The notes under the pieces are model-generated. The model saw only the letters and a program-made list of their open reading frames with translations. It ran no database searches and was not told the origin of the DNA. Source: a virus. Taken from it: a stretch of 28,926 nt of DNA. Numbering within the stretch: position 1 is the stretch's first letter; each line of letters starts with the position of its first letter. The translations under genes and the position numbers were made by a program. Positions 1 through 28,926 of this stretch are shown piece by piece. The stretch is taken from positions 1-28,926 of the IMG/VR virus record IMGVR_UViG_3300027852_000140; one strand, given 5' to 3'.

Positions 1-35
1 CTCACCCAAGCCCTAAATTTTATCTCTCTATTCAT
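1..35 (-). CDS. YopX-family protein, N-terminal fragment cut by window edge
   Basis: Only the first eleven codons are present, reading MNREIKFRAWV. This is the characteristic opening of YopX-type phage proteins (REIKFRAW followed by an acidic residue or nearby equivalent), a family of small proteins of unknown biochemical role common in phages and prophages. The ATG follows the stop of the upstream gene as TAAAATG, so it belongs to the same operon as the genes up to 915. The call rests on a short motif; the rest of the protein lies outside the window. Confidence 0.55.
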   Translation of the reverse strand, partial: MNREIKFRAWV

Positions 36-36
36 T

Positions 37-243
37 TTAATATCTATATATTTCCCAATCTGTTGCTTCAATATCTAATAAATTAATCTTCTCTGTCTTT
101 TCTCTCTTATCATTTATTCTCCAAAAAAAACCAAAATCAATGTCTGATGTTAATTTTAAATACCACGACATAGGCTCTTTTGTATTTCTAAAAATTGCCG
201 AACCTTGTCTCATCCAAATAATTGCTTGTTGGAAATTTGCCAT
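37..243 (-). CDS. Small DUF2829-like protein (possible second Tad2-type protein)
   Basis: A 68-residue protein. Its N-terminus (FQQAIIWMRQG) and C-terminus (LLDIEATDWEIY) fit the outline of DUF2829 proteins: an EAL/AI-x2-L/M-x2-G helix, a YLKL-type strand in the middle (WYLKL here), and a terminal DxxATDWEI. DUF2829 includes Tad2, which binds and sequesters the cyclic nucleotide signal of Thoeris defence. The usual central PYI and PW-SQ-D segment is absent, so this would be a shortened or divergent member. It sits two bases after the gene ending at 246 and just before the YopX start. Function is inference from a partial motif match; an unrelated small phage protein remains possible. Confidence 0.45.
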   Translation of the reverse strand: MANFQQAIIWMRQGSAIFRNTKEPMSWYLKLTSDIDFGFFWRINDKREKTEKINLLDIEATDWEIYRY

Positions 244-245
244 TT

Positions 246-482
246 TTAATCTCTATTCTCACAATAATGTTCAAACTCTGTTTCCACAAAATCATCAAAA
301 CTCATTTCATCATCACCATTTTCAACAAATTTCTTTGCTAAATCAAAATCTGAATAAGCAGAATAAAATTCATCCTTATAACAATCTTTTAAAGTTTCTC
401 GAGCTTCTTGTTGTCTGTCTCGCATTTCATCTTGTCTCATTTCCTCATGGAAATCTTCTAAATCTTCTCCTGTTCTTGTCAT
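246..482 (-). CDS. Acidic helical protein of unknown function
   Basis: A 78-residue protein rich in Asp and Glu with long predicted helices (for example DLEDFHEEMRQDEMRDRQQ) and two cysteines near either end of its second half. The frame stays open further upstream, but that extension would run through the 47-residue gene before it. The ATG chosen lies two bases after that gene's stop, in the context TAAAAATGAC, like its neighbours. I do not recognise the family. Strong acidity and small size are common among phage early proteins that bind host proteins or mimic DNA, but nothing here proves that role. Confidence 0.6.
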   Translation of the reverse strand: MTRTGEDLEDFHEEMRQDEMRDRQQEARETLKDCYKDEFYSAYSDFDLAKKFVENGDDEMSFDDFVETEFEHYCENRD

Positions 483-484
483 TT

Positions 485-628
485 TTATATTAATAGTAAA
501 GTAGATGCAGCACCAAAAACCACACCGGACCAATCCGCAACCGATAACTTTTTTAGTTGGTTGATAATTAATTCAGATTTTTTTTCATCTGAATATTTAT
601 AAATTCCTTTTCGATAAACAGGATTCAT
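485..628 (-). CDS. 47-residue protein with hydrophobic C-terminus
   Basis: A short gene whose ATG overlaps the stop of the preceding gene as ATGA (translational coupling) and whose TAA is two bases from the next start. It therefore fills exactly a gap that would otherwise be empty in a tightly packed operon. The N-terminal half is charged (YKYSDEKKSELIINQLKK). The C-terminal half is hydrophobic (WSGVVFGAASTLLLI) and could be a short membrane anchor or amphipathic tail. No family is recognised. Confidence comes from gene packing rather than homology. Confidence 0.55.
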   Translation of the reverse strand: MNPVYRKGIYKYSDEKKSELIINQLKKLSVADWSGVVFGAASTLLLI

Positions 629-915
629 TTTTCAATAATCCCATCAATTTTATCAACAAGTTCATCAGCATAAATACCTGTGATTGTTTTGAATTCTTTT
701 GGTTTACTTAAACCTTTATAAAATTCAATATTATATAAATCTGATGCTTCATCTAGTATGATTTTAACAAAACCTTTCAGTTTTAAACCTCTTACTTTAA
801 ATGCAAGATAATTTTCTCCTGCAAAGTAGTTGGTTGAACCCCATGCCCACAGAGCCATTTTATCAATAGCTTGGATTTGACTTTTAATTGTATTAGCGAT
901 CTCGACGTTTGCCAT
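625..915 (-). CDS. Conserved small phage-type protein of unknown function
   Basis: A 96-residue alpha/beta protein and first gene of the leftmost operon. It has the look of a widespread small phage protein type: an N-terminal helix (IKSQIQAIDKMALWAWG), then NYFAGENYLAFKVRG, a strand with VKIILDE, a tyrosine-rich strand (LYNIEFYKG) and a final helix GIYADELVDKIDGI. The biochemical role of such proteins is not established. The start is fixed by a TATA box 22 to 29 bases upstream, so the messenger is probably leaderless. Its stop overlaps the next start as ATGA. Confidence 0.65.
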   Translation of the reverse strand: MANVEIANTIKSQIQAIDKMALWAWGSTNYFAGENYLAFKVRGLKLKGFVKIILDEASDLYNIEFYKGLSKPKEFKTITGIYADELVDKIDGIIEK

Positions 916-936
916 AATATATATAGTATATAGTTC

Positions 937-944
937 TTTATAAA
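937..944 (-). promoter_or_regulatory. TATA box of the leftmost early operon
   Basis: TTTATAAA lies 22 bases before the ATG at 915, the archaeal TATA-to-start distance for a leaderless transcript. The bases upstream on the coding strand (AGTAAGG) are purine-rich like a BRE. The box is embedded in a block that is nearly identical to the promoter at 3126. Confidence 0.75.
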
Positions 945-961
945 CCTTACTATTGTAGTAG
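937..961 (-). promoter_or_regulatory. Shared operator-like element, copy 1
   Basis: Twenty-three of 25 bases match the element at 3126-3150, covering the TATA box and about 17 bases upstream of it. The half-palindrome CTATTGTAGTAG is an imperfect form of the perfect CTATTATAATAG in the other copy. The position directly upstream of TATA suggests a repressor or activator site shared by the two operons. Confidence 0.55.
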
Positions 962-979
962 TATAGTATAATTTCTTTG

Positions 980-1007
980 GAAGGGTTTGGGAAACCTTTC
1001 TTTATTT
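980..1007 (+). terminator. Hairpin plus T-run, facing the plus strand
   Basis: GAAGGGTTT and AAACCTTTC can pair (nine pairs, one G-U on the plus-strand RNA) across a GGG loop, followed by TTTATTT. On the minus-strand RNA the same stem has an A-C mismatch and no U-run after it, so as a terminator it would act on antisense transcripts. It lies between the stop at 1006 and the promoter at 937. Confidence 0.3.
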
Positions 1008-1275
1008 AAAATTCTCTTGGCATTGCTTTTGTTTTTGTTGATTTTCTTACTATGTTTTGAACAGTAACAATCATTTCTGATGCATCTTTATTGTCCTCTG
1101 TTTGTTCTTTTAAACTGGCTATGTTTGTTTCACTAATTATTCTTAATAATTCAAAAAAACCAATAACATGTGCTGGTGATGTATGATCTGTTTTAGATTC
1201 AACAAATTTTGATATTTCGATTGATAGTGTTTCTAAATCTTTCCCAAAAACATCAAGTGTATCTTTTTCATTCAT
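1006..1275 (-). CDS. Unknown small helical protein
   Basis: An 89-residue protein, mostly predicted helix, ending in a basic segment (RKSTKTKAMPREF). Its ATG overlaps the stop of the previous gene as ATGA. It is the last gene of the operon driven from the promoter at 3126, which also encodes the annealing protein and DNA-binding-type small proteins. No domain is recognised. Confidence 0.6.
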   Translation of the reverse strand: MNEKDTLDVFGKDLETLSIEISKFVESKTDHTSPAHVIGFFELLRIISETNIASLKEQTEDNKDASEMIVTVQNIVRKSTKTKAMPREF

Positions 1276-1706
1276 TTTGCATCATCCAAATATTTTAATT
1301 CTGCCAAAGTAAAATCTTCAACATTATTCAAGACTAAATATTTTTTATGGACCAATGATTTTATAATATTTATTTTTTCCATATTTTTATTCAATCCTTT
1401 AACTAAATCAATAAACTCTGTCTCAATCCATTTTTCTTTGTTAAGATAATTAAATAAACTTTTAACATTAGTAAAAGTTAAATTAGAATTAAAATTTTCA
1501 TAACCTAATAAATCAACAATCAGGTCAGACTTTTCGTCAGGGTTTACATTAATATTTATTGATAATTCATCTTCATAAATTCCTATTTTTAATTTTTTTA
1601 CTAATGTTAAATTATCTTCTTCTCTTTCCAACACCCAATCTTCAGGCATTGCTGCAATCAGATCATGTCTTATTGTTTCTAATTTTGTTTCTTTGTTTTC
1701 AAACAT
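1272..1706 (-). CDS. Unknown protein, 144 residues
   Basis: The protein looks alpha/beta, with an N-terminal helix (RHDLIAAMPEDWVLEREE), alternating strands (LTLVKKLKIGIYEDELSINI) and a helical second half ending in EDFTLAELKYLDD. The frame is open seven codons further upstream, but that ATG would overlap the previous gene by 19 bases. The ATG chosen follows the upstream stop as TAAAAATG and is preceded by AAGGA. The family is not recognised. Its place among winged-helix, AbrB-like and annealing proteins suggests early nucleic-acid metabolism or regulation. Confidence 0.6.
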   Translation of the reverse strand: MFENKETKLETIRHDLIAAMPEDWVLEREEDNLTLVKKLKIGIYEDELSININVNPDEKSDLIVDLLGYENFNSNLTFTNVKSLFNYLNKEKWIETEFIDLVKGLNKNMEKINIIKSLVHKKYLVLNNVEDFTLAELKYLDDAK

Positions 1707-1708
1707 TT

Positions 1709-1930
1709 TTATTTTTTCCTTAACCATTCAGTTTTAACTCCCACTTTTTGAGATGTTACTTTTTTTTCTATATAACCCTTTTCTTCTAAAATTTTTAGGT
1801 TTGCTTCATAACTTTCTCTTCTACTATAAACTGTGTCTTTCCCCACAACAAGTAAAGCATTTGTTGTTTGCCATTTCTTCTTACTCACTAACTCAAGTAA
1901 ATCAAATATTTTATTTTCTTTTCTTCCCAT
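1709..1930 (-). CDS. Small winged-helix protein, possible transcription regulator
   Basis: A 73-residue basic protein. It fits a single winged helix: helix 1 (NKIFDLLELVSKK), a Trp-containing turn (KWQTTNALL), recognition-helix-like SRRESYEANLKILEEKGYI, then the wing (EKKVTSQKVGVKTEWLRK). The LxxLEEKGYIE ending is typical of archaeal and phage wHTH proteins. With other small regulators in the same operon it is a candidate for the factor that acts at the paired operators at 937 and 3126, but no direct evidence links them. Confidence 0.6.
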   Translation of the reverse strand: MGRKENKIFDLLELVSKKKWQTTNALLVVGKDTVYSRRESYEANLKILEEKGYIEKKVTSQKVGVKTEWLRKK

Positions 1931-1931
1931 T

Positions 1932-2225
1932 CTAAATCTCTTTAAACAAGGACATCAATTTTTCTGGAGATATTTTTTTTAAAAGTTTATCAATCTTTTT
2001 TGAATATTTTTCGACAGTTTTATTTAACTCATTTATTTTTTTAGTTGATGCTGCTTGGGTATTTTTTAGATCCTTTAAATGTTCCTTTAAATAATCAATG
2101 CATTCTACTTGTAGTTTTTTATCAGTATCGTTTAAATGTTTTTCATTTAATTCAACTAAATAATCTAAAGCTTTACTCGCTGAGTTAATTCCTCTCTTAT
2201 CTGGTGATCCTGATTTTAAATTCAT
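1932..2225 (-). CDS. Coiled-coil protein of unknown function
   Basis: A 97-residue lysine- and leucine-rich protein. From about residue 40 onward heptad-like spacing (LKEHLKDLKNTQ, INELNKTVEKYSKKIDKLLKKI) predicts a long coiled coil, so it is probably oligomeric. Its ATG overlaps the stop of the SWIM zinc-finger gene as ATGA and its stop lies one base before the winged-helix gene. The family is not recognised. Confidence 0.6.
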   Translation of the reverse strand: MNLKSGSPDKRGINSASKALDYLVELNEKHLNDTDKKLQVECIDYLKEHLKDLKNTQAASTKKINELNKTVEKYSKKIDKLLKKISPEKLMSLFKEI

Positions 2226-2464
2226 TCTTCTTCTATCTCCCTTTTATATGTTTCTGGATCATGAAACTTCATTAAACCTAAAATGTGTTTACAGTACCTT
2301 TTTTGAGATGTTCCAAATTGTGCATTAAAACAAGTACAATGCCATTTCAAATTCACATCTCTTGAAACTTTATATATTACCTCAAAGTTATTTTTTGATA
2401 ATCTCCTTGTGTCATCAAATTTTAAAGTTTCAGATTCTTTTATAATTTTCTTTGAATATTTCAT
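2222..2464 (-). CDS. SWIM-type zinc-finger protein
   Basis: An 80-residue protein that is essentially one SWIM domain. The zinc ligands are visible as CTCF in WHCTCFNAQ, followed about 14 residues on by the CxH of RYCKHILGL, which matches CxC-xn-CxH. Upstream beta residues (NFEVIYKVSRDVNLKWHC) complete the usual fold. SWIM domains bind nucleic acid or protein and occur in archaeal stand-alone proteins and in recombination partners such as Shu2/SWS1. The gene is coupled by ATGA overlap to its neighbours and lies two genes after the annealing protein, which fits a recombination accessory role (inference). Confidence 0.75.
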   Translation of the reverse strand: MKYSKKIIKESETLKFDDTRRLSKNNFEVIYKVSRDVNLKWHCTCFNAQFGTSQKRYCKHILGLMKFHDPETYKREIEEE

Positions 2465-2661
2465 TTTAATTTTATTACTAAATATTTATCTTTTTTACAA
2501 TTAATAATATTAAAATTATATACATTTTTATGGTTAATTAAATTCCTTATGTCTTTTGGGATTAAAAAATACATTGTAGAATCATTTTTCCCTCTCAATG
2601 TTGGTTTTATGGTGTTTGTTAATTGTTCATCAGCAAACATTTTTAATTCATCAAAGTTCAT
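2461..2661 (-). CDS. AbrB/SpoVT-like swapped-hairpin DNA-binding protein
   Basis: A 66-residue protein. The C-terminal 40 residues (TMYFLIPKDIRNLINHKN, then YNFNIINCKKDKYLVIKL) resemble the AbrB swapped-hairpin barrel: strand, IPKDIR loop, short helix, and two further strands. AbrB-type proteins dimerise and act as transition-state regulators or antitoxins; archaeal viruses often carry them. No toxin neighbour is seen, so a regulator is more likely than an antitoxin. Start and stop overlap the flanking genes as ATGA. Confidence 0.6.
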   Translation of the reverse strand: MNFDELKMFADEQLTNTIKPTLRGKNDSTMYFLIPKDIRNLINHKNVYNFNIINCKKDKYLVIKLK

Positions 2662-3101
2662 TTTTTGGTTTTCTCTTCTGTTGGCGGTAAATCTTCACCA
2701 TCATATACATATAAACCTAATCCAAAATAAGATATTGCTTTAACCATTGCCCTTTTAATTGAAGTATTAATATCAAACACATCCAACATCTCACCTTTAA
2801 CAGATTTATTTGCAAAATTTAAAACTGGATAATGTTCAATATATTCTATATCTCCATTAGTAACACCAACCTTTACAAATGAACCAGCATTACTTTCAAA
2901 ATATGGGACAGTTGTTTTTTTTACTTTCTCTCCAATTCTAACAGTAACTTCTGTTTCATACACTTTAAAATTAGCATTTGGATATACTTTTTTAAATTCA
3001 GACCATGCCTGAACCCAACTGACATAATTAAATCTTCCTTTTTTTTCTAACTTACATTTAATTTTACTAAGATCATTAAATGTTTTTTTGCTCTCGACCA
3101 T
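2658..3101 (-). CDS. DUF1071/Sak-like single-strand DNA annealing protein
   Basis: A 147-residue protein with the hallmarks of DUF1071 recombinases: a start region with GRFNYVSWVQAWSEFKKVYP, a central FVKVGVTNGDIEYIEHYPVL segment, and a C-terminal INTSIKRAMVKAISYFGLG stretch followed by LYVYDGEDLP. This family belongs to the Rad52-like Sak/Red-beta superfamily and anneals complementary single strands during phage recombination or replication. It is the first gene of its operon, with a TATA box 25 to 32 bases upstream and a shared operator. Following genes encode small DNA-binding-type proteins, which suits an early recombination module. Confidence 0.8.
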   Translation of the reverse strand: MVESKKTFNDLSKIKCKLEKKGRFNYVSWVQAWSEFKKVYPNANFKVYETEVTVRIGEKVKKTTVPYFESNAGSFVKVGVTNGDIEYIEHYPVLNFANKSVKGEMLDVFDINTSIKRAMVKAISYFGLGLYVYDGEDLPPTEEKTKK

Positions 3102-3125
3102 GTAATTAATAAAAGTTATATTATA

Positions 3126-3151
3126 TTTATAAACCTTACTATTATAATAGT
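3126..3151 (-). promoter_or_regulatory. TATA box and palindromic operator of the annealing-protein operon (copy 2)
   Basis: TTTATAAA (3126-3133) is spaced for leaderless transcription from the ATG at 3101. Directly upstream on the coding strand is the perfect 14-base palindrome ACTATTATAATAGT (3138-3151). The first 25 bases differ at only two positions from the element at 937-961. Confidence 0.7.
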
Positions 3152-3327
3152 TTATTATTTAATAATTCAGCATATTTAAATTTAGATATTGGTTTTTTAT
3201 GGATTATTTTATTGCCATTTAGTTTGGCTTTATAATGTTTTATTCTATTATCTGATGCAATATTTTTGAATATAATATAACCTCCAGGAATAAAAAATAT
3301 GTTTAATTTGGTTTGGTTAATTACCAT
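3142..3327 (-). CDS. Small basic protein of unknown function
   Basis: A 61-residue lysine-rich protein with beta-strand character in its first half (LNIFFIPGGYIIFKNI) and a basic second half (KHYKAKLNGNKIIHKKPISKFKY). An earlier in-frame ATG lies inside the preceding gene; the ATG one base after that gene's TAG (TAGGATGG) is the better start. It is cotranscribed with the double winged-helix gene and ends at the next promoter. The basic charge suggests nucleic-acid binding, but no fold is recognised. Confidence 0.5.
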   Translation of the reverse strand: MVINQTKLNIFFIPGGYIIFKNIASDNRIKHYKAKLNGNKIIHKKPISKFKYAELLNNKLL

Positions 3328-3328
3328 C

Positions 3329-4411
3329 CTATAAACCTGCAGATAAATTATTAATAAAATCCATCCCATCATCTTTGTTTGTTGGTTGTTTTGGTCTTGG
3401 TTTACCTAAATAATGTTCTGCTCCCTCTTCAGTTAATTTGTATTCTATTTCTTTTCCAGTAACAGACAATACTTTTTCATCCTCGAGCTCTTTATATCTT
3501 TGACTTGTTTTAAGATCATAATTTTTCTCTATTGTTTTTTCATTTGTTTCTAAAACTTTTCCAGTTTCTTCATCATAAAATAAAGATCCATCCATTATTC
3601 CTTCAATTTGTGACTGGGATAGGTGAGAATATACACCATCATATTTTATTGGTTTTGGTTTTTGTCTGTTGTTTTCTTCATAAACTGCAAGGCCTCCATT
3701 TTTTATTAAAGCCAATTCTCCGGCTTCTTTTGTTGTTAGTTGGTTGTTTGTCTGTTTCTCTAATAAAAGTTCTTGTTTGGTATCAATGATTGCCTGATTT
3801 AACTCCTTTTCAAACTTAATCTGGTTTTTTGTTTCATGATAATACTCTGAACCATCTGGAGTTCTGACTTTTCTTAGTCCTCTCTTTGATTCTTCTCCTT
3901 TAATTTTATTCATTAAAATCCTATGAATATTAGTTTTTTTTAGAATTTGTTGCAAATACATATTAAGATCTGATCTTTGATTTGTTAATTTAATTATGTC
4001 GTCCGTTAATCTTTTTGCTATTTCTTTTCCTTTTTCTGTTAATGTATATACTTTTACTAAATCTCTTGCCCCATAAAAATGTGCATTGTTTTGTGATGTT
4101 ACAGTTTCAAATAAAATTCCATCAACTTCAACAAGAGGAGAAAATAATATCATGTCGTTTTCTTTCATATAATCAAAAAATTCTGTGATATGGCTTGGGT
4201 GTATATCAAATTTAATTTTTAATTCTTTATACCATGTGATTTGTTTTAGAGATAATACTAAAAACATCCTTACATTTACATTTTTTTTAAGAATAAATTG
4301 TCTAATATTATAATATTCTCCCATTTCTTCGGTGAATTTGAAATGTTTTATGGGTTCTTCTTTCTTATTCCCTGTATTTTTTTTGTAATTGTTGTATATA
4401 TTATCATCCAT
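3329..4411 (-). CDS. Protein with two winged-helix regions; possible replication initiator or regulator
   Basis: A 360-residue protein. Residues about 40 to 135 look like a winged helix (RMFLVLSLKQITWYKELKI, then HPSHITEFFDYMKENDM, a wing, and KVYTLTEKGKEIAKRL). Residues about 300 to 345 repeat the pattern (QRYKELEDEKVLSV, then EYKLTEEGAEHYLG). Between them is a charged, helix-rich linker with Gln and Lys. Two DNA-binding units in one chain, next to the window's largest non-coding stretch rich in inverted repeats, would fit an origin-binding initiator or a regulator, but I see no nuclease, primase or ATPase motif. A TATA box sits 23 to 30 bases before the ATG. Confidence 0.65.
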   Translation of the reverse strand: MDDNIYNNYKKNTGNKKEEPIKHFKFTEEMGEYYNIRQFILKKNVNVRMFLVLSLKQITWYKELKIKFDIHPSHITEFFDYMKENDMILFSPLVEVDGILFETVTSQNNAHFYGARDLVKVYTLTEKGKEIAKRLTDDIIKLTNQRSDLNMYLQQILKKTNIHRILMNKIKGEESKRGLRKVRTPDGSEYYHETKNQIKFEKELNQAIIDTKQELLLEKQTNNQLTTKEAGELALIKNGGLAVYEENNRQKPKPIKYDGVYSHLSQSQIEGIMDGSLFYDEETGKVLETNEKTIEKNYDLKTSQRYKELEDEKVLSVTGKEIEYKLTEEGAEHYLGKPRPKQPTNKDDGMDFINNLSAGL

Positions 4412-4433
4412 TTTTATAAAATAATACCATATT

Positions 4434-4441
4434 TTTATAAA
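4434..4441 (-). promoter_or_regulatory. TATA box of the double winged-helix gene
   Basis: TTTATAAA 23 bases before the ATG at 4411 gives a leaderless transcript. It continues upstream on the coding strand into GTTTAT, so the exact BRE is unclear. Confidence 0.65.
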
Positions 4442-4460
4442 TAAACAAAGATAGAAATAT

Positions 4461-4479
4461 ATTGATAGGTCATATCAAT
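4461..4479. promoter_or_regulatory. Inverted repeat, candidate operator
   Basis: ATTGATA and TATCAAT form a perfect 7-base inverted repeat around GGTCA, 20 bases upstream of the TATA box at 4434. Spacing suits an activator or a repressor of the winged-helix gene, possibly its own product. Confidence 0.4.
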
Positions 4480-4503
4480 TTTTCTAAATGGGCTTAATGC
4501 CTT

Positions 4504-4526
4504 AAAGGTCTCGACAACCTTTTTTA
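4504..4526 (+). terminator. Hairpin plus T-run facing the plus strand
   Basis: AAAGGT pairs with ACCTTT across a seven-base loop (CTCGACA) and runs into further T residues on the plus strand. No plus-strand gene precedes it, so if functional it stops antisense or small-RNA transcription. Confidence 0.3.
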
Positions 4527-4589
4527 TTTATTTCATATAGTTATATTATGTTTAAAAATATATTATTTATAAATCTTATCGTAAACTGC

Positions 4590-4616
4590 AAAAAAAGGAG
4601 AGCATTAAAACTCTCC
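4590..4616 (-). terminator. Intrinsic-type terminator hairpin with T7 on the minus strand
   Basis: GGAGAG and CTCTCC form a perfect six-base stem around an eight-base loop and are followed on the minus strand by seven T residues. It lies about 100 bases after the stop at 4714 and would end that transcript or a small RNA. Confidence 0.6.
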
Positions 4617-4700
4617 CCAAAAAGTTTGTAGAACATGATTTAAAAAAGTTAGAGCTCCAAGACTAACACAAGAGCAAAAATAAAATAAAATTGAAAGTAT
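4590..4700 (-). ncRNA. Candidate small structured RNA
   Basis: On the minus strand a TATA-like ATTTATATA (about 4699-4707) would start transcription near 4677. The RNA would contain a GTTAG/CTAAC hairpin (4648-4667) and end in the strong GGAGAG/CTCTCC hairpin with U7. No credible reading frame is present. It could equally be the 3' UTR of the 4714-4968 gene. On the opposite strand the octamer at 4566 would place a start exactly at the first hairpin. Prediction only. Confidence 0.35.
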
Positions 4701-4713
4701 ATAAATAATTATA

Positions 4714-4968
4714 TTAACAGTTCGGTGATACTTCAATAGTGTCTATCTCAAGTGGGTTTGATTTAACATCGTATTTTACATCAAATTTAATTGGGCATTG
4801 TGTTTCTGGGATTTTTTCTAAATAATTTTCATCCATTAATTTTTTTAAAAGATTTAAACAATAAGTTCTATCCATATTACCAAATACTCTTCCTATATCT
4901 TCAAGAGTTAGAAAATTCTTTTTTTTATATATATTATATAAAAGTTGCAATTTATTATTATCGAACAT
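4714..4968 (-). CDS. Winged-helix protein, probable regulator
   Basis: An 84-residue protein fitting a winged-helix outline: helix 1 KLQLLYNIYKKKN, helix 2 TLEDIGRVFG, recognition helix RTYCLNLLKKLMDENYLEKI, followed by a wing and a strand-rich tail. The pattern (LTLEDI, LLKKLMDENYLEK) is that of small archaeal transcription regulators. It stands alone with its own TATA box 42 to 49 bases upstream, giving a leader of about 17 bases, and a hairpin terminator downstream, so it is a separate unit and a good candidate for the lysogeny- or early-switch regulator (inference). Confidence 0.65.
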   Translation of the reverse strand: MFDNNKLQLLYNIYKKKNFLTLEDIGRVFGNMDRTYCLNLLKKLMDENYLEKIPETQCPIKFDVKYDVKSNPLEIDTIEVSPNC

Positions 4969-5009
4969 TTTTATTGATGTTTGTTACTAAAATAGTTAGG
5001 TTTTAAATA

Positions 5010-5017
5010 TTTATAAA
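5010..5017 (-). promoter_or_regulatory. TATA box of the single winged-helix gene
   Basis: TTTATAAA preceded on the coding strand by ATAGG, 42 bases before the ATG at 4968. Spacing implies a short leader rather than a leaderless message. Confidence 0.6.
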
Positions 5018-5042
5018 CCTATCTAAATATAATATATATTAA

Positions 5043-5357
5043 TTAAACAAACATTTCAAACATAACTCTAATGATTTTTAATGTGAGTTCCCAAACATTT
5101 TCTGGAAGATCCCCAGCCAATGCAGCTTGAACAAAACCAAACTGCCATAACATAATACTAAATATTATTAATCTTACTATCATTGATATTTTATCACGTT
5201 TAGATTGTGCTTTATTAAAGTCCTTTAACTCTTTTCTTATCTCTAAATTATCTAATTTTAAAGAAGTCATTAATGTTTTCACTGACTCATTCCCTTCTTC
5301 AGTTGCATCTTTAACTATTTTTTTTGTATGTTTGTCTTTTCCTTTTGTGTAACTCAT
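5043..5357 (-). CDS. Small membrane protein, holin-like topology
   Basis: A 104-residue protein. The N-terminal 60 residues are charged and helical (KELKDFNKAQSKRDK). A transmembrane helix follows (SMIVRLIIFSIMLWQFGFV), then AALAGDLPENVWELTLKIIRVMFEMFV, whose end is again hydrophobic. It is placed just left of the GC-rich hairpin that closes the late region, near the papain-like hydrolase and the sequon-rich membrane protein. A holin or other exit-related membrane protein is plausible, but no family is recognised. A weak TATA-like TTAAATAAA (5380-5388) is about 28 bases upstream. Confidence 0.55.
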   Translation of the reverse strand: MSYTKGKDKHTKKIVKDATEEGNESVKTLMTSLKLDNLEIRKELKDFNKAQSKRDKISMIVRLIIFSIMLWQFGFVQAALAGDLPENVWELTLKIIRVMFEMFV

Positions 5358-5417
5358 ATTAATATTATTAATTAATTGGTTTATTTAATTATGTTTTTAC
5401 TAAAAATTACAAAATCC

Positions 5418-5437
5418 GACCCCCCTTTGATGTTTTT
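5418..5437 (+). repeat. Imperfect direct repeat, copy 1 (copy 2 at 5493-5512)
   Basis: GACCCCCCTTTGATGTTTTT matches GACCCTACTTTGATGTTTTT 75 bases away at 18 of 20 positions. The second copy forms the right arm and T-run of the GC-rich hairpin; the first copy lacks its partner arm, as if half of a terminator had been duplicated. Confidence 0.6.
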
Positions 5438-5473
5438 CAAAATTATCAAAAAAGTGCTTTTTCAGAAAAAAGG

Positions 5474-5518
5474 CGAAGTAGGGTCAGCCCCTGACCCTAC
5501 TTTGATGTTTTTTTTATT
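5474..5518. terminator. GC-rich bidirectional terminator-like hairpin
   Basis: GTAGGGTCAG and CTGACCCTAC pair perfectly around CCC, and the stem can extend by three or four pairs. On the plus strand it is followed by TTTGATG and eight T residues; on the minus strand by TTCGCC and six T residues. In DNA this AT-rich it stands out. It separates the late structural genes from the early region and could stop transcription from both sides. Confidence 0.65.
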
Positions 5519-5624
5519 TTTTAGTTTTTCCATAGGAAGCCTAGGTGTGTAATTGATTAGTCTAAAGTATAATATATTGATAGTATATATATATTTTAAT
5601 ACATTATATGATTTTTTAACCTAT

Positions 5625-5645
5625 GTTTCCACTGGAACTTTTTTT
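5625..5645 (+). terminator. Small hairpin with T7 at the 3' end of the hydrolase gene
   Basis: GTTTC pairs with GGAAC (one wobble) around a four-base loop and is followed by seven T residues on the plus strand, reaching the stop codon of the gene to the right. On the minus-strand message it would be a short 3' hairpin preceded by an A-run. Weak. Confidence 0.25.
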
Positions 5646-6189
5646 ATAATAAATTACTGTTTTGTAATTTATCATGGAGATTTGCTAAATCTTGAGGTTT
5701 GATTTGTTCAAAGCTTTTTTTGTTTAAAATTGTTAAAATCTCAAAACTTTTTAATTTTGATAAATTCCTTGCAATTAATTCTGAACAACTAACAATATTC
5801 TCAGTTTCATATATTAATTTATTATTTTTCTTTTTAAATAATCTTTTAATTCTTCTAAAAAAATGTAGAATTATAGATAAATAATCGTATTTTTTATCTT
5901 CAGAATCTCTGACTAAATTATAAAATTGAGAATTTGGTCTAATTTTGAAATCAAAAACACCTAAAATGTTATTATTATATCTATCATATATATCTTTTTT
6001 TAAATATTTATTTGTGACTACTTTTGTTTTTGTTCCTTTTGCTTCTTGAATATAAATATGTTTTTGATCTGAACCAACTATCCAACCAGCATGGGACCAG
6101 TAATTCCCCATCCCCATTTGGATTGCTCTATTTATAATCTTGTCTCCTCGCATGAGAATTATTTGTCCTACCTTCAATTCTATTACCAT
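5644..6189 (-). CDS. Permuted papain-like cysteine hydrolase (YiiX/C92-like)
   Basis: A 181-residue protein. It starts with LKVGQIILMRGDKIINRAIQ, then WSHAGWIVG (His33), IYIQEAKG (Glu49) and, far downstream, NIVSCSELIARNL (Cys135). This His-before-Cys order with G-x-ii...sHagiiv and a C-s-E-L motif is that of circularly permuted papain-like enzymes (NlpC/P60 superfamily, YiiX/YaeF or C92 type), which cut amide or thioester/lipid bonds. In a tailed virus it could attack the envelope during entry or exit, or a protein-linked lipid. There is no signal peptide. A basic stretch (FFRRIKRLFKKKNNK) could bind membrane. A TATA-like TTTTTAAA lies about 24 to 31 bases upstream. Confidence 0.7.
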   Translation of the reverse strand: MVIELKVGQIILMRGDKIINRAIQMGMGNYWSHAGWIVGSDQKHIYIQEAKGTKTKVVTNKYLKKDIYDRYNNNILGVFDFKIRPNSQFYNLVRDSEDKKYDYLSIILHFFRRIKRLFKKKNNKLIYETENIVSCSELIARNLSKLKSFEILTILNKKSFEQIKPQDLANLHDKLQNSNLL

Positions 6190-6233
6190 TTAGATAATAA
6201 CTTATTTGGAACATTTAAAAATATTTGTAATAA

Positions 6234-6530
6234 TTAATTAATAGAACAATTTTGATGGGCAGAGCCATTTATATAAATACAATCCATGATTATTGATCCA
6301 TTAGGATCTAAAAATGTTTCAGAAGAATTAGTTGTATTAATTAAAATTTTGTCTATATTTGTTTCTCCAGAAAGATTTTCAGAAGAATTTACTAGAATTT
6401 CTGTGTTTTGTGTTATTGAAATATTACTAATAAACAAAACTAAAAAAATTAAAAGGGCAGAGAATATCAAATACTCTTTATAATTTTCTTTAATTGAATC
6501 TTTTATTTTATCACATATTTTATTATTCAT
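6234..6530 (-). CDS. Single-pass membrane protein with dense N-glycosylation sequons
   Basis: A 98-residue protein: a charged N-terminal 20 residues, one transmembrane helix (YLIFSALLIFLVLFISNISI), and a 58-residue outer domain. The outer part holds seven N-x-S/T sequons (NSS, NLS, NTT, NSS, NGS, NGS, NCS) and two cysteines, DCI and NCS. This composition fits a surface-exposed, glycosylated archaeal protein with N-in topology. It has its own TATA box 23 to 30 bases before the start and is followed by the hydrolase. Roles such as exit, superinfection exclusion or anchoring in the host surface layer are possible; the family is not recognised. Confidence 0.6.
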   Translation of the reverse strand: MNNKICDKIKDSIKENYKEYLIFSALLIFLVLFISNISITQNTEILVNSSENLSGETNIDKILINTTNSSETFLDPNGSIIMDCIYINGSAHQNCSIN

Positions 6531-6552
6531 ATACTTTTATGATTAATATACA

Positions 6553-6560
6553 TTATAAAT
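6553..6560 (-). promoter_or_regulatory. TATA box of the membrane protein/hydrolase unit
   Basis: The coding strand reads ATTTATAATG here, a one-base variant of the common octamer, 23 to 30 bases before the ATG at 6530. Confidence 0.55.
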
Positions 6561-6570
6561 TTAACTATTA

Positions 6571-6819
6571 TTAAATATTATCAGTATCTAAAGTAATTCC
6601 TACATTTGAATCAACAACCTCAGTTTCAGCTGCATAAGTTATAACATATTTCTTTTCTAATAAAGATTTAATTTCTGCCATATATTTTGGTTTTTGTGTG
6701 ACAGGATCTAAATATTTGCTTTCCAAATTTAGCCCAAAATTATCCAGTCCATAAACTGTCTCCACTTCTACTCTTAAAGTATTGTTTAATTCGTATAATC
6801 TATTTATTTTGAATTCCAT
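6571..6819 (-). CDS. Small protein after the tail fibre/hub gene
   Basis: An 82-residue protein directly following the large tail gene, with a start in the common AAAAATGG context. It is mixed alpha/beta (LRVEVETVYGLDNFGLNLE, then PKYMAEIKSLLEKKYVITYAA). In many siphoviruses a small gene in this position is a tail accessory or fibre-assembly protein, but there is no motif to confirm this. It is the last gene of the late structural run. Confidence 0.55.
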   Translation of the reverse strand: MEFKINRLYELNNTLRVEVETVYGLDNFGLNLESKYLDPVTQKPKYMAEIKSLLEKKYVITYAAETEVVDSNVGITLDTDNI

Positions 6820-6821
6820 TT

Positions 6822-8888
6822 TTATTTTTGTGTGTGTGTTAATTTGACAATCCCTTGGCCATAATCACCATTATTGTTATTTGTGAACATTCTAATTCTC
6901 CATTGCCCAAAAGCATCAGGATATGTTCCACCATTACTCAAATCAAGTTCTGAATCTATTGTCAGATTTGTATTTAATATTGAATGTTTTTGAATCCAAT
7001 TTGTCCCATTATGATAATCAATAAAAATATCAACTGAAGATGCATTAACTAAACCAGTATCTGAAATTAAATCACCGATTGAAACATTAGCATTAAAATC
7101 TGCAGAGTCAACAGAATATCCACCAGACAAATGGTCATGATTATCTGCAATAAAACTTCCATCTGAATGAGTATGATTTGAAGCAGTTAAACTTCCATCT
7201 GAATGTGAATGGCTTGGAACATGAGAAAACACCCTGAAATCACCATTACAATTTGGAATATTAGTAAAGGATCTTAAATATAATTCTGCAGATTGTCCAG
7301 AAGTATTTGCAATTCTTCCAATAACATCACCCATTGCAAATTCACCACCACCTGAAATTGCAGTATGTAATTGTCTAGTAATTTGTGGAGTTCCCCCAAC
7401 CCTAATCTGCATCCATAAATCAGCTGGTCCACCTGATGCAACATTTATAATTGACTGCCAATATAAAACGTCATAATTTGAAGAATAATTTACACTAGCA
7501 ACTAAATCCCAACCTGTATTGGATATGTTTTCACTAAAAGAATCAACACCATTATTTATAATTGTGGTTGATGTTGATGTTGAACCTGTTACTGATGGTT
7601 GTGTTGAAGCTGAAGTCCCATTTACTCCTGGTTGTGTGTTTGCTGAATTTCCACCAATATCAGTATCGAGAGCCAAATTAACATCTCCAGCTCCTTGTCT
7701 GAAAGCATCAATATCATAAGCATATCTAAATTTATCCACGATTGGATTACCACCAGAAGATTCAAAATCATCAACACTTACAACAAAATCAATTAAAAGA
7801 GGAGTTGAATCGTTTACATTGTAACCATTTGCATAAGCAATTCCATTTATTCCAGATAAAAAAGAAGTAGTCAAATCTGATTGTTGTTGTGCTAAATCTA
7901 AAATTTGTTCTGATCTTGCTTTTAATATTCTTGAAAATTCTGCGTTTGTAACTTGGACCATTAAAGTTTCAACATCTCCAATCATTCCCCTTTTAATATT
8001 AGTTATTCTTGTAAGTGCATTATCTACTCCAACACTTGGAGCATCAAGAGTAATAGTATCACCAATAGATATATTTAAATTTATGTTTGTTATTTGGAAA
8101 GTGTATTTTTTTATTGGTTGTTCTAAAACACCAAGCTCAATAGCTGCTCTTTGGTTTGCTTGGGTAGTAGTAATTATTGTTTGGTCAGTAATAATTTTTA
8201 CAGTATTCCCTGGGACATAACTACCACTTTGAGCTTCCCCTAAAATTTGAGAATCTCCTGATCCTTTACCATAAATAATTACTTTTAATGCCTGGGCTTT
8301 AAATTCTTCAAAAACAATCCCAGTTGCATTTACATTTTCTTTTAATATTGCAACATCATTATCACCAACAGAATCTCTAACATTAATTAAATTATTAGTA
8401 TAATCTATTTGAAAATCTTGTCCCAAGGTAGTCAATAATTTATTTGCTGAAGTCCACCTAAATTGAGATTTATTTGTTTTAAAATCAACAACTGTTGGGG
8501 ATTCAACCACACCAATAGAGAATAAAGAACCATTATTAATTATTTCTTGATAAATTATTGTGGAAGATACAGACTGATATAACCCGGCATTAGTCATTTG
8601 TGAATTATCTATCGGATCATCAGATAATGTTGAGCCTTCCAATCCCTGAACTCTAACACCAATACCTCCACCTTGAAAACTTGATCTTCCAACAATCTCA
8701 CCTTTAAAATCTAATACTCCATCTTTAATAATTTCCACTATTTTTCCAGTTGAAAACTGTGTCCTTCTAAATTCAGAAGAACCATCAAAAGCAATTTCAC
8801 ATGTGTTTATTTCGTTCAATAAAATATTATAGCTCCATCTAGCAGCAGTTTCTATTGTATCACCATCAACAATTAATTCTAAAACCAT
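6822..8888 (-). CDS. Tail hub / tail-associated fibre protein with HxH repeats
   Basis: A 688-residue virion protein. The first 350 residues are beta-rich and resemble tail-hub or tail-associated proteins (IVDGDTIETAARWSYNILL, DGVLDFKGEIVGR, and later VSIGDTITLDAP-like hub strands). Then comes a short helix rich in Gln (RSEQILDLAQQQ), a Ser/Thr-rich linker (about 415-445), and a C-terminal adhesive part. At residues 560-586 three 12-residue repeats begin HSH, HTH and HDH, as in trimeric fibre regions that bind metal ions. The last 100 residues look like a jelly-roll or carbohydrate-binding tip (YPDAFGQWRIRMFT). The role is inferred as tail tip and host recognition. It follows the distal-tail gene by one base. 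Confidence 0.65.
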   Translation of the reverse strand: MVLELIVDGDTIETAARWSYNILLNEINTCEIAFDGSSEFRRTQFSTGKIVEIIKDGVLDFKGEIVGRSSFQGGGIGVRVQGLEGSTLSDDPIDNSQMTNAGLYQSVSSTIIYQEIINNGSLFSIGVVESPTVVDFKTNKSQFRWTSANKLLTTLGQDFQIDYTNNLINVRDSVGDNDVAILKENVNATGIVFEEFKAQALKVIIYGKGSGDSQILGEAQSGSYVPGNTVKIITDQTIITTTQANQRAAIELGVLEQPIKKYTFQITNINLNISIGDTITLDAPSVGVDNALTRITNIKRGMIGDVETLMVQVTNAEFSRILKARSEQILDLAQQQSDLTTSFLSGINGIAYANGYNVNDSTPLLIDFVVSVDDFESSGGNPIVDKFRYAYDIDAFRQGAGDVNLALDTDIGGNSANTQPGVNGTSASTQPSVTGSTSTSTTIINNGVDSFSENISNTGWDLVASVNYSSNYDVLYWQSIINVASGGPADLWMQIRVGGTPQITRQLHTAISGGGEFAMGDVIGRIANTSGQSAELYLRSFTNIPNCNGDFRVFSHVPSHSHSDGSLTASNHTHSDGSFIADNHDHLSGGYSVDSADFNANVSIGDLISDTGLVNASSVDIFIDYHNGTNWIQKHSILNTNLTIDSELDLSNGGTYPDAFGQWRIRMFTNNNNGDYGQGIVKLTHTQK
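7131..7211 (-). repeat. Triple 12-residue HxH repeat in the tail fibre
   Basis: The encoded motifs HSHSDGSLTASN, HTHSDGSFIADN and HDHLSGGYSVDS repeat at an exact 12-residue spacing. HxH pairs in trimeric fibres (for example T4 short tail fibre gp12) coordinate iron along the axis. Confidence 0.65.
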
Positions 8889-8889
8889 T

Positions 8890-9705
8890 TTAACCTAAAT
8901 AAGCATCCCTCCATTTAAATGTGAAATCTCCAGTATTAGCAGTATTATTTTGGATTGTAAATGTATCAATAGATTCTCCTGGCTGTAATCTCAAAAAAGA
9001 TCCATCAGTTCCAACTCTTTTTACTCTTTGTTGTACTCCATCAACAAAAGCAGAAAACAATTCTGTAAATTTAATTCCAGCAGATAAATTAACTAAAGAA
9101 ATCATTCTGATTTTTAGAGTTTGTCCACCTGAATAAGAATCCAATTTTACTTGTAAACCGTTATTTGAGTTATCAAGTATTTCTAATGAATGACCTGAAC
9201 CATTTGATGTTAATGGTATTTCTATTTCTTCAATAAATGTTTCCACACTCCCAGCATTTGTTTGACTTCCACCAGTCCAAGCCCCATTATAATCTGCTGT
9301 TTTTAGTGTGTCATCAAATAAAAGTGATACTGGGGTTACAAAAGAAGAAGTATAATCTATAAAATTAGTTCTTCCTCCTGATCTTGTTTGTTTAATATTT
9401 TGACCTAAACAAATATAAAATCTATCATTCTCAAAATATACTTTTTTTAACTTAGCTTCCGAAACATGTTTTGCTAATTCATTAAAATCATCCCTTTTTG
9501 TCACAGAAGTTGCTTCATTAAAATGTCCTTGTAATACAATAGTTTTTGGTTTTATTCCTTGCCCAGTAGAAATATAATGTAACTTTGCAAAAGGGTATTC
9601 TTTAACTTCCAAATTCATTTGGTTGTCATCATCAAAAACCATTGGATTATTTGGAAATGTAAATAAATCACTTGCATCTTCAAAATTATCTATTCTCATA
9701 TTCAT
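8890..9705 (-). CDS. Distal tail (Dit-like) protein
   Basis: A 271-residue protein after the tape measure/HNH genes and before the large hub gene, the position of distal tail proteins. It begins with a Dit-type beta segment (MRIDNFEDASDLFTFP), continues with an alternating strand region and a helix DFNELAKHVSEAKLKKVYF, and ends with the beta-rich C-terminus GDFTFKWRDAYLG. The frame is open to 9720, but the ATG at 9705 overlaps the HNH stop as ATGA, the usual arrangement here, so I take that start; the ATG at 9699 is also possible. The Dit hexamer would cap the tail tube and hold the hub. Confidence 0.6.
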   Translation of the reverse strand: MNMRIDNFEDASDLFTFPNNPMVFDDDNQMNLEVKEYPFAKLHYISTGQGIKPKTIVLQGHFNEATSVTKRDDFNELAKHVSEAKLKKVYFENDRFYICLGQNIKQTRSGGRTNFIDYTSSFVTPVSLLFDDTLKTADYNGAWTGGSQTNAGSVETFIEEIEIPLTSNGSGHSLEILDNSNNGLQVKLDSYSGGQTLKIRMISLVNLSAGIKFTELFSAFVDGVQQRVKRVGTDGSFLRLQPGESIDTFTIQNNTANTGDFTFKWRDAYLG

Positions 9706-10202
9706 TGTACATATCTCCATAAAAATCCACCAGAACTTTTAGAAACCCCAGTCAAATTATTTCCTACTGCGGAGCTTGAAATTCCTAGAACTCTATACAC
9801 ATCAGTGATACAATCCCAAGTCTTAATAAATTCACCATTTTTTTCATACTGATTTATTCTTTTGCTATTACAATTATTTTTTCCCTTTTTCCCTTGCCAA
9901 TATTTTGGGCTCACTCTAAGTCCTAAATTAAACGCATGTTTATGATTCTCACTTGCTGTAACCCACTCAAGATTTTCAACATGATTGTTTGTTTTATCTC
10001 CATCGATATGATTTACTTGTGGTTTGTTTTCAAGATTAGGTATAAATTGCTCAGCCACTAATCTGTGAACCGTTTTATTAAGTTTATTTCCATTCACACT
10101 CATTAAAACTTTTAGATAGTTTCCTCGAAAAAATTGTTTTAATTCTTTATTAGTTTTAGAGTTTAAAACTTTTCCTGTTTTAGTTATAATATAATTTACC
10201 AT
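9702..10202 (-). CDS. HNH homing endonuclease with NUMOD-type DNA-binding module
   Basis: A 166-residue protein. Residues about 5 to 40 resemble a NUMOD4-type entry strand pair. An HNH_3 core follows: VHRLVAEQFIPN, then PQVNHIDGDKTNNHVENLEW, where NHIDGDK and N--NLEW supply the catalytic and zinc-free fold residues. The C-terminal 55 residues (RINQYEKNGEFIKTW, then a helix-turn-helix GISSSAVGNNLTG) match NUMOD1/IENR1 repeats. It is free-standing between tape measure and Dit, without intron or intein signs, sharing TAAATG with the former and ATGA with the latter. Such genes spread by cutting alleles that lack them. Confidence 0.85.
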   Translation of the reverse strand: MVNYIITKTGKVLNSKTNKELKQFFRGNYLKVLMSVNGNKLNKTVHRLVAEQFIPNLENKPQVNHIDGDKTNNHVENLEWVTASENHKHAFNLGLRVSPKYWQGKKGKNNCNSKRINQYEKNGEFIKTWDCITDVYRVLGISSSAVGNNLTGVSKSSGGFLWRYVQ

Positions 10203-11102
10203 TTATCTTGCAGTAGTGGTTCCAATAGAACCATAAACAACCTCCTTACTTGCATTATTTTCTTGCATTGTTTGAAATAAATTTACCATTTCGTGAAGTA
10301 AATAAGCACTTGCTCCAGCACCAGCACCAACTCCAGCACCAAGAGCAGTCCCAGCACCTGGAACAACAGAACCAACAGCAGCACCAATAGCAGCACCAGT
10401 TCCAATATAACCCATAGCTCTTCTATCATCAGAAGCATCTTCTCCTCCAGTAATTAAATCTGGATTTGCAATTCTTCTTGTAACTCCAACACCAACACCA
10501 GCTGCAACAGCACCAGGTAAACCACCGAACTTTGCACCAATAGCAGCAGCTGCAGCTTCTGGTCCAAGTTGTGAAACTAAACTTTTCAAAAAACCATCAC
10601 CCAAATCAACATCAAAACCAATTTTAGCTGACAAATCTTTTACTTTTCCAGAAACAAAATCCCATGCAATACCTAAACCTTGTAGTGCTTCACTTGCACC
10701 ATTTACGATCGTATCACTAAAAAATCTTAATCCCTCAGAATGAGTTGCTAAAAATCCTCCGAATGTTTGAAGTGATCCTATCGCAGAATTTACAAAAGGT
10801 TCAATCACTGTTCCCATAGTATTTCCAACATTAAATAATTCAGTTTTTAATTTAGCCATGTGTCCGGCTAACATTGGACTCGCCAATCCTAAAGCTGTCA
10901 AAGCTCCAACTCCCACCTTTGCAAATAATCCAATCTTATCTGCCATACCTGAAGCTGATTGTTTTACTCTCTCAAAAGATCCTGAAGAACTATCTGCATT
11001 TTTTTTCATATCTTTCATAGCAGACGATGTTTTCCTTGATCCTTTTTCTAAACTAGATGTATCAGCTGAAACTACAACTGACAATTCTCCTGCAATCACC
11101 AT
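10203..11102 (-). CDS. Short tape-measure protein
   Basis: A 299-residue protein following the two tail-assembly chaperone genes, the usual tape-measure position. It starts with the tape-measure-like LSVVVSADTSSLEKGSRKTS, has a helical Ser/Lys-rich segment, an N-terminal hydrophobic run (FAKVGVGALTALGLASP), and a C-terminal half very rich in Gly and Ala with further membrane-active stretches (AAIGAAVGSVVPGAGTALG). At about 0.15 nm per residue the tail would be near 45 nm, very short. The HNH gene begins directly after its stop, so a truncation or split of a longer tape measure by the insertion should be considered. Confidence 0.65.
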   Translation of the reverse strand: MVIAGELSVVVSADTSSLEKGSRKTSSAMKDMKKNADSSSGSFERVKQSASGMADKIGLFAKVGVGALTALGLASPMLAGHMAKLKTELFNVGNTMGTVIEPFVNSAIGSLQTFGGFLATHSEGLRFFSDTIVNGASEALQGLGIAWDFVSGKVKDLSAKIGFDVDLGDGFLKSLVSQLGPEAAAAAIGAKFGGLPGAVAAGVGVGVTRRIANPDLITGGEDASDDRRAMGYIGTGAAIGAAVGSVVPGAGTALGAGVGAGAGASAYLLHEMVNLFQTMQENNASKEVVYGSIGTTTAR

Positions 11103-11103
11103 T

Positions 11104-11337
11104 TTATATGCTCATATTTTTTGCTTTAACTAAAGCAGATTGAACTTCTGCCAGTTTAATCTGTCTTGTGTGGAATGTGTCATCAATTTCAACCATTGCT
11201 AAAACATCACTCCACTTTTCTTTATCAAAATCTTTGGTAGAAATACCATTTTTCCAATAAATATATTTAGCCAGCAAATTCTTTTTCAATGGATCAACAA
11301 CTTTAAACTCTTTACCAGAATTTAAAATGTCATCCAT
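11104..11337 (-). CDS. Tail assembly chaperone, T-like partner
   Basis: A 77-residue protein upstream of the tape measure. It starts within the stop of the gene before it (TAATG), in the -1 frame, as in the G/T chaperone pairs of siphoviruses. The sequence (KNLLAKYIYWKNGISTKDF, then a helical C-terminus) has the W-x-G type found in such partners. It may be made alone from its ATG, or as a fusion to the upstream gene by a -1 shift at the A AAA AAT heptamer eight bases earlier. See the frameshift feature. Confidence 0.6.
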   Translation of the reverse strand: MDDILNSGKEFKVVDPLKKNLLAKYIYWKNGISTKDFDKEKWSDVLAMVEIDDTFHTRQIKLAEVQSALVKAKNMSI

Positions 11338-11349
11338 TAAAGATTTTTT
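11286..11349 (-). promoter_or_regulatory. Candidate -1 programmed frameshift site between the chaperone genes
   Basis: The upstream gene ends with codons GTA AAA AAT CTT TAA. A AAA AAT (11349-11343) fits the X XXY YYZ slippery rule, and a -1 shift continues TCT TTA ATG GAT in the frame of the next gene. Downstream, TTAATGGAT (11340-11332) can pair with ATCCATTGA (11294-11286) to give a nine-base stem with one wobble and a 37-base loop. The product would be a G-T fusion of about 225 residues. Confidence 0.55.
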
Positions 11350-11780
11350 ACAACCACCTCACCAGCATTTATTTTTTCTATGTTTGTTAAAATTTCATCA
11401 AAAACTCTTGACTTCATTACCCTTGTAAAATCCCATCTTTCATTAATAGATAATTCTGCCCATGATTTTTCAATATTTAACACAGTTTTTATTGTTTGAT
11501 TATCATAAGGTGTTTCAATTAAATTTTCTAATTTTTGTCTAGTTAATAATGAGTAATCAATTTTCCCATCAATCACCGAACTTTTAGCCCACCTGTAATC
11601 ATCTTCAGAACTTGCAGCTTTATATTTAAATAATAAACCATCTACTTCAAATTCTGTAATATCAGTATCTAAAACAAAATGAGATAATAATGGATTTGGT
11701 GTTTTAATTTCTTCTGTTTGATTTACTTCTGCAGATAATGGTTCAACAGTATTTATATTATTTTGATTTGCTTCTACCAT
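11337..11780 (-). CDS. Tail assembly chaperone, G-like
   Basis: A 147-residue protein between tail tube and tape measure, where the abundant tail chaperone is encoded. It has an N-terminal acidic tail, then a beta segment (TEFEVDGLLFKYKAASSED), then helices with WAELSINERWDFTRVMKS. The LLFKYK and DDYRWAK pattern is that of G-type chaperones that bind the tape measure and tube monomers during assembly. The start uses the AAAAATGG context three bases after the tail-tube stop. It ends at the probable slippery site. Confidence 0.65.
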   Translation of the reverse strand: MVEANQNNINTVEPLSAEVNQTEEIKTPNPLLSHFVLDTDITEFEVDGLLFKYKAASSEDDYRWAKSSVIDGKIDYSLLTRQKLENLIETPYDNQTIKTVLNIEKSWAELSINERWDFTRVMKSRVFDEILTNIEKINAGEVVVKNL

Positions 11781-11782
11781 TT

Positions 11783-12745
11783 TTAATAAGTTGCCACGTT
11801 ATCAGTTACAACAATATTTGATAGTCTAACTGAAAAAACTATATCTGCATTTGTTGGTCCTTCAACATCTGCACCATCATCAACACCTTTAACAATAACT
11901 AATTTATCGAAATTTAATTGTATATTATCATCAACAGTTCTTTCTATTAATAAATTATTTACTCCAGTTAAAACATTGTCTGCCTTAAATAAATCAAGTA
12001 AAGTTTCATCTTTCAAATTAACATTAATTGTTCCAGTAATTCTCAAAGTTTGTGGGATTGGTTGCCCTCTTGTCCTATCAAATGAAGCAGAAGCATAAGT
12101 AAAATTACTTGGATCTAAACCTTGCTCAATAGAAATTTCACCATTGTTTACTTCATCAATTTGTGTTCCTTCAATAGTGAATAAACATTGGTGAGCTCTA
12201 AATGGTTTTTGAGTAATTGCTGCAACAATAGATGGAACAGCAAACAAAGGGTCTAAATCTTGGGCATTACAATCTTGTGAAATTTCCACAAATCCATCAT
12301 TTGGGCTTGTTTGTTTTGACCAAGTAATCGTTGTTGTTGAAACATAACCACCTTTTAATCTCATTAATTTTGGAGTGTTTGCAAAAATAATATTTTCATA
12401 ATCAAATGATTTTAAACATCCACTTTCTGTAAATGTATGTGTGTAAGGTCCAGCACCTGCATCAACCACATCAAAAGCATATTTTAAAAACTTCCAGTTA
12501 ACAGGATTAAATTTATGTACCCATGGAAAATCTTTAACTCCTTCAACCCAGTCTTGAATTTGTCTTGAATCTGATCCATTATTAATAATTTCACTCCATC
12601 CTCTTGACCATTCCCCAGGTTCAAATGTATGATTAATTCCAACTACTTCTCCATTAGCTGCCATATCTCCACCATCACCATAAGTTGATTCTTCAACCCA
12701 TGATAATCTTCTTCTTTTATTTAAATAAAATTCTTCAGTTGCCAT
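11783..12745 (-). CDS. Major tail tube protein
   Basis: A 320-residue beta-rich protein between tail terminator and chaperone genes. The N-terminus (NKRRRLSWVEESTYGDGGD) is typical of phage tail tube proteins, where a Trp-Gly-rich segment after SWVEE precedes the barrel. It has many alternating strands and a central IEGTQIDEVNNGEISIEQG, resembling the tube_2-type fold. At 320 residues it is longer than simple tubes of about 150 to 200, so it may carry a surface domain. Start context is GAAAATATAAAAATGGC, typical for this genome. Confidence 0.7.
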   Translation of the reverse strand: MATEEFYLNKRRRLSWVEESTYGDGGDMAANGEVVGINHTFEPGEWSRGWSEIINNGSDSRQIQDWVEGVKDFPWVHKFNPVNWKFLKYAFDVVDAGAGPYTHTFTESGCLKSFDYENIIFANTPKLMRLKGGYVSTTTITWSKQTSPNDGFVEISQDCNAQDLDPLFAVPSIVAAITQKPFRAHQCLFTIEGTQIDEVNNGEISIEQGLDPSNFTYASASFDRTRGQPIPQTLRITGTINVNLKDETLLDLFKADNVLTGVNNLLIERTVDDNIQLNFDKLVIVKGVDDGADVEGPTNADIVFSVRLSNIVVTDNVATY

Positions 12746-12747
12746 TT

Positions 12748-13218
12748 TTATATTTTCATATCTCTATTGAAATTCAATAAAGTAACATCTCTCACTTCAC
12801 GATAAAATAGTTCGTGTCTTGAGGATAAATTTTGTACTCTTTTATTAGAGGGATCTAATTCATCAAAATTAGTTGTGGGGTTTATCCTATTAGAATAAAC
12901 AATCCTCCTTAATTCTGCTCTACATTCTTGGAATAATTTATCTTGAATTTCACTTTCAGATAATGCCTTAAATCTTAAATCAATAGAAATATCGTGAGCA
13001 ATGTTTGCTCTATCTGTATGATTTGCTGTTGGCAATTCTTCAGTTTCATTTATAGAATAAATTAAAATATATATATCTTTTTCATCTTCATAAGATAATT
13101 GTTTTGGAACATCAATCATCCTTTCAACAATAGGAGTTATATTACTTGTGTTTGATGGAATCCAATTAGATTCTATTAAATCTCTTAATTCTGCAATCCC
13201 ATCTATATAATTTGCCAT
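12748..13218 (-). CDS. Tail terminator / tail completion protein
   Basis: A 156-residue alpha/beta protein: N-terminal helix (GIAELRDLIESNW), then a strand segment DEKDIYILIYSINETEE, a ISIDLRFKALSESE strand-helix, and a helix AELRRIVYSNR. Together with its place between connector genes and the tail tube this is the pattern of siphovirus tail-terminator proteins (lambda gpU or SPP1 gp17-like fold). The mRNA leader, counted from the TATA box at 13277, would be about 35 bases and starts with a GAGAT/ATCTC hairpin. Confidence 0.6.
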   Translation of the reverse strand: MANYIDGIAELRDLIESNWIPSNTSNITPIVERMIDVPKQLSYEDEKDIYILIYSINETEELPTANHTDRANIAHDISIDLRFKALSESEIQDKLFQECRAELRRIVYSNRINPTTNFDELDPSNKRVQNLSSRHELFYREVRDVTLLNFNRDMKI

Positions 13219-13239
13219 CTTTTCACTAATTGACTTTAC

Positions 13240-13254
13240 GAGATGTTTTATCTC
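13240..13254 (-). promoter_or_regulatory. Hairpin at the 5' end of the tail-operon transcript
   Basis: GAGAT and ATCTC pair around a five-base loop. The TATA box at 13277-13284 predicts transcription to begin near 13253, so the stem would form the first bases of the message. The protease leader (20890-20908) has the same arrangement. Confidence 0.4.
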
Positions 13255-13276
13255 AAAATAATTAGCATTTTAAAAA

Positions 13277-13284
13277 TTTATAAA
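13277..13284 (-). promoter_or_regulatory. TATA box of the tail-gene run
   Basis: TTTATAAA nine bases after the stop of the connector gene and 59 bases before the ATG at 13218. Spacing implies a leader of about 35 bases. Confidence 0.6.
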
Positions 13285-13293
13285 GATATGGTA

Positions 13294-13926
13294 TTAATAA
13301 ACAGTTTTCCATTCTGAAACATCTTGTAAAATTGTGTTTCCTTTTCTTCTTAAATTATCAATTTTATTTGAAACAGATTGCCTATCGACCGAACCATCTT
13401 CTGCATGAGTTAAAGATTGTTCTGTAAATTCATAATAATCGGCAGCACTCCAAAGTATAGCTAATTTTCTAATATTACCAGGAACATCAGACTCTCCAAA
13501 CCTAAATGTAACTCTCACATTATTTGTATTTGGTGTATATTGTTTTAAATAAAGTTGTCCTATTTCTTGATCTATCCAATAGTCTCCGGCTTTACCTTCA
13601 GTTTTTCCATTTTCAGAATCTAAAATATTAGTCCAAATATTATTTATACTAACTTCAATTTTATCACCTTGAAGAATATCCAAATCTTTTATTTTTCTAT
13701 TACCCAAATCAAAAACAAAAAAACCACCTTCTCGTGTTATATGTTGGATTGGTCTTTTATTTATATGTGATTCTTTCCATGAGTGGCCAGTTTGAGAATT
13801 AATATCATCCTCATGCATTTCAATAATACTATCCATCCAATCTTTAGATGGTGTAGAAGTATCAGAGAAATCTCTTTTTCTTTGAACAAAATTTTTAACA
13901 TCTGCCGCTGTGCAATAAACTACCAT
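13294..13926 (-). CDS. Head-tail connector (gp6/gp15-like adaptor)
   Basis: A 210-residue protein. The N-terminus (VYCTAADVKNFVQRKRDF) and the helix WMDSIIEMHEDDINSQTG, followed by beta insert (GDYWIDQEIGQLYLKQYTP) and a C-terminal helix ILWSAADYYEFTEQS, fit adaptor proteins that bind the portal after packaging (HK97 gp6/SPP1 gp15 fold). It has its own TATA box 22 to 29 bases upstream and precedes the tail terminator gene. Confidence 0.65.
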   Translation of the reverse strand: MVVYCTAADVKNFVQRKRDFSDTSTPSKDWMDSIIEMHEDDINSQTGHSWKESHINKRPIQHITREGGFFVFDLGNRKIKDLDILQGDKIEVSINNIWTNILDSENGKTEGKAGDYWIDQEIGQLYLKQYTPNTNNVRVTFRFGESDVPGNIRKLAILWSAADYYEFTEQSLTHAEDGSVDRQSVSNKIDNLRRKGNTILQDVSEWKTVY

Positions 13927-13947
13927 AAAATAATCTTATTTTAATTA

Positions 13948-13955
13948 TTTATAAA
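13948..13955 (-). promoter_or_regulatory. TATA box of the connector gene
   Basis: TTTATAAA followed by AATAATTA, 22 bases before the ATG at 13926; a leaderless start is expected. Confidence 0.65.
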
Positions 13956-13972
13956 ACTTTATTTTAATTAAA

Positions 13973-14380
13973 CTATGAAAACTCTCTTTTTACTTTTTCA
14001 ATGGCTGGTCTTAGAAATGGTTTTGCTTGTGTTCCTTCTTCTTTTATTTTCTTTGCAATGGCCCAAGCAACAGATTTTGGATCTTTAACAGATAATTTTC
14101 TTTTTACCCAGCCCTCAATTGATGCAACTGGTGGCATACTTCCAGGAGTTCTCCCATATTCTATTGAAACTGCCCATGGAACAGGGTAAGTTATTTCTGA
14201 TTCTAATGGTCTGAAAATGATTTTACCGGACTTTAATAAGGTTCCCCTATCAATGCTTCCACTCGTTGCTAAATTCTTCTGGGATTCATCTAAAATTTTA
14301 ATCCCTAATTCATGGATTACTCTTTCAACTTCTCCAGGTAAAGCTTTTTCATTTATCTTCAAAAAAGTTTCTGTTGCCAT
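13973..14380 (-). CDS. HK97 gp10-like head-tail joining/tail completion protein
   Basis: A 135-residue protein with the gp10 outline: N-terminal helix (EVERVIHELGIKILDESQKNL), a turn with TLLKSGKI, then VPWAVSIEYGR, MPPVASIEGWVKRK, AWAIAKKIKEEG and the hallmark TQAKPFLRPAIEK. In phages these proteins sit at the head-tail joint. The frame is open to a TTG at 14395 inside the previous gene; the ATG at 14380 (ATGGCAAC) is the better start. The head completion gene pair gp10/terminator is split here by the connector gene. Confidence 0.8.
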   Translation of the reverse strand: MATETFLKINEKALPGEVERVIHELGIKILDESQKNLATSGSIDRGTLLKSGKIIFRPLESEITYPVPWAVSIEYGRTPGSMPPVASIEGWVKRKLSVKDPKSVAWAIAKKIKEEGTQAKPFLRPAIEKVKREFS

Positions 14381-14385
14381 GATAC

Positions 14386-14673
14386 TTATGGACAAGATCT
14401 TAAAACTCTAAATGCTACAAGTCTTCCTTTACCTTTCCAAGTTGATGAATCTACTTTTGATTGAATGGTCCAAACACCAACCTCATCAAGATCTCCCTCT
14501 TTTAAATCATAAACAATATTTGTTCCATTAATTACACCTGGCCATTCAATACATTTACCTGATGGTTTTTTTACGACAATAGCAACAGAATTCACTGCTG
14601 GTTGTGTTAAATCTTCTCCTGTGTTTATTGAAATCTCAGTTCCAAATTCTCCTATATATGCATTTCTTACCAT
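14386..14673 (-). CDS. Small beta-rich virion-type protein
   Basis: A 95-residue protein that looks like one immunoglobulin- or BppU-like beta domain: AYIGEFGTEISINTGEDL, then SVAIVVKKPSG, and DEVGVWTIQSKVDSSTWKG. Phage proteins with this pattern are seen next to gp10 and LamG genes but I do not know a function. It starts two bases after the stop of the LamG protein in the AAAAATGG context, so it is likely co-translated with it. Confidence 0.55.
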   Translation of the reverse strand: MVRNAYIGEFGTEISINTGEDLTQPAVNSVAIVVKKPSGKCIEWPGVINGTNIVYDLKEGDLDEVGVWTIQSKVDSSTWKGKGRLVAFRVLRSCP

Positions 14674-14675
14674 TT

Positions 14676-17255
14676 TTAATTTATAAATAATTTACTATCT
14701 AATTGAATTTTATTTTTAATAGTCCCATTTATTACTGACCTTTGACTTGAAACTTCCATTGTCCCAAATCCGATTCTTTCAAGATCACTTTCTATTGATT
14801 GGGCAGCAAAACCAGTTAAATTTACTGAACCAAATCCAGTTGGAATATCCAAAGGTTGACCAACTAATGCTGAATTTCCAGTTAATGTTGTAATTCCAAA
14901 ACCTGCTGGAACATCTAAAGGAACACTTGAAATTGCACTAAATCCAGAAACATCTACAATTCCAAACCCAGCCAAAACATTTCCATCCTCTAATGAATTG
15001 GCAGAATAACCAGTCAAATCAACAGAACCAAATCCAGCAGAGATATTAAGTTCACTTGTGCTTTGGGCAGCATACCCTATCGTATCAACAACTCCAAAAC
15101 CAGTTGGAACAGTTAATGTTGCACTTGATGTAGCAGAATGAGCAGTTAAATCAACAACACCAAATCCAGCCAAAACATTTGAATCTTCTAATGATTCAGC
15201 TGCATATCCGATTGTATCAACAACACCAAACCCAGCAGATACATTTAATTCAATAAATGTAGTTCCACTAAATCCTGTCAAATCAACAGAACCAAAACCA
15301 GCAGGTATATTTAAATCACTTGAAACTTCAGTAGTTGGAGAATCATAACCATTGAATAATGCTTGAACTTCATTTGTTGTAAGTGAGTTCTCATAAAAAA
15401 TCCATTCATCCATTTTACCAGCAAAATAAAAAGATGATCCTGCATTTCCATTTCTACCGATAAATAAATTTCCATCTGTACTATTTAATACATCACTACA
15501 TGGAGCAGTCACATCTAAAACACCATCCACCCATAATTTAGCAACCCCTTCTTTAACACTATATGATGATGCTATGTGTGTTTTTTCTGTGGTGATAGGA
15601 ATTGTTCCCACTAATTGAGCACCACCTAAATTTCCATTTTTATACCAAGTAATCCTAATAATATCATCCGGTGTTCTTTCTACTGCCAAATTTAATTGGC
15701 TTGTTCCATTTCTTAAAAGGAAATATCCTGAACTTAATCCAGATGGATCAATATTAACACTAAAAGCTGCTTCTCCTTTTCCTGCAAAACCAATAGGTGT
15801 TCCTGTCATATAATTTCCAGAACCATTAAACAAATAAGCTTGGTTTGGAACTGCATTAAAATCAGTCGTTAAAACTGCACCATTATTTGTCAAGTCATTC
15901 CCATTCCCAGAATCATCATTTGTATTTCCAGTAAAAGTATATTTGTTTAAAATATTTTGATTTAAAGTGTTTGAAGATCCTGCACCTGAATCATATTGTC
16001 CGGACAACATTTTAACTTCTTGATGTGCTGATGCCCTAGTATAAATCCTAAATTCATCAATTTTTCCATTGAAAAAAGAACTTAAATTATCGTAAGAAGA
16101 ACCAATTTTTGGGGCTGCCATGAAAGGAACAGCAACAACAGAACCAGAATAAACTAAATGTTCATCCTCGTAAAAATATACTGTGTCATCATTAAAAACA
16201 TAAGACAACTGTTTCCAAACTCCAAGAGTATAAGCAACACCAGTATTTACCCATGTCCCATTCCCATCATAAATAATATATGTTCCTGTTGCAGAATCAA
16301 CACCAGCACCAATTCTTTCATTTCCAACACCTGTGAAACTTTCAAAAAAATAATCTTGAGATGTTACTGCAGAAATATTTACTGAAAAGGAAATAGCTTT
16401 ATTTAATGTTGAAGTAGAAATCCCAGATAATGTAATATAATCACTTGCTCCATCAAACAAATATGCTTGGTTTGGAACTGCATTTTTATCAGTCGTTAAA
16501 ACTGCACCAGTCACAGTTCCATTATTTCCATTTCCTGAACTATCATTTGCATTTCCAGTAAAATGTAACAAAACATCAAGTGAATCATTTAAGGTTTCAA
16601 AATTATCATTTGTTGAATCATAACCAACACCAATTTCAATCGCTTCATGTGGACCTAAAATTCTACTGAAGATTCTTACTTCATCAATTTTACCAGTCAA
16701 ATATGATCCAATACTTGTCACCGCACCAACCTGAAAATCTGCATTAGAATCAAATAAAGAAGTACTTAAACCAGTTGCAGTTCCAACTAAATTTTTATCA
16801 ACATAAACTGAAAAAGAACCAGCTCCAGATTCATAAGTAACTACAATATCGTACCATTGTGAAGTGTTCAAAGTATATGGAATTGAACTATTAACTGTAT
16901 TTGTCCCATCGCTTGATGTTTCTAATTGAAAACCTAAACCATCCACATATTTTAAAAAGAAAGATTTTTGACCTGCTGCACCATATTTACTTATAATTGG
17001 GACGTCAGTTTTATTTGTTACATTTATTGATGCCGAACAAGAAAAACTATCAATTAAATCCAGCCCTGTTTGTGCTACATCAGTTATACTTAAATGGTCT
17101 GAAATTCCATTTAATAAATAAGCTTGATTTGGATTACTATTTTTATCAGTTGTTAAAACTGCACCATTATTTGTTAAATTATTTCCTGCTCCAGAACTAT
17201 CATTTGTATTTCCGGAAAAATGCCACCTTGCATTTAAATTATTATTGAGACTCAT
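14676..17255 (-). CDS. Three-LamG adhesin/decoration protein with nine 22-residue repeats
   Basis: An 859-residue protein. Three concanavalin/LamG-like domains occupy about residues 5-212, 225-422 and 434-637; each opens with FSGNTNDSSG- or FTGNxNDDSG-type sequence, has AVLTTDxN-xPNQAYL and closes with GKIDE-RI-type strands (GKMDEWIFYE in the third). From about 645 to 840 a repeat with GFG at exact 22-residue spacing occurs nine times. There is no signal peptide or membrane helix, so it is made in the cytoplasm for assembly into the virion. It sits among head genes, so it may decorate the capsid or form head fibres that bind surface sugars. It has its own TATA box 26 to 33 bases upstream. Confidence 0.7.
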   Translation of the reverse strand: MSLNNNLNARWHFSGNTNDSSGAGNNLTNNGAVLTTDKNSNPNQAYLLNGISDHLSITDVAQTGLDLIDSFSCSASINVTNKTDVPIISKYGAAGQKSFFLKYVDGLGFQLETSSDGTNTVNSSIPYTLNTSQWYDIVVTYESGAGSFSVYVDKNLVGTATGLSTSLFDSNADFQVGAVTSIGSYLTGKIDEVRIFSRILGPHEAIEIGVGYDSTNDNFETLNDSLDVLLHFTGNANDSSGNGNNGTVTGAVLTTDKNAVPNQAYLFDGASDYITLSGISTSTLNKAISFSVNISAVTSQDYFFESFTGVGNERIGAGVDSATGTYIIYDGNGTWVNTGVAYTLGVWKQLSYVFNDDTVYFYEDEHLVYSGSVVAVPFMAAPKIGSSYDNLSSFFNGKIDEFRIYTRASAHQEVKMLSGQYDSGAGSSNTLNQNILNKYTFTGNTNDDSGNGNDLTNNGAVLTTDFNAVPNQAYLFNGSGNYMTGTPIGFAGKGEAAFSVNIDPSGLSSGYFLLRNGTSQLNLAVERTPDDIIRITWYKNGNLGGAQLVGTIPITTEKTHIASSYSVKEGVAKLWVDGVLDVTAPCSDVLNSTDGNLFIGRNGNAGSSFYFAGKMDEWIFYENSLTTNEVQALFNGYDSPTTEVSSDLNIPAGFGSVDLTGFSGTTFIELNVSAGFGVVDTIGYAAESLEDSNVLAGFGVVDLTAHSATSSATLTVPTGFGVVDTIGYAAQSTSELNISAGFGSVDLTGYSANSLEDGNVLAGFGIVDVSGFSAISSVPLDVPAGFGITTLTGNSALVGQPLDIPTGFGSVNLTGFAAQSIESDLERIGFGTMEVSSQRSVINGTIKNKIQLDSKLFIN
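14736..15323 (-). repeat. Nine 66-base (22-residue) tandem repeats
   Basis: GFG tripeptides at residues 653, 675, 697, 719, 741, 763, 785, 807 and 829 of the LamG protein are spaced by exactly 22. Units read like LNIPAGFGSVDLTGFSG. Units 2-3 and 5-6 share the longer motif SLED(S/G)NVLAGFG, so a 66-residue block seems to have been duplicated. Confidence 0.75.
15822..15887 (-). repeat. LamG opening segment, copy 3
   Basis: Encodes GAVLTTDFNAVPNQAYLFNG, closely matching copies at 16449-16511 and 17106-17171 in both protein and DNA. It marks internal duplication of the LamG domain. Confidence 0.6.
16449..16511 (-). repeat. LamG opening segment, copy 2
   Basis: Encodes GAVLTTDKNAVPNQAYLFDG; nearly the same DNA as copy 3 around the sequence for AVPNQAYLF. 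Confidence 0.6.
17106..17171 (-). repeat. LamG opening segment, copy 1
   Basis: Encodes GAVLTTDKNSNPNQAYLLNG; the most divergent of the three copies. Confidence 0.6.
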
Positions 17256-17280
17256 CTTAGTAAATCTCTAAAGAAGTATA

Positions 17281-17288
17281 TTTATAAA
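17281..17288 (-). promoter_or_regulatory. TATA box of the LamG gene
   Basis: TTTATAAA 26 bases before the ATG at 17255, consistent with a leaderless message. Confidence 0.7.
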
Positions 17289-17301
17289 AGTTATTACTAT
17301 G

Positions 17302-17323
17302 GATGGAGTAATTAAACCCCATC
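17302..17323. promoter_or_regulatory. Inverted repeat upstream of the LamG promoter
   Basis: GATGGAG and CCCCATC can pair over seven positions (one G-U on the minus-strand RNA) with an eight-base loop, 14 bases upstream of the TATA box and 25 bases after the previous stop. It could be an operator or a 3' hairpin for the upstream gene; no T-run follows. Confidence 0.3.
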
Positions 17324-17347
17324 ACGCTGTAAGTTACTAAACTATTT

Positions 17348-17848
17348 TTATGCTAATAACGCATCCAATTCAGCTTTCTTGATGTCATATACATCATTTG
17401 CTGCTTTATATTCTTGAATTGCAGTAGTGGCATATATTTTAAGGTCGGCTTTTATTGCTGCCAAAATAGTTGGATCAACTCCACTATCAATATATGCTTC
17501 AGTTCTTGATATTCTCAAAGAAATTTCTTCTGCTTTTTTTGTTTTATAATCTGCCAAAATCCTAAGATTTAAAGCACTATTCACTTCCTCTTCTTTTGCT
17601 GAAATAGCAATTTCTGCAGGAGTTGGTGTTGGAGCAGCAGCAGGGATTGGAGTCACATAATTAAAATTTACTCCAGTTGTTTTAGCAACATAAGCATCAA
17701 TTAATTTTGTTTGTAATTCTATCTCTGTTAGTGATCCCTCACTTGAATAAATCTGAGTTTGAAATTCTGTTGGATCTACATCCACAGTATAAAAAACTTC
17801 ATAATGATCTTTCACAAAAAAATGATTTATCAGATTTATTGTAACCAT
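17348..17848 (-). CDS. Putative virion protein with C-terminal coiled coil
   Basis: A 166-residue protein. Residues 1-65 are beta-rich (INLINHFFVKDHYEVFYTV). A Pro/Ala/Thr linker follows (TPIPAAAPTPTPAE), then about 90 residues of helix with coiled-coil spacing (ISAKEEEVNSALNLRILADY). It lies between the LamG gene and the putative decoration gene, with AGAGGT before its start. The shape, globular head plus coiled coil, fits a small fibre or trimeric attachment protein. No family is recognised. Confidence 0.5.
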   Translation of the reverse strand: MVTINLINHFFVKDHYEVFYTVDVDPTEFQTQIYSSEGSLTEIELQTKLIDAYVAKTTGVNFNYVTPIPAAAPTPTPAEIAISAKEEEVNSALNLRILADYKTKKAEEISLRISRTEAYIDSGVDPTILAAIKADLKIYATTAIQEYKAANDVYDIKKAELDALLA

Positions 17849-17861
17849 GCTTTAATTACCT

Positions 17862-18296
17862 CTAAGCATTATTATTTTGGAATCTGATTAAACCATTAGC
17901 ATTAAACTGAATAGTTACATCTCCACCAGTTGCAATTTGATCTGTTGTAAAGTCCAAGAACATTACAAGATTATCATTTGCAGCAACACCAGTATCTTTG
18001 TAAATTACAGCTCCTCTAAATGTATTAGTTAAAGCCGCAAAAACTTCATCAGTTGCATCAAAAACAATTCTATCATTTACAGTATCTTTTGTTACTGTAA
18101 CACCAGCAAGTGCATTTCCACCTGCAGTATATCCACCACCTGAAATTTCTCCAGTAATGTCACTTCTCTTTAATTGAGTATCTGCATTAACAACATAAGT
18201 ATTGTCAACTAACATGATTTTGAAAGTATCACTACCTAAAGTGATATTTCCGTTTGCCATGTCTTCAGTCAATGAATTAAATATAGTATCTGCCAT
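17862..18296 (-). CDS. Virion structural protein, probable capsid decoration or fibre-base protein
   Basis: A 144-residue protein with a pattern that recurs in tailed phages: TIFNSLTEDMANGNITLGSD, then DTFKIMLVDNTYVVNADT, a GGGYTAGGNALAGVTVTKDT segment, a Phe/Asp strand (RIVFDATDEVF), AVIYKDTGVAANDNLVMFLDF and a VTIQFNANGLIRF end. Such proteins lie near capsid and LamG genes. Function in the virion surface is inferred, not shown. Confidence 0.65.
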   Translation of the reverse strand: MADTIFNSLTEDMANGNITLGSDTFKIMLVDNTYVVNADTQLKRSDITGEISGGGYTAGGNALAGVTVTKDTVNDRIVFDATDEVFAALTNTFRGAVIYKDTGVAANDNLVMFLDFTTDQIATGGDVTIQFNANGLIRFQNNNA

Positions 18297-18298
18297 TT

Positions 18299-18634
18299 TT
18301 AATTATTTTTTGTTTCAGGATTAATTGTTATTCCTGTTTTTTCTTCAGAAGCATCTGCCTTTGGTTGAGCATTCCCTAATTTAACTTCAGCCGGTTGTGG
18401 TCCAGATGGACTTGCCGGTTTTGGTTTAGGTGGTTCAACTTTAGGAGTATTATTTCCAGAAGAACCAACAAGTTCAACACCAGGTAGAGACAAAAGAGCA
18501 TCAACGTATTTGTCAAAGTATTTATTATCAGGAAATGAACATCCTGTTTTTGGAGAAAAAGAAAAACTCTTTCCCAAAACTTCAAGCCTTCTAATATATG
18601 GACCTTGATTTTTATAAACTAATTGTCTTACCAT
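18299..18634 (-). CDS. Small protein after the capsid gene, Pro-rich C-terminus
   Basis: A 111-residue protein: an N-terminal 55-residue globular part (YIRRLEVLGKSFSFSP, then DNKYFDKYVDALLSLPGVEL) and a disordered Pro/Lys-rich tail (PKVEPPKPKPASPSG). Genes directly after the capsid gene in siphoviruses often encode a head completion or connector protein with this size, but I cannot match it to a family. Confidence 0.5.
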   Translation of the reverse strand: MVRQLVYKNQGPYIRRLEVLGKSFSFSPKTGCSFPDNKYFDKYVDALLSLPGVELVGSSGNNTPKVEPPKPKPASPSGPQPAEVKLGNAQPKADASEEKTGITINPETKNN

Positions 18635-18657
18635 TTTTATTTACCTAAAAACTAACT

Positions 18658-19761
18658 TTATGGGTTAGCAATATAATTTTTTAACTTACCATGAGCTGAG
18701 AACATATTACACCATAAGTTTCCTACTGTAACATAAGCACCTACTCTTTGTAACTCATCTCTCTCAAGCATTCCTTCTTCATTACTCTCGTAAAATTGAG
18801 TCGCTAATAAAGTTGCAAAGGAAATATGTTCAGTATTCAAACCATAAATATTACCTAAAGCATTAGCAGTTGCACCATTAATCACATCTGGATCAACTAA
18901 AACTGGGATTCCATCGATAGCACCCACTCTTTGTAAAAAGTCTTGACCAGTTGTGGAAACACCATTAACTGTAAAATCTTCTCTTTTTAAATCGTATCTC
19001 ATTTGAGTATCGAATAATTCAGATAATTCTGCAGCAGTATCGGATCGTGTAATAAATACATTTAATCTTTTACCTGATTTAGCTCTTACATCATCAATTA
19101 AATCTCTAACAGCTCTAGTTGTTAAAACAGCACCAGCACCATCTAAAACTGAAGCATCAGCATCATCACCATTAACACCTAATCTATCAATATCATAAAC
19201 AGTTTGGTAGTTAGCATAAGCAGTGGCTTCATTCACATTTGAAATAATCCTATCGATTGATTCAATGTTTGTTGCAACAACAGCAGATTCACCATTTGCG
19301 TTTAATTGTTTATTAATATCTTTCATGTGGTCTAAAGCTTTATGTTTAATTTCTTCTTCATAAGAATAATCATCATCATTACCAGCATTTAAAGCAAATT
19401 GCATATCTACTCCAAATTTAACTCTAGTAGTTTTCCAAGAAACTTCTACTTTCCTTAATTCAGATGTAGCAGTTGCACCAAATGAACCACCATCAGCCAC
19501 AGAAGTTCCAGTTCCTGGAGTAAATCCTGCACCAGTTCTCATTCTAAATCCTGATTGTTTCCAAGGAGATTTAGGTAAAACTGCCCATGTAATTGTTTCA
19601 TTATTAAATTGTGTAAAAGCTTGAATTCCGTATAAAACGTTTCTTGCATCAGGTGTTCCAACTCCAAGAGTTTTCTTAACTGCAACCATATCTTTGTTAA
19701 TACCAGCGTTTTGGTATTGGTCTTTCATTAAATCATTAATTGTATATCTAGATCTTGCCAT
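18658..19761 (-). CDS. Major capsid protein, HK97 fold
   Basis: A 367-residue protein after the protease/scaffold gene, where the capsid gene is expected. N-arm region: helical RYTINDLMKDQYQNAGINKDMV. It continues with E-loop-like glycine-rich strands (RMRTGAGFTPGTGTSVADGG), a spine-helix-like segment (EEEIKHKALDHMKDINKQLNA), and a C-terminal A domain (TRAVRDLIDDVRAKSGKR, then LNVFITRSDTAAELSELF and the INGIPVLVDPD-like AIDGIPVLVDPDVI). Size and order match HK97-type capsid proteins of phages and archaeal caudoviruses. No covalent cross-link residues can be assigned from sequence. It starts two bases after the upstream stop in the AAAAATGG context. Confidence 0.8.
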   Translation of the reverse strand: MARSRYTINDLMKDQYQNAGINKDMVAVKKTLGVGTPDARNVLYGIQAFTQFNNETITWAVLPKSPWKQSGFRMRTGAGFTPGTGTSVADGGSFGATATSELRKVEVSWKTTRVKFGVDMQFALNAGNDDDYSYEEEIKHKALDHMKDINKQLNANGESAVVATNIESIDRIISNVNEATAYANYQTVYDIDRLGVNGDDADASVLDGAGAVLTTRAVRDLIDDVRAKSGKRLNVFITRSDTAAELSELFDTQMRYDLKREDFTVNGVSTTGQDFLQRVGAIDGIPVLVDPDVINGATANALGNIYGLNTEHISFATLLATQFYESNEEGMLERDELQRVGAYVTVGNLWCNMFSAHGKLKNYIANP

Positions 19762-19763
19762 TT

Positions 19764-20876
19764 TTATAGGTCTCCGTATAAAATATCATCCCAATTTCCA
19801 TTTCCTGAAATTGCCTTATTAATCATATCTTGTTTTTTATTCACAGATGCAGCATTAGTTACTGTATCTTCAACTCTTGTTCCAGCTGCAGATTTAACTA
19901 CTTTAGCAACAACAGTTTTTTCTTTTTTAACTGAGTTTAATTTATCAAATGCTTTTGAAACAGCAGCTTCAATCATCTTACCGATTTTATCAACTTCACC
20001 TTCTCCAACAGTTTCTTTTTCAGTTTCTTCAGTTTCATCATCCATTTTTTCTGTTTCTTCTTCTTGAGTTTCAACAGCTTCAGATTCAACTTGCTCGCCA
20101 CCGGAAGTCAAACCCCCAACAACATCAGCTAATGCATTTACCTTTTCAACTAAAGGGCCAAGCATAGCTTCCATTTCTTCTTTATTTACAAATGCATTTG
20201 AATCTTCAACAACATCTACTTTTTCAGTAGATTCTATATTAGCTTCTTTTTGCACTGCATTGATAATTTCGTTTGATTTATCTTCTGACATTTTTATATT
20301 GTCTCCTTTTGCTACTTGAGAAACAGCAACATTTGTTGCAAAGGGGTTGCATGGTTCCTCAACACTAGCAGTTTCAAATTGCCTGAACCCAGATAATTCT
20401 TTTACAATATCTCCATCAAATGTAGTGAATTTAGATCCATTAGGATTACTAAAACCACCAACTGATGATCCTGTTCTTTTTCCAGATTGTGTTTCTTTCC
20501 AAACTTTATCATCAACAATATTATCGTCATGAATTTTGTTTAAATGTAAAACACCTTTAGTTTTAGTTTCAGGATGAATGAGAATTTTATATGCTAAAGT
20601 TTCACCAACTATTGCATTTGTATGAGAATCACTAATAGGCCCATGCCTTTTATTAATTAAAATTTCTTGATCTTTGATAATGTCTTCGATTGGAATTCTC
20701 TCTCCGGCACTATCTTTTGCATCAGCAGAAGCCCAGCTTGCATATAATCTCTCTTGTGCTTTTTCCACATAACTCCCAATCAAATTGAGATCGTCAGTGG
20801 AATTGAAAACATCCAAGACTTTATTAGTAGTGTACACTTCTTCAGATTTTTTTATGAAAACTATATTTTCTTCCAT
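19764..20876 (-). CDS. XkdF-type prohead protease fused to scaffold
   Basis: A 370-residue protein. Residues about 40 to 150 resemble the XkdF protease domain: LYASWASADAKDSAGERIP, then DIIKDQEILINKRHG with a following His (DSHTN), a strand segment KGVLHLNKIHDDNIVDD-type, and KRTGSSVGGFSNP, in which Ser and His are the probable catalytic residues. From about 200 on the chain is a long acidic, helix-prone part (ETQEEETEKMDDETEETEKE), ending in VSKAFDKLNSVKKEKTVV and a basic tail that contacts the capsid. Protease and scaffold on one chain would be cut out during capsid maturation. Its own TATA box (20935) lies about 60 bases upstream. Confidence 0.75.
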   Translation of the reverse strand: MEENIVFIKKSEEVYTTNKVLDVFNSTDDLNLIGSYVEKAQERLYASWASADAKDSAGERIPIEDIIKDQEILINKRHGPISDSHTNAIVGETLAYKILIHPETKTKGVLHLNKIHDDNIVDDKVWKETQSGKRTGSSVGGFSNPNGSKFTTFDGDIVKELSGFRQFETASVEEPCNPFATNVAVSQVAKGDNIKMSEDKSNEIINAVQKEANIESTEKVDVVEDSNAFVNKEEMEAMLGPLVEKVNALADVVGGLTSGGEQVESEAVETQEEETEKMDDETEETEKETVGEGEVDKIGKMIEAAVSKAFDKLNSVKKEKTVVAKVVKSAAGTRVEDTVTNAASVNKKQDMINKAISGNGNWDDILYGDL

Positions 20877-20889
20877 CTTTTACAAAAAT

Positions 20890-20908
20890 GTAGATCTTTA
20901 ATATCTAC
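20890..20908 (-). promoter_or_regulatory. Hairpin at the 5' end of the protease/capsid transcript
   Basis: GTAGAT and ATCTAC form a six-base stem with a seven-base loop in the leader, starting within about three bases of the transcription start predicted from the TATA box at 20935-20942, and followed by T5. It resembles the leader hairpin at 13240-13254 in position. Confidence 0.4.
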
Positions 20909-20934
20909 TTGTAATACAACACTAAAGATTTATA

Positions 20935-20942
20935 TTTATAAA
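20935..20942 (-). promoter_or_regulatory. TATA box of the protease/capsid operon
   Basis: TTTATAAA nine bases after the stop of the upstream gene and 59 bases before the start at 20876, giving a leader of about 33 bases. Confidence 0.65.
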
Positions 20943-20951
20943 TTTATGGAA

Positions 20952-21269
20952 CTACTCGTAAAAGATTTGAATTGGTTTTAATGGTCTTTTTTCAGAAACT
21001 GAACCGATAATTTCAATAGAGATTGGACCGGCAGAAATAAATTTATCATAAACTGAACCCTCAACAATTACATCGAGTGGTTTATAACAATCCGATTCTT
21101 TAAACTCTCTATTCATAAATACTTCTCCCTCGCTTGTAGATAATTTTATTGTAAGTGGTGCTGAATCTTCAAGCTCAACAAATACTTTTAATATTTTTCC
21201 AGTAATTATTTCTTTAGTTATATATTCTCCTTGTTCTTTAAATTCTGGTGTTTTATATATCTGTATCAT
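20952..21269 (-). CDS. Small beta-rich virion-associated protein
   Basis: A 105-residue protein, almost all strands (ITGKILKVFVELEDSAPLTI, then GSVYDKFISAGPISIEIIGS). The frame is open further upstream inside the previous gene, but the ATG right after its stop (TAAAATG) with AAAGGAG before it is the real start. It closes the decoration-type run before the protease/capsid promoter. The small, all-beta shape suits a capsid or fibre accessory; no family recognised. Confidence 0.55.
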   Translation of the reverse strand: MIQIYKTPEFKEQGEYITKEIITGKILKVFVELEDSAPLTIKLSTSEGEVFMNREFKESDCYKPLDVIVEGSVYDKFISAGPISIEIIGSVSEKRPLKPIQIFYE

Positions 21270-21270
21270 T

Positions 21271-22008
21271 TTAAATTGTCTCCTTTCTATAAAGCTCAAA
21301 ACTAACATACCCATTTGAATCATTATCTGTATCAGGTGCATCAATTTCTAACCTAATTAAATAACCAACAGGCAAAGCATTTTCTTGGGCTTCCTCTGTG
21401 TTTAATTCATCTCCCATTGGACAAGTTCCTTGAATTAAATGGTGTAAAACATATCTACTTACATTCTGCTCAACAGGCATAGGTCCAACAATTTCACCAG
21501 AAGGTAATTTTATATAACCACCGACCGGACATATAATATCCATATTACAAAATGTGGTTTTTTTAGCATTATGAAAATAAACACAACCTTCCTTTATCCA
21601 AACTTCTTCTTTGAATGAAATATCAACGTGCTTCTTTTTTCTTCCAGGATAAGCAGTAACATCATTATAATTATTTGAAAAATCCCACGCTGCAAGTTGT
21701 CCTTCACCAATGGTTGTTTCTGAATCTCCCCTCATAGTGAAACAGGTTTTAGTATTTGGTGGTCTTGAACTTGAAACCACACCCATTTTACCATTTGCAT
21801 TATTAAATACACTTGTTTTTGCTGTACCATGGTAATTGGTTTCATAATCAACAGTTTCAACTGATGCATCTTTATTTAATTCACAACTAAAAACAATATT
21901 ATTTGCAATAATAGTCAAATAATATGAGCTTGTTGTTTGAATCTCCATGTGCTTTGCCCCATAATTATTTATGAGTGTTTTAAAATCTATCCATTTAATT
22001 TCCATCAT
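21271..22008 (-). CDS. Virion protein with module shared with the neighbouring gene
   Basis: A 245-residue protein. Residues 6-58 (W--DFK through VDYETN) match residues 13-65 of the 22005-23555 product with the same spacing between the Trp and the DYETN, so both begin with the same domain. The middle and end hold many Cys (KEGCVYFHNAKKTTFCNM, then GTCPMGDE) and a NDSNGYVSFELYR end. It overlaps the previous gene as ATGATG, with the SD GGAGG in front. Probably a surface or fibre protein of the virion. Confidence 0.55.
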   Translation of the reverse strand: MMEIKWIDFKTLINNYGAKHMEIQTTSSYYLTIIANNIVFSCELNKDASVETVDYETNYHGTAKTSVFNNANGKMGVVSSSRPPNTKTCFTMRGDSETTIGEGQLAAWDFSNNYNDVTAYPGRKKKHVDISFKEEVWIKEGCVYFHNAKKTTFCNMDIICPVGGYIKLPSGEIVGPMPVEQNVSRYVLHHLIQGTCPMGDELNTEEAQENALPVGYLIRLEIDAPDTDNDSNGYVSFELYRKETI

Positions 22009-23555
22009 CTAACCTCCCTAAAAGTCATAGCACCATAAGCACTTAAATTGTTACTCAATGGCGTTATTGTTACAACAAACTCATCAACTCTTGCATCAAT
22101 ATTACTTCCTAATTTTAAAGCAGTTTTTATTTGGGTTGCAAATGAACTTTCTTTTGTTCCATAACCACTTGTAATCAAAGTTCCATTGCTCACTATATTT
22201 GTGTTTGTACCCAAAGCTATTTGTGCAGTAGAATCATTTATATTATTCCAAGTAAAAACACCAGTAACATCAGGATTTAAATATAATTCCCATAAAAAAT
22301 TATCGGCAGTGCTTACTAAAACACTCAAAGATAAAATATCGATTATTATGTTTGGTCTTCCATTATCTAATCTTAATCCCATTAAAGCATATCTTGTCCC
22401 ACTTGAGTTTGCACTTAATTTTGTATTTCCAGTATTAAAACTTCTTTCAGTTCCAAGAACATTTAAACTTCCCTCAGAATTTACTGATGCACAAATATGA
22501 GTCATGTTTCCAGAGCCAGCACCATTTTGTCTGATCTCCCACCTCAAAGGTTGATTTGGACTACTCATATAAACTTTAGAAGTTATATTTGCATGAACAC
22601 TTTGGTGAAAATAATGTATCATTCCATCCACAACTATTCCCCATCTCACTCTTCCAACACCTAACCATTCAAAATCTTTTATAAATATTTGATTTTTTGA
22701 CCAATCAATATTAATTCCACTTGGACCTGTTCCATCAAGTTTATCTATATTCCAATTAAGTTGGGTTGTTTTTTCTGTTTGTATTCCTGATCTATAAATA
22801 TTAATTGAAACATCCCCACCAGAACTTTCCACCCACAATCCATCTAAATCTTGAGTGTGTGGTTCTGCTGTTGAGCTAGAATAATAACCGAGTCTTTTAG
22901 TAATATTTGTTTCAGGTTGGAAATTATATGCAGTCATAAAAATTAATTGAGATTTTCCAGATTGATAATTAGTTCTCTGAAATGTTTGCCTTATTGCCCA
23001 ATCACCATCCGCTAATGTTGACATTGTAACCGAAGCTTCATTTGTATTATATACTGAGGTTGCAGTTCCAAATAATTCTGTATCAATAAATAAAGGATCA
23101 TCATCATTTAATAATTTAATATCAAGCAGGCTGGTAACTTCTGAAACTCTCAACCTGTCAAATGCATCAATGTTTGGACCATCAGCAAAACTAATTGGCT
23201 GATTTGAAACTGGTGCTATTGATGCATCAACTAATAATCTATTATCTACTGATACCTCAGCCAAATTTCCAGACAATACTCCCTCAATTTTCATTTGACC
23301 TGGAGTGGTTGAAACCACATTTACATCAACCTCAGTTTTTTCATTGGCTGTTGGTTGAAAATTAGTCTCATAATCAATTCCATCTGCTGATGTTTTAGTA
23401 ATTGATACTCTATATAAATCAGTATTTTCTGTAAAAAATAATGTGTATTCTCCACCGAGTAAAGATAACTCTTGAATTTTACTTTGTTTCAAAAGTAATC
23501 TAGCTTTAAAATCTGCCCATGCAGTAACTCCCTCAAAATCTTTTATTTGTGCCAT
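22005..23555 (-). CDS. Virion structural protein of a widespread phage type
   Basis: A 516-residue beta-rich protein. Residues 1-65 carry the module shared with the next gene. The middle has segments seen in many phage structural proteins: DAFDRLRVSEVTSLLDIK, then GDWAIRQTFQRTNYQSGKSQ, and NQIFIKDFEWLGVGRVRWG. The C-terminal half continues with LRWEIRQNG and a helix near the end. Placed between portal and protease it is likely to be a decoration or fibre protein of the head. Biochemical function is not known from sequence. Confidence 0.6.
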   Translation of the reverse strand: MAQIKDFEGVTAWADFKARLLLKQSKIQELSLLGGEYTLFFTENTDLYRVSITKTSADGIDYETNFQPTANEKTEVDVNVVSTTPGQMKIEGVLSGNLAEVSVDNRLLVDASIAPVSNQPISFADGPNIDAFDRLRVSEVTSLLDIKLLNDDDPLFIDTELFGTATSVYNTNEASVTMSTLADGDWAIRQTFQRTNYQSGKSQLIFMTAYNFQPETNITKRLGYYSSSTAEPHTQDLDGLWVESSGGDVSINIYRSGIQTEKTTQLNWNIDKLDGTGPSGINIDWSKNQIFIKDFEWLGVGRVRWGIVVDGMIHYFHQSVHANITSKVYMSSPNQPLRWEIRQNGAGSGNMTHICASVNSEGSLNVLGTERSFNTGNTKLSANSSGTRYALMGLRLDNGRPNIIIDILSLSVLVSTADNFLWELYLNPDVTGVFTWNNINDSTAQIALGTNTNIVSNGTLITSGYGTKESSFATQIKTALKLGSNIDARVDEFVVTITPLSNNLSAYGAMTFREVR

Positions 23556-23556
23556 T

Positions 23557-24105
23557 TTATACTAAATAACCTACCCATCCAGCCGACCAAGCTAAACCTG
23601 ATAAACCTTCTATTCTTTGAATTTGAATTATTGCTCCAGCTGCAAAACTTCCATAAGGTGTTTCTGTTGGTAACACTAAACCACCAAAAGAATTTGCTCC
23701 AGATGAAACTGGAATATCAACCAAAGCAACCCCATTATGTTGTAATTGTGCAATAATATCTGCACTTCTTGTTGATGCCCATACACTTGTAATAAATAAT
23801 GTTTTTCCTGCAGGAACTGTATAGTTTGCTTTTATAGAATCTACAGTATTATGGGTGGAAGCAATAACCACATCATTTGGTTCAACACTTGTAACTCCAG
23901 CATCCACCAATAATCTTTTTTGACCGCTACCATTTATAATTACATTGGCTTCTTCTCCGGTCACCGGGTCCATAATTGTAATTTTCCCAATATCTACATC
24001 ACCATTCAAAACAGCGTTAACTCTTATAGAATCATTTATTGGATCAAATGCTTTTTTAATACAAGTTGATTGACTAAATCCTTTTGTAAATCCAGTATCT
24101 GCCAT
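23557..24105 (-). CDS. Beta-rich virion protein
   Basis: A 182-residue protein. A short N-terminal helix-free segment leads into strands (VNAVLNGDVDIGKITI), then a QKRLLVDAGV motif that resembles NRLLVDASI in the next gene, and a C-terminal beta half (IAQLQHNGVALVDIPV, then PYGSFAAGAIIQI). It starts after an SD (AAAGGAGGATTAATAAATG), stronger than most in this genome. Probably part of the head-surface module with the two genes after it. Confidence 0.6.
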   Translation of the reverse strand: MADTGFTKGFSQSTCIKKAFDPINDSIRVNAVLNGDVDIGKITIMDPVTGEEANVIINGSGQKRLLVDAGVTSVEPNDVVIASTHNTVDSIKANYTVPAGKTLFITSVWASTRSADIIAQLQHNGVALVDIPVSSGANSFGGLVLPTETPYGSFAAGAIIQIQRIEGLSGLAWSAGWVGYLV

Positions 24106-24108
24106 TTA

Positions 24109-26334
24109 TTAATCCTCCTTTGGTCTTGCTGTAAATATATGTCTTGTGTTTGGATGAGTGATTGGTGATTGTGGGTTCACAGTCCAATCTGATGAAACTT
24201 TATTAGCTTCAATAGCATTAACATACTCGCCCCAACTTACTCCTCCTTTCGTTTGGCTTTTAGCACCTTTCGACATTTTAGTGGTTCTTTTATCACTTGG
24301 GCCTACATGTTCAAATAAAAAATTATCAAGTCCTTTTTTTTCGTATTGGGTTAATCTTGCAGCTTCTGAAACTTTTGTTGTCTCAGTTCTAACAATAGTA
24401 TTTAATTGATTTTCGGATGCATCAACACTTTCCCCCAATTCTTTTGATAATTTATCTGGATCTATTTCTCCAGCATCAAAATGTTCTTGAATTTTAGATC
24501 TTAAATTATTTGATGTTTCTTCAGATAAATTACTAAATGCTTTATTCCATGTTGGATCTTGTTTAATATTTTCCACAACTGCTTTATCTGCATCACTCAT
24601 TGAAAACTTTTCACCAATTAATTTGGATTCTTTTTCTGCAGCTTTAGAGTAAATTGCTTTCATTTGATTTGCAGCTTTCTTTTTTAGATTTTTATTTAAT
24701 TTCTCTTCTGCTGCCTTAGTAAATTTATTCATGGCCAATTTAGTTAATTTTTTACCAAGCAAACCACCAGTCAAAACTTTTAATTCTTTCATCAAATTAT
24801 TCTCGAATTGTTCTTGGAGTGATTTTGGGACTTGATCCTTTGCTTCTTTTGGTTGATCTACTTTTTTTACTAAAGAAATATTAGATTTTTTTACTTTACC
24901 CTGGAAAACTGGTAAAGGTGGAACTGCATTTAAATCTGGTTTTTCTAAATCACCATCATTGATAATAAATTCACCTTCTTCATATCTAACATTAACACCC
25001 AAAGAAACTAACTTTTCAGCATTAGCAATCTTTTTTGCCATTAAATCAATTTCATAAGTTTGGTCCTCTTCCTTAGAAGATTTTAATTTAATTTCATAAT
25101 CAGTGATCCCCATTTGTTGAAATATCCATGGCAATACTTTTTCATTATACATTGTTTGCCTAACTTCAACAGCTCTATTTGTAACTTTAATTTGGAGACC
25201 TTCATTATTTAATCCACCTCCTCCAGTTGTATCATTATTAAAAACATTACTCACACCATAAAAGGCTGCTATTGTTCTTCTAATTTCATCCCTTACCTGA
25301 GTATATTGCATCTCATTTAAAGGTTTCATCATGTCAACAAATTCAATTAATTTTTTACCATCGGCATTATTAACCGGGATTGGATGAATTGCAGTTGGGT
25401 TTCTTGAAACTTTTTGCCTTAGAACTTTCCACCATTTAAGAATTGTATCATAATTAGTAGTATTAACAAATAAAAGACTCCTTGGTTGTCTCTCGCTTTT
25501 ATCATAATATTTTTCAATAGTATAATCCATTCCAATCATAGACATAACTTTATTATAAAGTGGTCTAATTGGTGAATGTCCTCTTGTTAAACTTGGTTCG
25601 TGTAACGATTGATGGATGATCTCTGAAGAGTTATAATATTTCCAAGTGGTTCCAGATCTAATTCTAAAATGTGCTTCCATGTTTTGTTGATTAGTGTTAG
25701 CATTCCATTTATCATAAGTCATTATACTTCTATCCTCAATATCAAAATAAATCTGTTTATTGTTAATGTCATGCCCTAGTTTATTGTCTTTGGAGAATAA
25801 GAAATCTACAAACAATGGACTCACCCTAAAAAACTCTTGAACCTCACCACCAATAATTTTACCTTTAGAATCTAAGAAATAATTTTTAGCTAGAACACCA
25901 AAACCATCATCAAAAATATCTACATCCTTCCCAAATTGCATAAACACTTCAGATAAAGATTGGTTGTTACCATTAGCTCTATGGATAAATCCTTCTGCCA
26001 ATTCTTTTTGGTCAACACTTGGGTTTTCTACAATAGGCAGTATATCATAACCTGCTCTAAAAACTTCAGAATTTACTTTACCAATAGATAATCTTAATTC
26101 TGCAGAATATAAATAAAGTTCGTATAATTGATGTTCACTATAAGGAAAATAATTTTGAGATAATACTCCTTCGTTTGTGAATTGATCTATATTTTGGTCA
26201 GGTCTCCCTGATGAAAAAACTTCTTGAATTTCCAGAACTTTTTTAATTTGTTCAGGATCTTCAAGGACCATTGCTTTTTTCGTGTCAACTATTTTCAAGT
26301 CACTTATTTTCTTAAAGGATTTTAGGATGCCCAT
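24109..26334 (-). CDS. Portal protein fused to MuF-like head morphogenesis domain
   Basis: A 741-residue protein. The first 450 residues are a portal: EHQLYELYLYSAELRLSIGK, then DDGFGVLAKNYFLDSKGKI, HEPSLTRGHSPIRPLYNKV, and RRTIAAFYGVSNVF followed by NNEGLQIKVTNRAVEVRQ. A Lys-rich helical linker leads to a MuF-type domain in the last 130 residues (NTIVRTETTKVSEAARLTQY, then GGVSWGEYVNAI and SPITHPNTRHIFTA). MuF proteins are minor capsid proteins near the portal. The frame extends seven codons upstream, but the ATG at 26334 has the AAAAATGG context and suits the TATA box at 26364; the longer start would fall inside the promoter. Confidence 0.8.
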   Translation of the reverse strand: MGILKSFKKISDLKIVDTKKAMVLEDPEQIKKVLEIQEVFSSGRPDQNIDQFTNEGVLSQNYFPYSEHQLYELYLYSAELRLSIGKVNSEVFRAGYDILPIVENPSVDQKELAEGFIHRANGNNQSLSEVFMQFGKDVDIFDDGFGVLAKNYFLDSKGKIIGGEVQEFFRVSPLFVDFLFSKDNKLGHDINNKQIYFDIEDRSIMTYDKWNANTNQQNMEAHFRIRSGTTWKYYNSSEIIHQSLHEPSLTRGHSPIRPLYNKVMSMIGMDYTIEKYYDKSERQPRSLLFVNTTNYDTILKWWKVLRQKVSRNPTAIHPIPVNNADGKKLIEFVDMMKPLNEMQYTQVRDEIRRTIAAFYGVSNVFNNDTTGGGGLNNEGLQIKVTNRAVEVRQTMYNEKVLPWIFQQMGITDYEIKLKSSKEEDQTYEIDLMAKKIANAEKLVSLGVNVRYEEGEFIINDGDLEKPDLNAVPPLPVFQGKVKKSNISLVKKVDQPKEAKDQVPKSLQEQFENNLMKELKVLTGGLLGKKLTKLAMNKFTKAAEEKLNKNLKKKAANQMKAIYSKAAEKESKLIGEKFSMSDADKAVVENIKQDPTWNKAFSNLSEETSNNLRSKIQEHFDAGEIDPDKLSKELGESVDASENQLNTIVRTETTKVSEAARLTQYEKKGLDNFLFEHVGPSDKRTTKMSKGAKSQTKGGVSWGEYVNAIEANKVSSDWTVNPQSPITHPNTRHIFTARPKED

Positions 26335-26363
26335 TTTTACTAATAAGACTCTCAAGACACATA

Positions 26364-26371
26364 TTTATAAA
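26364..26371 (-). promoter_or_regulatory. TATA box of the portal operon
   Basis: TTTATAAA 30 bases before the chosen ATG at 26334, which supports a leader of a few bases and the shorter start. Confidence 0.65.
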
Positions 26372-26380
26372 TGTTATTTA

Positions 26381-26866
26381 TTATTTTGTAATTGTTTTTC
26401 CAATTTCCTTATTGGCAGCAACATAAACTTCTTTCCATTTTTGTGCATCTACTTTTTGTAATTCAATAGTTTCTAATTGGTTCTTATACTTTGTATAGTG
26501 CTCAAATTTATCTAATAAATCTTTATATTTTGTGTAATCTTCAAGAGTAAACCCACCCAATTCATTTTGGAATTTATCAATAATCGGTCTTAATTGTTTT
26601 TGAGCTTCTTTAATTCTTTTCATGTTCTCATTAAATTTCTTAATGATCTTATTAAAGTTTTTCAAATCAACATATTCAACCCAATGTTGTTCAAGAGGTT
26701 CTCCATCCTCACCGATTACATGTCTTACTTTTGTAAATTTACAAAGGTTATCTTCAGTTAATGAAAATAAATATTCTTTATCTTCTCCTGCAGCTATTTT
26801 CTCTTTTATCATATCAGTAATAGGTTTTACTGATTTTAGGTCTAGGTTTGATTTTGTTTTAGTCAT
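26381..26866 (-). CDS. Coiled-coil protein upstream of the portal
   Basis: A 161-residue Lys/Glu-rich protein. Residues 40-75 look like a small beta segment (LCKFTKVRHVIGEDGEPL). From about 75 to 150 it is helical with coiled-coil spacing (KIIKKFNENMKRIKEAQK, then KDLLDKFEHYTKYKNQLE). It overlaps the Tad2-like gene's end by eight bases (ATGACTAA). A small terminase or scaffold is unlikely from the sequence. Function unknown; probably late. Confidence 0.55.
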   Translation of the reverse strand: MTKTKSNLDLKSVKPITDMIKEKIAAGEDKEYLFSLTEDNLCKFTKVRHVIGEDGEPLEQHWVEYVDLKNFNKIIKKFNENMKRIKEAQKQLRPIIDKFQNELGGFTLEDYTKYKDLLDKFEHYTKYKNQLETIELQKVDAQKWKEVYVAANKEIGKTITK

Positions 26867-27122
26867 TTATTTTTTCTTCTCTAATTTCCCAACTTCCAGA
26901 ATTAAAATCAATCTGGCTTGGTGTCCATGGTCCTTTTTCAAAAACCCAACCACCATCAACAAATGTTCCTGAGTTCATTACAATATATGGAATTGTCATT
27001 AAACTATTTTTATCTGGTCTCTGTAATGTTAAATACATAACTTTATCTTCAAAACCATTCCAATTTGTGTTGGTGATTTGTTTGCCTTGTCTTAAAAAAA
27101 TCAAAGCCTCCTCAATTAACAT
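26859..27122 (-). CDS. DUF2829 / Tad2-like protein, candidate anti-defence protein
   Basis: An 87-residue protein with the whole DUF2829 outline: EEALIFLRQGKQITNTNW, then WNG, VMYLTLQRPDKNSLMTIPY, PYIVM, GPWTPSQIDF and a terminal SGSWEI. Tad2 of phages belongs to DUF2829 and disables Thoeris by binding its cyclic ADP-ribose-type signal; many DUF2829 members are untested, so the role here is inference. The open frame reaches 27161 inside the previous gene; the ATG at 27122 (TAAAATG) is the start. It is in a four-gene group between terminase and portal with its own promoter. Confidence 0.7.
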   Translation of the reverse strand: MLIEEALIFLRQGKQITNTNWNGFEDKVMYLTLQRPDKNSLMTIPYIVMNSGTFVDGGWVFEKGPWTPSQIDFNSGSWEIREEKIND

Positions 27123-27123
27123 T

Positions 27124-27354
27124 TTAAAATTGAGGTTCTTGTGTTTCTTCTGCTGGAACATCTTCAGTAGTTTCAGCTGTAACTTCTTCAGCTATTTCAG
27201 CTTCTTCAATTACTTCTTCACAAATATATGATTTATGAGATTCTGAATTTTGACTGTTTAAAACATTCAAAATATTTTCTGCTGATTGTGCATCTTCAAC
27301 AACAACACCAATTTCTTCTATTACTTTTCTTTCACAAATTATTTTAAATACCAT
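27124..27354 (-). CDS. Acidic-tailed small protein
   Basis: A 76-residue protein. The first 45 residues look alpha/beta (FKIICERKVIEEIGVVVEDA, then a helix AENILNVLN). The rest is acidic and Thr-rich (EEVIEEAEIAEEVTAETTED), probably disordered. It starts one base after the small ribbon-helix-helix-like gene's stop (TAAAATGG) and ends one base before the Tad2-like start. The family is not recognised. Acidic partner proteins are often anti-restriction or inhibitory proteins; this is only a suggestion. Confidence 0.55.
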   Translation of the reverse strand: MVFKIICERKVIEEIGVVVEDAQSAENILNVLNSQNSESHKSYICEEVIEEAEIAEEVTAETTEDVPAEETQEPQF

Positions 27355-27355
27355 T

Positions 27356-27481
27356 TTATATTTTTAATTGGAGTAATTTTTTATATAGTGCAGCATGAGT
27401 CTTAACATTAAATGTTGACATTAAATATTTTTCTCTGTCAACTTGTTCAGGACTTAGTCTTGCTCTAATTCTTCTCTCCAT
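27356..27481 (-). CDS. 41-residue ribbon-helix-helix-like protein
   Basis: A short basic protein not easily seen by length cut-offs. The order strand (RRIRARLSPEQ), helix (VDREKYLMSTF), turn, helix (THAALYKKLLQLK) is that of ribbon-helix-helix (CopG/Arc) repressors. The TATA box at 27502-27511 is 21 to 30 bases upstream, and the stop sits in TAAAATGG with the next gene, so it opens a four-gene operon that includes the Tad2-like gene. It is a candidate for autoregulation of that operon (inference). Confidence 0.55.
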   Translation of the reverse strand: MERRIRARLSPEQVDREKYLMSTFNVKTHAALYKKLLQLKI

Positions 27482-27682
27482 GGTTATATTCTTATGAGTC
27501 TTTTTTATATACTTATGGGTACATTTTAAAAATAAAGCTTACAAAATTATTTAAATAAATAATATAAAATTAATTTAGAAGATAATCTTTTGCCTTGAGT
27601 AAGCATTAGTGATTCTTCTACCTTTCAATTTGTTTAAACTATATTTGCCTATGATAATATTTACTAAGAGTAAAATTTCTTA
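27482..27682. other. 201-base gap between terminase and the small-gene operon
   Basis: It holds the TATA box and, next to the terminase stop, about 140 bases in which I see no supported gene. A frame without ATG or GTG runs from 27590 to about 27680 on the minus strand (ends in KLKGRRITNAYSRQKIIF) and looks non-random, but has no start and a stop in front. T-rich sequence around 27528-27537 could end the terminase transcript. Confidence 0.4.
27502..27511 (-). promoter_or_regulatory. TATA box of the small-gene/Tad2-like operon
   Basis: The coding strand reads TATATAAAAA, 21 to 30 bases before the ATG at 27481, so a leaderless start is expected. It differs from the common octamer by one base. 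Confidence 0.6.
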
Positions 27683-28926
27683 TTATAGGTAAAAATCATC
27701 ATCAGGCATTTCAAAGCCAGGACTACTATCAAAAATACACATTGCTAAACTATCTGCAAAGTCCGGTGATTTACTTGGGTCAATTATTTTTGTTTTCCCA
27801 TTAGATTGAATTTCTTTCTTTATTACATTTAATTCAGTAAATAAAATAGTGTGGTTTAAATTCTTAATCCTTTGATCCTCAAATAATCTTCTTAAGTTTT
27901 CATACATTTGGGCTTTTTGATTTAAATAAATATGTTTATTCTCTGTTGGTGCTCTTCCAACTTTAACATCTATGACATCATAACCTTGCTCAATTAATCT
28001 ATCATAAACTCCTCTACCCAATCCTGTTGCATCAATGTTTACTCTTGTTGGGTGGTATTTTTCTATGTACTGAACAATATATCCAGTGGTTGTCATTGTA
28101 TCTTGTTTTGAAAAATCTTTTATTTCTACAATTTTATAAATATCATCTTCCAAATCGTGACCAACAACAGTAATTACTGATTTATCAATTCCCTCTTCTG
28201 CAACATCAACACCAATTAAAACTTCATGGTTTTTCTTTCCAATAGTATATTCTGCTTTTGCTGCCATTAAATCTTTAAATGTCATAAGTGCAGAATCTTC
28301 TTCATCTGGGAATATACTATCCCATAAAACTTGAAAGTGATTTGGAGTTAATAATTTCCTTTGAGAGTTCACCCACCTTTGAGTAATTCTATTTTCTTTT
28401 ATTCCTTGCTCCCAATTAATATGGATTATTTTATAGTCACCACTGATCCACATTGAATAAGCTGCTGAATCTTTTTGCCATGGATTGAATAAACCAATAA
28501 AATTAGACTCTGCCGGATTATCTGCGAGCATTCTTATAATTTTTGTATCAACAACATCTCTTTTAATCTCTGCGAGTTCATCAACAATTAAATCTCCACC
28601 TTCATCACCAAGACCCCAACCCATTAATCTTTGACCATCTCCTTCTGCAGATAAAGTTTGAACCATACAACCATTAGTAAATGTCATTCTACTTTTTGAA
28701 ACTTCTTTTTTTAATGAAGCATCTCCACTTGCACCATCAAGCATACCTCTTAAAATTTGGCAGTCCATAATTGCATTAACTAAATAATCCCTTAGAATTT
28801 TTGTTTTATCATTTGTAGGAGCCACTAAAAATATCTTTCTTCTAGTAGAGAATAAAATCCTTAAAGCCACAGCAATTCCTACCCATTGTGATTTACCATA
28901 ACGACTATGGGCTGAGATTAGTATTC
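27683..28926 (-). CDS. terL: Large terminase subunit, 5' end cut by window edge
   Basis: The motor and nuclease of DNA packaging. At the edge the frame reads SAHSRYGKS, a terminase-type Walker A with the deviant R-x-GKS, so the start lies outside. Then come KIFLVAPTNDKTK, a Walker B LIVDELAEI with the DE pair, a coupling segment, and the RNase-H-like nuclease: LIGVDVAEEGIDKSVITVVG with the first Asp, then NIDATGLGRGVYDRLIEQG with the second, and SPDFADSLAMCIF with the third. Some 413 residues are visible. A GTG in the middle of the ATPase domain (at 28870) could be taken as start, but the Walker A lies upstream in frame. Confidence 0.9.
   Translation of the reverse strand, partial: ILISAHSRYGKSQWVGIAVALRILFSTRRKIFLVAPTNDKTKILRDYLVNAIMDCQILRGMLDGASGDASLKKEVSKSRMTFTNGCMVQTLSAEGDGQRLMGWGLGDEGGDLIVDELAEIKRDVVDTKIIRMLADNPAESNFIGLFNPWQKDSAAYSMWISGDYKIIHINWEQGIKENRITQRWVNSQRKLLTPNHFQVLWDSIFPDEEDSALMTFKDLMAAKAEYTIGKKNHEVLIGVDVAEEGIDKSVITVVGHDLEDDIYKIVEIKDFSKQDTMTTTGYIVQYIEKYHPTRVNIDATGLGRGVYDRLIEQGYDVIDVKVGRAPTENKHIYLNQKAQMYENLRRLFEDQRIKNLNHTILFTELNVIKKEIQSNGKTKIIDPSKSPDFADSLAMCIFDSSPGFEMPDDDFYL

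Follow-up and report, generated by a model that had tools for sequence, protein, structure and literature searches.

A divergent Tad2-family gene between terminase and portal in a predicted archaeal tailed virus

Tad2 of bacterial phages soaks up the immune alarm molecule of the host. The locus described here raises the question whether a tailed virus of archaea carries a gene of the same family and, if so, what its product would do. We analysed a stretch of 28,926 nucleotides, positions 1 to 28,926 of IMG/VR record IMGVR_UViG_3300027852_000140 (the window), for which the original prediction had proposed a Tad2/DUF2829-like, candidate anti-Thoeris gene in an archaeal-type virus. The gene lies in an operon of small genes between terminase and portal, as had been proposed. 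In the order of the operon, the features are:

27683 to 28926, minus strand: terminase large subunit gene (terL), its 5' end cut by the contig end
27504 to 27511, minus strand: TATA box TATATAAA, 30 nt before the start codon of the 41-aa gene; archaeal promoter of the leaderless type
27356 to 27481, minus strand: product (41 aa) of the first gene of the operon, judged ribbon-helix-helix-like by eye alone
27124 to 27354, minus strand: acidic 76-aa protein of no family, 1 nt upstream of the Tad2 gene
26859 to 27122, minus strand: Tad2-family protein of 87 aa (PF11195 profile match, AF2 model, Foldseek matches to predicted Tad2-like viral proteins)
26381 to 26866, minus strand: 161-aa predicted coiled-coil protein that overlaps the end of the Tad2 gene (weak profile match to, and same position as, a gene of related viruses)
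24109 to 26334, minus strand: portal protein with a Mu-F-like C-terminal part

The open reading frame was found where predicted, running from 27122 down to 26859 on the minus strand, and its 87-aa product (MLIEEALIFLRQGKQITNTNWNGFEDKVMYLTLQRPDKNSLMTIPYIVMNSGTFVDGGWVFEKGPWTPSQIDFNSGSWEIREEKIND) contains all the named DUF2829 landmarks in the proposed order. Against the Pfam Tad2-like profile PF11195 the protein scored 39.6 bits (E 7.5e-10, profile positions 1-72 of 73), compared with a gathering score of 25 bits, and by this measure the likeness is not one of chance. A tblastn search with the protein in named phages gave matches of 34.6-41% identity, several of them annotated as DUF2829. A profile built from an alignment of 59 Tad2 members recovered all PDB chains of Tad2/AcrIIA7 (E 2e-21 to 3e-18), with no other match of weight. 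On the Pfam score, the DUF2829 matches and this recovery of PDB chains, membership of the Tad2 family is solid at the level of sequence. As a single sequence the protein matched SPO1 Tad2 only at E 0.026 (phmmer), which makes it a distant member. Neither an NCBIfam model nor a PADLOC-DB entry exists for the protein.

The short-loop branch of Tad2/DUF2829 proteins, with members in Acinetobacter phage XC38, Mycobacterium phage Curiosium and Pseudomonas phage PaBG, showed 35-41% identity to the window protein over about 90% of its length, and the motifs LQxPDxxSxMTxPYI and PW-x2-SQ-x-D are common to both. However, the window protein, from an archaeal virus, has three more residues after WNG, a longer hairpin between strands 3 and 4, and N at positions 18 and 20, where the short-loop proteins of bacterial phages have R and G. 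SPO1 Tad2 (Gp34.65; PDB 8sme, 8smf and 8smg), which binds gcADPR and inhibits type I Thoeris, shares PF11195, WNG, SQ-x-D and a terminal W-x-I with the window protein, but the pairwise likeness is marginal and the QRPD-MT-PY motif is missing from SPO1 Tad2.

The host domain was assessed from the structural genes and the promoters. The capsid gene is:

18658 to 19761, minus strand: major capsid protein of archaeal tailed-virus type (phrog_24667)

Among named phages, the capsid protein matched only haloarchaeal viruses and one Methanofastidiosa virus, and the portal protein matched only haloarchaeal viruses. The matches of TerL were mostly bacterial, and TerL is uninformative on host domain. A TTTATAAA box was present before 7 of the 14 operon-first genes, usually 29-37 nt before the ATG, and before none of the 29 internal genes; shuffled sequence gave a mean of 0.46 boxes and a maximum of 3. 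The window has a GC content of 30% and few Shine-Dalgarno motifs, and a scan for bacterial promoters gave no more matches than in shuffles. A portal profile found 162 relatives in IMG/VR and further relatives in ten contigs from MAGs or genomes, including two "archaeon" MAGs, Pacearchaeota, Methanolobus and two haloarchaea, with Haloarcula among the contigs; others carried the labels Omnitrophota, Patescibacteria and Melioribacter. A first genome scan with the portal pair gave no relatives. Elsewhere in the window, an HNH endonuclease gene (9702-10202, minus strand) lies between a tape-measure-like gene and a tail gene and is likely a homing endonuclease.

On this evidence, the virus almost certainly infects archaea, in agreement with the original prediction, and a DPANN host is likely because the nearest archaeal bins are small-genome archaea. 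That it instead infects a bacterium and carries an ordinary bacterial phage Tad2, as the bacterial labels of some portal relatives and the TerL matches could suggest, is highly improbable. The bacterial labels probably mark misbinned viral contigs, as MAG bins often hold misplaced viral contigs, while the capsid and portal matches in named phages are exclusively archaeal, the TATA boxes stand at a fixed spacing with few Shine-Dalgarno motifs, and relatives occur in Haloarcula, Methanolobus and Pacearchaeota contigs. A bacterial origin was rejected on the archaeal-only capsid and portal matches together with the TTTATAAA boxes.

The operon was then compared with that of related viruses. Its archaeal TATA box and its acidic gene, 1 nt from the Tad2 gene, were found as described, and the 1-nt spacings and the gene overlap make co-expression plain. 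The opening gene had been called ribbon-helix-helix-like: the 41-aa gene does open the operon, and L134, a relative without Tad2, has a 61-aa relative of it directly after terL (pairwise BLAST E 4e-5), but neither a ribbon-helix-helix profile nor any other in Pfam or PHROG matched the protein at E 0.1. In the relatives without Tad2, the interval between terL and portal holds changing small genes, and a coiled-coil gene of 146-199 aa precedes the portal gene. The 161-aa gene of the window matches that gene weakly and occupies the same position, and is probably a divergent member of the same pre-portal family. Since relatives without Tad2 keep both the small gene after terL and the coiled-coil gene before the portal, Tad2 seems to have been inserted into a structural-gene operon that already existed. 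Such an insertion argues against a purpose-built, self-regulated cassette, and the proposal of a "self-regulated host-counterattack cassette" is weak, the small regulator-like gene and the pre-portal gene both recurring where Tad2 is missing.

Tad2 was absent from 91 related virus records, many of them fragments, and on that account appears dispensable. One parallel was found in a Methanolobus-binned contig (NZ_JADQBY010000010.1), which has the portal, the capsid and three neck-type genes in common with the window and encodes a Tad2 of 91 aa at 16426-16701, among its head-tail genes and directly before a tail-tube-like gene. The Methanolobus and window proteins both have N18, N20 and PWTPSQ, but the Methanolobus protein has a longer middle insertion and its gene lies before the tail-tube-like gene instead of between terL and portal. 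A tree grouped the two with 100/90 support on two very long branches. This grouping may be long-branch attraction, and because of the branch lengths it was set aside as proof of common descent.

Two further strong Tad2 matches (E 2.7e-25 and 1.1e-22) were found on long chromosomal contigs among 393 genomes of the Methanolobus phylum. These two methanogen elements (proviruses) share a HerA-like ATPase and other genes, and their Tad2s fall among the bacterial-phage forms in the tree. They are related mobile elements on two methanogen chromosomes (L197, 13184-16361; L199, 8229-15211), and each encodes a canonical Tad2 along with a zinc-ribbon protein and the HerA-like ATPase. The phylum of MAG G091 gave no Tad2 in 87 genomes, and that of the Pacearchaeota MAG gave two weak, short Tad2-like forms in 327. 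None of 50 Tad2-bearing IMG/VR records had an archaeal-type capsid, but the control genomes gave no match either. Single-protein scans of viral contigs with the Tad2, the capsid and the 37-243 proteins gave no confirmed relatives. The distribution over the window, the Methanolobus contig and the methanogen elements points, on present evidence, to more than one entry of Tad2 into archaeal viruses. That the family is rare in such viruses, as had been proposed at the outset, is supported by its absence from all 91 related records and by the few archaeal parallels. The open-access literature, to which the search was confined (subscription papers lay outside its scope), gave no report of Tad2 in archaeal viruses.

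The window has a second, shorter gene of this kind:

37 to 243, minus strand: short Tad2-like protein, 68 aa (PF11195 17.7 bits, below the cut-off)

This protein is clearly related to short forms in L203, L194 and L202 (tblastn 1e-7 to 3e-4), which come from archaeal and mixed bins, and its kin include short forms in genomes of the Nanoarchaeota phylum. The short forms are without the SQ-x-D segment, and that of L194 adjoins a tail-tube-like gene of archaeal-virus type.

The neighbours of these genes bear on a different function for the window protein, in which a Tad2-fold protein would serve in the virion or in DNA packaging and have no part in counter-defence. Its gene is within the terL-portal structural block, the Methanolobus gene directly precedes a tail-tube-like gene, and the L194 short form adjoins another. 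We nevertheless regard a virion or packaging role as quite unlikely. The 91 relatives have the same structural genes and no Tad2, the terminase-portal intervals of relatives hold changing small genes, and the different places of Tad2 in the window and in the Methanolobus contig are as expected of an accessory gene.

We further checked the predicted structure and the pocket residues. The AF2 model of the window protein (mean pLDDT 88.4) showed a helix and five strands, the last of them preceded by a short helix, an order of elements that fits the Tad2 fold. Foldseek against BFVD named four of the five best matches Thoeris anti-defense 2-like (probability 1.00, best E 5e-4), whereas no solved Tad2, SPO1 Tad2 and ModTad2 included, was among the best 50 PDB matches. 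As a control, the Methanolobus protein was modelled alike: 24 Tad2/AcrIIA7 PDB chains ranked first, all Tad2 crystals were matched, and the best match was ModTad2 with His-ADPR (PDB 9eib; 41% identity, E 1.1e-8), a member of the same family that inhibits type II Thoeris. This control shows that Foldseek is able to detect Tad2, so the window protein is either more divergent or modelled less well. The Foldseek matches of the window model thus extend to predicted Tad2-like viral proteins and, among the best 50 in the PDB, not to solved Tad2 structures.

The pocket residues gave a similarly divided result. The core motifs WNG, PW-x2-SQ-x-D and the terminal W are all present. Ten positions do not vary across 57 other viral Tad2s and the Methanolobus protein, and the window protein has every one of them, W21, P65, W66, S69, Q70 and W78 included; N22, G23 and D72 are kept as well. 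On the other hand, position 18 is N in the window and Methanolobus proteins and R in 57 of the 57 other viral Tad2s, R18 being defined here by its invariance in the sampled viral members and not by a published family criterion. G20 is likewise replaced by N, K41, L74 and D77 are also changed, and the first loop after WNG has the three additional residues. A review (PMC12043709) assigns to the gcADPR pocket the loops between strands 1 and 2 and between strands 3 and 4, strand 4 itself, and helix 3 with the loop that leads to it from strand 4. Mapped by loops, these parts correspond in the window model to the WNG loop, which is altered, and to the PW-x2-SQ-x-D segment, which is conserved. The expected pocket is thus kept in its motifs and changed at R18, G20 and the WNG loop, and from the residues it is not simply intact.

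The altered first loop and N18 would also be consistent with a Tad2 fold that acts on the sponge principle with a ligand that is not a TIR product, such as a CBASS cyclic dinucleotide or another nucleotide signal. Tad2 proteins bind cyclic dinucleotides at a site apart from the gcADPR pocket, via an insertion between strands 2 and 5 (PMC12043709), and solved family members hold cGG as well as cADPR (8kbk, 8wjd). However, the short-loop branch (LQxPDxxSxMTxPY), of which the window protein is a member, is without the long AcrIIA7/SptTad2 insertion, and SPO1 Tad2 does not bind 3'3'-cGAMP (PMC11722364). We consider a non-TIR ligand unlikely.

A TIR-made signal presupposes TIR enzymes in the hosts. 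ThsB_TIR (PF08937) was surveyed in archaeal groups that have virus relatives or Tad2-bearing proviruses. The phylum to which the Pacearchaeota MAG belongs had it in 4 of 237 genomes, that of MAG G091 in 1 of 80, and the family with the two methanogen proviruses in 5 of 33. TIR_2 gave no match in the three Tad2-bearing methanogen genomes. Judged by these genes, TIR signalling exists in these archaeal groups but is rare.

In two genomes of the Pacearchaeota MAG's phylum (L208, 5807-7559; L209, 5152-6931), a TGT-like gene forms an operon with genes for a ThsB-type TIR and the octameric membrane protein 8xMP, which we propose from its gene content as a candidate TIR-signalling defence system of DPANN archaea. 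In a methanogen locus (L219, 4963-6351), from the family with Tad2-bearing chromosomal elements, a caspase-like gene immediately precedes one for a ThsB-type TIR, an arrangement that presumably resembles type IV Thoeris.

Our preferred reading, to which we assign a probability of about 0.62, is that this archaeal tailed virus uses the product of the window gene as a Tad2-type sponge against a TIR-made signal. The protein would assemble as a Tad2-type tetramer at an early stage of infection, and pockets formed by the WNG loop and by the PW-x2-SQ-x-D loop and helix would take up an ADP-ribose-type signal made by a ThsB-like TIR enzyme of the host. The sponged signal would be kept from its effector, and the host would then not abort the infection, to the presumed benefit of the virus. 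The sponge reading is supported by the family membership, the core motifs, the archaeal nature of the virus, the other archaeal Tad2s and the ThsB-type TIR genes in candidate host groups. It is weakened by the lack of a solved Tad2 among the best 50 PDB matches, the loss of R18, the E of 0.026 to SPO1 Tad2, the rarity of ThsB_TIR and the absence from 91 relatives. Established are the archaeal tailed virus, its divergent Tad2-family gene and a few independent archaeal parallels; sponge action on an ADP-ribose-type signal is likely. A bolder reading, which we consider unlikely, is that the archaeal tailed viruses have an N18/N20 branch of Tad2 of their own that now acts on another TIR product, such as the signal of the ThsB-TIR and 8xMP operon of the Nanoarchaeota phylum.

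Of interest here are the domain of the host and the altered pocket region common to the window and Methanolobus proteins. As a few other archaeal viruses carry Tad2, this counter-defence is probably used outside bacteria too. The archaeal Tad2 proteins are small and appear soluble, and the archaeal ThsB-TIR operons are concrete candidate targets. If the N18/N20 branch is real, it would be a means by which viruses of DPANN archaea counter TIR immunity. An active protein would mean that archaeal viruses, too, sponge up the signals of TIR immunity, and that the Thoeris arms race extends over both prokaryotic domains.
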